Origin: Acidobacteriaceae bacterium
GTDB taxonomy: Bacteria > Acidobacteriota > Terriglobia > Terriglobales > Acidobacteriaceae
NCBI GenBank assembly: GCA_003152695.1
Contig: PMAT01000046.1
Coordinates: 21,732-82,161, forward strand
Direction: 5' to 3'
Length of the DNA stretch: 60,430 bases
This document shows, one piece after another, positions 1-60,430 of the stretch. Both the position numbers and the translations under genes were made by a program. The notes below the pieces were generated by a model that worked only from the letters and a program-made list of their open reading frames with translations, did not search any database and was not told where the DNA came from. Each line of letters starts with the position of its first letter. Within the stretch, counting starts at the first letter, position 1.

Positions 1-1
1 C

Positions 2-673
2 ATGAGCCGCGACGATCTGCTCAACACCAATTTCAAGATCATGAGCGATGTGGTGGGCAAGGTGGTGCAGTACTCGCCCAATTGCATCCTGATCATCGTC
101 TCCAACCCGCTCGACGCCATGGCGCAGGCGGCTTACAAGCTCAGCGGCTTCTCGCGCAATCGCGTGATCGGCATGGCCGGCATTCTCGACTCGGCCCGCT
201 TCCGCGCTTTCATCGCCCGGGAGCTGGATGTTTCCGTGGAGAACGTCACCGCGTTTGTCCTCGGCGGTCACGGCGACACCATGGTCCCGCTGCCGCGCTA
301 CTCGACGGTGGCGGGCATTCCCATCACCGAATTGATGGATGCAGCCACTCTCGCGCGCCTGGTGCAGCGCACCCGCGACGGTGGCGCCGAGATCGTCAAG
401 TACCTCAAGACCGGCAGCGCTTACTACGCGCCGTCGGCCGCGGTCGCAGAAATGGTCGAGGCCATCCTCAAGGACAAGAAGAAGATCGTGCCCTGCGCCG
501 CCTACCTGGAAGGCGAGTACGGTATCAAAGGGCTGTTCGTCGGCGTGCCCTGCAAGCTGGGCTCCAACGGCATCGAGAAAATTCTCGAGATCAAACTGAC
601 TCCGGAAGAGCAGGCCGCCTTGCAAAAGAGCGCCGACTCGGTGAAGGAGTTGGTGGGCGTCATCGAAGCGTAG
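2..673 (+). CDS. mdh: Malate dehydrogenase, 5'-truncated by window edge
   Basis: NAD-dependent malate/oxaloacetate interconversion of the TCA cycle, LDH-like type, cytosolic. Only the C-terminal 223 codons are visible; the first ATG is an internal Met, because the family normally has about 85-90 residues with the Rossmann glycine motif before it. Visible are the VSNPLD motif (fragment residues 33-38) and the GGHGDTMVP motif with catalytic His at fragment residue 90, followed by the conserved C-terminal EGEYGIKG strand. The gene ends in TAG at 671-673. A DUF4268 gene follows on the same strand 33 bp later and is probably unrelated in function. Confidence 0.93.
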
Positions 674-706
674 AGCTCGCAGGATGTGTGGCCGCCCCAA
701 GGCACT

Positions 707-1666
707 ATGAGCGAATTCGGTATCATAACGCGTGTTAAGCTCCGCGATGTGTGGCCCAAGGAGGCGGCTGACTTTACACCTTGGCTGGCTAGCAATATGA
801 CGGCTCTGGGCGACGCCCTGGGCATGGACCTCGAACTCAAGCAGCAAGAATCTCCGGTCGGCGATTTTTCTTTAGACCTTCTGGCACATGATGTCAACAG
901 CCGCCGAACGGTGGTGATCGAGAACCAGCTTGAACCCACCAACCACGACCACCTCGGCAAACTGCTCACCTATGCGGCTGGCCACAATGCTACCGTGGTC
1001 GTGTGGATTGCTCAGGAGATTCGGGAAGAGCACCGGCAGGCTTTGGACTGGCTGAACCAACATACTGACCAAGAACTTGAATTCTACGGCGTGGTGGTCG
1101 AGGTGCTCCGTATCGACCAGTCGAGACCCGCCTATGTGTTCAGACTTGTTGCCTTTCCAAACGAATGGCGAAAGGGCGTCGTCTCCGCCGTAGCCTCGCC
1201 GCGGGAGGAGGCATACCGTCTATTCTTCCAGCGTCTTATCGACGACCTTCGCGAGCGGCACAGGTTCACGGGTGCCAGAGTGGCGCAACTGCAGAGCTGG
1301 TACTCTTTTGCCACCGGCCATTCGGAGGCCTCGTACGGTTTCAGTTTTGCGAGAGGCGGAAAGGTCCGTGCCGATCTGTATATCGCCGGTGGGGACGCCA
1401 ATGAGAACAAAGAGTTGTTCGACCGGCTTGCTAGCGATAAGGAAAATATCGAAAAGGAATATGGTGCAGCTCTCGAATGGGAACGGCTCGATAACCGGGT
1501 CGCTTGCAGAATTGCTATCTATCGCTCCGGCACAATCGATGACGTTAAGTTGCACGATGAACTTCTCAAATGGTCTATCGAGCAACTTTTGAAGTTCAAA
1601 AGGGTCTTTGGTCCGAGGTTGTCTGCGCTCTCACATACGCAAGCGGACGTTTCATCCCCACCATGA
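707..1666 (+). CDS. DUF4268 domain protein with nuclease-like core
   Basis: A 319-residue protein of the DUF4268 family. The N-terminal part resembles the PD-(D/E)XK nuclease fold: a GDFSLDLL strand (about residues 52-59, candidate Asp57) is followed by VIENQLE (70-76, candidate Glu72 and Gln74), then a helix with [11 protein letters not shown]. The C-terminal half (about 170-300) carries the DUF4268 region. Proteins of this type often sit near restriction or defence genes; here the gene lies between mdh and a toxin-antitoxin island. Start choice: ATG 707 follows a short AAGG-like ribosome site; an upstream GTG at 686 is in frame but less likely. Exact activity is unknown. Confidence 0.8.
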
Positions 1667-1754
1667 TAGGTCGATCCCCAACTCCGGGTTCCCCTCCCAA
1701 GCCCCTCTTGCTGGGGTGGAATTTCGCAAGAGTGGACGGCGGCTTACGGCAAGG

Positions 1755-2177
1755 TTACACCTGCACGAGCGCGAGATCGGGAAAAGCCGCCCGATAAAGA
1801 CGATCGTCCAGTGTGAGTAGCCGATACCCGCGGTCGGCGGCATGAGCGCCAATCAAGAAGTCAGCCAAGATACGGCGCGGGCCAGGATCACGCTTTCCCT
1901 TTCGGCGTGCGGCGTATTTTTGAAAAGCCCGTCCCGCAGTGCGCCAGACCGCTTCCTGCAAGTTCCACTCGACGGCGATGCCGGTGTCGGTGAAGAAGGA
2001 AGTGAGAAATGCCTCGCTGCGGCCGGGCGCGGCCATTAGCTCAGCAAAGACCGGCGCGCTGATCGCCAAACCACCGTGTTGCAACGCGGCGTCCAACGCG
2101 AATTGTGCGGCCGCACTGACAGCCGGGTCGCGGTCCCAGAGAGCGATCATGATATTGGTATCGATGGAGGTTGTCAT
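1755..2177 (-). CDS. vapC: VapC-type PIN-domain ribonuclease toxin
   Basis: PIN-domain toxin of a type II toxin-antitoxin pair, predicted Mg-dependent RNase acting on cellular RNA. The 140-residue product begins MTTSIDTN with the first acidic ligand at Asp6 and has a conserved Glu in the APVFAEL helix, a DFLIGAHA motif and a C-terminal LTLDDRLY motif, the usual PIN acidic set. The start at 2177 overlaps the stop of the upstream AbrB-type antitoxin by ATGA, which points to translational coupling; an upstream in-frame ATG at 2201 would lie inside the antitoxin and is rejected. First toxin of a four-module island. Confidence 0.88.
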   Translation of the reverse strand: MTTSIDTNIMIALWDRDPAVSAAAQFALDAALQHGGLAISAPVFAELMAAPGRSEAFLTSFFTDTGIAVEWNLQEAVWRTAGRAFQKYAARRKGKRDPGPRRILADFLIGAHAADRGYRLLTLDDRLYRAAFPDLALVQV

Positions 2178-2413
2178 CGCCCGCGCGTCTCTTTGGTCCA
2201 ACGATTAATTCCCGCCCGGCCGGGCGGGATTCCGGGATTTCCGATCCCCCGATACTTTGCAAATGGGCTTTCCGTTCGCGCGGGGCGGACGCGGACTCCC
2301 GCTTCATCACTTTCAAAGATCAACTGGTCGCCCGTTCGCACACCCAGGGCCCGGCGAATCTCGCGCGGCACCGTAATCTGGCCCTTGCTCGTTATCCTTG
2401 CCTGCTTTTGCAA
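2174..2413 (-). CDS. vapB: AbrB/SpoVT-type antitoxin (VapB)
   Basis: A 79-residue antitoxin with an N-terminal swapped-hairpin AbrB domain: the ITSKGQITVPREIRRALGV motif covers residues 7-25. The C-terminal tail (RGIGNPGIPPGRAGINRW) is the typical toxin-binding segment of this VapB subgroup. It should neutralise the coupled PIN toxin and autorepress the operon. The stop overlaps the toxin ATG. The coding region contains an 18-bp perfect palindrome at 2211-2228 that is explained by the Pro-Pro-Gly-Arg-Ala-Gly codons. It is divergent from the second VapBC module, leaving about 160 bp for both promoters. Confidence 0.88.
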   Translation of the reverse strand: MQKQARITSKGQITVPREIRRALGVRTGDQLIFESDEAGVRVRPARTESPFAKYRGIGNPGIPPGRAGINRWTKETRGR

Positions 2414-2537
2414 CCTGCGCCTCCAACATTTCTTACTTTATCACAGCACTCCTTACTTTGGTGCCGGGGTGCCCGTTGTCTTCCAGATCAGTCTGACCCG
2501 GTAGATGAACTGACTCTCCGTTGAACAATACACAAAA

Positions 2538-2556
2538 ATGTGAGATGTTTACACAT
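2538..2556. promoter_or_regulatory. Possible VapB operator (CACA/TGTG half-sites)
   Basis: Just upstream of the second vapB start, ATGTG at 2538-2542 and CACAT at 2552-2556 form an inverted repeat with a 9-nt spacer, and a further CACA at 2531-2534 pairs with the same TGTG. Antitoxins of this type usually bind such palindromes to autoregulate their promoter. This is a position-based inference; the half-sites are short. Confidence 0.3.
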
Positions 2557-2571
2557 AGAGGGTTACGACTT

Positions 2572-2775
2572 GTGCGAACCAATATCGAGATTGACGATGA
2601 TTTGATGCGGCGGGCGATGCGCCGCAGCGGAGCGGCGACGAAGAAAGCGGCGGTGGAAGAGGCCCTTCGGCTTCTGGTGAAGATGCACGAACAGACTTCG
2701 ATTCGCAGATGGCATGGCAAAGTGCAATGGGAAGGCAACTTGAAGCAACTGCGCCGCAGCCGAGTTCCGCAATAG
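2572..2775 (+). CDS. vapB: VapB-family antitoxin (RHH type)
   Basis: A 67-residue antitoxin starting at GTG 2572 as (M)RTNIEIDDDLMRRAMRRSG, the hallmark N-terminus of the VapB/DUF2191 group. A clear AGAGGG ribosome site at 2557-2562 lies 9 nt before the GTG, which decides the start against the in-frame TTG at 2521. The KKAAVEEALRLLV helix (about residues 23-35) completes the ribbon-helix-helix-like DNA-binding part; the Arg/Lys-rich C-terminus should contact the toxin. The vapC gene follows after 9 bp on the same strand. Confidence 0.85.
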   Translation: MRTNIEIDDDLMRRAMRRSGAATKKAAVEEALRLLVKMHEQTSIRRWHGKVQWEGNLKQLRRSRVPQ

Positions 2776-2784
2776 GCGGCGCCC

Positions 2785-3180
2785 ATGGTCATTGTTGACA
2801 CCACAGTCTGGATCGACTACCTGGGCAACGTAAGCAATCGCGAGACGAATTGGCTGATTCGCGAATTGGGGCGGCAACCGCTGGGGTTGACTGACATCGT
2901 CCTATGTGAAGTCTTGCAGGGAATTCGAAGCGATGCCGCCTTCGCCGGGGTGCGGCATGATCTTGAGAAGCTCTACATTTTTAATACCGGCGGAAGCGAG
3001 TTGGCCGTGGCCGCCGCCCAGAACTATCGTCGCCTCCGGCAAGCAGGGTATACGGTGCGCACAACCATCGATTGCCTGATCGCCACATTCTGTTTGGAGG
3101 CCGGGCATGCGCTGCTTCATCGCGACCGCGATTTCGATCCCTTCGAGGAATATTTTGGGTTGCGCGTGGTGCATCCGTAA
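2785..3180 (+). CDS. vapC: VapC-type PIN-domain toxin
   Basis: A 131-residue PIN ribonuclease. Conserved acidic residues are visible in MVIVDTTVWIDYL (Asp5), CEVLQGIR (Glu), TIDCLIATFCLE (Asp) and HRDRDFDPF (Asp). It is the cognate toxin of the antitoxin ending 9 bp upstream, in the VapB-VapC arrangement common in soil bacteria. It differs in sequence from the first VapC of the island (ending at 1755), so the two modules are separate acquisitions rather than a duplication. It converges on a lone HigA-like gene. Confidence 0.9.
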   Translation: MVIVDTTVWIDYLGNVSNRETNWLIRELGRQPLGLTDIVLCEVLQGIRSDAAFAGVRHDLEKLYIFNTGGSELAVAAAQNYRRLRQAGYTVRTTIDCLIATFCLEAGHALLHRDRDFDPFEEYFGLRVVHP

Positions 3181-3232
3181 GACGGTTTACCCTTGCCAGC
3201 ACTGGCGTCCTTTGCTGGGACGGAGATTTTGC

Positions 3233-3559
3233 CTAGGCCACTGCCCGGCTGGTGCGCACCTGCAAGCGGACACCTTCCCGCCGCTGAAGATAGGCAACGA
3301 TTCCAAACAGGTTGCTGGCGGTTGGATTACCCTTTGGCCCAAACATCTGGTCCAGGGTCTTTACGTGCAGTTTCGTATCTGCGGCCAGCTTGGGAAACCC
3401 CACCGTGGCATTGATGTAGTCGCGCAAGAGATCCTTCCCCAGCGCAACCTCTCCGGCGAGAAGGCTTTCCACGGCATCGCGGAGCAGCCCCTTGCGAAAG
3501 GCAGCGTCGCGTCGCACTCGCGCCTGTACGGTTTCTCTGAAATCTCGTGTTAGAACCAT
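3233..3559 (-). CDS. HigA-like addiction-module antidote, no toxin beside it
   Basis: A 108-residue protein with the N-terminus MVLTRDFRETVQARVRRDAAFR and a C-terminal helix-turn-helix-like segment (LHVKTLDQMFGPKGNPTASNL), matching HigA/addiction-module antidote regulators. Such genes normally follow a HigB/RelE toxin on the same strand, but the 53 bp between this start and the MazF-like stop at 3613 has no room for one. It may be an orphan regulator or could be co-transcribed downstream of the MazF pair. The start ATG at 3559 gives the family-typical N-terminus. Confidence 0.75.
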   Translation of the reverse strand: MVLTRDFRETVQARVRRDAAFRKGLLRDAVESLLAGEVALGKDLLRDYINATVGFPKLAADTKLHVKTLDQMFGPKGNPTASNLFGIVAYLQRREGVRLQVRTSRAVA

Positions 3560-3612
3560 TCCTCACTCCGCGGTTCTTTAGCGAATGCTTCTTCATCAGC
3601 ATCCGTCGCTGA

Positions 3613-3969
3613 CTATGTAAGGTCAAGAGCGATCTTGACCGCAGTTTCAATCCTCTGCATGGATGCCGATGCCAGCGTGCCCAGCGGAGGGTAGATCACC
3701 AGTTGCTTTTCCACCGTGGTCGGTTGGTCACACTTCACCCACGAGTCGCGGAGCAAGCCGCCTTCTGCGGCCTTCAGCTTGGGACGCAGTGAAAACGCCT
3801 TGTGCTCGGCGGTGGAGATGGGCAATACACATACGTCCAGAGCGTGTGCGTTCAGGCTGTCGCTGGAAATCACCAGCGCGGGACGTTCCTTGTCAAGGTC
3901 GATCAGGCAAACTTCGCCCCGCCTCGGATACCATTGCGTAGGCTTGGTTCCGCTTCGCCAGGCAGTCAT
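3613..3969 (-). CDS. MazF/PemK-family endoribonuclease toxin
   Basis: A 118-residue toxin of the MazF/PemK/CcdB fold. Visible are the RRGEVCLIDLDKERPALVIS segment (residues 16-35), where family members read RGEVWLVDLDP-x-RPALVIS, and a VLPISTAEH strand (about 48-56). The predicted role is sequence-specific mRNA cleavage. Its ATG overlaps the stop of the upstream antitoxin by 4 nt (ATGA, 3966-3969), the arrangement expected for a coupled toxin-antitoxin pair. Confidence 0.85.
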   Translation of the reverse strand: MTAWRSGTKPTQWYPRRGEVCLIDLDKERPALVISSDSLNAHALDVCVLPISTAEHKAFSLRPKLKAAEGGLLRDSWVKCDQPTTVEKQLVIYPPLGTLASASMQRIETAVKIALDLT

Positions 3970-4214
3970 GGGCGTGACCAGGATTTAAGGCCGGCCTTGT
4001 GGAAGGCGCGGCGCTCCTGCCGGTCTTCCGCCGCGCTGCTGAAGAACTGCGCCGCTTCCTGGTAGAGGCTGGCCTTGCGCTCCGTCTCCAGAGCGTACTT
4101 CAGCAACTGGTTGACCCGTTCGCTGGCGGAGTTGCTCCCCTTGGTGCGTTCAACCTCTGCCAGAACATTCTGGTCGAGCGAAAAAGACCGGGTTTTCCTG
4201 ACTGCGGACCGCAT
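3966..4214 (-). CDS. Antitoxin of the MazF/PemK pair
   Basis: An 82-residue small protein starting MRSAVRKTRSFSLDQNVLAE, with a short beta strand followed by helices (SASERVNQLLKYALETERKA) like ribbon-helix-helix antitoxins, and a charged C-terminal tail (EDRQERRAFHKAG). It is translationally coupled to the downstream MazF-like toxin. An in-frame ATG at 4301 would add 29 residues with no family resemblance and is rejected. The family is assigned by partner and shape rather than by a strong motif. Confidence 0.72.
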   Translation of the reverse strand: MRSAVRKTRSFSLDQNVLAEVERTKGSNSASERVNQLLKYALETERKASLYQEAAQFFSSAAEDRQERRAFHKAGLKSWSRP

Positions 4215-4325
4215 AGCTGTGGTTCTCCCAAAGCTATTGTGATTTCTATTAGGTATGTTGTCAAGATTCCTACAAGGAATGTTGGTCAACGAAATGGCCA
4301 CGATGGGATGCCCCGCCGAAGCTGG

Positions 4326-4718
4326 TTAAAGCGTTCTGGCGGTAAAGATCAGATACACCGCCAATATAATTCCGAAAAGCGCAGCAATCACGCCCAGAAC
4401 GGTAACGATTGCGCCAGCCGGCTGGAACTCGTCTGCGTTGAGCCGGTTCATGGTTGTGCGGTATCGGACCAACGATACCAGCGCCATGAAGATACCCATA
4501 ACTATGAAACCGACCCCGATCGCCAGCGACATCCCGCTCTGACGTTCGCCATTGCCCTGCATGCGCAAGAATTCGCGCAAGGTAATTCCAAACCTTGCCA
4601 CCACGAAGCCAAACACGATAATGCTGATGCTGGTGCGAATCCACGCTAGAAAGGTGCGCTCGTTCGCAAGGTGGTCGGCGGCTTTACCGGATTGGGTGGA
4701 AGGAACTGGAGCAGTCAT
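4326..4718 (-). CDS. DUF202/YidH-family inner-membrane protein
   Basis: A 130-residue protein of the YidH/DUF202 family. The N-terminal ANERTFLAWIRTSISII motif (about residues 18-34) is diagnostic. Three hydrophobic segments follow: about 28-46, 64-84 and 100-126. Function in bacteria is not established. It stands alone, with the toxin-antitoxin island downstream and a 390-bp spacer upstream. Confidence 0.85.
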   Translation of the reverse strand: MTAPVPSTQSGKAADHLANERTFLAWIRTSISIIVFGFVVARFGITLREFLRMQGNGERQSGMSLAIGVGFIVMGIFMALVSLVRYRTTMNRLNADEFQPAGAIVTVLGVIAALFGIILAVYLIFTARTL

Positions 4719-5110
4719 AGGTACTTATGCCGGGCTGGCCGCGCATAACCGCATAACCATGTTATCGCGCAAGGCTTTATCGGCCATCGCACACAGTAAA
4801 CCAGCGCAAAGTAGCATATAGGTGCTATACAAATGGCGAAATTAGCACCACTCTTGGGCGAATTCAACTCCCAGAAGTGGCTCCAAGGGCCCTAGGAAGC
4901 CCCAGGATCGACGAAGACCCTTTGGACTGGCCTGAGAGGGGCATCTGGGAGCTAAAGGCCCGCCAGCGGTCACGCAGACACTCTGGCGTACGTTTCCGGT
5001 TTTGGGAAATCCAGTATGCGGACGGGCTCGCGCCGGACGGTCTTGGGACCATGCTGTTCGGATTACCGAGCCGAACACGCCCCAATGCCGCTCGTCTTCG
5101 TTCTACAGCA
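4719..5110. other. Gene-free spacer
   Basis: About 390 bp between the YidH-like start and the PIN-TRAM stop. Short open frames exist on both strands but none has a ribosome site with a recognisable product. No tRNA-like cloverleaf, tmRNA tail or RNase P signature was seen. It presumably contains the YidH-family promoter; otherwise nothing recognised. Confidence 0.4.
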
Positions 5111-6202
5111 CTACTCGTGCTTGGGCGTTTCCGGAACCACGACTGCCGGGACAGGCGGAGACGCCACTTTCTTAAAGTCCGGTCGTGGCTCGATGGGACG
5201 CGCCGGCGCGCTCACGCTGCGCTCGTCAAACTTGCCGAAAATCATCTTCCCGGCGGTGGTCTGTAGAACCGACGTCACCGATATATCGATGTTCCTGCCG
5301 ATCATCTTACGGGCGTTGTCCACCACCACCATGGTTCCGTCGTCCAGATAGGCCACACCCTGGTTGTACTCCTTGCCTTCCTTCAGGATGAAAACCTTCA
5401 TGATTTCGCCGGGCAGGACAATGGGCTTTAACGAGTTCGCCAGCTCGTTAATGTTCAGCACCGCGACTCCTTGCAGCTGGGCCACTTTATTGAGATTGAA
5501 ATCGTTGGTGACGATCTTGCTTTCGTACACTTTGGCCAGCTCGATCAGCTTCAGGTCCACTTCGCGCACTGCGGGGAAGTCGTCTTCTACGATCTGCACC
5601 TGCAAAGTCGCGATCTTCTGGATTCGCTGCAAGATGTCAAGGCCGCGGCGGCCGCGGTTGCGCTTCATGGAGTCAGCCGAGTCGGCCACCAACTGAAGTT
5701 CGCGCAGCACGAACTGTGGAATGACGATCACTCCATCGAGGAAACCGGTTTCGGCGATGTCGGCGATGCGGCCATCGATGATGACACTGGTGTCGAGGAT
5801 CTTGTGGCTCCGCTTGGACTGTTTCTCGCCGCCAAAAATGCCGCCCAGCGCCGCCAGATTGAGCAGGTCGCCCTTGCCGGCGCCCACCACCAGACCTACA
5901 TAGGCCATGATCAACATTACGAAAAGCTGCAGAAAGCTTTGCGTCGGACCTTCGTGAATGCTGTTGCGGATGACGAGACTGAAAAGGTAGGCGCCTGCGA
6001 TTCCGAGGATGCTTCCAATGGCCGCGCCGATAAGCCGCTTCAGGCTGACGCGTCTCAGGCGGAGCTCAAATAGGACCACTGCGATTCCGAAAAGCACTCC
6101 CACCGCTGCTGCGGGCCATCGGTTCAACCCAAGCGGACGCAGTTCATAACTTGCAACTGCTGTAATGAGGACGAATAAGATCCGTATGAATACCAGGTCC
6201 AA
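5111..6202 (-). CDS. Membrane PIN-TRAM domain protein (YacL-like)
   Basis: A 363-residue protein of the PIN/TRAM (YacL) family. Four hydrophobic segments occupy about residues 4-115; then a PIN domain begins at [16 protein letters not shown] (about 134-149, acidic site Asp137) and runs through [12 protein letters not shown] (about 230), followed by a TRAM domain (about 255-315) and a Pro-rich tail. The family is thought to act on RNA at the membrane; in Firmicutes and Acidobacteriota it often neighbours ispD/F or stands alone. Start ATG at 6202 gives a membrane N-terminus. Nucleic-acid target unknown. Confidence 0.88.
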
Positions 6203-6493
6203 GCGACACCTCCACCAAGCGGTCCAGGCGTCTGCAGTGGGTGAAAGTGCTCCGGGGATATAGGAAGAAAATGATGCCGGTAGCGCACTCCCAAATCCAA
6301 ACGCGTCGGGCAGGCCTCGACTTCGCTCGCTCCGCTAAGTAACCACCTCGGGGCATATGAAAAAAATGCGCCCCGACCCGCCCAACCGCGGCGGGACTAT
6401 TACTGAGTAGCCGAAGTATATACCAATTCGGGACTTATTCCGCGACGCACTTGCCTCTCAATTGAGGCGGGTTCCAATTTGGGCGAAGCGCGC

Positions 6494-6676
6494 TTGGTGG
6501 AAGCCCCCTGCTTCAGCAGGGGAGCCGGACTTTAGTCCGGCGAAAAGAGTTCGATTTTGAAAATGGGCTTTAGCCCTGGATTTTCAAATGCCGGCGCTAA
6601 AGCGCGTGATCCAGACCGCTATTTTTCCGGAGCGCTGAAGCGCTCCTCCCCCCATAAATGCGGGGGCTCCCACCAT
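6494..6676. repeat. Palindrome-chain element, copy A (TIR-bounded)
   Basis: 183-bp copy of an element present three times in this window. It starts TTGGTGGAAGCCCCC and ends with its near-inverse (GGGGGCTCCCACCA). Between the ends lies a chain of short palindromes: CCCCTGCTTCAGCAGGGG, CCGGACTTTAGTCCGG, GGGCTTTAGCCC, GCGCTAAAGCGC, GGAGCGCTGAAGCGCTCC, and a CATAAATG-centred stem. It has no open reading frame of its own. It lies beyond the 3' end of the Yip1 gene, in a 540-bp spacer upstream of the divergent PIN-TRAM gene. Confidence 0.85.
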
Positions 6677-6744
6677 GAAGCACAATGCACACCATTCTTC
6701 CGCAGCCGGTGAAGCCGTGCCCGGATACAAAACGCTTCTCGTTC

Positions 6745-7491
6745 TCAGGCGAACGCCGCCGCAAGTCCCGCGCCGCCCAGCACTACCACTGCCCACCAGC
6801 CGAAGGCCACCGCCATGCAGGTCCCCCGCTTCAGCTTGGTTACGCAGCCGTAGCCCAGCCCAGCCAGCGCAATCGCCCAGATGGTGAACACATCCAGCGA
6901 AGTCGCTATGGAGTAAAGGAAGTGGGAACTGGGGTCAACCAGAGCGCTCAAGTTGCTGGCGATCGGGTTCTGGAAGGTGAAGGCTTCACCCCCTCCCACA
7001 CTGATCGCCAGTATGGCAATTAGCGCTTTGATGATCCCGGGCAGCGATGCGTACATGCTGATGGCCATGCACTGATTAAAAGTGAGGCGCTGACCGAAGC
7101 CAAAGTTGAATGTCCCCAGTAACACACCGGCCATGATGGCAATGATGATCAATAAGAGCACCGGATAGGCGTAACCAATCACTCGATTGACCTTGACGAT
7201 GGTCTGAATCTGCGCCGCGCGCTGATCGGGAGACAACTGATCAAGCTTCTCCGCCTGTTTTGGGGAGAGCGCCATTTGGTTCTCGACGACTTTTTCCATG
7301 CCGAGTTTCTTGTCCACCACCAATACCATCGCCACGCTGGCGATGGCCAGCAAGATCCAGGGCACCCACCAGCTGGCGCTGCGCCGGATGTCGGAGAACG
7401 TTTTGCTGGGAGCGATGAAGGTGTCCACGACGCGTTCGACCTGGGAAAGAGGCGGTTGCTCCACGGGGGCGACAGGACTGGCAGAACTCAT
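6745..7491 (-). CDS. YIP1-family membrane protein
   Basis: A 248-residue integral membrane protein with a soluble N-terminal stretch (SQVERVVDTFIAPSKTFSDI, about residues 16-35, typical of bacterial Yip1-domain proteins) and about five hydrophobic segments at about 42-60, 107-130, 145-170, 190-215 and 225-247. Bacterial members have no proven role. The gene is divergent from the tol-pal cluster, from which it is separated by a 360-bp spacer holding the tol promoter. Confidence 0.8.
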   Translation of the reverse strand: MSSASPVAPVEQPPLSQVERVVDTFIAPSKTFSDIRRSASWWVPWILLAIASVAMVLVVDKKLGMEKVVENQMALSPKQAEKLDQLSPDQRAAQIQTIVKVNRVIGYAYPVLLLIIIAIMAGVLLGTFNFGFGQRLTFNQCMAISMYASLPGIIKALIAILAISVGGGEAFTFQNPIASNLSALVDPSSHFLYSIATSLDVFTIWAIALAGLGYGCVTKLKRGTCMAVAFGWWAVVVLGGAGLAAAFA

Positions 7492-7792
7492 GAGTCTCCT
7501 TTTGCTTCAGACGAAGTACCGGCCTGACTCGACGAGCGCGGCCGAAATTAGTTGCAAATCAAACGCGGATTCGGCGAGATTGTACCACTGGCGTCTTGCT
7601 GGAGGGCGCGGTCACAGCCCTAGACTGGCGCGCACGTCCTTCATGAGCAGCATCAGGTGCAATTCAAAACCGGGACAACTCCGGTTGGCGAATGGTTGTC
7701 AAAATGGCGGCCAACGCCCCGCTTGCCGGCCTTGGCGCGAATTCTCAGCATTTTAACAGTCCGTAACTACCGAGGAACCTCGCTGCGCAAAC

Positions 7793-7821
7793 CTGATTCT
7801 GCCTCGTCAAATGCTTATAAT
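7793..7821 (+). promoter_or_regulatory. Putative sigma70-type promoter of the tol cluster
   Basis: A perfect TATAAT at 7816-7821 lies 34 nt before the tolQ ATG, with CTGATT at 7793-7798 as a weak -35 (three matches to consensus) at 17-bp spacing. The rest of the 7492-7855 spacer shows nothing else recognisable. Confidence 0.42.
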
Positions 7822-7855
7822 GCGAAGTTAGCGAAAGTCGAGCCTGTTGCGTCCA

Positions 7856-8569
7856 ATGAATGTGCATTTTTTCTTGTTTGCCTCGGCCATCGGCGGTGAA
7901 ATTTCCGGGCTGATTGAATCCAGTGGTCTGGTCGCCAAAGCTGTCCTCTTAATTCTGCTGCTGTTCAGCCTGGCATCGTGGGCCATCATTTTCTCCAAGT
8001 GGGGCCTGTTCCGGCGGGCGCGGGTGCAGAGCAATCGCTTCATACGCGCGTTTCGCAAGTCGGAGCGGCTGCAAGATGTCGCCGCGGTTGCGGAACAATT
8101 CAAGCCCAGCCCGCTGATCGCCGTGTTCGACGGCGCCTATGACGAACTGCGCAAGCAGGCGCCGCATCCCATTCGCATGGCCGCTTTGCAGCGCGCCACC
8201 CAGATTGCGGCCTCGGAAGAGCTGAGCCGCCTGGAGAGCCGCCTGCCCTGGCTGGCAACCACCGGAGCGGTCACGCCCTTCATCGGCCTGTTCGGCACGG
8301 TGTGGGGCATTATCGACGCCTTCCACGGTCTCGGGACCGCTGGCGGAGCCACGTTGCGCGCGGTCGCGCCCGGCATTTCTGAAGCGCTGATTACCACCGC
8401 GGCCGGCTTGTTCGCGGCCATTCCCGCCGTCATCGCCTACAACATGTTCACCCAGCACATTCGCGAGTTCGGGGCGCGCATGGACGATTTCAGCCTGGAA
8501 CTGATCAACGAGGTCGAGCGCGCCCAGACGGGCAGCGCTCGCGCGGTCGAAAGTGTGGAGCGGCGGTAA
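7856..8569 (+). CDS. tolQ: TolQ/ExbB-type proton channel protein
   Basis: Inner-membrane MotA/TolQ/ExbB proton-channel subunit that energises the Tol-Pal system. The 237-residue protein has a first membrane segment at about 21-46, a cytoplasmic loop with the RLESRLPWLATTGAVTPFIG motif, and two further segments around 133-157 (GLFGTVWGIIDAF) and 170-196 (SEALITTAAGLFAAIPAVIAY). An ATG at 7856 is preferred over the TTG at 7847. The tolR start overlaps its stop (TAATG). First gene of the cluster tolQ, tolR, tonB/tolA-like, tolB, pal, cpoB. Confidence 0.92.
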   Translation: MNVHFFLFASAIGGEISGLIESSGLVAKAVLLILLLFSLASWAIIFSKWGLFRRARVQSNRFIRAFRKSERLQDVAAVAEQFKPSPLIAVFDGAYDELRKQAPHPIRMAALQRATQIAASEELSRLESRLPWLATTGAVTPFIGLFGTVWGIIDAFHGLGTAGGATLRAVAPGISEALITTAAGLFAAIPAVIAYNMFTQHIREFGARMDDFSLELINEVERAQTGSARAVESVERR

Positions 8570-8997
8570 TGGCTTTCACCAATTCACGGGGCCGCACTCA
8601 AACCTCGCTGGCCGACATCAACATCACCCCGCTGGTGGACGTGGTGCTGGTGTTGCTGATCATCTTCATGGTCACCGCGCCCATTTTGCAGTCGGGCATT
8701 GAGGTCGCGATTCCTCGCACCCGGACCGTAAAGGAGATCACCGAGGAGCGCCTGGTGATCACCATCGACCGCCAGCAGCGCGTGTTCCTGAACAACCAGC
8801 CCATCAACATCAATCAGATCGGCGCTCAGTTGCACCAGAAGATCCGCGACCCTGAGGGCCAGTCGGTGTTCGTGCGCGCCGACGAAAACGTGCCCTTCGG
8901 CGCCTTCGCAACCGTGATGGATGCCGTGAAACAGTCGGGCATCACCAACGTGAGTATCGTGACCCAACCGCTGGAGAAGCATGGCAGCCGACGTTGA
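8569..8997 (+). CDS. tolR: TolR/ExbD-type protein
   Basis: A 142-residue biopolymer-transport protein that forms the second half of the proton-driven motor with TolQ. A short cytoplasmic N-terminus is followed by one membrane helix (INITPLVDVVLVLLIIFMVT, about residues 18-37) carrying the essential Asp at 24, then a periplasmic domain ending with the AVKQSGITNVSIVT strand. It overlaps tolQ by 1 nt and the following TonB/TolA-like gene by 17 nt, so all three are probably coupled in translation. Confidence 0.93.
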   Translation: MAFTNSRGRTQTSLADINITPLVDVVLVLLIIFMVTAPILQSGIEVAIPRTRTVKEITEERLVITIDRQQRVFLNNQPININQIGAQLHQKIRDPEGQSVFVRADENVPFGAFATVMDAVKQSGITNVSIVTQPLEKHGSRR

Positions 8998-9769
8998 CAT
9001 CTTTCCGACCGGGGGCAATCTTCGCGCTCCCTTGATCGGCTCGGTGACACTGCATGTCGCGCTGTTCGCCTTGGCTTTGTTCGGCTATCTGATCCCCAGC
9101 ACGCGGGGCGAGAATTGGGGCGGTACGGGTGGGACCGGCGGCGCGATGAGCGCTACGCTGGTGAGCAGCATCCCATTGCCGGTGCCACCGACCCAGACCC
9201 AAAACGTGTTGGCCAACGAATCCAAGGGGCTGACGCAAACGCCGCCGAAGGAAATTCCGAGAGAAGAGCCCAAGGCGATTCCGATTCCCGCGCCCGAGGC
9301 CAAGAAGAAGGGACCACAGGAGTCCGCGCAAAAAAAGCCGCCGCCAAAAGAAATTGCCAAGGTGGAGGACAACCGGATTCCGTTTGGCCAGGGAGGGCCG
9401 GTCAGCGGCCCTTATGGGTCGTTCGCGGCGGGCGGAGCGAAAGGCGGCCTCAGCTTTACCGGAGGAACTGGAGATTTTGGCAGCCGCTTCGGCTGGTATG
9501 TGGATGGGGTGCGCCGAAAGGTGTCGGAAAACTGGCTGAAGTATGAGGTTGATCCCAATATCGATACGGCGCGCAGGGTTTACATTTATTTTGAGATCAC
9601 GCGCGCGGGGCAGCCGGAAAACATACGCGTGGAACAGTCCAGCGGTATTCCGTCGCTGGATCAGTCAGCGATGCGGGCGCTCGAACGCATCGATACCTTT
9701 GGCCCGCTGCCTCCGGAGTACGCAGGCCGTTATGTCGCCGTCGAGTTCTGGTTCGACTATCGGCGGTGA
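8981..9769 (+). CDS. TonB/TolA-like energy transducer
   Basis: A 262-residue protein with one N-terminal membrane anchor (about residues 17-40), a periplasmic Pro/Lys-rich linker (about 85-125, with the repeated PKE/PREEPK pattern), a Gly-rich stretch and a C-terminal TonB-like domain (RRKVSENWLKYEV through ALERIDTFGPLPP, about 170-262). By position it takes the place of TolA between tolR and tolB, linking the TolQR motor to TolB/Pal. Whether it is TolA or TonB in function cannot be told from sequence alone. It overlaps tolR. Confidence 0.85.
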   Translation: MAADVDIFPTGGNLRAPLIGSVTLHVALFALALFGYLIPSTRGENWGGTGGTGGAMSATLVSSIPLPVPPTQTQNVLANESKGLTQTPPKEIPREEPKAIPIPAPEAKKKGPQESAQKKPPPKEIAKVEDNRIPFGQGGPVSGPYGSFAAGGAKGGLSFTGGTGDFGSRFGWYVDGVRRKVSENWLKYEVDPNIDTARRVYIYFEITRAGQPENIRVEQSSGIPSLDQSAMRALERIDTFGPLPPEYAGRYVAVEFWFDYRR

Positions 9770-9862
9770 GGTGGGTTGTATGGTTGGCCCGTTTCGGTTG
9801 AAGATACCAACCGTTGGAAGGGCGCGGCGTTACAGGCTGCTGAAAAAGTCTGTGGGAGGCTT

Positions 9863-10027
9863 TTGGTGGAAGCCCCCTGCTTTAGCAGGGGGAGCTGGAC
9901 TTTAGTCCAGCGGAGAAGGAGTCGATTTTGAAATGGGCTTTAGCCCCGGGATTTCTCGATGCCCGGCGCTAAAGCGCGTGATCAAAGCCGAACTTTCCCC
10001 CCGCATAAATGCGGGGGCTTCCACCAA
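9863..10027. repeat. Palindrome-chain element, copy B (perfect 15-bp TIRs)
   Basis: 165-bp copy with perfect 15-bp terminal inverted repeats: TTGGTGGAAGCCCCC at 9863-9877 and its exact complement at 10013-10027. It has the same internal order of palindromes as the other copies but lacks the GGAGCGCTGAAGCGCTCC module. It sits inside the tol cluster between the TonB/TolA-like gene and tolB; its sequence forms a spurious in-frame extension upstream of the true tolB start. Confidence 0.9.
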
Positions 10028-10073
10028 AGAAGCGCACGCCAAACAAGGAAGGAACTTTGGGGAATTGGGAAGC

Positions 10074-11405
10074 ATGAAACGATACAGAGCAATTCTATTG
10101 GTGTTGTTCGTCCTGTTTGCCATTGCAGCTATGTCGGCTCAGGACTGGATTCGCACCGGCACCGGACTTGGGGTTGAGAAGGTGCGTCTCGCCGTGCCCG
10201 ACTTCAAGCTGGTCACCACCGATACGGGCACGCAGAATCTGTCCGCGATCTTCAATGTCACTCTGTGGAATGATCTGCAGACGGCGGGGATTTTCGACAT
10301 GGTGTCCAAGAGCTTTTATCCCTTGGCAGTGCCGGGCGCTCCCCAGGAAGTGCATCTCAATGACTGGAGCAGCCCGCCTCCCAATGCCAGCATGTTGGCC
10401 TTCGGCAATCTGGGCATCCAAGGCGGATCGCTGAATGTCCAAGGCTGGTTGTACGACACCAAGAATCCGCAGTCGCCGCAGGTGCTGGGCAAGCAATATC
10501 GCGAACCGGCCACCGATGCCAATGCCCGCCTGATCGCCCATCGCTTCGCCGACGAAATTATCCTTCGCCTGGGCGGCGGCATCGCCGGGGTTGCCGAAAC
10601 CAAGCTTTATTTCGTCAGCAACCGCAGCGGCTCCAAGGAAATCTGGCAGATGGACTACGACGGCGCTGGTCAGAAGCAGCTGACTCACCAGGGAAGCATT
10701 GCGCTATCGCCGCACGTCTCACCCGACGGCACACGCGTAGCCTACTCCGGCGTGACTAAGGAAGGCTGGCAAATCCTGATGTACTCCCTGGAACTCGGCC
10801 GTCCCGTCAGCTTCCAGCACTTCGGCGGAGACAACTACTCACCCGCATGGTCCTCCGACGGCCAAACCATTGCGTTCTCGTCGTCGCGCACCGGCAACAC
10901 GGAAATCTATTCCGTCAGCTCCACGGGCGGAAGTGCGCGGCGCCTTACCGAGAGCAAAGGACCGGATGTTTCGCCCACCTGGAACCCCAAGACGAACGCG
11001 CAGATTGCCTGGGTTGCGGGGCGCACCGGGCTACCTCAGATCTACACCATGGCATCTGACGGTACGAACGTGGTTCGCGTGACCGATCAGGGCTATGCCG
11101 TATCGCCGTCATGGTCGCCGAATGGCCAGTTCCTGGCGTTCGCGTGGATCCGTCATTATGGTCCGGGCGCGCCGGGGGCCAGCGACATCTATGTGATGGA
11201 CGTGGCCAGCAAACAATGGGCGCAACTGACCCATGAGGAGGGGCGCAACGATTTTCCGTCATGGTCGCCGGACGGACGGCATATCGTGTTTCAGTCGAGC
11301 CGCACTGGCCGGGTGCAGATTTATTCCATGCTCGCCGATGGAAGCGAGGTGCGGCAATTGACGACTGCGGGAGAAAACACGCAGCCGAATTGGAGTTTTA
11401 AATAG
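10074..11405 (+). CDS. tolB: TolB periplasmic beta-propeller protein
   Basis: A 443-residue Tol-Pal periplasmic protein. The signal peptide is MKRYRAILLVLFVLFAIAAMS. An N-terminal TolB domain (LAVPDFKL through about residue 170) precedes a beta-propeller with PD40-type blades such as WSPDGRHIVFQSSRTG and WSSDGQTIAFSSSRTG. The start at ATG 10074 is set by the signal peptide; the open frame runs back to 9933 only because it reads through repeat copy B. TolB bridges Pal and the inner-membrane complex during outer-membrane constriction. The final PNWSFK sits at the end of the last blade. Confidence 0.93.
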   Translation: MKRYRAILLVLFVLFAIAAMSAQDWIRTGTGLGVEKVRLAVPDFKLVTTDTGTQNLSAIFNVTLWNDLQTAGIFDMVSKSFYPLAVPGAPQEVHLNDWSSPPPNASMLAFGNLGIQGGSLNVQGWLYDTKNPQSPQVLGKQYREPATDANARLIAHRFADEIILRLGGGIAGVAETKLYFVSNRSGSKEIWQMDYDGAGQKQLTHQGSIALSPHVSPDGTRVAYSGVTKEGWQILMYSLELGRPVSFQHFGGDNYSPAWSSDGQTIAFSSSRTGNTEIYSVSSTGGSARRLTESKGPDVSPTWNPKTNAQIAWVAGRTGLPQIYTMASDGTNVVRVTDQGYAVSPSWSPNGQFLAFAWIRHYGPGAPGASDIYVMDVASKQWAQLTHEEGRNDFPSWSPDGRHIVFQSSRTGRVQIYSMLADGSEVRQLTTAGENTQPNWSFK

Positions 11406-11482
11406 GGTTTAGTCCCTGCACGCTTATGGGCGCAGAAGGAGCACACTTCGGCCCTGGCATGACCTGATGCGAGTGCTCTCGC

Positions 11483-12244
11483 ATGAAAGTGAAGGAAGAA
11501 AACTTGAAGCTAACTAGGAATCAATGGATCCGGATTATCGTTGCCCTCGCCGTGGTGCTTGCCGTAGGTGCCTGTGGCAAAAAGAAAGTGGCCTCCGCAC
11601 CGCCGCCTCCGCCGCCCCCGGCCCCGGCGCCTACTGCCTCATTGACCGCCAATCCCAACACCATTCAAGCGGGCCAGGCGAGCACGTTGACGTGGAGGAC
11701 CGACTACGCCACCGACGTCACCATCGATCAATTGGGCAAGGTCGATCCCAGCGGTTCGCGGGCGGTGACCCCGGCGGAGTCAACCACCTATCACCTGGTG
11801 GCGAAGAACGATTCCGGCACGCAGGAGGCCACGGCGCGCATTACCGTGGTATCGTCTCCGCCTCCGCCTCCTCCGCAAACCTCCAGCGGCACCGATGAGC
11901 AGTTGTTTTCCGAGAACATGAAAGATGTGTTCTACGACTACGACAGCTATGATATTTCGGCGCAGTATCAACAGGTTTTGCAGGCGGATGCGCGATTTCT
12001 GCAGCAGCACCCCAACATGAAGTTCACCATTGAGGGCCACTGCGACGAACGCGGTTCCACCGAGTACAACCTGGCTCTGGGCGACAATCGTGCTAACGCC
12101 GCCAAGCAGATTTTGGCGCAGCTCGGTATCTCGTCCGACCGTATGCGCACTATTAGCTACGGCAAGGAAAAACCGTTCTGCACGGAAAGCAACGAGTCGT
12201 GCTGGCAGCAAAACCGTCGCGCTCACTTCGTTTATCAGAAGTAG
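11483..12244 (+). CDS. pal: Pal peptidoglycan-associated lipoprotein with Ig-like insert
   Basis: Outer-membrane lipoprotein that binds peptidoglycan. The lipobox LAVGAC places the lipidated Cys at residue 31. A Pro-rich stretch follows, then an Ig-like domain (SLTANPNTIQAGQASTLTW through ARITVV, about 49-122), a second Pro-rich linker, and the OmpA domain with TIEGHCDERGSTEYNLALGDNRA-type peptidoglycan-binding residues (about 172-195). The Ig-like insert is absent in E. coli Pal. ATG 11483 is used here; a TTG at 11504 has a better ribosome site (GAAGGAAG at 11491-11498) and would shorten the product by 7 residues without losing the signal. Confidence 0.9.
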   Translation: MKVKEENLKLTRNQWIRIIVALAVVLAVGACGKKKVASAPPPPPPPAPAPTASLTANPNTIQAGQASTLTWRTDYATDVTIDQLGKVDPSGSRAVTPAESTTYHLVAKNDSGTQEATARITVVSSPPPPPPQTSSGTDEQLFSENMKDVFYDYDSYDISAQYQQVLQADARFLQQHPNMKFTIEGHCDERGSTEYNLALGDNRANAAKQILAQLGISSDRMRTISYGKEKPFCTESNESCWQQNRRAHFVYQK

Positions 12245-12272
12245 CGAGCGGTTATCAGAAGTAGCAAGCAGT
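12233..12272. repeat. 20-nt tandem duplication across the pal stop
   Basis: Two adjacent 20-nt units, TATCAGAAGTAGCGAGCGGT and TATCAGAAGTAGCAAGCAGT, differ at two positions. The first unit contains the final codons and TAG stop of pal, so the second is a copy of the gene end in the spacer. Confidence 0.8.
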
Positions 12273-12289
12273 GTTTGCTCCGCAAAACC

Positions 12290-12375
12290 AAAGCCCGCAA
12301 GGGCGAAACAATATTAGCCCAGGGCGTAAGCCCTGGGTAAAGTGGGAAGAAATATCGAGTCCCTTTAGGGACGGT
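12290..12375. repeat. Intergenic palindromic repeat, second family
   Basis: Three hairpin-forming palindromes follow one another: GCCCGCAAGGGC (12293-12304), CCCAGGGCGTAAGCCCTGGG (12318-12337) and GTCCCTTTAGGGAC (12359-12372). The sequence is unrelated to the TIR-bounded element and occurs once in this window. It fills most of the pal-cpoB spacer and could affect message stability or processing there. Confidence 0.7.
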
Positions 12376-12497
12376 ACGGCTAAGACTAAGGACCGCGTCT
12401 TCACCGAAACGGCTGGCGACATCTGCGGGCAGATCACTTCTCGCTGCGGGTGTACTCTGATCAGCAGAATAAACTCAGGAGCAGAACAGGACTGACT

Positions 12498-13394
12498 ATG
12501 CGACTTCGCAACAATGTGGCTTGGCTAGCACTGGCGGTGCTGCTGTTGGCAGCCGCCCGCCCGGCGGCCGCCGCCAACAAAGACATCATCCAACTGCAAA
12601 CCCAGGTGCAGGCGCTGCAAGACCAAGTGGCCCGCATGCAGCAATCCATCGACATGAACATGGGCGCGCTGAAAAACCTGGTCGAGCAAAGCGCCGACAG
12701 TGTCAACAAGATGAGCACTGCGGTGAACGACTTGCAGCAAAAGATGCAGGGCCAGGCCAGTGACACGACTGGCCGCATGGAAACGATTTCCGGACAGATC
12801 CAGTCGCTGCACGACACGGTGGACGAGCTGAAATCTCGCCTGGCCAAGGTCAGCAAGCAGCTCGACGACATGCAGCAAGGCGGGCAGAACCTGGCCGCCG
12901 GGCAACCCGGAATGACCGCTCCCGCCGGACCGCCCACGCCGGGCGCAGACTCCAACCCAGCCGCTTCCCAAGCGCCTCCGGCGGACGCTCTGTACAAACA
13001 GGCCCTGACTGATTACAACTCGGGGAAATACGATTTGTCGTCGCAGGAATTTGCTGAATACATCAAGTACTATTCCAACACCGATCTGGCCGGGAACGCC
13101 CAGTTCTATCTGGCCGACATCGAATATCGCCAGGGAAATTTCGAGGCGGCGGCGCGCGACTACGACAAAGTGCTGGAGCAGTATCCCGGCGGAAACAAGG
13201 CCGCCGCGGCACAGCTCAAGAAGGGTTACTCGTTGCTTGAGCTGGGGCAGCGCGAGGCGGGCATTCGCGAGTTGAAGAGCCTCATCGGCCGCTATCCGCG
13301 CTCCATCGAGGCCTCGCAGGCACGCGACCGGCTGCGCCGCTTGGGCGTGACCACCGGCGGCGCCACCACCACTCACAAACCGCCTGCGCCCTAA
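12498..13394 (+). CDS. cpoB: CpoB/YbgF-like Tol-Pal accessory protein
   Basis: A 298-residue periplasmic protein that in E. coli couples Tol-Pal to peptidoglycan synthesis. It has a signal peptide (MRLRNNVAWLALAVLLLAAARPAAA), a long coiled coil rich in Gln (about residues 28-130), a Pro/Ala-rich linker (about 138-160) and C-terminal TPR repeats (ALYKQALTDYNSGKYDLSSQ onward, about 165-290). Start ATG 12498 is set by the signal peptide; the frame is open back to 12450. It closes the tol cluster and converges on the MFS gene after 9 bp. Confidence 0.9.
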   Translation: MRLRNNVAWLALAVLLLAAARPAAAANKDIIQLQTQVQALQDQVARMQQSIDMNMGALKNLVEQSADSVNKMSTAVNDLQQKMQGQASDTTGRMETISGQIQSLHDTVDELKSRLAKVSKQLDDMQQGGQNLAAGQPGMTAPAGPPTPGADSNPAASQAPPADALYKQALTDYNSGKYDLSSQEFAEYIKYYSNTDLAGNAQFYLADIEYRQGNFEAAARDYDKVLEQYPGGNKAAAAQLKKGYSLLELGQREAGIRELKSLIGRYPRSIEASQARDRLRRLGVTTGGATTTHKPPAP

Positions 13395-13403
13395 CGCACC
13401 TGC

Positions 13404-14783
13404 TCACGACAATCCGCGGCTGGTGATTTCTTGCGCCGGCGAGCCGCCGGTCAGGCCTTGCGCCAGGACCAACTCGCGGGTCTGAGCGCGCAGCGTTGGC
13501 ATGTGCCTGCCAAACCAGACTGCCGCGGCGATGCACACCATTCCCCCCATCGCGACCGTCCAGGGAGCGCCCAGATGATGGGCCACGACGCCGGCCGAGA
13601 GCGCTCCCAGCGGCGCCATGCCCATAAACATCATGGAGTATACCGACATGACTCTGCCCCGCAGCTTATCGGGGACCATCGCCTGAATCAGCGTGTTGGA
13701 GGAAGCCATCTGCACCATCATGGTGAGGCCCACCGGCAGGAGCAGCACGGCGGACAGCCAGAAGATTTTGGAAAACGAGAACAGAATCAGGCTGACCCCA
13801 AATCCTCCCGCAGAAAGAGCGATCAACTTCCCCAAGCCTTTCACACCGACGCGGGCCGCCAGGCTGGCCGCGCCCAGCAGCGCTCCCACGCCGGTAGCTC
13901 CCATCAGAATGCCCAGTCCGCGAGCGCCGCCGTGCAAGATTTTATCGGCGAAGACCGGCATCAGCACGGCATACGGCATCCCTACAAAGCTAACCACTCC
14001 CAGCAACAGCAGGATGGCGCGGACGGGACCGGTGTTGCGCACGAAAGCAAATCCCTCCAGGATGTTCTCCAGCGGCGATCCCTGATTGGCAAGATTGCCG
14101 GGATGTTCGATGCGCATCAGCAACAGGCCGACAATGACCGCGATATAGCTCACCGCGTTGGCGAAGAAGCACCAGCCTTCGCCGATGGACGCGACCAGGA
14201 TGCCGGCAATGGCGGGACCGATGATGCGGGCCCCATTGAACATGGAAGAGTTCAAGGCAATCCCGTTCAGCAGGTCTTCCCTGCCGACCATGTCAATCAG
14301 AAACGCCTGGCGCGCGGGAATGTCGAATGCATTTACCACGCCGAGGCTGGCGGCGATCGTCATAATCTGCCAGACCTGAATGCGTCCCGTCAGGGTCAGC
14401 AGTGCAAGTATCGCGGCCAGGACCATGGAAGCGATTTGTGTGCCGATCACCACTCGCCGCCGGTTGTGGCGGTCGGCGACGATGCCGCCAATCGGCGCCA
14501 TGATGAAGACCGGAATCTGGCTGGCGAATCCTACTGTGCCCAGCAGTAACGCCGAGCCGGTCATGCGATACACCAGCCAGGACTGGGCAACGGTCTGCAT
14601 CCAGGTGCCGATCAGGGAGATGGCCTGGCCGGCGAAGAAAAGCTGAAAGTTGCGGTGGCGCAGCGCGCGCACGGCCAGCCCCAGCCTGGATTTGCGGGAT
14701 GCCGGCCGGGCAAACTCCTGCTTCTCCTGTTGCACGGTGGCGGCCAAAAGGTCGCGTTCGGATTCCCAGAAATTCTTGGCCAT
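13404..14783 (-). CDS. MFS exporter (EntS/MFS_3-like)
   Basis: A 459-residue major facilitator protein with about 12 membrane segments. The N-terminal VRALRHRNFQLFFAGQAISLIG and the loop 2-3 motif GGIVADRHNRRRVV are typical of the MFS_3 (enterobactin exporter-like) family. QSWLVYRMTGSALLLG lies between them. The substrate cannot be predicted; no siderophore biosynthesis gene is near. Cytosolic N-terminus of about 45 residues is charged. It is transcribed towards cpoB. Confidence 0.85.
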   Translation of the reverse strand: MAKNFWESERDLLAATVQQEKQEFARPASRKSRLGLAVRALRHRNFQLFFAGQAISLIGTWMQTVAQSWLVYRMTGSALLLGTVGFASQIPVFIMAPIGGIVADRHNRRRVVIGTQIASMVLAAILALLTLTGRIQVWQIMTIAASLGVVNAFDIPARQAFLIDMVGREDLLNGIALNSSMFNGARIIGPAIAGILVASIGEGWCFFANAVSYIAVIVGLLLMRIEHPGNLANQGSPLENILEGFAFVRNTGPVRAILLLLGVVSFVGMPYAVLMPVFADKILHGGARGLGILMGATGVGALLGAASLAARVGVKGLGKLIALSAGGFGVSLILFSFSKIFWLSAVLLLPVGLTMMVQMASSNTLIQAMVPDKLRGRVMSVYSMMFMGMAPLGALSAGVVAHHLGAPWTVAMGGMVCIAAAVWFGRHMPTLRAQTRELVLAQGLTGGSPAQEITSRGLS

Positions 14784-14971
14784 AAGGCAGAAGCAAATTC
14801 AGGACTTGCGCGGGCTGCGATCGTGGCCGAAGGGCGCCACTCATCAGAATACTTCAACTCGCGGTGCCGAAGCCGGGTCATGACAAATCTCAGTATTATC
14901 GGCTTTACACAAAGTAGCCGAGCCGAGCACAATCCGAGCGACGGGGTTACTGAATCCCGGACGATGCGGAG

Positions 14972-15973
14972 GTGTGCGCAGTGGGCGATAATCCAAACCC
15001 TGGTTACCACAGCAGCAAGTACTACCGCAATCATCCAGAGGCTAGGCAGCCCATTGGTTACAACCAAACTCCCACGACAAAACCAGAAGAAAGATCGGTA
15101 TTGGTGGTGTGGTTGTTACGCCTTGTTGGGGTCGGTATCGCAATTGCAGGATTCGGCATTATGACCGCGTCTTTTTGGCTCGGCATATTCATCGTGTGGG
15201 CTGGCCTAATCGCTGTCGCGTGTGAGGGTGCAAGTGACCCGATTCTCACAGGAGGCCCCATCCAAATTCAGATAGTCGTGATTGGCATTGTTTGCGCGAT
15301 TTTTGGTTGGTTCACAATAAGTTTTCCTCTTACAAGAGAAGCCTCTGTATCGCAGTCCTACGCAATAAGGCATGGAGAGTATAGGGCGGGAACAAAAATT
15401 GGAAATATTGAGTGGGACAATCACCTTGCCGAACTTCATGCTGTCTTTACTAATCCTACAAATGACACCTTCAGCGACGTTGACCTATCACTATATCCCG
15501 ATTTTCCAACACACAAAGCCGAGATATTAAATGGGCTATTAAGCTGCGACTTGAAGCCAATTCCTGGTGGAATGACGTTCGGTGGCGCCACGAATGTAAA
15601 GGGGGGAATGACAACGGTCACGGGCAAACTAATAGGAGAAGGGCAACTAGATATGCACGACAACCAAGGCAATGTATATACAACCGTTTTGACTCAGGCC
15701 GGCTATCGCCTACTGTGCGACAAGGTTCCGCCGCGATTTTCGGTTCAAATGGTGTTCGCGCTTGGAGAGGTAGCGAATCAGTTCCGTTTACAAGACCCCA
15801 AACCGGAAGCCCGTATGAGTATGGCGATAGGAGAGATTAGGGGAGCGCAGTCGTTGCTCGAATTATTGGGGCCGCGTCCATACCCGTTAACGCTCAAGGT
15901 ACAAGGTACATATCGGCAGAGATGGAAACCGTTTTCCATCACCAGCGAGGTCAAAGTTGAAGACGGGAATTAG
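14972..15973 (+). CDS. Hypothetical membrane-anchored protein
   Basis: A 333-residue protein I do not recognise. A polar N-terminus of about 42 residues is followed by three hydrophobic segments (about 43-60, 62-85 and 95-118), then an exported or cytosolic C-terminal domain of about 210 residues (HLAELHAVFTNPTNDTFSDVDL onward) that looks like an all-beta domain. Base composition is visibly more AT-rich than its neighbours, and the 3' end overlaps a transposase remnant, both hinting at transfer. The start is GTG 14972 or GTG 14981; no strong ribosome site separates them. Confidence 0.6.
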   Translation: MCAVGDNPNPGYHSSKYYRNHPEARQPIGYNQTPTTKPEERSVLVVWLLRLVGVGIAIAGFGIMTASFWLGIFIVWAGLIAVACEGASDPILTGGPIQIQIVVIGIVCAIFGWFTISFPLTREASVSQSYAIRHGEYRAGTKIGNIEWDNHLAELHAVFTNPTNDTFSDVDLSLYPDFPTHKAEILNGLLSCDLKPIPGGMTFGGATNVKGGMTTVTGKLIGEGQLDMHDNQGNVYTTVLTQAGYRLLCDKVPPRFSVQMVFALGEVANQFRLQDPKPEARMSMAIGEIRGAQSLLELLGPRPYPLTLKVQGTYRQRWKPFSITSEVKVEDGN

Positions 15974-16107
15974 GCGGCAGTCAATTTCTTATACTCGACG
16001 TGCTCCGCTTCTAGCATCTTGCGAAGCGTATCGCGGAAAAGGTAAGGGTTCTTACGGTTATCGAAACGCCAGCACATTTCGTCACGGCAGGCTTTGTTTG
16101 TTGGCAT
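15970..16107 (-). pseudogene. Transposase C-terminal remnant (IS1595/ISXO2-like)
   Basis: On the minus strand, a 45-codon stretch ends ...DEMCWRFDNRKNPYLFRDTL, then a short tail reading KLTAA before the TAA at 15970-15972. This resembles the C-terminus of ISXO2-type (IS1595 family) transposases, which end in a similar R-F-x-N-R ... P-x-L-F-R-D-T motif. Everything 5' of about 16100 is missing and is replaced by the 3' end of the glycosyltransferase gene. No inverted repeat was found. The family is assigned from memory of the motif. Confidence 0.5.
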
Positions 16108-16111
16108 GCGA

Positions 16112-17623
16112 TCAGTGGCCAAACTCGAGCAGGGTAAGGTCCTGGAATTGCCTCGTTACTGGCGTCCCGAAAACCGCCTGTAATTGCGCAGCTACCGCGC
16201 GATGCTCGCCTCGCTGATCGTCCCAGTCGGGCCCTGCCTGACGGACCATCACCCACACGTGGCGAAATTGGGCCGGGTTGGAGCTAAGTGCCCGCAGAAA
16301 ACTCTTATCATCCTCGCCAAATCCGTAGAAAGGAGGGGCAAAGACCCGCAACGCAGGCGCGTTTTCCCGTCGAAGATCATAGTAGTAGTCGAAACCGGGA
16401 CGCGCATAGAACGGGTAGATGAGAAGAGCGTCTCCCGGGGCTGCCGACCGGATAATGGCGTCGGTGGCGCCGCGCCAGTCCTCGCGCGGCTTCTTATAGC
16501 CGAGAACGATGTTCACCATGGAGGCCGCGCACAACAACACCACCAGCCAAGGCCCAAGATTTCGCTTCGGCAGGGCACTCATGCCGCGCCCAGCCAGCAT
16601 CATGGCCGCGGGGAGGGAGAAAATCATGTATCTCTGCACGAAAACGGGATAATGCAACGACACCAGAGCGACGAGGAAAATCGGTAGGACGGCCCACAAT
16701 AGGACCAGCATGCCACGCCAGAAAATCTCAGATGTCTCGGCACGGCCGAGACGCTCCCGCCAGATGGCACGCACCCCGACAACCCACAAGATCGTGGCCA
16801 GAACGAGTTTCTCTCCACTTCCGCCCAGAAAAAGCGCCAGGTGCAACAGTTGCTTTGGAGTTGGCTTGACGTTCAAGGCGCCGGTCAGAAACTCGGGCGA
16901 AGTCCGAAACACGTAAGTCATGCCGGGCATGGCCATAGCCAGAATGACGAGAGCGTGGAGGACCATTCGCTTCCACGGCGCCGGCTTTTTGCTGAGGAAC
17001 AAAGAGCAGGCTTGGGCCACCATCACCAGCGACGCGAAGTAGTGTCCATATACGGCGAGCACACTGAAGATTGTCCAAGCGATCCAATCCCTTTCGCGGC
17101 CCTGTTCCACGGCTTGCACAAAGAACCACGACGACAGCAGCACCAGCAGAATCGTCATGGTGTACGTGCGGGCTTCCTGCGAGTAGGACACGTGCGTGGA
17201 ACTGAACGCCAGCAGCGCAGCCGAGGCCAAGGCTGGTCGGCTACCCACAAGCTTTCGCGCCACCAAGTAGATCAGCGGGATGGCGGCAATTCCAAACAGG
17301 GCGGCAGGAAGTCGAATCCAGGCTTCGCTGCTTCCCAGGTGCATCCAACCACGCATCAGGAGGAAGTACACGCTCTGGAAACTGGCCTCGCCGTACCACC
17401 ACACTCGGACGAAGTGGGGCCACGACATGCGGGCGATCGCAACCGTGGCAGGTTCGTCCTGCCACAGGCCCTTGGCGCCGAGATGGAACAGGCGCAGGCC
17501 CGCTCCCGCAAGCGTGAGCAACGCCAAAACCAGAATGTCGCCGCGCGGCGTCACATCTGGAGTGCAGACATCGGATGGCTGGGATGCGAATGGAACGGCA
17601 GAACGCTCACTGGCCGGCGGCAT
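16112..17623 (-). CDS. Membrane glycosyltransferase, GT39/PMT-like
   Basis: A 503-residue polytopic protein. After the first membrane segment (about residues 30-46), the motif GLWQDEPATVAIAR carries the Asp-Glu pair (56-57) typical of GT-C fold PMT/ArnT-like lipid-linked sugar transferases. About ten hydrophobic segments follow, then a soluble C-terminus of about 130 residues. It likely transfers a sugar from a polyprenyl carrier to an envelope acceptor. The start at 17623 is preferred; in-frame starts further upstream would overlap the divergent ppx gene. Confidence 0.78.
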   Translation of the reverse strand: MPPASERSAVPFASQPSDVCTPDVTPRGDILVLALLTLAGAGLRLFHLGAKGLWQDEPATVAIARMSWPHFVRVWWYGEASFQSVYFLLMRGWMHLGSSEAWIRLPAALFGIAAIPLIYLVARKLVGSRPALASAALLAFSSTHVSYSQEARTYTMTILLVLLSSWFFVQAVEQGRERDWIAWTIFSVLAVYGHYFASLVMVAQACSLFLSKKPAPWKRMVLHALVILAMAMPGMTYVFRTSPEFLTGALNVKPTPKQLLHLALFLGGSGEKLVLATILWVVGVRAIWRERLGRAETSEIFWRGMLVLLWAVLPIFLVALVSLHYPVFVQRYMIFSLPAAMMLAGRGMSALPKRNLGPWLVVLLCAASMVNIVLGYKKPREDWRGATDAIIRSAAPGDALLIYPFYARPGFDYYYDLRRENAPALRVFAPPFYGFGEDDKSFLRALSSNPAQFRHVWVMVRQAGPDWDDQRGEHRAVAAQLQAVFGTPVTRQFQDLTLLEFGH

Positions 17624-17737
17624 AAACAGGTTGAGTTTAGCAGACGAAATCAGGCATCTGCGGGCCATCCCTGGGGACGAGAGCAGAGGGTTTGCCGAGG
17701 CCCGTAGCTTGGCTGTTATGCTCTCTTGGTAGCCGCC

Positions 17738-19273
17738 ATGCCAACCTTCGCTGCGGTGGATATCGGTTCGAACTCGGTCCGGCTCAAGATAGCCCGGGCC
17801 GTACGCGGTCGTCTGGAAACGCTGCACGACGATCGCGAGGTCACGCGCCTCGGGGAAAGTGTTTTCGCCAATGGCATACTCGATCCGCAGGCCATGTCGC
17901 AAACTCTGCAAGTGCTGCGGCGCTTTCACCGCGCCGTGCAGACTTACGCTGCCGACCGGGTGCGCGTGGTCGCAACCAGCGCTTTGCGTGACGCGCGCAA
18001 CAGCCGCGCTTTCCTGGATTGGGTGCGCAGCGCCACCGGCTGGAAAACGGAAATCATCTCAGGATTGGAAGAGGGCCGCCTCATTCATCTCGGGGTGCTC
18101 GCCAATGCCCGCATCGCCGGCAGCCGGGTTTTGCTGATCGACCTTGGCGGCGGCAGTTGCGAGTTGACCATCTCCATCTCGGGTCACATTGCGGACATGG
18201 TGAGCCTGCCCATCGGGGCGGTGCGCCTCACCCAAACCTTTCTGCATCACGATCCGCCCAAGAAAAAAGAGCTGGAGCAGATGCGTGGGTTCATCCAAGG
18301 CGAGGTTTCCCGCATCCAGAAACGGATCGCTGCCGCGAAATTGCAGGTCTCCATCGCCACCTCCGGCACCCCGGCGGCGCTCTCCGGTTTGTACGCCGCG
18401 AAAATCCGCGGCTACGACGAAAGCAAGCCGCAAACCGTGCCCAAGACCGCAGTCGCAACCTTGCTGAACACCTTGAGCCGGCGCACCCTGGCGGAGCGGC
18501 GGGCCCTGCCCGGCATTGGGCCGCGGCGGGCGGAAATTATCATTGCCGGCGCCATGGTGCTCGCCGAACTCATGCAACTGTGCAACCTGCGCAGCTTTCG
18601 CTATCTGCCGCTGGGTCTGCGCGACGGATTGCTGGCGCAGATGATGGCCGATTACAACGGCAGCGCAGTCATGCGCGAACGGGTGGAGTCGGAGCGCCAC
18701 GATGCCTTGCTTTCCGCCGCCAAACACTATGGCGCGGATCTGACCTTCGCCCAGCGCATTCGCGATCTGGCGATGCAGTTGTTCCGGCGCTTGCAGCCCG
18801 TGCACCAGTTGCCGCCGCAGTACGCCGACTGGCTGGAGGCGGCGGCCATGCTGCATGAAGTCGGCGCCTACATCAATCGTTCCGGCCGGCGCCGTCACAG
18901 CTATTACGTCATCGCTCACTCGGAAATCTTCGGATACACCCCCATGCAGCGACGTATCATCGCGGCCATCACCCGCTATCTCGGCAAGTCGCTTCCCGCG
19001 CCCAGCGATCGCGTGATGGGCCTTTTACCTGGCATCGACCAGATTCATGTTGCCAAAGCCGTGGCTTTGCTGCGCCTGGCGCGCGCTCTCGACCAAGGTC
19101 GCCGTGGCGCGGTGCGCGAGTTAACCCTCCGCGTTCACCAGGACGGTCGAGTGCGGCTGCTGCTGACACCTAGCCCCACGGAAGGAATTGAGCTGGAATT
19201 GTGGGCCGTGGAGCAGGAGAAAAACTACTTCGGGACGGTCTTCGGCCGCGAACTGCTGGCCGAAGCCTGCTGA
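17738..19273 (+). CDS. ppx: Ppx/GppA exopolyphosphatase with C-terminal HD-like domain
   Basis: A 511-residue enzyme that removes terminal phosphate from polyphosphate and/or pppGpp. The N-terminus MPTFAAVDIGSNSVRLKIAR is the ASKHA phosphate-1 motif; LLIDLGGGSCELTI (about residues 132-145) is the phosphate-2 region. The C-terminal part from about residue 320 (ERHDALLSAAKHYGADL ... LEAAAMLHEVGAYINRSGRRRHSYYVIAHS) is the HD-like extension of long Ppx forms. ATG 17738 is preferred over TTG 17726. It faces the ppk-sixA operon, and the last 49 bp overlap sixA tail to tail. Confidence 0.9.
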   Translation: MPTFAAVDIGSNSVRLKIARAVRGRLETLHDDREVTRLGESVFANGILDPQAMSQTLQVLRRFHRAVQTYAADRVRVVATSALRDARNSRAFLDWVRSATGWKTEIISGLEEGRLIHLGVLANARIAGSRVLLIDLGGGSCELTISISGHIADMVSLPIGAVRLTQTFLHHDPPKKKELEQMRGFIQGEVSRIQKRIAAAKLQVSIATSGTPAALSGLYAAKIRGYDESKPQTVPKTAVATLLNTLSRRTLAERRALPGIGPRRAEIIIAGAMVLAELMQLCNLRSFRYLPLGLRDGLLAQMMADYNGSAVMRERVESERHDALLSAAKHYGADLTFAQRIRDLAMQLFRRLQPVHQLPPQYADWLEAAAMLHEVGAYINRSGRRRHSYYVIAHSEIFGYTPMQRRIIAAITRYLGKSLPAPSDRVMGLLPGIDQIHVAKAVALLRLARALDQGRRGAVRELTLRVHQDGRVRLLLTPSPTEGIELELWAVEQEKNYFGTVFGRELLAEAC

Positions 19274-19758
19274 ATCGCGCGCACCACTTTAGGCGGCATG
19301 CACCACTTCAGTATCGCCGGCTTGCGTCCGTCCTTTTCAACCTTGGCCACCCCGCCCTTCTTCAGTTCGATGGCGTTCAACGGGCTGCCACCGGAGAGAA
19401 GGTTGTTCAGGAACACGGTCATACTGGGGTTGTGACCGACCACCATAATCGCGTCCCGGCGGCTGTGGCGGCGCAGCAGATCCTGGAACTTCTCATAGCT
19501 TGCCTCCGGGCGCAGCGCGGCATCGAGGGTGACTTTGTCTTCGTATCCCAGTTCGTTGGCCACCACGGCTGCGGTCTGGGTCGCGCGCCGCAGAGGACTG
19601 GAAATGATCACGTCGGGGTTGACGTCAAGCGCCGCAAGCGCGCGTCCCACATCGTGGGACTGCTCGATTCCCAGCTTGTCAAGCGGCCGTTTCTCATCCT
19701 TGGCCGGGCTAACTTTTGGCTCCCCAGCATTGGCGTGACGCAAGAAATAAATGTCCAT
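19225..19758 (-). CDS. sixA: SixA-type phosphohistidine phosphatase
   Basis: A 177-residue histidine phosphatase of the SixA branch. The phosphohistidine site is the RHANAGE motif (Arg7-His8); the second catalytic His lies in VVGHNPSM (about residue 108). The family dephosphorylates phosphohistidine proteins such as HPr-type carriers or ArcB. The ATG lies 5 bp after the ppk stop, so the two form an operon. The C-terminal 16 codons are antisense to the end of ppx. Confidence 0.88.
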   Translation of the reverse strand: MDIYFLRHANAGEPKVSPAKDEKRPLDKLGIEQSHDVGRALAALDVNPDVIISSPLRRATQTAAVVANELGYEDKVTLDAALRPEASYEKFQDLLRRHSRRDAIMVVGHNPSMTVFLNNLLSGGSPLNAIELKKGGVAKVEKDGRKPAILKWCMPPKVVRAIQQASASSSRPKTVPK

Positions 19759-19763
19759 GATGA

Positions 19764-21914
19764 CTATTTTGCCCTAACCGCCCGGCGAGTGCTACGCGGG
19801 CGATGGGACGGCAGCGCGGGAATGGCATCCAGGGTGACTTTGCCCTCGCAAAGCGCGCTCAGAAATTCCTGCGCGCTAAAGCGGAGGCCTCGCTTCCCGG
19901 AGCGCGACGCGGCATCGGCAGGCACGTAGGAGCCGTCCGATTGCAGCAGACGCGCTTGCGTGTTGTCCGCCAGGTAGGCCTCCAATATCTCGGCCATAAT
20001 GCGCTGCTTCAACATCGCGTCCTTGATGGGAAAAACGGTTTCCACGCGTTCGTAAAGATTTCGCGGCATCCAATCGGCGCTACCCAGATAGACTTCGTCT
20101 TCCCCGCCATTGGCGAAGTACAGCACCCGGGAGTGTTCCAGAAAGCGTCCCACGATGCTGCGCACGCGGATGCGATCGCTGACGCCCCGCACTCCCGGCC
20201 TCAGTCCGCAGATCCCACGCACGATGAGATCGATCTGAACCCCGGCCTGCGAGGCGCCGTACAGTTCGCGCACGATGTTGAGGTCGAGCAGCGAATTCAT
20301 CTTGGCGATGATGCGGGCGGGACGCCCGTGGCGCGCGTGATCGGCCTCGCGCGCGATCAAGTTGATGCAGCGCTCCGCCAAATTGATGGGGGCCACCAGC
20401 AGCGGGTCGTAATTGGGCCGCTCCGCATAAGCCGTCAGAAAGTTAAACACTCCGTGCACCGCGGAGGTGATTTCCGGGTCGGCCGTCAGCAGACTTAGGT
20501 CGGTATAGTACGCCGCCGTAATCGAGTTGTAATTGCCCGTCCCCAGGTGGGCATAGAGCCGGGTCTCGTGGTCTGGGTCTTTGCGCACCATCAGCGACAG
20601 CTTGCAATGGGTCTTGAGGCCCACCAGCCCGTGGAACACTTGCACTCCCGCATCTTCCAGCGAGCGCGCCCAGCGGATGTTGCTGGCTTCGTCGAAACGC
20701 GCCTTCACCTCGACCACCACCGTGACTTCCTTCTTGGCCGAGGCTTCCATCAAGGCGCGCACGATGGGTGAGTCTTCGCTGGTGCGATAGAGGGTCTGTT
20801 TGATGGAAAGCACGTCGGGATCGTCCGCGGCGGCGCGAATGAATCCCACCACCGAGTTATACGAATCGTAAGGATGGTGCAACAGGATGTCGCGATGGCG
20901 GATTTCTTCAAAGATGTCCCGCGACTTGCGATTCAACTGCAACTCGCGCGCCACGAAAGGCTTGAACTTCAAATCGGGCCGCGGCGTCTCTTCGTAAAAA
21001 TGAAAGAGCCGCGACAGGTTGACCGGCCCCTCGGTGCGGTACACCTGCCAGTCTTCCATCTCGAAATAGCCGCGCAAGCGGTCCACCATTTCCGGGTTGG
21101 CATCGGCCTCGATTTCCAAACGCACGGCATCGCCTTTGCGGCGGTTGTGCAATTCCGTGCGGACCGACTCCAGCAGGTTGCGCGACTCTTCTTCCTGAAG
21201 ATACAGATTGCTGTTGCGCGTCACCCGAAATGCCGCCTCGGAGATGATCTCGTATCCGTGGTACATCTCCACGGTGTGCGACGCCACCAGGTCGGCAAGA
21301 AAGATGTAGTCTTCGCTGCCATTGCGCGGCGGCAACTTGATCAACCGCGGCAGCACCCGCGGCACGGTCACCACTCCCATGTAATTGGTGGAAGCGCGGC
21401 GGCGCCGGCGCAACAACAGCGCCTGGCACAGCGCTTTATTGATGACGCGCGGAAACGGGTGGGCGGGATCGACGGTCACTGGAGTGAGCAACGGATCAAG
21501 CTCGCGCTCGCAGTATTCGGCGACAAACGACCGCTGCTCCGGCGTGAGTTCCCTGGTCCCCACGACGCGAATGCCTTCCTGGGCCAGTTCTGGCCGCAGC
21601 GCGTGGTTCCAGCAGCGATACTGATCGCGCATGAACTCGTGGGTCAGCCGCGCCACCAGTTGTGCTTCTTCCTGGGGAGTGCGTCCGTCCGGTCCCGGAT
21701 CGGTTTGGCCGTCCTCTATGCGCTGCATCAGGCCGCCTACTCGAATCTCGAAGAACTCGTCGAGATTGCGGGCGGTGATGGCCAGAAACTTGACCCGTTC
21801 CAGCAGAGGGTTGCGTGGGTTCTCGGCTTCCTCCAGCACGCGGCGGTTGAAGGCAAGCCACGACGCCTCGCGATTCAGCACTAAGGATGGATCATCCAGC
21901 GAACGACGGACCAT
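19764..21914 (-). CDS. ppk: Polyphosphate kinase 1
   Basis: A 716-residue PPK1 that makes polyphosphate from ATP reversibly. The N-domain opens with LNREASWLAFNRRVLEEA and the helix VKFLAITARNLDEFFEIRV (about residues 31-50). The autophosphorylated His is in YAHLGTGNYN, followed by YYTDLSL; RVETVFPI lies near the C-terminus. The start at 21914 fits the family N-terminus (MVRRSLDDPSLVLNREASW); the frame stays open to 22022 only through spacer and repeat sequence. It is cotranscribed with sixA and convergent with ppx, giving polyphosphate synthesis and breakdown genes at one locus. Confidence 0.93.
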   Translation of the reverse strand: MVRRSLDDPSLVLNREASWLAFNRRVLEEAENPRNPLLERVKFLAITARNLDEFFEIRVGGLMQRIEDGQTDPGPDGRTPQEEAQLVARLTHEFMRDQYRCWNHALRPELAQEGIRVVGTRELTPEQRSFVAEYCERELDPLLTPVTVDPAHPFPRVINKALCQALLLRRRRRASTNYMGVVTVPRVLPRLIKLPPRNGSEDYIFLADLVASHTVEMYHGYEIISEAAFRVTRNSNLYLQEEESRNLLESVRTELHNRRKGDAVRLEIEADANPEMVDRLRGYFEMEDWQVYRTEGPVNLSRLFHFYEETPRPDLKFKPFVARELQLNRKSRDIFEEIRHRDILLHHPYDSYNSVVGFIRAAADDPDVLSIKQTLYRTSEDSPIVRALMEASAKKEVTVVVEVKARFDEASNIRWARSLEDAGVQVFHGLVGLKTHCKLSLMVRKDPDHETRLYAHLGTGNYNSITAAYYTDLSLLTADPEITSAVHGVFNFLTAYAERPNYDPLLVAPINLAERCINLIAREADHARHGRPARIIAKMNSLLDLNIVRELYGASQAGVQIDLIVRGICGLRPGVRGVSDRIRVRSIVGRFLEHSRVLYFANGGEDEVYLGSADWMPRNLYERVETVFPIKDAMLKQRIMAEILEAYLADNTQARLLQSDGSYVPADAASRSGKRGLRFSAQEFLSALCEGKVTLDAIPALPSHRPRSTRRAVRAK

Positions 21915-22013
21915 ACGACTTTCTTGCGGAAAGCAGCGGTATGAACGACAGGTTCCATATGTTACACCAAGGTTAATTCTTTGGTTTTGAAAAATGGAAG
22001 AACGGATTCTTTG

Positions 22014-22233
22014 TGGTGTCACCCTGAGCGAGCGGCCGCTTTTGCCGCGAGTCGAAGGGGCCCTATGGCTGCAAGAAAATCACAATGTGACCGCTTACCG
22101 CGTTGGGGATTGCCTCGGGCCAAAGGGTTCCTTCGACTCCTCGCTCCAACGAAAATCATGCCAGGCGAGAGTGAGTGGGAAGTATAGGGGTCCTTCGACT
22201 CCTCGCTGCGCTCGTCGCTCAGGATGACACCGA
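22014..22233. repeat. Inverted pair of CCTGAGCGAG...GAGTCGAAGG repeats
   Basis: A forward copy begins TGTCACCCTGAGCGAGCGGC (22017 onward) and runs to GAGTCGAAGGGGCCCTAT; two partial inverse copies follow (CCTTCGACTCCTCGCT near 22130 and TATAGGGGTCCTTCGACTCC to CAGGATGACACC at 22187-22233). The pair can fold into a long imperfect hairpin. The same family recurs at 31027-31163 and, as a half-copy, at 41340-41388. No reading frame of its own. Confidence 0.75.
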
Positions 22234-22456
22234 AGAAAGCCGCGCGCTGGCAGCACCGATTTCCAAAACCAGGCTGCCCGGATACCCCAACCGACACAGC
22301 GTCATGCATCATCCGTCACAGACAGAACCACGCTGGGGGCGGGATGATGAACTTGAACGCAGGCTCATTAGAAGCCGTGCGGAAGGATGAGATTCCCTCC
22401 GCCGAACTCGGACATGGTCCTGCGCAAACTAACTTTCGAATGAGGAGACCACTCCC

Positions 22457-22801
22457 ATGAGGAAAGTGATCATTCTTCTTGGCCTTTTTGGGTTATTGAC
22501 TGCCATGCAAGTTATGGCGCAGGACAAATCCATCATCACTGTGAAAACTGGCGAAGTAAACAACGGCGTGGTGATTCTCACGGTGCATCAGACCGCTACG
22601 TCGCAAGTGGCAGAGTCTTTCGCGCTGCATTGTAATAAGGGCATGGCGGACTGCAAGGTCCTGGAACCAGGAACTTACGTGATGGTCCGGCTCCCTAAGA
22701 ATTGGGGAATGTACGACTGCGCCTGCATCGATCTTTATGCCAGTACGGCTGATCCGGCGAGCGGCGAGAAACTGGGCGAGTACTGTTTGGTCGAGAAGTA
22801 A
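22457..22801 (+). CDS. Small secreted Cys-containing protein
   Basis: A 114-residue protein with a clear signal peptide (MRKVIILLGLFGLLTAMQVMAQ, cleavage after about residue 21) and five Cys in the mature part (59, 66, 88, 90, 110), including a Cys-Ala-Cys pair. A strong ribosome site (GAGGAG at 22442-22447) precedes the ATG by 9 nt. No family recognised. It is probably periplasmic or extracellular with disulfides. It sits alone after the repeat-filled spacer and converges on the GMC oxidoreductase gene. Confidence 0.72.
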   Translation: MRKVIILLGLFGLLTAMQVMAQDKSIITVKTGEVNNGVVILTVHQTATSQVAESFALHCNKGMADCKVLEPGTYVMVRLPKNWGMYDCACIDLYASTADPASGEKLGEYCLVEK

Positions 22802-22825
22802 GACCAGTGCGGACAGGGCGGTCAG

Positions 22826-24496
22826 TTATCGACTCTGCATTTCCGCTGGCTCCGCAGCGTCGTTCCAGTTCGTCTCCGATGCCGGGGGGATGAAACTCAT
22901 CGCGCGTTCCGTCAGGGCGGCGATGGTCAAGCTGGGATTGACGCCAAGATTGGCTGCGACCACCGACCCGTCGCAGACATACATGTTCTTATATCCAAAA
23001 ACCCGGTTGCGATAATCCACTACGCCGTCCTCAGGCGAGCTGCCGATGACAGCGCCTCCCAGACAGTGGGCGGTGCCGGGAACGTCGAACAGTATTTCCG
23101 GCAACATGCTCATGGCCGTACCGCCGGCAATGCGAGCAAATTTCTCGGCAAACTCATTGGCCTGGGGGATGAACGTAGGCACCCGCTGCCCGCGGCTGAC
23201 CAGGAACTTCCTGAACGGCCAATAGATGTGCCGCTCCCATCGCATGTCAATGTGGCCGTCGAGCGCTTGCATACAAAGCAGAATCACCGATTCCTGCGCC
23301 CATTTCACGGGTTGGAGAATGCGCAAGGTCTTGAAGGGATGGCGCAGCAAGGAAACTGTGAGATTCCGAATCCACAGTGCAATCCGCCCCGGGCCGGGCC
23401 GGCCGCCCGTCAGAATCGTGGCCAGCATGCCCATGGTGTCCGAGCCCGCGGGATACCTAACCGCTTCAATGTGGGTGTGCTCATCGATGTAAACCCCCGA
23501 TCCGATGGCGACCCCTTTGGACAAGTCTTCGCTGGAATTAGGCACTCGCACCCCGATGAGCGATTCGGAATTGGTGCGCACTCGCCTGCCTAACTGATCG
23601 CTGATCGCCGGCAAAGAGCCTTTTTCCTTCAGTTGAAACAGCAATTCCATCGTGCCCAGCGACGACGCCGAAAACACCACGCCGCGACAAGTGAAGCGCC
23701 GGGGATGCCGGTTAAACCGGGCCGTGGACTTCACCGTGGAAACTTCATATCCGTCGCTGCCGTCGTTCCTTCCATTGAGCGGCCTAACGTTTACCACTCT
23801 TGTCTCCGCGAAAACTTTAGCGCCGTGCTTCTCCGCCAGATAAAGATAGTTCTGGTCGAGCGTGTTCTTAGCGCCGTGATGGCAACCCATCATGCAGCCG
23901 CCGCAGCCCTTGCAGGTCGTCCGCTCCGGCCCCTCTCCGCCGAAGTAGGGATCAGGAAACGTCTGTCCGCCAGGCTCTCCTTCAGGAGACTGAAAGATGG
24001 CGACATGCGTCCGGTAGAAGGTTTCTCCGATTCCCGCAGCGTCGGCCACCTGCTTCAGCAGACGGTCGGCAGGTCCCAGGATCTTGTTCTCCGTAACCCC
24101 CAGCATTCGCGAGGCCGTCGCGTAATGACGTGGCATCTCCGCCTTCCACTCCGCTAACCCTTGCCACGAGCCGTAGTCCCAAACTTTGTCAGGAGGTTGA
24201 AGCAGGGTGCAGGCATACGTAATGGATCCGCCGCCTACCGCACAGCCGTGCAGAATGGTGACATGCCTGAAATAGCGCATGTTGAAGAAACCTCGCAGCG
24301 CAAGATTGGGACTCCAAAACCAACGATGAATAGACCAGCTCGTACGCGGCAGATTCTCAGGTGTCCAGCGGCGGCCCATCTCCATTACCGCAACCCGGTA
24401 GCCCTTCTCCACCAGCCGGTGAGCGGTAACGCTGCCGCCAAAACCTGAGCCGATCACGATGAAGTCGAAATCCCATTCGCCGGTTTGAGACATCAT
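22826..24496 (-). CDS. GMC-type FAD oxidoreductase, cholesterol-oxidase-like
   Basis: A 556-residue flavoprotein. The Rossmann motif FIVIGSGFGGSVTAHRL sits at about residues 12-28. A Cys-rich motif CKGCGGCMMGCHHGAKNTL (about 190-208) matches the ferredoxin-like cluster loop seen in choD-type cholesterol oxidases and related GMC enzymes; the C-terminal GMC region includes AHCLGGAVIGSSPEDGVVD and NLGVNPSLTI. It may oxidise a sterol-like or other alcohol; the real substrate is unknown. Start ATG 24496 or 24493. No partner cytochrome is adjacent. Confidence 0.82.
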   Translation of the reverse strand: MMSQTGEWDFDFIVIGSGFGGSVTAHRLVEKGYRVAVMEMGRRWTPENLPRTSWSIHRWFWSPNLALRGFFNMRYFRHVTILHGCAVGGGSITYACTLLQPPDKVWDYGSWQGLAEWKAEMPRHYATASRMLGVTENKILGPADRLLKQVADAAGIGETFYRTHVAIFQSPEGEPGGQTFPDPYFGGEGPERTTCKGCGGCMMGCHHGAKNTLDQNYLYLAEKHGAKVFAETRVVNVRPLNGRNDGSDGYEVSTVKSTARFNRHPRRFTCRGVVFSASSLGTMELLFQLKEKGSLPAISDQLGRRVRTNSESLIGVRVPNSSEDLSKGVAIGSGVYIDEHTHIEAVRYPAGSDTMGMLATILTGGRPGPGRIALWIRNLTVSLLRHPFKTLRILQPVKWAQESVILLCMQALDGHIDMRWERHIYWPFRKFLVSRGQRVPTFIPQANEFAEKFARIAGGTAMSMLPEILFDVPGTAHCLGGAVIGSSPEDGVVDYRNRVFGYKNMYVCDGSVVAANLGVNPSLTIAALTERAMSFIPPASETNWNDAAEPAEMQSR

Positions 24497-24809
24497 CGCG
24501 GGTCCTCTGCTGCTGGGATCAATGCTTCCCTCATTGTCACGGAGCTCGATCAACAGCAAATTATCTCACCGGCGGTCAGCCTAGTTTTCACCAGAGCGGT
24601 TGATTCGTTGGCGCTCGTGCCGAATCGGATCGAGCAATCATTCCCAAAACGGGAATCACACCTAACGGGTTCGCTCGTCACTGCATCCCGGGTCTTAGAT
24701 ACCGCATTATGAAGAAGTTCCTGTTTCTCATTTTGGGAACTTGGCAGTGGGCGACCGGCAAGGAACGGCTGGGGCGCAATCGCAGGCGGATTTGAAAGGA
24801 AGTAGAAGC

Positions 24810-27458
24810 ATGGCAGAGATCGTTGCGAGCCTCAGTGAAGAACGGATTGCTTACCTGGAAGGACTGGTCAGCCAAGCCGGGACCGCTGCCGCCGTGTTTA
24901 CGCAATACACCCAAGAGGATGTCGATCGTATTGTCAAACCGATGGTCCTGGCTGGACTGGAACAAGCGCAATATCTCGCCCGGCTTGCCATTGAGGAAAC
25001 CCACCTTGGAGTTGTGGAAGACAAGGCCCTAAAGAACATGGTGGCCACGGAGTTCGTTTACAACTACGTCAAAGACAAACGGACCGTTGGCACAATTCGC
25101 GAGTTTCCGGAACGCGGTGTGGTGGAGGTGGCTGAACCCATCGGCGTCATCTTTTCGCTCACCCCAATTACGAATCCCACTTCGACCGTCCTGTTCAAAT
25201 GCATCATGGCCATCAAGACGCGGAACGCGGTCATTTTCAGTCCGCATCCCAGCGCCGGGCACTGTTGCTACGAGGCGGTACGGATCATGCATGAGGCGGC
25301 GGTGAAGCACGGCGCGCCCGAAGGCGTTTTCACTTGCTTGGAATCGCAGACGCTGCAAGACAATGCCTACCTGATGCGGCACAAGGACGTCGGCCTGATC
25401 GATGCCACAGGTGGGCCGGGCATGGTCAAAGCCGCTTACAGCTCCGGCAAACCCGCCTTGGGTGTAGGCCCGGGCAACACACCGGTCTATCTGGAAAAAA
25501 CCGCGGACCTGAACATGGCCGTGGTGGACATCATCACTTCGAAAACCTTCGATAACGGAACCATTTGCGCCTCCGAGCAGACGGTGGTGATCGATGACGA
25601 GATTTATGATTCCGTGCTGCAAAAATTTTCAGACCTGGGCGCGCACATCTGCAACGAGAAAGAAACGGAACTGCTGGGACGCACCGTAATCGATCCCAAC
25701 ACTGGATTCATGCAGCCTATGGCCGTCGGTCAGAAAGCCACCGACATCGCCCGCATGGTCGGCCTTAAGGTCAAGCCGAAAACCAAGCTCCTGATTGCGC
25801 CGATTCAGGGTGTGGGTCCGGGATATCCGCTGTCCGTCGAGAAGCTGTTTCCCGTGCTCGCCGTCTATCGCGCAAAATCGGTCAATGAGGCGCTCACCGT
25901 ATGCGTGGACGTAAATCATGCCGGTGGGATTGGACATACGGCGGTCATTTTCTCGCGCAACGACGAGATCATCCAAAAGTTCGGTGAGCTGATGAACGCG
26001 GGCCGGATCATTGTGAACTCACCGGGTTCCATCGGCGCGCTGGGTGGGGTTTACAACGACATGGTGCCCACCTTCTCCTTCGGCTGCGGGACCGGCGGGG
26101 GCAACAGCACCACCGACAACGTAAATGTGTACAACTACCTCAACATCAAACGCGTGGCGCGAAGGACGCAAGCCCATATGTGGTTCCGAGTTCCCAATCA
26201 GATTTACTTCAACATGAACGCGGTGGAGAACCTGCGCCAGTTCACCTCGCGCTCCACCGTCATCATCACCAATCCCGCCATGGAGCAGATCGGCCATGTG
26301 GACACTGTCCGTCGCCATATTCCAGCGGAAACTCTGGTCCACGTCTCGGTCATTCCCGACGCGGAGCCGGAAGTCAAGGTCGTCATGCAAGGAGTGGAGG
26401 CGCTGAATTTCTACAAAGCCGACCAAATCATTGCGCTGGGCGGCGGGTCGGTGATCGACGCGGCAAAGATCATGAAGCTCAAGTACGAATCGCCGCAGGC
26501 GGACTTAGAGGAACTGGCCGCGCCGTTTCTGGATCTGCGCAAGCGCGTGGTCCAGTATCCAACCGAGAAAGTTGCTCAGGCGCGTTTGATTGCCATCTCG
26601 ACCACCAGCGGAACCGGAAGCGAAGTCACGCCGTTTGCCGTTCTCCTCGACAAAGAACACGGGCGCAAGGTGACACTCGCGGACTACTCGCTCAGTCCGG
26701 ATGTGGCGATCGTCGATCCGCAGTTCGTCATGTCAATGCCGAGAGGCCTGACTGCCGACACTGGCGTCGATTGCTTGACCCACGCGCTGGAAGCTGGAGT
26801 ATCGATTTTCGCTTCGCCTTATACCGACTCCAACGCCATGCAGGCCATTCGCATGGTGTTCAAGTTCCTGCCCATCGCCTATGAACATCCCGGCGATGAA
26901 GAGGCGCGCACCATGATGCACAATGCCGCCTGCATTGCGGCGATTGCCTTTTCCAACGCCTCGGTGGGCGTGAACCACGCGCTGGCTCATGCCTTCGGCG
27001 CGCGCTTTGGCGTCGCGCACGGTCGCGCCAACGCGCTCATGTTGCCACACGTCATCGCCTTCAATGCCGGAGTGCCGACCAAGTTCATGCCATCGCCGAA
27101 CCAGCGCGGATATATCGCGCACAAGAAGTATGCGATGGTGGCCGACCTGCTCGGCCTGGGCGGTCAGACGATCGAGGAAAAGGTGAAGAACCTGGTGGCT
27201 GCGACAGAACAGCTACTCGACCGACTGGCCATCCCGCGTTCCATCGCCGAGTTGGGGATCTCCAAGGAAGAATTCGAGCAGGCGATGCCCGAGCTGGTCA
27301 AGATTGCCTTTGACGATCCTTCGTGGCGATCGAACCCGCGTATGCCGCTGTTGAGCGAATTGGCCGAGCTGTTTTGGAGCGCTTATCGGGGACGAAGCCT
27401 GCCCACCGTGGCTAAGGCATCGCAACCACAAACCGCTGAGGAATGGTCGTGCGTATGA
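24810..27458 (+). CDS. adhE: Bifunctional acetaldehyde-CoA/alcohol dehydrogenase
   Basis: An 882-residue AdhE. The N-terminal aldehyde dehydrogenase half (about 1-440) reduces acyl-CoA to aldehyde; the catalytic Cys is in NGTICASEQTVV (about 254). The C-terminal iron alcohol dehydrogenase half (about 455-870) shows GGGSVIDAAK and the metal ligands in TADTGVDCLTHALE, NHALAHAFGARF and VAHGRANALM. ATG 24810 follows a GAAAGGAAG ribosome site at 24794-24802. Full family length. The STAS gene overlaps its stop by ATGA, and a WS/DGAT gene follows, suggesting a role beyond simple ethanol fermentation. Confidence 0.93.
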   Translation: MAEIVASLSEERIAYLEGLVSQAGTAAAVFTQYTQEDVDRIVKPMVLAGLEQAQYLARLAIEETHLGVVEDKALKNMVATEFVYNYVKDKRTVGTIREFPERGVVEVAEPIGVIFSLTPITNPTSTVLFKCIMAIKTRNAVIFSPHPSAGHCCYEAVRIMHEAAVKHGAPEGVFTCLESQTLQDNAYLMRHKDVGLIDATGGPGMVKAAYSSGKPALGVGPGNTPVYLEKTADLNMAVVDIITSKTFDNGTICASEQTVVIDDEIYDSVLQKFSDLGAHICNEKETELLGRTVIDPNTGFMQPMAVGQKATDIARMVGLKVKPKTKLLIAPIQGVGPGYPLSVEKLFPVLAVYRAKSVNEALTVCVDVNHAGGIGHTAVIFSRNDEIIQKFGELMNAGRIIVNSPGSIGALGGVYNDMVPTFSFGCGTGGGNSTTDNVNVYNYLNIKRVARRTQAHMWFRVPNQIYFNMNAVENLRQFTSRSTVIITNPAMEQIGHVDTVRRHIPAETLVHVSVIPDAEPEVKVVMQGVEALNFYKADQIIALGGGSVIDAAKIMKLKYESPQADLEELAAPFLDLRKRVVQYPTEKVAQARLIAISTTSGTGSEVTPFAVLLDKEHGRKVTLADYSLSPDVAIVDPQFVMSMPRGLTADTGVDCLTHALEAGVSIFASPYTDSNAMQAIRMVFKFLPIAYEHPGDEEARTMMHNAACIAAIAFSNASVGVNHALAHAFGARFGVAHGRANALMLPHVIAFNAGVPTKFMPSPNQRGYIAHKKYAMVADLLGLGGQTIEEKVKNLVAATEQLLDRLAIPRSIAELGISKEEFEQAMPELVKIAFDDPSWRSNPRMPLLSELAELFWSAYRGRSLPTVAKASQPQTAEEWSCV

Positions 27459-27730
27459 CAGTCAATGCCGAGTGGCTTGAAATTGATGGAGAGCGTGTAG
27501 TCCAGGGCTTGCAAGCGGCCCGTGAGACGCTGGACACTGCCCAGGGCGATGTGGTCCTGAATTTCTCTTCCGTGCGTCGCATCGATCCCAATGCGCTTCG
27601 GGCGATGGAAAAGTTGGCCGGGTTGGCCGACGGGAAAGCCGTCAAGGTCGTGTTGCGCGGCGTCAATGTGGATATTTACAAAGTGCTCAAGCTGGTGAAG
27701 CTGACGTCGCGGTTCTCCTTTCTGGCCTGA
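27455..27730 (+). CDS. STAS-domain protein coupled to adhE
   Basis: A 91-residue single STAS domain (MTVNAEWLEIDGERVVQG ... VVLNFSSVRRIDPNALRAMEKLAGLAD ... VNVDIYKVLKLVKLTSRF), the fold of anti-anti-sigma factors. The usual D-S-x-G phosphorylation site reads D-P-N-A here (about residues 46-49), so the regulatory serine is absent. The ATG overlaps the adhE TGA (27455-27458); another ATG at 27443 is in frame. Coupling to adhE is unusual; it might be a partner-binding or regulatory subunit. Confidence 0.75.
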   Translation: MTVNAEWLEIDGERVVQGLQAARETLDTAQGDVVLNFSSVRRIDPNALRAMEKLAGLADGKAVKVVLRGVNVDIYKVLKLVKLTSRFSFLA

Positions 27731-27826
27731 GGGCCGTTATCACCCGAGCGAACCGGAGCGGGCGGACCATCACGAGATTGCGCCCCTTGGCATGAGCCGG
27801 AAGCAAGCTGGGAAGAGGTATCTACT

Positions 27827-29440
27827 ATGACGAACGGGAACGGAAACAACTCCTTCTCTTGGGGCGATGCGCTGTTTCTGCATATCGAACGCCCGGGCCA
27901 GCCGCTCAATATCGCGGGCGTCAGCATGTTCGAGGGCGAGATAAAGCTCGCAGACCTCCGGGCTTTCGTCGAATCGAAGCTTCCGCTGATTCCCCGCTAT
28001 CGTCAGCGCGTGGTGGCGTCTCCTCTCGATTTCGGCCTTCCCAGTTGGGAGTTCGACCCGCAATTCGACATTCGGAACCACGTTCGAGAAGTGAAACTCA
28101 AGCACGGGACGGAAGACGAACTCAAGGCGTTGGCCGGCAAGATCGTGAGCGAGAGCCTGGACCGGCAGCGGCCACTGTGGGATTTCACTCTGGCGCGTCT
28201 GAAAAGTGGGCGCACCGGAATGGTGACTCGAATCCATCACTGCCTGGCGGACGGAATTGCCGGCGTGGGCGCGATGAATGTCATCATGGATGCCTCCCCG
28301 AACCCGCCTCCGGTCTCGCGAAAGAAATCGAAGGCGGCGCCTTCTCCGGCGCCCAAGGATGCAGGAGCGGCCCTGCTCGACGGGCTGGCTAAGTCCTACC
28401 TCTCCCTGTTCAACGGAGCGCTGACCCTGCATTCCGGACTAATGACGATGGCAGAGCAGGCTGTGGCCAATCCGGCGAGTACATCTGCCGAGCTGCTTGG
28501 CCTATTGTCCGAGCTGGCTGTGCCGGCAGAGCGCTTGCCCTTCAACGTGATCTGCAACGGGCCGCAGAAGTTTGCCTGGACCGAGGTGCCGCTCGCCGAC
28601 ATCAAGGCGGTCAAAAACAAGTGCGGAGGCACGGTGAATGATGTCGTCCTGGCGACAGTGACGATGGCCTTTGGCCGTTATGTCTCGCACCGCGGCGTTG
28701 ACCTGACCGGGCGGTCGCTGCGAGTTGTGATTCCGGTGAATGTGCGCGGCGACGGCGACGCCACGGAACTGGGAAATCAAATCTCCTTCGTGCCGGTGCC
28801 GCTCCCGCTGGACCTGCGCGATCCCGTGAAGTTGCTGGCCGTGGTGACGGAACGAGTGGAGTTCCTCAAGCACGCGCGCGCGGCCGAATTTGTCGGCTTG
28901 CTGGGCGGTCTGCTGTCAACTCTGCCCAATGCATTCTGGAAAAATATTGGACCCGTGGCCAGCCAACTGCCGCTGAGCCTGTGCAACATCATTTGCACCA
29001 ATGTTCCCGGCCCGCAGGTCCCGCTCTACCTCATGGGTCACAAGATGCTGTCGTGGTATCCGTGGGTGCCGATCGGCGGCCTGATGGGCATTAACTGCGC
29101 CATCCTCACCTATAACGGTACCGCGTTTTTCGGCTTTACCGGCGATGTGCACGCCGCGCCCGACCTCGAGCGCCTAGAGAAGTTCGTGGATGAGAGCTTT
29201 GCCGAGTTGCGGGCAGGTGCTGAGAGCGCCGCCGTCGCCGAAGCCAAGCCGGAGGTGCGCAAGCACGAGCGGCCGCACGCGAAGATTCCGGTGGGACATG
29301 CGAAGACTCCGGTCGCGAGGAAGAGGACGATTCGCAAGAAGCCGTCACCAAAAGGTGCACGCACCCACCCGGCGGCACCGGTTGCAGCTCCGGCCATGTC
29401 TGAGCCCGAGCCGGAGAAAGCGCTGGCGGTCGGCGCTTGA
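27827..29440 (+). CDS. Wax ester synthase/diacylglycerol acyltransferase (WS/DGAT)
   Basis: A 537-residue acyltransferase that esterifies fatty alcohol or diacylglycerol with acyl-CoA. The active-site HHxxxDG motif appears as IHHCLADGIAG (about residues 140-150), and the C-terminal ICTNVPGPQVPLYLMG motif (about 388-403) is diagnostic. A basic, Pro/Ala-rich tail after about 470 (repeats of KIPVGHAKTPVARK type) is an unusual extension, perhaps for binding lipid or nucleic acid. It lies 97 bp after the adhE-STAS pair on the same strand, which may supply aldehyde or alcohol. Confidence 0.9.
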   Translation: MTNGNGNNSFSWGDALFLHIERPGQPLNIAGVSMFEGEIKLADLRAFVESKLPLIPRYRQRVVASPLDFGLPSWEFDPQFDIRNHVREVKLKHGTEDELKALAGKIVSESLDRQRPLWDFTLARLKSGRTGMVTRIHHCLADGIAGVGAMNVIMDASPNPPPVSRKKSKAAPSPAPKDAGAALLDGLAKSYLSLFNGALTLHSGLMTMAEQAVANPASTSAELLGLLSELAVPAERLPFNVICNGPQKFAWTEVPLADIKAVKNKCGGTVNDVVLATVTMAFGRYVSHRGVDLTGRSLRVVIPVNVRGDGDATELGNQISFVPVPLPLDLRDPVKLLAVVTERVEFLKHARAAEFVGLLGGLLSTLPNAFWKNIGPVASQLPLSLCNIICTNVPGPQVPLYLMGHKMLSWYPWVPIGGLMGINCAILTYNGTAFFGFTGDVHAAPDLERLEKFVDESFAELRAGAESAAVAEAKPEVRKHERPHAKIPVGHAKTPVARKRTIRKKPSPKGARTHPAAPVAAPAMSEPEPEKALAVGA

Positions 29441-29582
29441 TCCGGCTTAGCTGCTAATCTCACAATTGAGCTAGACAGCCAACGAAAGTGACACACCTGT
29501 CGCATTCCGCCCCGTTTGTTTAGAATTGCGCCGTACTCATTTCAACGTAACGATATTCGTCTTTCCTTTGAGGAGGCATCCT

Positions 29583-31001
29583 GTGACTCGCCTATTACGT
29601 CATTCTTCTGCCCTTGCAATCGCCCTAGTCTGTTTTTCCACCGTCGCGTCAGCCGACCTGAAGATCAAGACCCGCACCACGGTGATGGGCCACTCCACCG
29701 AGAGCACGGTGTACATCAAGGGAGGCCGCCAGCGCACCGAGACCAGCTTTGGGGGTCACGGCGGCGCGGTCAGCATCATCCAGTGCGACCAGAAGCGCAT
29801 GATCACTGTCACCGGCGATCAGTGCATGGTCATGTCGATGGGCGGCGGCGAGTCGTCTTGTCCCGCGACGCCGAACATGGGGACCATGATGCGGGGAATG
29901 GGAGAAGGCGAGCCCACGCCTCGTAAGGGCGGGGTTGTAACCATCACCCGCACTTCCACCGATACCGGCGAACGCCAGGACATGTTCGGCTACAAGGCGC
30001 GCCACATCAAGAGTTCCATGGCGATGGAGTCCACCCCCGACGCCTGTAATCAGTCGCACATGAAGATGGAAATGGATGGCTGGTACGCCGATCTGTCGGC
30101 GGGGTTTTCCTGCGGCGACGAGTCGTACCGTGCTTTGGCCTGTGGCGGCCCTGGCGCCAAGCGCGGTTGCAGCGACCGCATCGTGATGAAGGGCGGCGGT
30201 GGCGGCGCGCTGGGCTACCCGCTTAAGCAAACCATGACCATGGCATCGGGACAGGGGACCTACACCATCACGACGGAAGTGGTGGAGCTGACCAACACCA
30301 GCCTGGATGCGCCGCTGTTCGATATGCCGCCCGGCTGCAAGGTCATGGACATGTCAGCCATGATGGGCGGCACGCCGCCAACCGCGCATGCCGAGACGGC
30401 GCCTGAACCAGCGGCGGCTCCGGCTGCGCCCGCAGCAACTGCACCGGCGCCACCTCCCGCGCCCGTGGTTGCGGCCAAGACTGCTGGCGTGGTGCGCATC
30501 GGCGTGGTCAAGATTAAGGACATGAGCGGCCAGGGCCTGCCCACCGACAACTTGCGCCTCAACTTGATCGACGAGATCCAACGCCACCAGCATGAAGCCG
30601 TTCCGCTGGACGCCGAAGCCCCGCACGCCGATGTGGAAAGCGAAGCCCGCGCCAAGCAGTGTGACTACATCCTCTACACCGTTCCCACGCAGGTGAAGGA
30701 GCCGAACAGCGGCGGTCTGCCACCGGCTTCTCTGCCCAAAGGAGTGGTGCTGGATCCGGCCAAGTTCGAGGCCTTGACTCACGTGACTTTGTACAAGGTA
30801 GGCAAACCGCTGCCCGAACTCAAGGAACTGCCGCTGGCGGCTGACGCCGGTCAGTTCGCCGTTGACGCGGTCATGACTACGTTTGTAATGGAGTCCGACC
30901 GGGTTGACCAGCAGATTGCCGAGGATGCCCATCCCAAGCCGGGCTCAAAGCCTTCCAAGGCTCCGGCGAAGCCTGGGACAAGCAGCACCAAGCCGCACTG
31001 A
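29583..31001 (+). CDS. Secreted Met-rich hypothetical protein
   Basis: A 472-residue exported protein I do not recognise. GTG 29583 follows a strong AGGAGG site (29571-29576) by 6 nt and opens a signal peptide (MTRLLRHSSALAIALVCFST, cleavage after about VASA). The first domain (about 25-250) is rich in Met and Gly, with clusters such as CMVMSMGGG, MGTMMRGMGEGE and SHMKMEMDGW, and six or more Cys. A Pro/Ala linker (about 265-300) leads to a second domain (about 305-430, VRIGVVKIKDMSGQGLPTDN) and a basic Pro tail. The Met clusters would suit copper or another soft metal, but that is inference. Confidence 0.68.
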   Translation: MTRLLRHSSALAIALVCFSTVASADLKIKTRTTVMGHSTESTVYIKGGRQRTETSFGGHGGAVSIIQCDQKRMITVTGDQCMVMSMGGGESSCPATPNMGTMMRGMGEGEPTPRKGGVVTITRTSTDTGERQDMFGYKARHIKSSMAMESTPDACNQSHMKMEMDGWYADLSAGFSCGDESYRALACGGPGAKRGCSDRIVMKGGGGGALGYPLKQTMTMASGQGTYTITTEVVELTNTSLDAPLFDMPPGCKVMDMSAMMGGTPPTAHAETAPEPAAAPAAPAATAPAPPPAPVVAAKTAGVVRIGVVKIKDMSGQGLPTDNLRLNLIDEIQRHQHEAVPLDAEAPHADVESEARAKQCDYILYTVPTQVKEPNSGGLPPASLPKGVVLDPAKFEALTHVTLYKVGKPLPELKELPLAADAGQFAVDAVMTTFVMESDRVDQQIAEDAHPKPGSKPSKAPAKPGTSSTKPH

Positions 31002-31026
31002 GCGGTGCATCGTTGTAGAGAACTCA

Positions 31027-31163
31027 TGGTAGTGTCACCCTGAGCGAGCGGCCGTTTTTGCCGCGAGTCGAAGGGCCCCTATGGTCACCCCAGCTTTATG
31101 TATCCAATAGGGGTGCTTCGACTCGCGCCGCCAACTACTGCCGCGCTCGCTCAGCCTGACAGA
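31027..31163. repeat. Inverted pair of CCTGAGCGAG...GAGTCGAAGG repeats, second locus
   Basis: A forward arm starts TGTCACCCTGAGCGAGCGGC and runs to GAGTCGAAGGGCCCCTAT; the opposing arm starts ATAGGGGTGCTTCGACTCGC and ends GCGCTCGCTCAGCCTGACAG. Together they form a large hairpin between the convergent Met-rich protein gene and rocD. Same family as 22014-22233. Confidence 0.75.
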
Positions 31164-31194
31164 GGGTTTGCCGCAAGCGATCGACGAATCGCAA

Positions 31195-32409
31195 TCAGCG
31201 CAATCCTTCGATAACTCTCTTGATCCGCTCGAACGCCCAGAAGATATCTTCGCGCGTAATGACCAACGGAGGCGCGATGCGGATGACGTATTCGTGGGTT
31301 TCTTTGCACAAGATTCCCAGCTCTTTCAGCGCCTCGCAATAGGGCCGTGCCGGAACGTCAAGTTCAATTCCGATCCACAGGCCTTTGCCGCGGACCTCGC
31401 GTATGTGCGGGCTCTTCAGCGTTTTCAGCTTGGTGAGGAAGTAGTCGCCAAGTTCGGCAGAGCGTTCGATCAAATTTTCCGCCACCAGCACGCGCAGCGC
31501 GGAGCGGGCGACTGCGCACGCCAGCGGATTACCGCCGAAGGTGCTGCCGTGGTCGCCTGGGTGGAACACGCCGAGCACTTCCTCGGACGCCAGCACCGCC
31601 GATACCGGGTAGAAACCACCCGACAACGCCTTGCCCACAATCACCACATCGGGAGTGATGCCTTCGTGCATGTAGGCGAAAAGCTTGCCGGTGCGGCCCA
31701 GACCCGACTGAATTTCGTCGGCGATCAGCAGCACGCGATTCTCGCGGCAGATGGCAGCGGCCTCTTTCAGGAATCCCGCAGGCGGGAAAACAATCCCGGC
31801 TTCTCCCTGGATGGGTTCCACCAGGAAGGCACAAGTGTTGGGCGTGATCGCCTCGCGCAAAGCGTTGGCATCGCCGAAGGGAATGACCTTGAATCCGGGC
31901 GTGAACGGTCCGAAGCCGTCGCGGTACTGCTCGTCGGTCGAGAAGCTGACGATGGTCACCGTGCGCCCGTGAAAGTTGTTGGCGCAAACGATGATTTCAG
32001 CTTTGCCGTCGGGTATGCCTTTGAGCTTGTAGCCCCACTTGCGCGCTGCCTTCACGGCGGTCTCCACCGCCTCCGCGCCCGAGTTCATGGGCAGCGCCAT
32101 CTCGAACCCGGTCAGGTCGTGGAGTTCCTGATAGAACAGGGGCAACTGATCGTTGCGAAAGGCGCGAGATGTCAGCGTCACCTTGCGCGCCTGCTCGATC
32201 ATGGCCTTCAGGATTTTCGGATGGCAGTGCCCCTGGTTGACGGCGGAGTACGAAGCCAGGCAATCGAGATAGCGATTCCCTTCCACGTCATAGACCCAAA
32301 CCCCTTCCGCGTGTTCGACAACAACGTCGAGAGGATGATAGTTGTGGGCGCCGTATTGATCTTCGAGTTCGATCAATTCGCTGCTTTTCGATTGCTCCAT
32401 GATTTCCAT
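31195..32409 (-). CDS. rocD: Ornithine aminotransferase
   Basis: A 404-residue class III PLP aminotransferase that converts ornithine and 2-oxoglutarate to glutamate semialdehyde and glutamate. Motifs: the [16 protein letters not shown] region (about residues 143-158), [15 protein letters not shown] (about 227-241), and the PLP Lys in [17 protein letters not shown] (about 259). It resembles OAT more than acetylornithine aminotransferase in N-terminus ([24 protein letters not shown]). It is the last gene of the minus-strand carbamoyltransferase operon and would drain ornithine released by the upstream OTC. Start ATG 32409; ATG 32400 is an alternative. Confidence 0.88.
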
Positions 32410-32473
32410 AAAGACCTCAAGCCTTTCCTTGGTGAAACCGGTGCCGTCCCTAAAGGCTGGAATCGGTTTCGCA

Positions 32474-32515
32474 GTTGCTAATTGCTAAGTGCTAAATGCT
32501 AAGTGCTACCTGCTA
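32474..32515. repeat. Period-7 tandem array (NNTGCTA x6)
   Basis: Six heptamers in a row: GTTGCTA, ATTGCTA, AGTGCTA, AATGCTA, AGTGCTA, CCTGCTA. The last one contributes the TAG stop (32513-32515, minus strand) of the upstream carbamoyltransferase-like gene. Similar arrays recur at other gene junctions here. Confidence 0.8.
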
Positions 32516-33409
32516 GTCCAGCAGCATCGTGAGCAGCGCCATGCGCACATACAGTCCGTTCGCCGCCTGCCGGAAATACAATGCGCGAGGATCGTCGTCA
32601 ACTTTCTTGTCCAACTCCACGGTCCGCGGCAGGGGATGAAGAATCATGGCATTGGACCTGATGTGCTGGAGCACGGTGGAGTCGATGGCATAGCGCAGCG
32701 GTCCCCTAAGCCGGTCGGCGCGGATACGCGTCTGGTAAATGACATCCACTTCTCCGATCACGCGGTTGATGTCCGACTCCAGTTCATAGCTGATGCCATG
32801 CCGGTCGAGGTACTGCAAGATGTCGGGTTTCATCTGCAGCTCGGGCGGGCTCACGAAGAAGATCTTCACCCGTTCGAATTTCGCCAACAGATAAGCCAGG
32901 GAGCGGACGGTGCGGCCACGATCAAGTTCGCCGATGAAAGCCACGCTCAATCCGTCGAGCGGACGCTCACGGTAAATGGTGTAGAGATCGAGTAAGGCTT
33001 GCGTGGGATGCTGGCCGCCCGCGCCGTCACCGGCATTGATGATCGGCACCGGCGAGACCTTGGCCGCGCGGTGCGCTCCGCCCGGCTCATGGTGACGAAT
33101 CACGATGACGTCGCAATAGCTGCCAATGATGCGGATGGAATCCTCGACCTGTTCGGCCTCGATCTCCGAGGAAAAAGCATGCGCGTGTTCGGTGGAAAGC
33201 ACCCGTCCGCCCAGCCGGTGCATGGCCCCTTCAAAGCAGAAGCGGGTCCGGGTGGACGGCTGATAGAACAAGCTGGCCAGAATTCGATTCTGATAGTCCA
33301 GCGTCCCGCCGCGCGCCACGATTCTCTCCATCAGCCGCGACCGGTCGAACAACTCCATCAACAATGGGACCGTGAACTGTTGCGACTCGACTACGTGCTT
33401 CAAACTCAT
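32513..33409 (-). CDS. Aspartate-carbamoyltransferase homologue with altered active site
   Basis: A 298-residue carbamoyltransferase most like plant/cyanobacterial ATCase chains. Carbamoyl-phosphate residues are intact: STRTR (52-56), Arg105 (VIRHHEPGG), His134 in QHPTQALLDLYTI, RGRTV (164-168), HPLPR (258-262). But the 80s loop, normally S-x-x-KGET with the catalytic Lys, reads SSEIEAEQVED (80-90), so the Lys is replaced by an acidic residue, and the aspartate-binding TR-x-Q motif reads QTRIR (226-230). Another amino acceptor is therefore possible. It lies between arcC and rocD, with no pyr genes nearby. ATG 33409; stop TAG comes from the heptamer array. Confidence 0.85.
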   Translation of the reverse strand: MSLKHVVESQQFTVPLLMELFDRSRLMERIVARGGTLDYQNRILASLFYQPSTRTRFCFEGAMHRLGGRVLSTEHAHAFSSEIEAEQVEDSIRIIGSYCDVIVIRHHEPGGAHRAAKVSPVPIINAGDGAGGQHPTQALLDLYTIYRERPLDGLSVAFIGELDRGRTVRSLAYLLAKFERVKIFFVSPPELQMKPDILQYLDRHGISYELESDINRVIGEVDVIYQTRIRADRLRGPLRYAIDSTVLQHIRSNAMILHPLPRTVELDKKVDDDPRALYFRQAANGLYVRMALLTMLLD

Positions 33410-33469
33410 ACGGGAACGTCCTGGCTTTGCTTCCTGCAGTCTAGTGCTTCGGTCTGTCGTGAGCATCGT

Positions 33470-34471
33470 TCACCGGATAACCGGCACCTCAAATTCCTGT
33501 TCTAGCGGCCCAGTCTTGCGGCGTCGCTTTGCGTCCGCCACGATGTGCGTACCCGCGGAGCCTTGCACGGCTTCGCACAAGCGCTCATACGAGGTGATTA
33601 CCGCTTCGTTGCCGCCGCTGTGCAGGAAGCGCAACACCGATTCCACTTTTGGTCCCATGTTTCCCGGGGGAAAGTGGCCCTCGCGCAGATGCTCTTCCAA
33701 CTGCGAAGCGGTGACGTAAGTGAGCGGCGTCTGGTTCGGCTTCTTATAGTTCAGAAAAACATATTCGGTATCCGTAGAGATGGCGAACAGGTCCACTCGC
33801 AACTGAGAAGCCAGCAACGCGGACGCGCGGTCCTTGTCGATGACCGCTTCCACGCCTTGCAGGCGGCCGTTCACGCGCATCACGGGAATGCCTCCGCCCC
33901 CGGTGGACACCACCAGCACTCCGCGATCGACCAAGGCACGAATGACATCCAGTTCCAGGATCTCGACCGGCTCCGGCGAAGGCACCACGCGCCGATAGCC
34001 GCGGGCTGCGTCCTCAACAATCTGCCATCCCAGCAGGCGCTTTTTCTCCTCGGCATCGTGCCGCGAATAAAAAGGCCCGATCGGCTTGGACGGATGTTGC
34101 ATGGCAGGGTCATCCGGCGAGACGAGGGCCTGGGTCACCAGGGTCGCGACGGGAACCTCCATGCCGGCTGCGGCCAGTTCGTTCTCCAGCGACTGGGCAA
34201 GCAGATAACCGATCTCGCCTTGGCTCGCCGCGCCGCAAACATCAAGGGTCTGCCCATACACCACGTCGGAGGCGCGTTCCGAGCGTAGCAATTGCGCGCC
34301 CACTTGCGGCCCGTTGCCGTGCGTGATCACCAGGTTGTATCCCATGCGGATGATGCCGACAATCGCCTGGGCGGTGCGGCGGGTGTTGGCCAACTGCTCG
34401 GCAATCGTGCCCTTTTCTCCGGCACGAATGAGAGAGTTGCCGCCCACCGCGACTAGCGCAGTCTTTGCCAT
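33470..34471 (-). CDS. arcC: Carbamate kinase
   Basis: A 333-residue amino-acid-kinase-fold enzyme that interconverts carbamoyl phosphate plus ADP with carbamate plus ATP. The N-terminal TALVAVGGNSLIRAGEKGT, the THGNGPQVGAQLLRSE segment (about residues 49-64) and VVSTGGGGIPVM (about 186-197), then EAVIDKDRASALLA (about 207-220), are family hallmarks. It lies 75 bp after argF and 60 bp before the ATCase-like gene. In this context it could run in the ATP-forming, catabolic direction on carbamoyl phosphate released by one of the transferases; no arginine deiminase gene is present. Confidence 0.92.
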   Translation of the reverse strand: MAKTALVAVGGNSLIRAGEKGTIAEQLANTRRTAQAIVGIIRMGYNLVITHGNGPQVGAQLLRSERASDVVYGQTLDVCGAASQGEIGYLLAQSLENELAAAGMEVPVATLVTQALVSPDDPAMQHPSKPIGPFYSRHDAEEKKRLLGWQIVEDAARGYRRVVPSPEPVEILELDVIRALVDRGVLVVSTGGGGIPVMRVNGRLQGVEAVIDKDRASALLASQLRVDLFAISTDTEYVFLNYKKPNQTPLTYVTASQLEEHLREGHFPPGNMGPKVESVLRFLHSGGNEAVITSYERLCEAVQGSAGTHIVADAKRRRKTGPLEQEFEVPVIR

Positions 34472-34546
34472 AAGGTCCCTACAGACGCTCTTCGCCAGAG
34501 GTTCCTGGGCTCCTTAGCGAAGAGCGAAAAGCAAACAGCGGTTTTT

Positions 34547-35521
34547 CTACCTCGTCAACTCCAGCGTTGATTCACGAGCCATCTCGCGTTCCGCGGCCCG
34601 GTCTTGCTTCATCAGTTCCAGCATGATTGCTTTTTGGGCATGCAGCCGGTTCTCTGCCTGCTGGAAGACGAACGAGCGCGGCGAATCGATTACCTCGTCG
34701 GTAACTTCATCGCCCCGATGCGCCGGCAGACAATGCATAAAGATGGCATCGGGCTTCGCCTTGGCGAACAACTCGGCGTTTACCTGATACGGCTGGAAGA
34801 TGTTGCGCCGCGCTGCCGCCTCGGCTTCCTGTCCCATGCTTGCCCACACGTCGGTGTAAACCACGTCAGCGCCGAGGACCGCAAGGCTGGGATCGTTGGT
34901 GATGGTGCAGCTTGCGTCGGTCGCGCCGCAGCGCTCCATGGCCCAGGCAACGGCCCCGCTGTCAGGCTCGTAGCCCGGCGGCGTGGCTATCCACACCTCC
35001 GCGCCTAATTGCGCGCCCGCAAATAGTAGCGAGTGCGCCACATTGTTGCCGTCGCCGATGTAGGCCACCTTCAGTCCGGCAATTCGCCCCTTGACCTCGA
35101 GCATGGTCAGGTAGTCCGCCATTGCCTGGCAGGGATGACTGTAATCGGTGAGGCCGTTGATGACCGGAATGCCGGCGTGCCGCGCCATGTCCACGACGAT
35201 GTCATGGGCGAAGGTGCGGATCATGATCCCCTGCACCATGCGCTCCAGGTTCTTGGCGACGTCATAGACCGACTCTCGCTTGCCCAGACTGATCTCGGCC
35301 GGCGAAAGATACAGCGGATGCCCGCCCAGTTCCTCGATGCCCACGTCGAAGGTCACGCGTGTGCGCAGTGACGGTTTTTCGAAGATCATAGCCAGCGTCT
35401 TGCCCTTCAGAGCGCTGGTATATCCGCCCGGGTGGGCCTTGAGCTGGCAGGCAACATGAAGAAATTGCCCGATCTCCTGCGGCGAGAAATCGCGAATCGA
35501 GAGGAAATCTTTTTGCAACAT
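34547..35521 (-). CDS. argF: Ornithine carbamoyltransferase
   Basis: A 324-residue OTCase catalysing ornithine plus carbamoyl phosphate to citrulline, or the reverse. Carbamoyl-phosphate site FEKPSLRTR (about 49-57; S-L-R-T-R is a known variant), SHPCQAMADYLT (about 128-139), ornithine-binding DVWASMGQE (about 227-235) and MHCLPAHRGDEV (about 267-278) are all present, so it should be active. The start is 1 bp beyond the stop of the cDPGS-like gene, so the two are tightly coupled. Whether it serves arginine synthesis or citrulline breakdown cannot be told; the arcC and rocD neighbours favour breakdown. Confidence 0.92.
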   Translation of the reverse strand: MLQKDFLSIRDFSPQEIGQFLHVACQLKAHPGGYTSALKGKTLAMIFEKPSLRTRVTFDVGIEELGGHPLYLSPAEISLGKRESVYDVAKNLERMVQGIMIRTFAHDIVVDMARHAGIPVINGLTDYSHPCQAMADYLTMLEVKGRIAGLKVAYIGDGNNVAHSLLFAGAQLGAEVWIATPPGYEPDSGAVAWAMERCGATDASCTITNDPSLAVLGADVVYTDVWASMGQEAEAAARRNIFQPYQVNAELFAKAKPDAIFMHCLPAHRGDEVTDEVIDSPRSFVFQQAENRLHAQKAIMLELMKQDRAAEREMARESTLELTR

Positions 35522-35522
35522 G

Positions 35523-36866
35523 CTACGTCCCCACTTCCGCCAGCGCCGGCTTGTAGGTTTGGGTGAACTGCTCCAGCATGGTGGTGATTGCGGGCTTGCC
35601 GATCTCCTCGACTTCGTAGCTCACCCGCACGCTGACTTTATCCAGCTTGATAGTGCGTGCCAGGTCGATCGGCGTCGCCACCAGCACTAAGTCGCACGGT
35701 ACGCGCTTGATGGTTTCTTCAAGTTCGTGCCGCTGGACATCGCTGTATCCCATGGCGGGCAGAACTCTCCAGAGGTGGGGAAACTTCTCAAAGGTTTTCT
35801 GGATGGAGCCCACAGCGTAAGGACGAGGATCGACCAGGCTGGCCGCATTGTAGCGATTGGCTGCCACCACGCCGGCCCCGTAAGGCATTTCTCCGTGCGT
35901 GAGGGTGGGACCATCTTCGATCACCAGCACCCGCTTGCCCCTAACCGCCTCGGGATCGGCCACCGTGACCTTGCAGGCGGTCTCAATGACCTGCGCCTTG
36001 GGGTTAAACAGCGCGATATTCTGCCGCACGGTCTTGATTCCATCGGGATCGGCCGTGTCCACCTTGTTGATGATGAGCACGTGCGCGCTGCGGAAGTTCA
36101 CCTCGCCGGGATAGTAGGCCAACTCGTGTCCCGGGCGATGCGGATCAAGGACAACGATATCGAGATCGGGACGATAGAACGACGTATCATTATTTCCGCC
36201 GTCCCACAGGACAACATCGCCCTCCTTCTCTGCCTGGCGCAGGATTTCCTCGTAATCGACCCCGGCATAGACCGTGGTGCCCTCAATGATGTGCGGTTCG
36301 TATTCCTCGCGCTCTTCGATGGTGCAGAGATTCTTGTCGAGGTCGGCCAGCGAAGCGAAGCGTTGCGCATGCTGCGCGGCCAGGTCGCCGTAAGGCATAG
36401 GATGACGGACCACGACGGGGTTCCAGCCGAGCTTGCGAAGCTCGCTGGCAATCCGCCGCGAGACCGGGCTCTTGCCGCAACCGGTGCGGACGGCGCAGAC
36501 CGAGATGACCGGCACTTTGGCAACCAGTTGCGTGCGTTCGACGCCCAGCAGCCAGAAGTCGGCGCCAGCGGCGACGGCGCGCGAGGCCAGATGCATCAGC
36601 GTCGGATAAGCGACATCGCTGTAAGAGAAGACCACCACGTCCACCAGCTCGTCGTGGATGATCTCTTCCATCTTGTTTTCTTCCATGATGGGAATGCCAT
36701 CAGGATAGAAATCGCCCGCCAATTGCACGGGATAACGACGGCCGGCGATGTCGGGAATTTGAGTTGCCGTGAAGGCGACTACGTGAAATTCAGGGTTGTT
36801 TCGAAAAACTACGTTGAAGTTGTGGAAGTCTCGTCCAGCAGCTCCCAGGATAAGCACTCTTTGCAT
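35523..36866 (-). CDS. Cyclic 2,3-diphosphoglycerate synthetase-like P-loop protein
   Basis: A 447-residue protein of the family named for archaeal cyclic 2,3-diphosphoglycerate synthetase. An N-terminal nucleotide-binding-like domain (RVLILGAAGRDFHNFNVVFR, residues 3-22) precedes a P-loop-like segment ISVCAVRTGCGKSPVSRR (about 140-157), then VLWDGGNNDTSFYRPDLD (about 220-237) and VLIINKVDTADPDG (about 265-278), which looks like a G-protein NKxD motif. Bacterial members have no proven function, and cyclic DPG is not expected here. It is the first gene of the operon with argF, arcC, an ATCase-like gene and rocD, so a role tied to carbamoyl phosphate is likely. Confidence 0.8.
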   Translation of the reverse strand: MQRVLILGAAGRDFHNFNVVFRNNPEFHVVAFTATQIPDIAGRRYPVQLAGDFYPDGIPIMEENKMEEIIHDELVDVVVFSYSDVAYPTLMHLASRAVAAGADFWLLGVERTQLVAKVPVISVCAVRTGCGKSPVSRRIASELRKLGWNPVVVRHPMPYGDLAAQHAQRFASLADLDKNLCTIEEREEYEPHIIEGTTVYAGVDYEEILRQAEKEGDVVLWDGGNNDTSFYRPDLDIVVLDPHRPGHELAYYPGEVNFRSAHVLIINKVDTADPDGIKTVRQNIALFNPKAQVIETACKVTVADPEAVRGKRVLVIEDGPTLTHGEMPYGAGVVAANRYNAASLVDPRPYAVGSIQKTFEKFPHLWRVLPAMGYSDVQRHELEETIKRVPCDLVLVATPIDLARTIKLDKVSVRVSYEVEEIGKPAITTMLEQFTQTYKPALAEVGT

Positions 36867-37193
36867 AGTGCATAAAAAGCGTCATTAGACCCATGAAGTG
36901 GGGACACTTTTCTCCTGCCTCTATGGTGCGCCAAGCGCGAACTTCGCGCTGTGAGAGCGGTCACACAGCAGTGAGACATGGGTTGTGGAGGATCTTGCGT
37001 CCCGAATGGGTGGACCGCCAAGAAAAGGCTGGGTGCCTCGTTCTAGGCTGCTTTTGGCCAAGGCGGGGCAGTCACGTTCGCAGGTATCACCCATCGCTGA
37101 CAACGCTCTTGTGGCCCTGGTGGGGAACCGGAAATGTGCGGTCAGCGGGTCTCCTCACTACCTGAGGGCGCTGTGGAAACCGTACAACCTGAC
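36867..37193. other. Gene-free spacer upstream of the carbamoyl-phosphate operon
   Basis: About 330 bp holding the presumed operon promoter. No convincing gene, RNA motif or repeat was recognised. A short imperfect hairpin (GCGCGAACTTCGCGC, 36935-36949) is visible. Confidence 0.35.
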
Positions 37194-38486
37194 TTATGGC
37201 GAGATCTCGAAGACGACACCGCATCCTTGAAAACAATTCGACGATGTGCCGCCTTGCGACGTAGTGCCGTAAAGATTGCCGTGGGCGTCCATGGTCAAGC
37301 CGTCAACCGGCCAGCGGCCATCGCTGCCGCCGCTAAACTCATGCAGCAAACTGTACGTCCACACGCCGCCCGAACGCGTCAGCTTGAAAACCGTACCAGC
37401 GTTGTGGGCGCCGGTGGCGTTGGTGGTGCCGTAAAGGTTACCAGCGCCGTCCATCAAGAGGTCGCCATCAGGCCCGACGGATCCAAAACCGTTGCCGGTG
37501 AAGCTGTAAAGAACGCGAAAAGCCCAGCTCGCGCCGGCCGGCGTCAGCTCGAATACCGTGCCCCCCCCGTTTGGCCCCTGGTCGCTTGTGGTGCCATAAA
37601 AATTGCCCAAAGCATCTGAGATGAGGCCTGAAATCGGATAACCTCCATCGCTTGGTCCTGTGAACCCGTGGATGGTAGTTATCGTCCAGCCGCCGCCGGC
37701 GGGGGCAAGCTGGAAAACCGACCCATCGTAATGTACGTCTAGCGAGGTGGTACCGTAAAGCTTGCCCGTTGAGTCGAAAATCACCCCGCCGTAGGGAGTC
37801 TGCCCCTCGGCATTGCTGAAGCGGTGGAGGACGCTTTCCGTCCAGCTTCCGCCCCCGGGTGTCACCTTATAGACTGTGCCGCAGTCGCAACTGCTCCCGC
37901 CATAAGTAGTCATACCGTAGAGGGCCCCGGCCTGATCGAACACGAGGTCGCCAGATCCGGGCGACAGCCCGTCGTTGCCTCCCTGGAACGCGTACAGCAC
38001 GGTTTCGCTCCACGAACAGAGGCGGGCTCCACAGACAGCCGCCGCTGGAGGCCGCAAATTGAAGGCTACGCCGCACTGGCCGCAGGTTGGGTCTCCACCC
38101 GCGATCGCGGTGCCATACAAAGTTCCGTCCGGGCCGAAAACCACCTTGGCGTAAGGCGAAGCTCCACCCATGCCACCGGTAAAGTGGTAAAGCGGACTAA
38201 AGACCCAATCGCCCCCCTGGTTCGTCAGCCTGTAAACGTCCCCGCCGAATCCCGGTCCACTGGTGGTTCCATAGAGGTTCCCACCTCGATCCAGGGTCAC
38301 TCCGGCTTCCGGAAATGCTCCGTCCTGTGCGCCGGTGAAGTTGTAAATAACGGTATAAGTCTGTGCCTGCGCCGATTGCGTCAAGACACCGGTCAGCGCA
38401 GATACGATTGCCATCGCGAGCGCAGCCCGTGCCGCGATGGAGCGCACGCCAAAAATCAAGTTCCGAAATCGCCCATTACCGTGCAC
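37194..38486 (-). CDS. GloVer tandem-repeat secreted protein
   Basis: A 430-residue exported protein made of about seven repeats of roughly 50 residues. Each has a phe/tyr-G start (for example VIYNFTGAQDG, LYHFTGGMGG, LLHEFSGGSDGR), then a G-x-LYGTT core (DRGGNLYGTTSG, DAHGNLYGTTSQGG) and a VF/VFELTP strand, as in the choice-of-anchor GloVer family, probably a beta-propeller. The GTG at 38486 is chosen because an AAGGAGGGG site lies 6 nt upstream and it gives a clean signal peptide ending SAQAQ; an ATG at 38510 is possible. Function unknown; likely cell-surface. Confidence 0.82.
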   Translation of the reverse strand: MHGNGRFRNLIFGVRSIAARAALAMAIVSALTGVLTQSAQAQTYTVIYNFTGAQDGAFPEAGVTLDRGGNLYGTTSGPGFGGDVYRLTNQGGDWVFSPLYHFTGGMGGASPYAKVVFGPDGTLYGTAIAGGDPTCGQCGVAFNLRPPAAAVCGARLCSWSETVLYAFQGGNDGLSPGSGDLVFDQAGALYGMTTYGGSSCDCGTVYKVTPGGGSWTESVLHRFSNAEGQTPYGGVIFDSTGKLYGTTSLDVHYDGSVFQLAPAGGGWTITTIHGFTGPSDGGYPISGLISDALGNFYGTTSDQGPNGGGTVFELTPAGASWAFRVLYSFTGNGFGSVGPDGDLLMDGAGNLYGTTNATGAHNAGTVFKLTRSGGVWTYSLLHEFSGGSDGRWPVDGLTMDAHGNLYGTTSQGGTSSNCFQGCGVVFEISP

Positions 38487-38701
38487 TTGGCTCCCCTCCT
38501 TGACATCCATCTAATTTGAAAGAGCCCCGAGGAGGAACTTGCTGAGTCTGACCCAGGGGAAGACAAATGTCGAGGGTTTTGTTGGAATATCAGCCACTCT
38601 TCCCCCACAGTTGCAGAAGCTCGCACCGCGGGACGAAGAGCGACCAGCGAGTGGGGGCAGGGCATCTTCCGCGATCTGGGGTTTCATGCTAGAATGCAAG
38701 C

Positions 38702-38965
38702 ATGACAGCAAGCAAGCAAATTGCGGTACTCTCAGTCAGACTGCCCGAACCCGAGTTGCGCCGCATCAAGAGCCTTGCCGCCAGTCGTGGCGTGACCTTG
38801 CAAGAAGCAGTCCATCAGGCCCTTGAAGTCTGGGCTTCCCGCCTCCGGCCGGCGGTCGCATTACCCCTGGAAGCGCTCCAGGGTTCCCTCGCCCGGCTCG
38901 ACGTAGAGAAGCTGCTGCGACAGGAGCGCAAAGCCGAGCTTGCGAAGGACCGGGGACGGTCGTAG
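38702..38965 (+). CDS. Ribbon-helix-helix antitoxin
   Basis: An 87-residue protein with an N-terminal RHH DNA-binding motif (IAVLSVRLPEPELRRIKSLAASRG, about residues 7-30) and a charged C-terminal helix (LARLDVEKLLRQERKAELAKD). Its TAG stop is immediately followed by the ATG of a PIN toxin, so the two make a VapBC-like operon, separate in place and sequence from the modules at 1.7-3.2 kb. Confidence 0.82.
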   Translation: MTASKQIAVLSVRLPEPELRRIKSLAASRGVTLQEAVHQALEVWASRLRPAVALPLEALQGSLARLDVEKLLRQERKAELAKDRGRS

Positions 38966-39379
38966 ATGGGCGACTTGGTTCTGGACGCGTGGGCGGTCAT
39001 GGTGTGGCTGAAGGGCCAACAGCCGGCGGCGGGCCGGATGCGCACTCTGCTGGAGGCCGCCGAGCGCCGCGAACGCAGGCTCGCGATGAGCATCGTGAAT
39101 CTTGGCGAGGTCTTCTATCTTTGCGCGAAGGCCCGCGACCTAGCCTATGGGAGGCGGGTCTTGGAAAGCCTGCATCCGCGGGTGATGACCATCTCGGCCC
39201 ATGACGAATTGGTCATGCTGGCCGCCACCCTCAAAGCCCGGCACGCCATTTCTTACGCCGACGGTTTCGCGGCGGCCACAGCCCTTCTACAGGATGCGCC
39301 GCTGGTGACGGGCGATCCGGAAATGAGGGCCATGGCTGTCGCGGAAAAGTCGCTGCAACTGGAGTGGATCGGTCGCTAG
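38966..39379 (+). CDS. PIN-domain toxin (VapC-like)
   Basis: A 137-residue PIN protein starting MGDLVLDAWAVMVWLKG with the first acidic ligand at Asp7, then NLGEVFYL (Glu), SYADGFAAATA (Asp) and a C-terminal VTGDPEMR. This is the acidic set of a Mg-dependent RNase. It begins at the base after its antitoxin's stop codon. Expected to be inhibited by the RHH partner. Confidence 0.85.
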   Translation: MGDLVLDAWAVMVWLKGQQPAAGRMRTLLEAAERRERRLAMSIVNLGEVFYLCAKARDLAYGRRVLESLHPRVMTISAHDELVMLAATLKARHAISYADGFAAATALLQDAPLVTGDPEMRAMAVAEKSLQLEWIGR

Positions 39380-39464
39380 GCGGCCGGCTGCCGGTTGGAT
39401 TTTGCGCAATCGTTCCACCCCATCAACTCAACCCGAGTTCTTACACGGCTCCGGGCTGCGGGCA

Positions 39465-39494
39465 AAAGCAAAAGGGCGGCACACAGCCGCCCTT
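39465..39494 (-). terminator. Rho-independent terminator after the TPR gene
   Basis: On the minus strand, a 7-bp perfect stem GGGCGGC/GCCGCCC (39474-39480 with 39486-39492) closes a 5-nt loop and is followed by a T-rich run (TTTTGCTTTT). It lies 17 bp past the TPR gene stop. Confidence 0.8.
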
Positions 39495-39510
39495 GAGCAA
39501 AACCCTACAC

Positions 39511-40563
39511 CTACGGCTTCTTCTTGGGCGGCGTCTTGCTTTTTCCGTAACTGGTTTCCACCGGAGCGCCAATGCTGGCCAGCATCTGTTTGGCGGGATC
39601 GGCGTACTTGCCGTTAGGCTCCAGTTCCAGATACTTATTGAAAGCTTCGGCGGTTCCGGCGGGCGCGACCATCTTGTCGCCCTTGACCGTGGCTTTGCCC
39701 ATCAGGTCGATGCCTTTCCAGTAATAGGCATCGGCACGGGTGGGATCGGCCTGCAGCGCCTTGTCGAAGGCCGCGATGGCTTCGTCAACCTTGCCAGTGT
39801 TGGTGAGCACCGCGCCCTCGTTGAAATAGTAGGCTCCCGCATTGGGCGGATCATTCTGCACGGCCGTGGCCCACTCCGCCACCGCTTTGTCGGTCTGGCC
39901 CGATTTGGCGTATGCGTCGGCAAGCGCGCTGTGGTAGGGGCCGTTGGTGGGTTTGAGGGCAATTGCCTTCTGATAAGACTCGATGGCCTCTGGGTACTTC
40001 TTGGCCCCGCGTTGAGCCTCACCTAAGTTTGCCCAGATCACATCCTGATTGGGATCGGCTTGAGCCGCTTGCTGCAAAACGGCGATGGCCTGGTCATAAT
40101 TGCCCGCCGTTTCCAGTTGCTTGGCCTCGGCCAACTGCGTGTTCAGGCCCTTAATTTTCTCGTTTTGCTTTTGCGCTTCCTCAGTCTTTTTCTGCTGCTC
40201 CTCCGAGATGGCAGGTTGTTGCGCTCTGTCCTTCGCCAAATCGAAATCGATTACCCGCTCCTCGCCTGGGTTGACCACTACTTGATTGACAAAGTCGATC
40301 ACCTTGCCGTCTTTGATCAGACTGAACTTGTACGTGCCAAAAGCAACCCCAATCGAAAAATACTCGCCTTTCGAATTGGTCTTCAGATTGACCTTCCGGC
40401 CGTTCTCGGCGTTTAACAGCTCCACCGTAGCGCCTTCGATCGGCTTGCCGCTCTGGTCCTTGGCAACGCCCTTAACCGTGCCCGTAATCTGCGCCCAGAC
40501 CGGAGCCGCGCAGATCGCGACCAGCAATGTCAAAACTATGACGAGGGCAATATGTCTCTTCAT
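39511..40563 (-). CDS. Secreted carboxypeptidase-regulatory-like and TPR protein
   Basis: A 350-residue exported protein: signal peptide (MKRHIALVIVLTLLVAICAA), then a carboxypeptidase-regulatory-like beta domain (ITGTVKGVAKDQSGKPIEGATVELLN through GEERVIDFDLAKD, about 25-115), a Gln/Lys-rich coiled coil (about 118-150), and four or five TPR units (for example GNYDQAIAVLQQAAQADPN, KKYPEAIESYQKAIALKPT). The ATG follows a GGAGG site by about 10 nt. Common in Acidobacteriota, role unknown, probably protein assembly in the periplasm. Monocistronic, with its own terminator. Confidence 0.83.
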   Translation of the reverse strand: MKRHIALVIVLTLLVAICAAPVWAQITGTVKGVAKDQSGKPIEGATVELLNAENGRKVNLKTNSKGEYFSIGVAFGTYKFSLIKDGKVIDFVNQVVVNPGEERVIDFDLAKDRAQQPAISEEQQKKTEEAQKQNEKIKGLNTQLAEAKQLETAGNYDQAIAVLQQAAQADPNQDVIWANLGEAQRGAKKYPEAIESYQKAIALKPTNGPYHSALADAYAKSGQTDKAVAEWATAVQNDPPNAGAYYFNEGAVLTNTGKVDEAIAAFDKALQADPTRADAYYWKGIDLMGKATVKGDKMVAPAGTAEAFNKYLELEPNGKYADPAKQMLASIGAPVETSYGKSKTPPKKKP

Positions 40564-40617
40564 TTTTATTTTTCCTCCAACCATGAAACGGAATGATGAC
40601 TCCTACAGCAAAGGCGA

Positions 40618-41325
40618 CTAATCGCGCAACGGAGTCACGGTTTGCGACGCATAAGAAATAGGATCAACGGCCCCGGCGGTGGCGAAGGCCTTCCGCCGCA
40701 ACACGCAACTCTCGCAAATGCCGCAAGCCCGATCTTCCGCACCGTAGCATGACCAAGTTAAATCGAAGGGAGCGCCCAATTCAAGGCCAAGCGTCACAAT
40801 CTGCGCTTTTCGTAATGCGATCAACGGCGTTTCGACGCAAATTCTTCCCTCTTTGGTGCCCCTGCGGATCACTTCATTGAACGCCTGGTAGAACTCAGGA
40901 CGGCAATCGGGATAGCCGGAGCTGTCCTGCTGCACCGCGCCGATGCAAATCCGGGCTGCGCCCAGCACCTCTGCCCAGCTCACCGCCGCCGACAGGAAGT
41001 GGGCATTGCGAAAAGGGACGTAGGTAACGGGGATGTGCAGACCGATCTCCGGGCCAGCCTCGGGAATCGAGATCTTGTCGTCGGTGAGCGCGGAGCCTCC
41101 AATGGCATGAAAGAAGGGAGTGCGAACGCTGAGGCGCTGCGGAATCTGTAGCCGGTCGCAAATCGCCTGAAACGCGGCCAGTTCCCGGCGCTCGGTGCGT
41201 TGCCCGTAACTGATGTGAAGCGCAGCGGTCGCGTTGGCCCCGAAGTCGCGCACGGCGAGGGCCGCACAAACGCAGGAGTCCATCCCTCCGCTGAGCGCCA
41301 CCACAACCTGTGCCTGATCGTGCAT
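40618..41325 (-). CDS. queC: 7-cyano-7-deazaguanine (preQ0) synthase QueC
   Basis: A 235-residue ATP-dependent enzyme converting CDG plus ammonia to preQ0. The P-loop pyrophosphatase motif VALSGGMDSCVCAAL is at residues 8-22; the zinc site is the C-terminal CYGAEDRACGICESC pattern. The start is ATG 41325; the frame is open up to 41421 only because it reads through a repeat half-copy. With queE and queD upstream it forms a preQ0 pathway on the minus strand, separated from queE by about 155 bp containing that repeat. Confidence 0.92.
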   Translation of the reverse strand: MHDQAQVVVALSGGMDSCVCAALAVRDFGANATAALHISYGQRTERRELAAFQAICDRLQIPQRLSVRTPFFHAIGGSALTDDKISIPEAGPEIGLHIPVTYVPFRNAHFLSAAVSWAEVLGAARICIGAVQQDSSGYPDCRPEFYQAFNEVIRRGTKEGRICVETPLIALRKAQIVTLGLELGAPFDLTWSCYGAEDRACGICESCVLRRKAFATAGAVDPISYASQTVTPLRD

Positions 41326-41339
41326 AGAAATTCCCAGAT

Positions 41340-41388
41340 ATTCTCTGTCATCCTGAGCGAGCGTAGCGAGTCGAAGGACCCCTATTCC
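41340..41388. repeat. Half-copy of the CCTGAGCGAG...GAGTCGAAGG repeat
   Basis: A single arm: TGTCATCCTGAGCGAGCGTA then GCGAGTCGAAGGACCCCTAT. It is the same family as the paired copies at 22.0 and 31.0 kb but without the inverse arm. It lies between queE and queC. Confidence 0.75.
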
Positions 41389-41480
41389 CCGCAGGACCAT
41401 CGCCACCTGGTACTGCAACAAAGCGGAGATTGCTTGGGGACAAAGAACTTCAAACTACTTGCGCTCAGGAATAACCCCGC

Positions 41481-42164
41481 TCAAACGCCTTTCCGTTCGG
41501 GCTCCCAAATGAACTTGTGAATCTGCAGCCCCAGACGCGCGTTCAGTCCATCCGCCAGCATCCATTCGGCCAGGTGCTGCGGATCAACCACGCAATGCGA
41601 AGCATCGCGGCTTCCGGATGCGTCCTTGCGAAACGCCGGGGACAAAATCACCGTGCCGACGCGCGAATTCAGCCCGTGCTGCCGGATGAAGTCGCGCGCG
41701 AATTCATAGTCCTGACGGCTGGCAATGACAAATTTCACTTCATCCTGGCGGCCCAGCGCATCAAGGTTTTCGATGCGAAAGGTATCGCCCTCGCCGGAGT
41801 CAGGACATTTTACGTCCATAATCTTGACCACGGCGGCGGGAACGCTCTCCAACGGCCGCTCGCCACTGGTCTCCAGCAGCACCGTGTAGCCGACGCCGAG
41901 GAGCCGGCCCATCAAGGCGACCGCTTCGCGTTCCTGCAAGAGCGGCTCGCCGCCGGTGATCTCGACCAGGCCGCCAGCGGGCGAGAGGCGATGCACCTCA
42001 GCTTCGATCTCTTCGAGGCCCATGCGCTGGCCACCCTTGAAGGTGTATTCGCTATCGCACCAGGTGCAACGCAGATTGCATCCCGCCAGCCGCACAAACA
42101 CGCAGGGCAGGCCGGTGTAAGAGGACTCACCCTGCAGCGATTTGTAAATCTCGATGATCTGCAT
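41481..42164 (-). CDS. queE: 7-carboxy-7-deazaguanine synthase QueE
   Basis: A 227-residue radical SAM enzyme that contracts carboxytetrahydropterin to CDG. The N-terminus MQIIEIYKSLQGESSYTGLP and the cluster motif CNLRCTWC (residues 29-36) are typical; VEITGGEPLLQE (about 66-77) is the SAM-binding GGE region. It ends before queC and starts 10 bp after queD, so queD-queE-queC read as one operon for queuosine precursor synthesis. Confidence 0.93.
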   Translation of the reverse strand: MQIIEIYKSLQGESSYTGLPCVFVRLAGCNLRCTWCDSEYTFKGGQRMGLEEIEAEVHRLSPAGGLVEITGGEPLLQEREAVALMGRLLGVGYTVLLETSGERPLESVPAAVVKIMDVKCPDSGEGDTFRIENLDALGRQDEVKFVIASRQDYEFARDFIRQHGLNSRVGTVILSPAFRKDASGSRDASHCVVDPQHLAEWMLADGLNARLGLQIHKFIWEPERKGV

Positions 42165-42174
42165 GGAAGCCGAG

Positions 42175-42552
42175 CTATTCGCTATACCGCGCGGTGGTCG
42201 TGTCGGTCTCCCAAATGGTGACGTCTTTCACTCGGACCCGGCCATTGCTGGCCTGCTTCAGCCGCGAGTTGGTTTCATCGTAGAAATACTTGGCCAGGTT
42301 CTCTGCCGAAGGATTGATGGTGGTGAACGGCTCCAACTCATTCATCATCTGGTGGTCGAGATAGTTCATCACCGGGCGCAGAACGTCCTTCAGGTCCTTG
42401 AAATCTAGCAGCAGCCCGGCACGGTCCAGGGTCTCACCGCTGAGGGTGACGCGAACCCGGTAGTTGTGTCCATGGGGCTTCTCGCACTTGCCGTGATAGT
42501 TGCGCAAGTAATGTCCCGCGGAAAAGGTATCTTCTACAGTGACTTCGAACAT
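42175..42552 (-). CDS. queD: 6-carboxytetrahydropterin synthase QueD
   Basis: A 125-residue PTPS-family enzyme that forms 6-carboxy-tetrahydropterin from 7,8-dihydroneopterin triphosphate. The zinc His residues are 14 (FSAGHYL), 27 and 29 (KPHGHNY); catalytic Cys23 sits in YHGKCEKPHGH, which marks QueD rather than eukaryote-type PTPS. Start ATG 42552. It leads the queD-queE-queC operon. A preQ1 riboswitch was looked for upstream and not identified. Confidence 0.92.
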   Translation of the reverse strand: MFEVTVEDTFSAGHYLRNYHGKCEKPHGHNYRVRVTLSGETLDRAGLLLDFKDLKDVLRPVMNYLDHQMMNELEPFTTINPSAENLAKYFYDETNSRLKQASNGRVRVKDVTIWETDTTTARYSE

Positions 42553-42764
42553 GGTCTCCCGCCGCAACGGCGCAAATAGGCGGGTTACGGTGAAGTTACT
42601 ATTTTAACGTGTTTGGACGCATTAGAGGTGGATCGGGAGTCGTCGGTAGTGCCCTAAACCTGCGTTGCTGGGTCAGGCTAACCATGGCGCTTCTGAAAAA
42701 TTAGAAATACCACGGTGGAGGGAATAGCTCCAGCTAGAAACCATGTCCCGATGCACAAGAACGC

Positions 42765-42971
42765 TCAGGTGCTGTATTCAGACGAATCGTTCCCAAGCCA
42801 AACCGGTAACCAGTAAAGGGAACACGCAAGAATTAAGGGCACGACCACGAACGAGATTCCACGTAAAGCCGGTGGGAGCACGAAGCATAGCAACCAAACA
42901 ACACCCACCGAAAGCAGGGCTATTAGAACGGCTCCAGAGCCAAGAGACAACGACTCGACAAAGGATTTCAT
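42765..42971 (-). CDS. Small two-helix membrane protein, hypothetical
   Basis: A 68-residue predicted membrane protein starting MKSFVESLSLGSGAVLIALL with two hydrophobic segments (about 10-34 and 38-58). ATG 42971 is more plausible than the in-frame ATG at 43031. No family recognised and no strong ribosome site; it may not be a gene. Confidence 0.4.
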   Translation of the reverse strand: MKSFVESLSLGSGAVLIALLSVGVVWLLCFVLPPALRGISFVVVPLILACSLYWLPVWLGNDSSEYST

Positions 42972-43191
42972 TTCAGCTTGCGGAGCGCTTTCAGGTCGTT
43001 TTGCTTTTGTGCCATGAGCAAACCGTAGCACCGCAGAGATGTGGTTGCCGCTTGCTGTTACGCTAGCAACTCAACTTCAGAACCGAGTTGTCATTACGGG
43101 CGCAGCGAGGAATGCTTTGGCTATCTTCTAGCCCTCCACCGCTCGTTGCACGACTTGGACGCATGTGATTGTAATTAGGAGGGGCATGGCC

Positions 43192-43443
43192 ATGAGGACG
43201 GAACTGGTGCGCATCGGAAATTCTCGCGGAATCCGAATTCCCAAACCGATCATCGAGCAATGTGGCTTCGGAGAACAGGTAGATCTGCGCGTGGAAAACC
43301 ATCGTCTCATCGTTTCTTCCCAGCGCGCACCACGGCAGCGTTGGGAAGAAGCATTTCGCGCCGCGGGCCCGGCGACGGAAGCCGAATTGCTGTTGGAAGA
43401 CGCCGGGACGAATGAATTCGATCACAAGGAATGGAAGTGGTGA
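43192..43443 (+). CDS. MazE/AbrB-type antitoxin, toxin lost
   Basis: An 83-residue AbrB-fold protein starting MRTELVRIGNSRGIRIPKPI, the MazE-type DNA-binding motif, with an acidic C-terminus (GTNEFDHKEWKW) of the toxin-binding kind. An AGGAGGGG site at 43177-43184 is 7 nt before ATG 43192, which excludes ATG 43186 and 43165. Its stop overlaps a GTG (GTGA) that opens a MazF-like N-terminus which stops after eight codons, so the partner toxin appears destroyed. Confidence 0.8.
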   Translation: MRTELVRIGNSRGIRIPKPIIEQCGFGEQVDLRVENHRLIVSSQRAPRQRWEEAFRAAGPATEAELLLEDAGTNEFDHKEWKW

Positions 43444-43466
43444 GCGATCCGTTTGCCCGGAGATAG
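43440..43466 (+). pseudogene. Remnant of a MazF-type toxin start
   Basis: GTG at 43440, overlapping the antitoxin stop in the way coupled toxins do, opens the frame (M)SDPFARR and then TAG at 43464-43466. MazF partners of such antitoxins commonly begin with a short S-D-P/I-A-R-G-like segment. No toxin core follows in any frame. Short and therefore uncertain. Confidence 0.35.
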
Positions 43467-43580
43467 TTTCAAGGGAAACATCCCCGGTGACGAGCCCCGT
43501 TTTCCCTGAACCACCCCCATACCCTGCGCGTATAACCACGTAGCCGGACCCGCGTCCAACTTGCGGGTCATCTGCTGCTC

Positions 43581-44840
43581 ATGGTTCTCCGCGACCTTAT
43601 CCGCGATGTATTCCAAACCCTCTGGGCGCACAAGCTGCGCACCACGCTAACCATGTTCGGCATTGCCTGGGGCGTCATCTCGATTGTCCTGATGGTAGCC
43701 GCGGGCGAAGGCCTGCGCGTTGGCCAGGCCAAGGTCTCGCAGAATTTCGGCCGCGACCTGATGATCATCTTCGCCGGACGCACCAGCCTACAGGCCGGTG
43801 GCACCCGCGCCGGGCGGCGTATCGAGTTCGAAGATACGGACATCGACAGGCTGATGCAGGAAAGTCCCGACTGCCAATGGATCCTGCCCGAAGTCGGCCA
43901 GAACGATGTCCGCATCCACAGCAACTTCAATGCCAGCGCCCAGGAGGTCACCGGCTCCTATCCGGCCTTCGCCGGCATCCGCAGTGTGGCCATTGGCGAG
44001 GGACGCTTCTACGACTGGAACGATGTCGCCAACGAACGGCGGGTCGCGTTTCTCGGCACCGAGGTCAAGAAACAGTTGTTTGCCGGGCGCAATGCCATCG
44101 GTGAAACCATTTATCTGGACGACATTCCGTATAAGGTCATCGGCGTGATGAAGGCCAAAGACCAGGACAGCAGCTACGACGGCTTCGATGTGAACAAGAT
44201 CTTCGTCCCCTATCCCGCCATGCACAATGACTTCCCCAACAAACCGCCGGCCAAGCCCCACGGCCTGGATCGCCTTCTGGTAACGCCCAAGTCGGTGGAG
44301 CAGCACGAATCTTGTAAGGGCGAGATATTGGCGTCGCTCGGCCGAATCCATACCTTCGATCCCCACGATAAGGAAGCCGCTAATGTTTGGGACACCATCG
44401 AAGAGGCCCAGGCCTTCCAGACCATGACCGACGGCATGAAGTACTTCCTGGGAGCGGTGGGGCTCACCACGCTGTTTCTGGGCGGGCTCGGGGTGATGAA
44501 CGTAATGCTGGTGGCGGTGCGGGAGCGCACGCGCGAGATTGGCGTGCGCAAAGCCGTCGGGGCGCAATCGCACAACATCATGATGCAGTTCTTCGTCGAG
44601 ACCGTGATCGTGGTTTTCGTCAGCGGAGGCCTGGGCATGGGAATTTCCTTCGGCGTTTGCAAGTTATTTAACCTGCTGCCCATGCCACAGTACTTCGCCG
44701 GATTGCTGCCGACCTGGCAGTCGGGACTGCTGTCAATCGGGTTGCTGGGGCTGATTGCGGTGCTGGCTGCGATGTATCCAGCGCGCCAGGCTGCTTCCAT
44801 CGATCCCATCGAGGCTTTGCGTTACGAGGCGGGCGGCTAA
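43581..44840 (+). CDS. MacB/FtsX-type ABC transporter permease
   Basis: A 419-residue permease with the MacB/FtsX layout: one membrane helix near the N-terminus (TLTMFGIAWGVISIVLMVAAGEG, about residues 23-45), a large periplasmic MacB-PCD domain (about 50-270), then three C-terminal helices (about 288-312 GLTTLFLGGLGVMNVMLVAV, 335-360, 380-405). The RTREIGVRKAVGA motif after the second helix is conserved. Such permeases normally pair with an ATPase and a periplasmic adaptor, neither of which is nearby. Probably exports lipoprotein, peptide or toxic compounds. Confidence 0.85.
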   Translation: MVLRDLIRDVFQTLWAHKLRTTLTMFGIAWGVISIVLMVAAGEGLRVGQAKVSQNFGRDLMIIFAGRTSLQAGGTRAGRRIEFEDTDIDRLMQESPDCQWILPEVGQNDVRIHSNFNASAQEVTGSYPAFAGIRSVAIGEGRFYDWNDVANERRVAFLGTEVKKQLFAGRNAIGETIYLDDIPYKVIGVMKAKDQDSSYDGFDVNKIFVPYPAMHNDFPNKPPAKPHGLDRLLVTPKSVEQHESCKGEILASLGRIHTFDPHDKEAANVWDTIEEAQAFQTMTDGMKYFLGAVGLTTLFLGGLGVMNVMLVAVRERTREIGVRKAVGAQSHNIMMQFFVETVIVVFVSGGLGMGISFGVCKLFNLLPMPQYFAGLLPTWQSGLLSIGLLGLIAVLAAMYPARQAASIDPIEALRYEAGG

Positions 44841-44884
44841 TGCGATTGCAAAGTATGTTGCGAGCAAGCATGCAGGGGCGACGT

Positions 44885-45073
44885 TGGGTGGAAGCCCCCT
44901 GCTTCAGCAGGGGGAAGCTGGACGTTAGTCCAGCGGAAAAGAAGTCGATTTTGAAAAGGGCTTTAGCCCCGGGTTTTTCGATGCCCGGCGCTAAAGCGCG
45001 TGATCAAAACATAAGCCCTTCCCGGAGCGCTGAAGCACTCCTTCCCCCGCATAAATGCGGGGGCTCCCGCCAA
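44885..45073. repeat. Palindrome-chain element, copy C
   Basis: 189-bp third copy. Ends are TTGGGTGGAAGCCCCC and GGGGGCTCCCGCCAA. It holds the same palindrome order as copy A: CCCCTGCTTCAGCAGGGG, CTGGACGTTAGTCCAG, GGGCTTTAGCCC, GCGCTAAAGCGC, then a mutated GGAGCGCTGAAGCACTCC, and a CCCCGCATAAATGCGGGG palindrome. It lies between the two ABC permease genes. Confidence 0.88.
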
Positions 45074-45186
45074 GAACAACGTCCCACGAGCTGTACTCTG
45101 AGGTTCTTCGCGGCCTGTGAAGCCGTGCCCCTTCAAAGCGAATGCGGACTCTGCCACGAGGTCCCATCGACTCTGGAGTTGTCTTG

Positions 45187-46449
45187 ATGCTGAGCATGAT
45201 GAAGGAAATCTTGCGGGAATCGTGGACGGCGCTGGCGCGCAGCCGCACCCGCAGCCTGCTTACCATGCTCGGCATTGTGTGGGGGATTGTCGCGGTCACG
45301 CTGCTGATTGCCTATGGCAGCGGCTTTCGCGCGGTGTTGGTGAACGCCTTCAATGCGTTCGGCAAGAGCACCGTCATCGCGTGGCCCGCACAGACCAGCG
45401 AGCAGCCCGGCGGCCAGCGGGCCGGCAAGAAGGTCAAGTTCGAGCTGGCCGACCTGGAAGCGGTTCGCAGTGAGGCCAACATGGTGAAGCACGCCTGCCT
45501 GGAGACGGTGAAGTGGCAGCCCATCGCCTTTGGCGATCGCCTGGTCAACACCGCGACCCGGGGCGTGTGTCCCGAGTACGGCGAAATGCGCAACGAGAAC
45601 GCGGTCGAGGGGCGCTGGCTGAATTCCAGCGATGAAGTGGAACGCCGCCGCGTGGTCTTCCTCGGCTATCGCGTGAAGGACCAGCTTTTCAGCGGGCGCA
45701 ATGCCATCGGGGAAACCGTCGAGATCGCTGGCGTGCGTTTCACCGTGGTCGGAGTGATGGACCGCAAGCTGCAGCTCTCCAATTATTTCACCAGCGACGA
45801 CCGCTCCGTGTTCATTCCCTTCTCCGCGGCCGGTGACCTGTGGAACACGCGCTATGCGCAGGTGATGGTGTTCACGCCGGTAGCGCCGCAATTCGAGAAG
45901 AAAGCCAAAGCCCAGGTGCTGGCGGCCATTGCCGAGCGCCAGGGATTCTCCGCCACCGATGACAAAGCCATCCAGATGTTCGGACGCGAGGAGTTTCGCC
46001 CAGTCATTGATGGGCTCACCATCGGACTGCAAGTGCTGCTGATGTTCATCGGGGCGCTCACGCTGGGCATCGGCGGAGTGGGCGTGATGAACATCATGCT
46101 GGTGTCGGTGGACGAACGCATCCGCGAGATCGGGCTGCGGCGCGCCCTGGGTGCTCGCAAGTGGCACATCCGCTTTCAGTTTCTCGCTGAAACTATGCTG
46201 CTCATGTTGCTGGGCGGCGTGATCGGCATCGTGCTGTCGTACGTACTCTCTACGGTGATTCCGACTTTGCCCATGCTCGGCCCGCTGTTCGAAGACACTT
46301 CCGGCAAGGGCGACATTCACCTGCGCGTCTCGGCAATGGCGGTGATGGGTTCGGCGATTGTGCTGCTGGTGGTCGGCGTAATGAGCGGCATGGTGCCGGC
46401 CCTGCGCGCCTCGAAGCTCGACCCGGTCGAGGCGCTAAGGTATGAGTGA
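45187..46449 (+). CDS. MacB/FtsX-type ABC transporter permease, second copy
   Basis: A 420-residue permease with the same layout as the gene ending at 44840: N-terminal helix (LTMLGIVWGIVAVTLLIAYG, about 27-46), periplasmic domain (about 50-285), and three C-terminal helices with MLVSVDERIREIGLRRALGA between the second and the third. The two permeases are clearly related but diverged, so an old duplication. ATG 45187 is used; ATG 45196 would also fit. No ATPase or adaptor gene is linked. Confidence 0.85.
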   Translation: MLSMMKEILRESWTALARSRTRSLLTMLGIVWGIVAVTLLIAYGSGFRAVLVNAFNAFGKSTVIAWPAQTSEQPGGQRAGKKVKFELADLEAVRSEANMVKHACLETVKWQPIAFGDRLVNTATRGVCPEYGEMRNENAVEGRWLNSSDEVERRRVVFLGYRVKDQLFSGRNAIGETVEIAGVRFTVVGVMDRKLQLSNYFTSDDRSVFIPFSAAGDLWNTRYAQVMVFTPVAPQFEKKAKAQVLAAIAERQGFSATDDKAIQMFGREEFRPVIDGLTIGLQVLLMFIGALTLGIGGVGVMNIMLVSVDERIREIGLRRALGARKWHIRFQFLAETMLLMLLGGVIGIVLSYVLSTVIPTLPMLGPLFEDTSGKGDIHLRVSAMAVMGSAIVLLVVGVMSGMVPALRASKLDPVEALRYE

Positions 46450-46451
46450 GT

Positions 46452-48562
<2,111 letters not shown>

Positions 48563-48742
48563 CGGTAAAGACGCGCTGTCGACCCGACGCTTTAGCTCTT
48601 GCAAGAAACAGGTTCCTCAGGGGCTGAAGCTCAAGTCGTTGTTGGCCGCTGCGGCATGGCTGAGCCGTGCCCTGATACAAAACAATTTCTCACCTGGTTT
48701 GATATCTTCTAGGTTCGCTACAATTTTCCCGAGGGTATCGAT

Positions 48743-50920
48743 TTGATCCGTTTCTTCATTGCTGTGCTCGGTTGTGCTCTCTTCTATTCGCCGCCGGTTC
48801 CCACTCAGGAGAAATCTCAGGCTGAACCATTCACACCGCCTACGGCAATATTCGGATTTCGTGATCCCGGCCCTGAGTTGAAAGCGGAGAAGACATTTCT
48901 GGCGGTGCCCGACCCGCAGTTGGCCCGGGAGCATCTGCAAATTCTGACCTCCGCGCCCCACGTCGCCGGATCGCCGGAAGACCTGAAGACGGCTGAGTAT
49001 GTTTTGGAGAAATACCAGGCTGCCGGACTCGATGCCTACATCCAGAAGTACAAGGTTTGGATGAACTTGCCTCTCGACATCAAGGTGGAGGTGGTTGCGC
49101 CCAAGGGTGTCACCATGGTCGGCCCATCGCCCGAGCATGTGAGCGACGATCCCTTCCAGGACGACCCGCGCATTTTGCCCGCGTACAACGCATTCTCGCC
49201 GTCGGGCGACGTCACCGCCGATGTGGTTTACGCCAACTATGGCCGGCTGGAGGACTTCAAGAAGCTGCAGGAGATGGGCGTTGACGTGAAGGGCAAGATC
49301 GTCATCGTCCGCTACGGAGAGAACTTTCGCGGGGTGAAAACCTTTGTCGCGGAGCAGTACGGCGCGGCGGGGGTCATTATCTACTCCGATCCCTGGGACG
49401 ACGGCTATTTCAAAGGCGACAAGTATCCCAAGGGGCCGTGGCGCCCCGATACCGCCGTGCAGCGCGGCTCCATCCAATACGTGTTCCGCTATCCCGGCGA
49501 TCCCACTACGCCGGGGATTGCCTCCGTACCCGATCTGCCCGACAGCAAGCGCATCGCGCCCGAGAACGCAACCAACATGCCTAAGGTCCCGACTACGCCG
49601 CTCTCCTATGCCGACGCCACTCCTATCATGGCCAACCTGGGTGGACCGGAGTCGCCGCGCGATTGGCAAGGTGCGTTGCCCTTCACCTATCACCTCGGTC
49701 CGGGGCCGGTGAAGGTGCACATGGCGCTGAAGCAGGACTATCAGTTCGTCACCATCTTCGACGTAATCGGCATGGTGCGCGGATCGCAGTTTCCCGACGA
49801 GTGGGTAGTCACTGGCAATCATCGTGATGCCTGGGTGTACGGCGCGGTGGATCCCAACAGCGGCACCGCCGCGCAATTGGAAGCGGTACACGGCGTGGGG
49901 CAGTTGCTCAAGACCGGATGGCATCCTAAGCGCACGATTGTTTTCGCCAGTTGGGATGCCGAGGAGGAAGGCCTGATCGGTTCGACCGAGTTCGCCGAGC
50001 AGCACGCCAAGGAACTCAGCCGGGCCGTCGCCTACTTCAACATGGACGTGGCCGTTGCCGGCCCCGACTTCGGCGCTTCGTCGGTGCCAAGTTTGAAGCA
50101 GTACCTGCGCGAGGTGGCCAAGTCCGTGCCCAGTCCAAAAGGTGGCAGCGTTTACGACCAGTGGAAAGCCACCGCCGCAAAGAGGGAGCAGGAGCGCCCC
50201 AAACCGCCGGGGCCTGAGTCCTCAGGTGCTCCAGCAGTCGAACCGGCAGCCCCGGTCCAGCAGGATGTTCGCGTCGGCAATCTCGGCAGCGGTTCCGACT
50301 ACACCGCCTTCCTGCAGCACTTGGGCGTGCCTTCGGCCGACATCGGCTCCCACGGGCCATACGGTGTCTATCATTCAGCCTTCGACAACTTCGCCTGGTT
50401 CACCAAGTTTGGCGATCCCACATTTGTCTATGAGCAGGAGATGGCGCGGGTCTATGGACTGGAAGTGATTCGCATCGCCTCCGCCGACGTTCTGCCTTTC
50501 AATTATCAGGACTACGGCAAAGAGATCGGCGAGTACTTGAAGGCTGCCGAGCCGAAGGCAAAGAAAGCTTTCGGCGAACAGGCGCCGTCGTTCGCCGAAG
50601 CTTCGAATGCGGCGGCGCGCTTGGAGAAAGCTGGCGCCGCTGTGTTGCAATTGCAGAACAAGCCGCTGGGAAATCCCGGAGGCATGAACCTGATTCTGCG
50701 CAACACCGAACGCGCATTCCTCATCGACGGCCTACCCGACCGTCCGTGGTTCAAACACGCGATCTATGCGCCGGGCGAATACACCGGGTACGCAGCCGTG
50801 GTCATTCCCGGAGTGAATGAGGCCATCGACAAGAAAGACCTGCCGACCATGCAGCAGCAATTGCAGTTGCTGACGAATGCCATCAACCGCGCGGCGGAAT
50901 TGTTGGAGAGGGCGAAGTAA
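48743..50920 (+). CDS. Secreted M28-family metallopeptidase (glutamate carboxypeptidase II-like)
   Basis: A 725-residue M28 peptidase with PA domain, like N-acetylated alpha-linked acidic dipeptidase/PSMA. It opens with a short signal peptide at TTG 48743 (GAGGG at 48731-48735, 7 nt before). A PA-type insert spans about 110-290 (VKGKIVIVRYGENFRGVK). Catalytic zinc residues are in GNHRDAWVYGAVDPNSG, DAEEEGLIGSTE, YFNMDVAV and YHSAFDNF. It likely trims peptides outside the cytoplasm, with a transferrin-receptor-like dimerisation tail (about 600-720). The next gene, a peroxiredoxin-like protein, starts 64 bp on. Confidence 0.88.
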   Translation: MIRFFIAVLGCALFYSPPVPTQEKSQAEPFTPPTAIFGFRDPGPELKAEKTFLAVPDPQLAREHLQILTSAPHVAGSPEDLKTAEYVLEKYQAAGLDAYIQKYKVWMNLPLDIKVEVVAPKGVTMVGPSPEHVSDDPFQDDPRILPAYNAFSPSGDVTADVVYANYGRLEDFKKLQEMGVDVKGKIVIVRYGENFRGVKTFVAEQYGAAGVIIYSDPWDDGYFKGDKYPKGPWRPDTAVQRGSIQYVFRYPGDPTTPGIASVPDLPDSKRIAPENATNMPKVPTTPLSYADATPIMANLGGPESPRDWQGALPFTYHLGPGPVKVHMALKQDYQFVTIFDVIGMVRGSQFPDEWVVTGNHRDAWVYGAVDPNSGTAAQLEAVHGVGQLLKTGWHPKRTIVFASWDAEEEGLIGSTEFAEQHAKELSRAVAYFNMDVAVAGPDFGASSVPSLKQYLREVAKSVPSPKGGSVYDQWKATAAKREQERPKPPGPESSGAPAVEPAAPVQQDVRVGNLGSGSDYTAFLQHLGVPSADIGSHGPYGVYHSAFDNFAWFTKFGDPTFVYEQEMARVYGLEVIRIASADVLPFNYQDYGKEIGEYLKAAEPKAKKAFGEQAPSFAEASNAAARLEKAGAAVLQLQNKPLGNPGGMNLILRNTERAFLIDGLPDRPWFKHAIYAPGEYTGYAAVVIPGVNEAIDKKDLPTMQQQLQLLTNAINRAAELLERAK

Positions 50921-50984
50921 GCCATCTAAACTGCGAGACGCAGGGCATGCATCCTGCCCTGCCAACCGGGAATCCATAGAAACG

Positions 50985-51590
50985 ATGTCGATGATGACTC
51001 CTACGCTACCAACCCCGGGGACGCTTCCCAAAGTCGGGCAACGGGCGTGGGATTTTGAGCTTCCGGGCTCTACCGGAGCGATACGCCGGTTATCTGAGTT
51101 GGCGGCTGGTCGTCCGCTGGTTCTGCTGTTCTATCGCGGCCATTGGTGACCGTTTTGTCTCCGCCAGTTGGCGGAATATCGCGATCACTACGAAGCTATT
51201 CGTGCCGCCGGCGCCAACTTGGTGGCTGTTTCCGTGGATGCCCCAGAGAAGTCGGAGGCGGTTCGGAAGCAACTGCGGCTGCCCTTCCCCATCCTGTCCG
51301 ACACGGAGCGCCGCGTCGTTCAGGAATGGGGCATTTACAATCCGAAGGAAAAAGGAGGCATTGCCAAGCCGGCGGTGTTCATCCTGGCGTCCGATCGTAC
51401 CGTGCGCTTCGACTCTGTAGACGACGTTAGCGATCGGGTTCCCGCAGCCGATGTTGTCAGTATGCTGCAGGAGCGCAGGGAAACGATGCCGACAGGGCGC
51501 AAGCGGCTGGTCCCAAGCCCGGCAACGTTCTTGCGCGCCATCCGCAACGCGCTGCACCTCGGCGCGCGCCAGCCAAGAGCGCAGACATAG
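50985..51590 (+). CDS. Peroxiredoxin-like AhpC/TSA protein with in-frame UGA (probable selenoprotein)
   Basis: A 201-residue thioredoxin-fold protein if UGA at 51147-51149 is read as selenocysteine (residue 55). The sequence reads LVLLFYRGHW-U-PFCLRQLAEY: in AhpC/TSA relatives this position is the peroxidatic Cys of a W-C-P-x-C motif, and resolving Cys58 is kept. The frame is open and conserved on both sides: KVGQRAWDFELPGSTGAIRR before, and ANLVAVSVDAPEKSEAVRK, PFPILSDTERRVVQEWG and AKPAVFILASDRTVRF after. A hairpin 10 nt downstream fits a bacterial SECIS. ATG 50985 is the likely start; 50991 is possible. The alternative is a nonsense mutation. selA, selB and selC are not in the window. Confidence 0.85.
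51147..51175 (+). promoter_or_regulatory. Candidate bacterial SECIS element
   Basis: After UGA (51147-51149), a 6-bp stem UCCGCC/GGCGGA (51160-51165 with 51170-51175) closes an AGUU tetraloop. The loop starts 16 nt after the UGA and has a G in its second position, which fits the published bacterial SECIS model (apical loop about 16-37 nt from UGA, G among the first two loop bases). It lies within the coding sequence. Confidence 0.65.
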
Positions 51591-51619
51591 CGGATAGAAG
51601 CCAGCGGTATCTCACCGAA

Positions 51620-51660
51620 CCACTGACTCTTGGCCACTAACGCTGACCACTAGTCCCTGG
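51620..51660. repeat. Imperfect period-7 array with CCACTNA units
   Basis: Units CCACTGA, CTCTTGG, CCACTAA, CGCTGA (one base short), CCACTAG and TCCCTGG follow each other. The RibD-like stop (TAG, minus strand, 51637-51639) lies in the third unit, and the last codons of that gene read through the array. Confidence 0.55.
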
Positions 51661-52623
51661 CCTGCCCTTCCGCCGGTAGCGACTGAACTGATGGTCACCG
51701 GCCTTGCGGCAGCTCAGCCAGCTCCAGCGCGTCAAGTTCTCTCTTGTATATCCTGGCCCGCCGAAGACTGTTGGACGCAGCAACACCGGAGTGGTTTGCT
51801 CGCCGGCAAGGCGCTCCTGCTCGGGGGGAACGAGTTGTCCCACTTCGATCGGCGAGACCGTCATGAATTTTTCGTCCACCAGATCGGCGCGCGCCAGACT
51901 GCCGTAGAGAGTTGGCCCGCCTTCGCACAGCAGATACTTCACGCCCATCTCCTCGCGCAGCTTGCCGATAGCGCGTGGCAAGTCAAAGGCTTCGCCTTCG
52001 CCGGCGGCGATGACCGCGACCTGCGGATGAGAGCCCTGGGCGCGCAAGCGTTCAGCCCCGGCTGGAGAAGTAAGTACCGCGGCGGCCACCACGTCGCCAT
52101 CGAAAACTTTGTGCCGCGACAGATCGAGATTGACCGCGCGCGTCACGAAGATGTTCCGCTCGCGCCCTTTGCCCAGGCGATCACGCAGCTCGCGCAGCTC
52201 CGGGTCGGCGACCTGGAAGACGATGCCCCGGCTCTGCGGCCCGCGAATGCGCTGCTCCTCCAGCAGAGTATTCATGCCCATCAGCAGGCCGTCAGCGTGA
52301 GCGCGCAACAGGTCCATCAGCCAGCGGTCTTCCGGCGACTGCGAGATCTCGCCCCCGGAGGCGTGCTTGCCCAGCAGCGTAGTGATGCCGTCAAGCGATT
52401 GCACGAAGTTGGAATAGATCCAGGGGCGACCGGGCGGAGGGGGCGGGAAGCCAAAATTGCCGTAAGGCGCGTAGGCGTCGTCGGAAACGAGGCTGGGTTC
52501 GGCGTTATCGAACAGAACTGCGAACCGGCGGTCTGGGATGGGTTTCTCCACTACTGCCCGGTCTAGGAATTCCTGCGAATCTGACGCGAAGCGAGGGCGC
52601 TCATCCAACTTGCACTTTCTCAC
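51637..52623 (-). CDS. RibD C-terminal/dihydrofolate-reductase-like reductase
   Basis: A 328-residue protein whose core (about residues 65-285) is the RibD C-terminal reductase fold related to DHFR: PWIYSNFVQSLDGITTL, then LRAHADGLLMGMNTLLEE, VAVIAAGEGEAFDL and the NADPH-binding KYLLCEGGPTLYGSLARADLVDEKFMTVSP. It might be a riboflavin-pathway reductase or a stand-alone NADPH reductase; no deaminase domain is attached. Its start overlaps the end of the metallohydrolase gene by 23 nt, implying coupled translation. The C-terminal GTSGQR tail and the stop come from a heptamer-like array. Confidence 0.8.
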   Translation of the reverse strand: MRKCKLDERPRFASDSQEFLDRAVVEKPIPDRRFAVLFDNAEPSLVSDDAYAPYGNFGFPPPPPGRPWIYSNFVQSLDGITTLLGKHASGGEISQSPEDRWLMDLLRAHADGLLMGMNTLLEEQRIRGPQSRGIVFQVADPELRELRDRLGKGRERNIFVTRAVNLDLSRHKVFDGDVVAAAVLTSPAGAERLRAQGSHPQVAVIAAGEGEAFDLPRAIGKLREEMGVKYLLCEGGPTLYGSLARADLVDEKFMTVSPIEVGQLVPPEQERLAGEQTTPVLLRPTVFGGPGYTRENLTRWSWLSCRKAGDHQFSRYRRKGRPGTSGQR

Positions 52624-54028
52624 GATAGGCTGCCACCTGCACGTCCCATCCCAAAGCTTTCACCATGGCGTCGCGCAACTGTGCCGCTGCCGCCGGTTCG
52701 CCGTGGACGAGGTATGTCTCCTTCGGCGCACTCTTGAAGGTGTGCAGCCACTCCAGCAATTCCGGCGTGTCGGCGTGATCGCTGAACTGTTCCAGTGCCG
52801 CCACCTGGGCGCGAATCGGGACCTGCTGACCGAAGATCTTGACCTCCGAGGCGCCACCCTTGATGGTGAATCCCCGCGTGCCCGGCGCCTGAAACCCGAT
52901 GAACAGCACCAGGTTTTTCGGGTCAGGCAGCCGCTGCATCAAGTGATGTAACACGCGTCCTCCGGTGACCATGCCGCTCGACGACACGATGATCGCCGGG
53001 TAGCTCGACTCATTGATCTTCTTGGATTCATCCTGCGTGGCATCGAAGTAAAAGTTTGGCCACTCCAATGGAGAGCCGTATTTCTGGATCAGCGCCTTGG
53101 TCTCGGAACTGAACTCTTCCGTGTGCTTCAGGAAAATCTGCACCGCCTTGATCGCCATGGGACTGTCGGTGTGCACGGGCACGCGCGGCACCTGTCCGGT
53201 CTCCATCAACTCCTTGAGCAGGAACAAAAACTTCTGCGTCCGCTCGACGGCGAACGATGGGACGATCACGCTGCCGCCGCGCTGGAGCGCGCTGCGGATC
53301 AGTGCCGCCAGTTCGGGACGGGGATCGGTGTGTGGGTGCAGGCGGTTTCCATAGGTGCTTTCCATCACCAGCAGATCGCACTCCTCGCCCTCGGTCGGAC
53401 CGGAGTGTACAACTTTGCCGGGCGCGATCTGGCTGTCGCGCACCCGGCCGATATCGCCGGTAAACAGCAGTCTCGGCGACTTGCCGTTGGAGGTGAGTGT
53501 GACCTCAGCCATTGCCGAGCCGAGGATGTGGGCGGCCCGAACAAATCGGAACCCCAGCGTGCCCGTGAGTTGCTTGGCTTCGTCGAAGTTCACCGAACGG
53601 AAGAGCGTCATGCACTGCTGCGCCTCTTCCATGGTGTAGAGCGGCAACGCTGGCACGTGCTTGCTGGCCCGCGTCTTGTTGTAGTACGCCGCGTCTTCTT
53701 CCTGCAGGTGTCCGGAGTCGGGAAGCAGGATGCTGCACAGATCGATGGTGGCCGGGGTCGCGTAGATGGGCCCGTGAAAGCCTTGCTTCACCAGGCGCGG
53801 AATCCAGCCCGAATGATCGAGGTGAGCGTGCGTCAGGATCACGGCGTCAATCGCATTCGCCGGCACCGGCAGGTCTTGCCAGTTGCGCAGCCGCCATTCC
53901 TTTTGTCCCTGGAAGAGGCCGCAATCCACCAGTACCTGCAACGGTCGCGCGCCGTCGTTGTCCACATGGATCAAATGCTTCGAGCCGGTAACTACTCCGG
54001 CTGCGCCGAGAAACTGGATGTAGCTCAA
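52601..54028 (-). CDS. MBL-fold beta-CASP RNA metallohydrolase
   Basis: A 475-residue protein of the beta-CASP/CPSF73-like family (Zn-dependent RNase). Motif 2 HAHLDHSG (residues 67-74), the ESTYGNRLH segment (about 220-228) and SSSGMVTGGRVLHHL (about 353-367) with the RMMBL C-terminal motif (FSDHADTPELLEW, about 418-430) identify the RNA-processing branch. Its exact RNA target is unknown. It is transcribed ahead of the RibD-like gene on the minus strand and overlaps it. Confidence 0.9.
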   Translation of the reverse strand: MSYIQFLGAAGVVTGSKHLIHVDNDGARPLQVLVDCGLFQGQKEWRLRNWQDLPVPANAIDAVILTHAHLDHSGWIPRLVKQGFHGPIYATPATIDLCSILLPDSGHLQEEDAAYYNKTRASKHVPALPLYTMEEAQQCMTLFRSVNFDEAKQLTGTLGFRFVRAAHILGSAMAEVTLTSNGKSPRLLFTGDIGRVRDSQIAPGKVVHSGPTEGEECDLLVMESTYGNRLHPHTDPRPELAALIRSALQRGGSVIVPSFAVERTQKFLFLLKELMETGQVPRVPVHTDSPMAIKAVQIFLKHTEEFSSETKALIQKYGSPLEWPNFYFDATQDESKKINESSYPAIIVSSSGMVTGGRVLHHLMQRLPDPKNLVLFIGFQAPGTRGFTIKGGASEVKIFGQQVPIRAQVAALEQFSDHADTPELLEWLHTFKSAPKETYLVHGEPAAAAQLRDAMVKALGWDVQVAAYREKVQVG

Positions 54029-54116
54029 GCGGTCCTCATTCCTACGAATTAAAGAGCATTCTTGTCGCGGAGACGCGACTCAAAATGATAACAGCGTCTC
54101 CGGTAGAGCTTTTTCT

Positions 54117-55877
54117 TCATGGCTGCTTGCCTGGAATCTCATACACATTGTTGCCCAGGTTGGCTTCCGGAACGCTCCCGTCGTTGACCACGATCTTGCC
54201 GGGCGCCACTGGCACCTGGATGCGGCCCGTATCCTTTTGTCCTGCCTTCACCAATATGCGGACACTCTTCTCACCGGAAGGAGTCTGAATCAGCACCGGC
54301 ACCTCCGCTCCTGCGCCGCCGCGGTTCTCGATGGTCACGGTTACCAGGAAGCTCTTGTTGGTCTCGCTGAGCAAGGGGCGAGTGTACGCCGACGCCACGT
54401 GAAACTCCGGCAAACCGCGGTCGCGATATACCCAGTCATCGAAGAACCATTCCAGATCGCGTTTGGCGCTAGTTTGCACTAGATGCTGAAAGTAGCTCGG
54501 ATCTTTATCGGCGCCCCCGCGAAAGGAAGCAAGGGCGCGTTGCATGGCTTCATTGCCGGTCATGTCGCGCAGCATCCAGAACACGAAGCTACCCTTGCCC
54601 CGCAGGTAGAGCTCGTCATTGGTATTGAGCAGAGTGTTGTTGGCGGCGTTGCTGTCTGGCGAGGATTTGCTGGCTTTCGGATGCGCGGCTTCTTCCACTT
54701 GCACCAGCGGCCCGCAATATTGATCGAGAAACTCCAGGGCTGCATGTCGTCCGCTGCGGCGTTCGACCGCGAGGGTTTGCAGGAATCGCTCCAGCCCATC
54801 CTGAATCCAGGCGTGTGGAGAATGGAACCGCGCCGCCACCTGCGCTGGAAGCAGCAGAAGCTGCAAGGTCGCGGTCGGCGCCTCGCGCAGCGGCGTGAAC
54901 AGCACCGCGCCATTTTGCCAGGGATTGGCGTTGGGATCGGTTAGCTCGATGATTCGCGCCGGTTGAGCCGGCTCGTCCAGCCAGTCGTGCAGCAGGGGAT
55001 CGTTGGCTTCGGCGGCCAGCGCGTAATCGCGGGCCAGTGAAGTGTGATCGGCAACATGAAAAAGCGCGACGGTAGGCCTGGCCAGCTCGACGTAATCGGC
55101 GACCGCAAAAGCCGGGACGGTTTCTCCCAGCCCAGGCAAACTTGCCGTGGCCACCAGCCGGTAGGAAGTCTTGTCGTATTGCACCTCCGGCACCAGCTTG
55201 CCTTCGCCGGAGTTAGCCATGTCGGTCACAATTCGCACAGGCTGCTTGCCATCAACGGCTTCGATCGCGAACGCAGCGTCGAACTCGCTGCGGTCGTGGC
55301 GCTGCTTCCAGCGCGCGATGGCGTCGAAGACGGCGTTGCCATCGCTCAGGCTCGCCGCTTCGATGGCCACGGGATACCACGCGACATAACCGAGTCCGCG
55401 CACGGCGGTGAACGAATCGCTGATCTCGTCCCAATCATTGCGCGCCGCTACGTCGGCAGGAGCGCCCATGCGCGTAAGGCGCGTCGCATCCGGTGTGATG
55501 GTTCCGCCGTATTGCACATCAAGCGTGACCGTAGCTGCGGGAACAACTTCTTTGGGCAGCGTGACGATTGCCTCGGAAAGGCTCCCCGTGTGATCGATGT
55601 CGGAGGTGTAATTGTCGCCCAGCCACTGCACGGGTTTGTCATCCAGAGCGATGGCATTCCATGCCAGCGACGACGATACCTGCAAAGTAGCCAGCTTCTG
55701 CGGCTTGTTGGAATCATTGCGCAGCGTGAGCTTGCCGGTGACCACGATCACATGCGCGGTGCGGTCCACTTGCACTTCAAGCTGATATCGCGAGATGGTG
55801 AAAGCCTCGCGGTCAATTGCAAGCGCAGGCAGCGCCGTTGCCAGCGCCAGTAACAACAATAGTGGCAACCGCTTCAT
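54117..55877 (-). CDS. Secreted M1-aminopeptidase-like protein without zinc site
   Basis: A 586-residue exported protein (signal peptide MKRLPLLLLLALATALPALA) with the M1 layout: an N-terminal beta domain (YQLEVQVDRTAHVIVVTGKLTL), a thermolysin-like middle part and a C-terminal beta domain. Where M1 enzymes have HExxH (HELAHQWF), it reads PAQVAARF (about 344-351), so all three residues are gone; WIQDGLERF takes the place of the WLNEGFA region with its third ligand. It is likely a non-catalytic homologue with a binding role. It begins at the ATGA overlap with rlmB. Confidence 0.75.
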   Translation of the reverse strand: MKRLPLLLLLALATALPALAIDREAFTISRYQLEVQVDRTAHVIVVTGKLTLRNDSNKPQKLATLQVSSSLAWNAIALDDKPVQWLGDNYTSDIDHTGSLSEAIVTLPKEVVPAATVTLDVQYGGTITPDATRLTRMGAPADVAARNDWDEISDSFTAVRGLGYVAWYPVAIEAASLSDGNAVFDAIARWKQRHDRSEFDAAFAIEAVDGKQPVRIVTDMANSGEGKLVPEVQYDKTSYRLVATASLPGLGETVPAFAVADYVELARPTVALFHVADHTSLARDYALAAEANDPLLHDWLDEPAQPARIIELTDPNANPWQNGAVLFTPLREAPTATLQLLLLPAQVAARFHSPHAWIQDGLERFLQTLAVERRSGRHAALEFLDQYCGPLVQVEEAAHPKASKSSPDSNAANNTLLNTNDELYLRGKGSFVFWMLRDMTGNEAMQRALASFRGGADKDPSYFQHLVQTSAKRDLEWFFDDWVYRDRGLPEFHVASAYTRPLLSETNKSFLVTVTIENRGGAGAEVPVLIQTPSGEKSVRILVKAGQKDTGRIQVPVAPGKIVVNDGSVPEANLGNNVYEIPGKQP

Positions 55878-56635
55878 TTGGAGGATTGGGCCTTCCCGGA
55901 GTTTTGCGCAGAGCGGCGCTGCCTGACTAGCTCATACATCACCACCCCGCCCGCCACCGACACATTCAGCGATGGCACATGGCCGAGCATGGGAATGGAA
56001 ACCAGGAAGTCGCAGCGCCGGCGGACCAAATCGTGCAACCCTTTGCCTTCGGCGCCCAGCACGATGGCGCAGTGCATGTTGTAATCCACTTCGTCATAGC
56101 TTTGGGTGCCGCGTTCGTCGAGGCCAACCATCCACACATTGCGCTCTTTCAACTCATCCAGGGTGCGCGAGATGTTGGTCACCCGCGCAATCGGCAGATG
56201 CTCGGACGCTCCGGCCGAAGCCTTGACCGCAGTGCCCGTCAATCCGGCGGCGCGGCGCTCCGGGATAATGACGCCATCCGCGCCGGCCGCATCGGCAGTG
56301 CGGATCAGCGCGCCCAGATTGTGAGGGTCCTCCACGCTGTCGAGCACGACCAGAAAACTATGCTCACCGTGGCGCTGGTCCAGCAGCGTGTCCACGTCCG
56401 CGTATTGCTTGCTGCTGGTGACAGCAATGACGCCCTGATGGGTGTTGGTGTTGGCAGTGCGATCGAGTTGTTCGCGCGGCAGGAAACGCACCTGCACACC
56501 GCTGGCGCGGCAGTCGTCGATAAGGCGCTGCACCCGCTGATCATGCCGCTCGCGTGCAATGCCGACGTATTCAAAGCTGCGCGCGCCCGACTTCAGCGCC
56601 TCGCTGACCGAATGGATGCCGTAGATGACGACCAT
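55874..56635 (-). CDS. rlmB: SpoU-family 23S rRNA methyltransferase RlmB
   Basis: A 253-residue SPOUT-fold 2'-O-methyltransferase, likely methylating G2251 of 23S rRNA. It starts MVVIYGIHSVSEALKSGARS (ATG 56635; an ATG at 56656 is in frame but adds a non-homologous MSYTDSN). The trefoil-knot motifs are NLGALIRTADAAGADGVIIP, IVLGAEGKGLHDLV and IPMLGHVPSLNVSVAGGVV. Its stop overlaps the start of the M1-like gene (ATGA), so both form an operon. Confidence 0.92.
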   Translation of the reverse strand: MVVIYGIHSVSEALKSGARSFEYVGIARERHDQRVQRLIDDCRASGVQVRFLPREQLDRTANTNTHQGVIAVTSSKQYADVDTLLDQRHGEHSFLVVLDSVEDPHNLGALIRTADAAGADGVIIPERRAAGLTGTAVKASAGASEHLPIARVTNISRTLDELKERNVWMVGLDERGTQSYDEVDYNMHCAIVLGAEGKGLHDLVRRRCDFLVSIPMLGHVPSLNVSVAGGVVMYELVRQRRSAQNSGKAQSSK

Positions 56636-56728
56636 ATTTGAATCAGTGTACGACAAGGGAGCTGTCAGCTGTCAGCCAAGATGCGCATCGCTCCGCATCC
56701 CACCGGCAACTTCAGATATCAAATCGCC

Positions 56729-57196
56729 ATGAGTCTCTTGGAACATTTCCGCCGTCAGTTTGAATACGAATTCTGGGCGAATGCTGAAGTGTTGCGCGTG
56801 CTCGCTGGCTTATCTGATCCACCGGCTTCGACCAGGTTGTTGGCGCACATTATTGCAGCGCAGCATCTCTGGCTCAACCGGTTGCAGAACAAGCCGCCGC
56901 GCCTTGCCGTGTAGCCAGACTTCACGCTCGCGGAGTGCGCCGCCGAGTTGCGCGAAGGGGAGACGGCGTGGCGATCCTATCTGGGCGGGCTGAGCGACGG
57001 CGATCTATCCAGCTACTGCAACTACGCCAACTCCAAAGGCGAGGCCTGGAAGAACAGCATGACCGACATCCTCACTCACGTCGGCCTGCATTCCTCCTAT
57101 CATCGCGGACAGATTGCGCTGGAGATCCGCCGCAGCGGAAGCGATCCGGCTTACACCGATTACATCCACGCGATGCGGCAAGGGTTCCTCGAGTAG
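56729..57196 (+). pseudogene. DinB-family protein interrupted by an amber codon
   Basis: A 155-codon DinB/YfiT-type metal-binding four-helix protein with one in-frame TAG at 56912-56914 (codon 62). Upstream: FRRQFEYEFWANAEVLRVL and AHIIAAQHLWLNRLQ with the first metal His. Downstream in the same frame: TAWRSYLGGLSDGDLSSYC and ILTHVGLHSSYHRGQIA with the other metal His residues. The stop replaces a residue where relatives have Trp (V-W-P-D-F), so a single G-to-A change (TGG to TAG) explains it. Both halves are otherwise intact, so the mutation is recent or a base error. ATG 56729. Confidence 0.75.
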
Positions 57197-57267
57197 CCGC
57201 GCAGGTTGGTTCCGGCGCTCCATCTCGGTATAGTTAAGGTTGAGCAGTTCTGGATTCAGGAGACTGG

Positions 57268-58038
57268 ATGTCACTATCCGCTGTCATTGTGGATGACGAG
57301 CAGCTTGCGCGTGACGAGCTTGCCTATCTGTTGCGCGATCTCGATGTGGACGTCGTGGCGCAAGGCAAGAATGGCATGGAAGCCGTGAACCTGATCAAGG
57401 AGTTCTCGCCGGAACTCGTGTTCCTCGACGTGCAAATGCCTGGGCTTGACGGCTTCGGCGCCATCAAGAAGCTGCTCGACAAGAAAGTGCCGCTGCCGCA
57501 GATCGTATTTGCCACCGCCTACGACCAGTATGCGGTGAAGGCCTTCGAAGTCAACGCCGTTGACTACCTGCTCAAGCCGTTCGACAAGAAGCGGGTCGCG
57601 AAGGCTGTCGAGAAGGCGCGGCAAAAGCTGGAATTGGCCGGCTCGCCCGGCGACCAAATCGGCACCATCGTCAAGATGCTGGAGCAGCAGGCGCGTCCGC
57701 CCGCCGCGAAGGTCCTGCTCAAGTCGGCCGGCCGGCTCTTTCTGGTGGACCAGAAGGACATTTGCTACGCCTCGATTGAAGACGGGATCATCACCGTTGT
57801 GGCGACCGGCATGGAAGGCCAATCGAACTGCCGCACTCTGGAAGAACTGCTCGACTCACTCGATCCCAACATGTTCTGGCGAGCGCATCGCTCGTATCTG
57901 GTAAACATCAATCGCATCAAGGAAGTCGTGCCCTGGTTCAAGAGCTCGTACCAGATCCGCATGGAAGACAAAAAGCAGACCGAGGTCCCGGTCAGCCGCG
58001 CCCAGACCAAACGGCTGCGGGAACTGTTTGGGTTGTAG
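57268..58038 (+). CDS. LytTR-family response regulator
   Basis: A 256-residue transcription factor. The receiver domain (about 1-120) has the acidic pocket (VDDE, residues 8-11) and phospho-acceptor Asp54 in FLDVQMPGLDG, with K-P-F at the end of the domain. A LytTR DNA-binding domain covers about 145-256 (KVLLKSAGRLFLVDQKDICYAS through FWRAHRSYLVNINRIKEVV). No sensor kinase is linked; a cognate LytS-type kinase may be elsewhere. It may control envelope or exopolymer genes, but that is only a family-level guess. Confidence 0.9.
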   Translation: MSLSAVIVDDEQLARDELAYLLRDLDVDVVAQGKNGMEAVNLIKEFSPELVFLDVQMPGLDGFGAIKKLLDKKVPLPQIVFATAYDQYAVKAFEVNAVDYLLKPFDKKRVAKAVEKARQKLELAGSPGDQIGTIVKMLEQQARPPAAKVLLKSAGRLFLVDQKDICYASIEDGIITVVATGMEGQSNCRTLEELLDSLDPNMFWRAHRSYLVNINRIKEVVPWFKSSYQIRMEDKKQTEVPVSRAQTKRLRELFGL

Positions 58039-58040
58039 GA

Positions 58041-58061
58041 AGCACTCAGCACTCAGCACTC
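58041..58061. repeat. Period-7 tandem array (AGCACTC x3)
   Basis: Three identical heptamers AGCACTC, plus a partial fourth (AGCC), fill the whole 27-bp gap between the LytTR stop and the DUF5946 ATG at 58066. Confidence 0.78.
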
Positions 58062-58065
58062 AGCC

Positions 58066-58578
58066 ATGACCACCATCTCGGAACCACGCATCCCCTGCAT
58101 CGGTTGCGGAGCGCTGGTTCCCGACCAGGCCGGCCCGACCCATCGTTACCTGGAGTCGTCGTCGGGCTGCTGGGCCATCTACGGCGAGGTCCTGGCACGC
58201 GAGTATTCTGACGTTGCCTTTGCGACGGTCCACCGCTTGACGGTTGATGCCTATGCCGTGCAGCATCCCGGAACGCCGTCGCCGCAAAGCATACAATCCG
58301 TCGGCGTTCACCTGCTTCGGCTTTGCCTAATTCTGGAACGCGGCTTCACGGATGCAGCGGCAGCGAAGGCAATGCCAGCGCTGTCCCGGCAAAAACGTTC
58401 GTTCCATTGGCTGACTCCGCCGAAATCGCTAGGCGACAAGACCCTTTTGCATGTATGGAACGCTCGCGGCGCAACCGAGCACACGCAAGCGGTTTGGGAA
58501 TGGGCGCGTTCAGCGTGGCAGGCATGGGACACGCATCATGAGCAGGTGAGACGGTGGTTGCCCGAGGGGCTGAGCTAA
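58066..58578 (+). CDS. DUF5946 family protein
   Basis: A 170-residue protein of the DUF5946 family. The N-terminal IPCIGCGALVPDQAGPTHRY (Cys11, Cys14) looks like half of a zinc ribbon and is the family hallmark; ESSSGCWAIYGEVLAREYSD follows. No catalytic role is known. It follows the LytTR gene on the same strand after a short heptamer spacer. Its TAA stop (58576-58578) is part of the next heptamer array. Confidence 0.85.
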   Translation: MTTISEPRIPCIGCGALVPDQAGPTHRYLESSSGCWAIYGEVLAREYSDVAFATVHRLTVDAYAVQHPGTPSPQSIQSVGVHLLRLCLILERGFTDAAAAKAMPALSRQKRSFHWLTPPKSLGDKTLLHVWNARGATEHTQAVWEWARSAWQAWDTHHEQVRRWLPEGLS

Positions 58579-58608
58579 TTGCTAATTGCTAATTGCTAGT
58601 TGCTATTT
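58574..58608. repeat. Period-7 tandem array (GCTAATT-like x5) serving two stop codons
   Basis: Five heptamers: GCTAATT, GCTAATT, GCTAATT, GCTAGTT, GCTATTT. The plus-strand DUF5946 stop TAA (58576-58578) lies in the first unit; the minus-strand SDR stop TAG (58603-58605) lies in the last. The two convergent genes thus end in the same array. Confidence 0.85.
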
Positions 58609-59406
58609 CGACTCCTGAATTTTCCGCACCACCTTGGTCACCATCTCGCGCGGCGACAAGCGCAGCATTTGCACGCCAAAGCGGTTCTTCCATCCCGGAA
58701 TGACCACGCGTTTGCCCTGCTTCATGCCTTCGTAGGCCACGCGCGCCACCTCGCGCACGTCCACCAGCAGAGGACTGGTTGCCAACTTGGTATCGCCGAG
58801 ATGGGCGCGCTTCTGAAAGTTTGTCTTTACCGGTCCGGGACAGAGGCAGGTCACGGTGACGCCGGTGCCGCGCAACTCTTCCGCCAGCGCTTCGGTGAAA
58901 TGCAGTACAAAGGCCTTGCTGGCGTAATAGACGGCCATGAACGGCCCAGGCTGAAAGGCGGCGGTACTGGCTACGTTGAGCAGTTTGCCTTCGCGCGCGC
59001 GAATCTGCGGCAGAAATAACTTGGTGAGGTGAGTCAGCGCCACCATGTTGACTTGCATCATCTCGGCTTCGTTGTTCCAGTCGGTGGTAAGAAACGCGCC
59101 GCCGCCGCCGAAGCCGGCATTATTCACCAGCACGTCGAGGACGATGCCGGCTTCCTGCAATTCCTGGTAGAGTTCGCTCGGCGCTGCCGGATGTGCCAGG
59201 TCCTTGGGCGAGATACGCACGGTCACGTTGTAGCGCGACTGCAGATCGTCGCCCAGTTCACGCAGGGCGCCGCGACTGCGCGCCACCAGCACCAAACGAT
59301 AGCCATCGCGAGCGAACAGGTGCGCCAGTTCCAGTCCAATGCCGCTGGAGGCGCCGGTGATCAGGGCCGTCTTGGGAGCGAAAAAAGGATTGCTTGCACT
59401 CACCAC
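58603..59406 (-). CDS. Short-chain dehydrogenase/reductase
   Basis: A 267-residue classical SDR. The cofactor motif ALITGASSGIGLELAHLFA (residues 14-32), NNAGFGG (about 93-99), catalytic Ser in LLNVASTAAFQ (about 143), and YYASK (about 158-162, Tyr and Lys) are all present, followed by CLCPGPVKTNF. The substrate is unknown; the DltE-like N-terminus is typical of broad-specificity SDRs. The stop codon is supplied by a heptamer array. Confidence 0.9.
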   Translation of the reverse strand: MVSASNPFFAPKTALITGASSGIGLELAHLFARDGYRLVLVARSRGALRELGDDLQSRYNVTVRISPKDLAHPAAPSELYQELQEAGIVLDVLVNNAGFGGGGAFLTTDWNNEAEMMQVNMVALTHLTKLFLPQIRAREGKLLNVASTAAFQPGPFMAVYYASKAFVLHFTEALAEELRGTGVTVTCLCPGPVKTNFQKRAHLGDTKLATSPLLVDVREVARVAYEGMKQGKRVVIPGWKNRFGVQMLRLSPREMVTKVVRKIQESK

Positions 59407-59445
59407 TCTGTTATAGCGGATTTCGCGTATCGCAGCAGTGACAAG

Positions 59446-59883
59446 TCATTTCGCAGCGGCCTTGGCGTTATCCTGCGACTCCAGGAAAGTCACGATCTGC
59501 CAGCGCTCCTGTTGCGGCAGGTTTGCCCACGAGGGCATGCCCGATTCCAGCTTTCCTTTGGTGATGAACCAGAACAACTCTCCCGGCTTCGCGTGTTGGA
59601 CGGGAGCGCGGTCAAGTGCAGGCGCCGGTCCTATTCCCTGGAGATTGCTACCGTGGCACTGCGCGCAATTCAGCGCATACAGCTTCTTGCCGGCTGCCGC
59701 GGAGGAGGCGCTCTTGTAGGGATTCTTCATCTCCGCGGCCGAGGCAGGCGCATTGCGGAAGCTGGAATTCTGGGCGGCAGCGCAGGGCGCCAGCCAAAGC
59801 GCCGCGCCGACGCTCACAAGTGCGACCGAGGTGAAAAAAATGTGTGCTCGTGAGATCACGGAATCGACTCCAATTTCATGCAT
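59446..59883 (-). CDS. Secreted mono-haem cytochrome c
   Basis: A 145-residue c-type cytochrome. A signal anchor (about 12-37) precedes the haem motif CAQCH (Cys73, Cys76, His77) in LNCAQCHGSNLQG; Met116 in GMPSW is the likely sixth ligand, followed by QERWQIVTFL, typical of cytochrome c6/cbb3-type class I domains. ATG 59883 gives a usable signal; upstream in-frame starts would add Arg-rich, non-homologous sequence. It probably shuttles electrons in the periplasm; no oxidase partner is linked. Confidence 0.88.
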   Translation of the reverse strand: MHEIGVDSVISRAHIFFTSVALVSVGAALWLAPCAAAQNSSFRNAPASAAEMKNPYKSASSAAAGKKLYALNCAQCHGSNLQGIGPAPALDRAPVQHAKPGELFWFITKGKLESGMPSWANLPQQERWQIVTFLESQDNAKAAAK

Positions 59884-60007
59884 TTCACAGATGTCGAAGT
59901 CGCAGCAGCGATGCCGCTGGCCTGCCACAGATCCACAACAAAGGCGCGCAGAGGTTTTCCGCGCGCCATAGTTTCGCAAATGTTTGACTGTCCTCGCCCA
60001 CGCTGCT

Positions 60008-60430
60008 CTACCGCGCTGCCACCGCTTCCGGCACCTCGTAGATGCTGTACCAGGGAGTCGCGGCCTTGAGCGCATTGTTCACGTTGCCGATGTTCTTTAC
60101 GCCTTCGTCTTCCAGCCAGGCGCGAAAAGCGGCTCCGCCCTTCTCGGCGAAGATGGGGATGCCGTCTTTCCAGGTGGCGCGTCCGCAGAGCACGCCGTTA
60201 AATTTCACGCCCGATTCGGCGGCGAACTCCAGGTCTTCGATGAACTCGGAATTGCTCACGCCGGCCGACAGATAGATGAACGGCTTGCCGGTTGCGCCAG
60301 CAGCGGCGCGATAATGGTCGAGCGCTTCCTTCTTGGTGTAAGCCTTGGTGCCCTTGAACGATCTTGCGCCCTCAACGAACTGGAGGTTTACCGGGACCTC
60401 GACCTTCAACACATCCACGCCGTAGCGGTC
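60008..60430 (-). CDS. Tagatose-1,6-bisphosphate aldolase-like protein, 5'-truncated
   Basis: The visible 140 codons run to the window end, where the frame reads DRYGVDVLKVEVPVN, so the N-terminus lies beyond 60430. This matches the LacD-type class I aldolase family, which cleaves tagatose-1,6- or fructose-1,6-bisphosphate. KVEVPVN, GKPFIYLSAGVSN (about 60-70 codons from the edge) and FNGVLCGRATWKDGIP are the conserved TIM-barrel segments. The Schiff-base Lys is probably the one in LKVEVP. The stop is at 60008-60010. Substrate not assignable from the fragment. Confidence 0.82.
   Translation of the reverse strand, partial: DRYGVDVLKVEVPVNLQFVEGARSFKGTKAYTKKEALDHYRAAAGATGKPFIYLSAGVSNSEFIEDLEFAAESGVKFNGVLCGRATWKDGIPIFAEKGGAAFRAWLEDEGVKNIGNVNNALKAATPWYSIYEVPEAVAAR

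Follow-up and report, generated by a model that had tools for sequence, protein, structure and literature searches.

An open frame interrupted by a single UGA

In the DNA analysed here, a window of 60,430 nucleotides from an Acidobacteriaceae bacterium, one gene is split by ordinary gene calling at an in-frame TGA, and the question raised by this locus is whether that codon ends the protein or is read as selenocysteine (Sec) and, in the latter case, what the protein does. The gene emerges as a well-supported selenoprotein, very probably intact, whose apparent stop very probably specifies Sec (Table 1). A sequence-only reading had described a single frame of 201 codons broken by the TGA alone, and this is borne out by the sequence: the frame starts at the ATG at 50985 and stops at the TAG at 51588-51590, and its sole internal stop is codon 55, in the context VLLFYRGHW-U-PFCLRQLAE. 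The relation to AhpC/TSA proteins proposed in the same reading holds as well, since the read-through product gives a single match to PF00578 (AhpC-TSA; 108.6 bits, cut-off 26) over residues 17-142, spanning the TGA. None of the NCBIfam models was matched by the window protein above the model's own cut-off. The second Cys of the motif is intact as stated earlier, giving a UxxC motif (U55-P-F-C58).

Table 1. Location of the predicted selenoprotein gene and its features in the window.
Feature	Position	Strand	Basis
Prx-like UxxC selenoprotein gene (predicted)	50985..51590	+	201 residues, ATG to TAG; PF00578 match; frame conserved
UGA codon, Sec55 (predicted), FYRGHW-U-PFC	51147..51149	+	TGA, TGC or TGT in all scored relatives
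Cys58 codon, second position of UxxC	51156..51158	+	opposite the peroxidatic Cys in alignments with true peroxiredoxins; C in 28/28 rows of alignment A1
SECIS-like hairpin UCCGCC-AGUU-GGCGGA	51160..51175	+	fold; counts of AGUU hairpins; codons 60-63 without synonymous change
Pro129 codon	51369..51371	+	aligned with peroxiredoxin Arg at the thioredoxin cis-Pro site; precedes a strand of the model

The sequence after the TGA had been judged as well preserved as that before it, and codon differences to a 79% identical orthologue (L054) agree, with no decay downstream: the 54 codons before the TGA hold 16 synonymous and 14 other differences, and the 145 codons after it hold 31 and 27, respectively, third codon positions being the most changed on both sides. 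Both the frame and the TGA are kept in a paralogue of the same genome (77% identity) and in orthologues of other assemblies. Given the PF00578 match across the TGA, the relatives which keep frame and TGA, and the synonymous type of change on both sides, a chance frame, a recent nonsense mutation and an isolated sequencing error can all be dismissed.

The upstream neighbour is an M28 peptidase gene with a transferrin-receptor dimerisation domain, and the downstream neighbour, on the opposite strand, encodes a RibD_C protein. The same two genes flank the gene in five of 13 loci compared (L023, L053, L025, L054 and L026, where the pairs L023/L053 and L025/L054 each probably represent one place retrieved twice); they are absent from the other eight, some of which do not extend far enough to include them, and the neighbours at the 13 loci gave no hint of function. 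The gene is identical over all 606 bases to a copy in PLYW01000055.1 (L053 3001-3606), in a surrounding alignment of 3.2 kb with 96.5% identity, which may reflect either recent exchange or strong constraint.

Selenocysteine machinery and exchange between Sec and Cys

The host assembly (4.5 Mb in 141 contigs, 99% complete) has as its closest relatives in named records the Acidobacteriaceae metagenome assemblies palsa_354, palsa_254 and CP_BM_RX_15. A search for the sel genes had been proposed as a check on the sequence-only reading, and all were found in this genome: selA (556 bits, cut-off 268), selB (393 bits, cut-off 242), selD, and a main tRNA-Sec (66.6 bits, anticodon TCA, i.e. UCA). The 3' end of this tRNA reads ...CTTCC-G-CCA, with a discriminator G, and its variable arm is long, both of which are identity elements for SerRS (PMC7609411). 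The selD gene was recovered as two pieces, each above the cut-off, separated by a run of N. It lies at about 2327-3075 on the minus strand of contig C141 (L135) and itself contains a TGA within a stretch AAG-U-ASK, which we take to be the catalytic one. Because of this in-frame TGA, the selD of this genome is probably a selenoprotein gene too. A hairpin with a GGU loop can be drawn by hand for it, and differs from the minimum-energy fold of that stretch. SelD stands in published tables of selenoproteins (PMC1794560 and others).

Opposite codon 55, all scored relatives carry TGA, TGC or TGT and no other codon, matches gapped at this codon or not spanning it having been dropped from the scoring. 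The Cys homologues, expected to read W-C-P-F-C, carry W-C-P-x-C in nearly all rows. Around codon 55 there are 44 distinct TGA contexts and 99 distinct TGC/TGT contexts of 105 bases each. The 200 family genomes contain at least 44 TGA-bearing matches, and in all 44 of those listed (13 + 31) the TGA falls at codon 55, a count in which 31 of the loci had been picked because a TGA was already reported inside them and only its place was examined; these matches differ from the 44 distinct contexts by one identical copy, left out of the latter, and by L055, which was included. Counting related Prx-like proteins together with this one, the TGA form occurs in at least 41 of the 200 genomes, eight with a match of at least 45% identity and most with relatives of only 30-41%; the TGA persists at codon 55 down to about 30% identity. 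All 41 listed genomes with the TGA form have selA above the cut-off, compared to 117 of the 200 in the sample (hypergeometric, 8e-12). Sec and Cys forms of one fold thus stand side by side, so that the contribution of Sec to a redox protein can be studied by natural comparison.

The exchange reaches beyond the family. In a phylum sample of 149 genomes, 23 show a match at a threshold of 1e-18, several TGA-bearing matches belong to other families, and the ten new loci obtained have TGA (eight) or TGC (two) at codon 55. The consensus of the group is FYRG-x-W-U-P-[FY]-C. Eight related loci sharing the motif LRGTW-U-PNC (L148, L152, L153, L154, L155, L164, L166 and L167) probably form another group of Sec-containing Prx-like proteins; in six of the eight, all except L152 and L166 by the rule used, an AGUU-loop hairpin lies some 28 bases past the TGA. 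In other relatives the second Cys is absent: L165, a TGA form, has U-P-K-D, and L056, a Cys form from Desulfobacteraceae, has C-P-A-D. Some relatives may thus use a one-Sec or one-Cys chemistry.

A conserved hairpin downstream of the UGA

Directly 3' of the UGA, as looked for in a selenoprotein gene, lies a hairpin with a putative SECIS role, its loop beginning 19 bases after the U of UGA. A 60-base stretch around the TGA folds more stably than shuffled sequences (z = -3.45; none of 200 shuffles as good), as do the 39 bases from the TGA onward (z = -2.74; 4 of 200 as good). Measured against synonymous shuffles, mean fold stability is z = -1.21 in the 44 TGA contexts and -0.10 in the 99 Cys contexts. 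A hairpin with an AGUU loop and five or more pairs is found in 38 of the 44 TGA contexts; by this rule six lack it, as do all 99 Cys contexts. The loop starts at 19 or 28 bases, and the stems differ between groups. The AGUU rule was framed with the sequences already in view, and these counts are not independent events, since TGA and Cys forms differ in kinship. If any loop is allowed, stems of five or more pairs occur in all 44 TGA contexts and also in 39 of the 99 Cys contexts, so that much of the contrast comes from the loop rule. A looser GU-loop rule retrieves 40 of 44 TGA and 4 of 99 Cys contexts in this first set. At the eight TGA loci that belong to other families in the phylum and played no part in devising the rule, a hairpin of the AGUU type appears once, while seven have one by the GU-loop rule, with the loop GGU in six; the two Cys loci of the same sample have neither an AGUU-rule nor a GU-loop hairpin.

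Synonymous sites provide a cleaner test of the hairpin than such counts. Among eight of the nine close relatives (L026 is not in A1, the author-chosen alignment of 28 sequences), the hairpin codons 60-63 (R-Q-L-A), those four of codons 59-64 whose amino acid is identical in all eight, show 0 synonymous differences in 112 pairwise comparisons. In contrast, 51 other conserved codons, with Met, Trp and codon 55 left out, show 746 in 1428 (52%) in the same relatives. This implies that the RNA, and not the protein alone, is under selection. The AGUU-loop hairpin is sharply defined and constitutes a testable SECIS candidate for the SelB of this group.

The sel genes of the host, the exchange between TGA and Cys codons, the link with selA, the AGUU hairpin and the lack of synonymous change in its codons together make it very likely that Sec is in fact inserted at codon 55. 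SelA would convert Ser-tRNA-Sec to Sec-tRNA-Sec using selenophosphate from SelD, and SelB would bind the hairpin immediately following the UGA and deliver Sec-tRNA-Sec to this codon. The claim that the gene is a selenoprotein with its UGA at a redox Cys site has passed the computational checks on Cys homologues and sel genes.

Active site and probable chemistry

The sequence-only reading had placed the UGA at the peroxidatic Cys, and here the alignments speak against it. In the Aeropyrum PrxQ (2cx3, identical in sequence to 4gqf) the residues opposite U55 and C58 are the Ser and the Cys of SxxC, and in the Sulfolobus PrxQ (2ywn, 4g2e) they are the Thr and the Cys of TxxC. The peroxidatic position is thus that of C58, and the identity of U55 as peroxidatic residue was rejected on the 2cx3 and 2ywn alignments; U55 instead corresponds to the N-terminal Cys of a thioredoxin-type CxxC. 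In the same peroxiredoxin alignments Pro129 falls on the Arg of A-K-R-A-V-F, and this position holds 25 P, 2 R and 1 A in the 28 rows of A1. In peroxiredoxins the N-terminal Cys of CxxC has been lost (TxxC) and an Arg replaces the cis-Pro of thioredoxins (PMC2757866). With U55 at the position of the lost Cys and Pro129 at that of the cis-Pro, the protein is of the thioredoxin type at its active site.

The predicted structure (mean pLDDT 87.9) places U55 just ahead of a helix (56-67) and P129 just ahead of a strand (130-134). The nearest solved folds are true peroxiredoxins (3hjp, Z 23.4, 1.6 A over 152 residues; second 5epf, also a peroxiredoxin, Z 23.1, 1.9 A over 151 residues), and since this is so despite the thioredoxin-type marks, the fold alone leaves the reaction undecided. 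A UxxC thiol:disulfide oxidoreductase is nevertheless a likelier function than a peroxidase, judging from the alignment of U55 with the Thr/Ser of TxxC, of C58 with the peroxidatic Cys and of Pro129 with the Arg. Such a product would combine a peroxiredoxin fold with a thioredoxin-type U-P-F-C site and a Pro at the cis-Pro position. The selenolate of U55 may attack a disulfide or another oxidised substrate, C58 would then resolve the selenenylsulfide, and a thiol donor would presumably reduce the U55/C58 pair.

If Sec is inserted, a true Sec peroxidase, with U55 or C58 attacking hydroperoxides as in PrxU, is a possible but doubtful alternative. It would fit the PF00578 match and the nearest folds, the location of C58 at the place of the peroxidatic Cys, and the three A1 rows with Arg or Ala at position 129. 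It is at odds with the replacement of the TxxC Thr/Ser by U and of the catalytic Arg by Pro129 (PMC2757866), and the window protein scores only 36 bits with the PrxU model NF040737 (cut-off 270).

Relation to known selenoproteins

The gene had been put forward as a probable new selenoprotein. It is new as a gene, while its kind is not, since Prx-like PF00578 selenoproteins with UxxC stand in published tables, and the list of selenoprotein kinds is not extended by it. A Prx-like thiol:disulfide oxidoreductase is listed in a selenoprotein table of 2006 (PMC1794560), 'Prx-like 1' (pfam00578, UxxC, 225 sequences) in an ocean survey of 2008 (PMC2398784), and Prx-like selenoproteins again in tables of 2022 (PMC9312934) and 2026 (PMC13188914). 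A published example of the UxxC kind is WP_010940744.1. Going by Pfam family and motif, the gene is a new member of this Prx-like UxxC kind. It shares with the published UxxC/UxxU proteins ('Prx-like 1') the PF00578 domain, Sec in UxxC, many Cys homologues and a predicted redox role, but its group is marked by the consensus given above, the comparison being by family and motif. For Acidobacteria, four selenoproteins of three families were reported in 2006 (PMC1794560), and one acidobacterium is described with three selenoprotein genes, whose names are not given in that passage (PMC12013277). In the literature searched on selenoproteins of Acidobacteria/Acidobacteriota, which lay mostly outside subscription journals, no description of this gene was found among titles and the opening lines of abstracts.

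Other families with a similar domain are more distant. The AhpC/TSA selenoprotein with UxxS (cd02970 in PMC13188914; pfam13911 in PMC9312934) likewise has an AhpC/TSA-type redox domain with Sec first in the motif, whereas the present group has UxxC, with C58 invariant in A1, and the window protein reaches 20.7 bits with PF13911 (cut-off 27). The Sec peroxiredoxin PrxU has the same fold and Pfam family, but its Sec comes last (TxxU) and not first; of the marks of peroxiredoxins and PrxU, the window protein lacks both a T/S-x-x-C/U motif with the catalytic residue last and the Arg at the cis-Pro site. The SelL-related redox protein model (NF040769) has a similar domain and scores 47.6 bits, below its cut-off of 120. 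The ResA-type thiol-disulfide oxidoreductases (NF002854) share a two-Cys motif of the CxxC type, and 22 of the 28 members of A1 match this model at 1e-10 or better; they differ in that the window protein scores 40.7 bits (cut-off 170) and has peroxiredoxins as its nearest solved folds.

Other readings of the UGA

A reading of the UGA as Cys, Ser or Trp, by a tRNA-Cys-like or suppressor tRNA with anticodon UCA or by plain read-through, is very unlikely. The genome does contain a second tRNA-Sec-like sequence, whose anticodon is TCA and which lies 0.6 kb from the paralogue, and selC-like tRNA-Cys and allo-tRNAs are described in bacteria, the allo-tRNAs also in Acidobacteria (PMC7609411). The SerRS identity elements of the main tRNA-Sec, the presence of selA in every listed genome with the TGA form, and a conserved hairpin, as expected under SelB-driven decoding, led us to reject this reading. 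Even less probable is a pseudogene, in which a Cys-type gene acquired a nonsense mutation and passed it on by descent: ordinary reading does end at the TGA, but the constant place of this codon in all 44 listed TGA matches, down to about 30% identity, the undecayed downstream sequence, the conservation of the hairpin at synonymous sites and the selA link dismiss it. A sequencing or assembly error in a TGC or TGT codon, conceivable in an assembly of 141 contigs, has a negligible probability and was rejected, the same TGA being present in the paralogue, in PLYW01000055.1 and in PLBW01000193.1 (record alignments with the window 90-97% identical).

A second copy on contig C109

The paralogue, with its own TGA, is located at 7237-7842 of contig C109 and is 77% identical in protein and 82% in DNA to the window gene. 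The contig (L133, positions 1-11993, 12 kb) carries the end of a group II intron at 1-114 and a gene for an HTH protein. On one side of the paralogue are an rve-domain transposase, whose Mu-type C-terminal domain scores just under the cut-off, and an AAA ATPase, while on the other side are the ABC-3C genes PF20283 and PF20131 (CTD7 protein, Middle Component 3).

The second tRNA-Sec-like sequence lies at 8425-8510 (47.5 bits, gathering score 47). It aligns with the true selC over 70 bases, 69 of them identical, with one gap, in a stretch that begins at the anticodon stem and runs through to the CCA end; its 5' half differs from selC, and the acceptor stem still largely pairs. In the simplest reading, an integrated element left this sequence behind as an attachment-site copy of the selC 3' part. 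More speculatively, and with little probability, the C109 copy might be a mobile selenoprotein module, in which an element carries a Sec-containing thiol-oxidoreductase and its own tRNA-Sec beside an ABC-3C defence system; if so, the capacity to decode selenoproteins could spread with the element.
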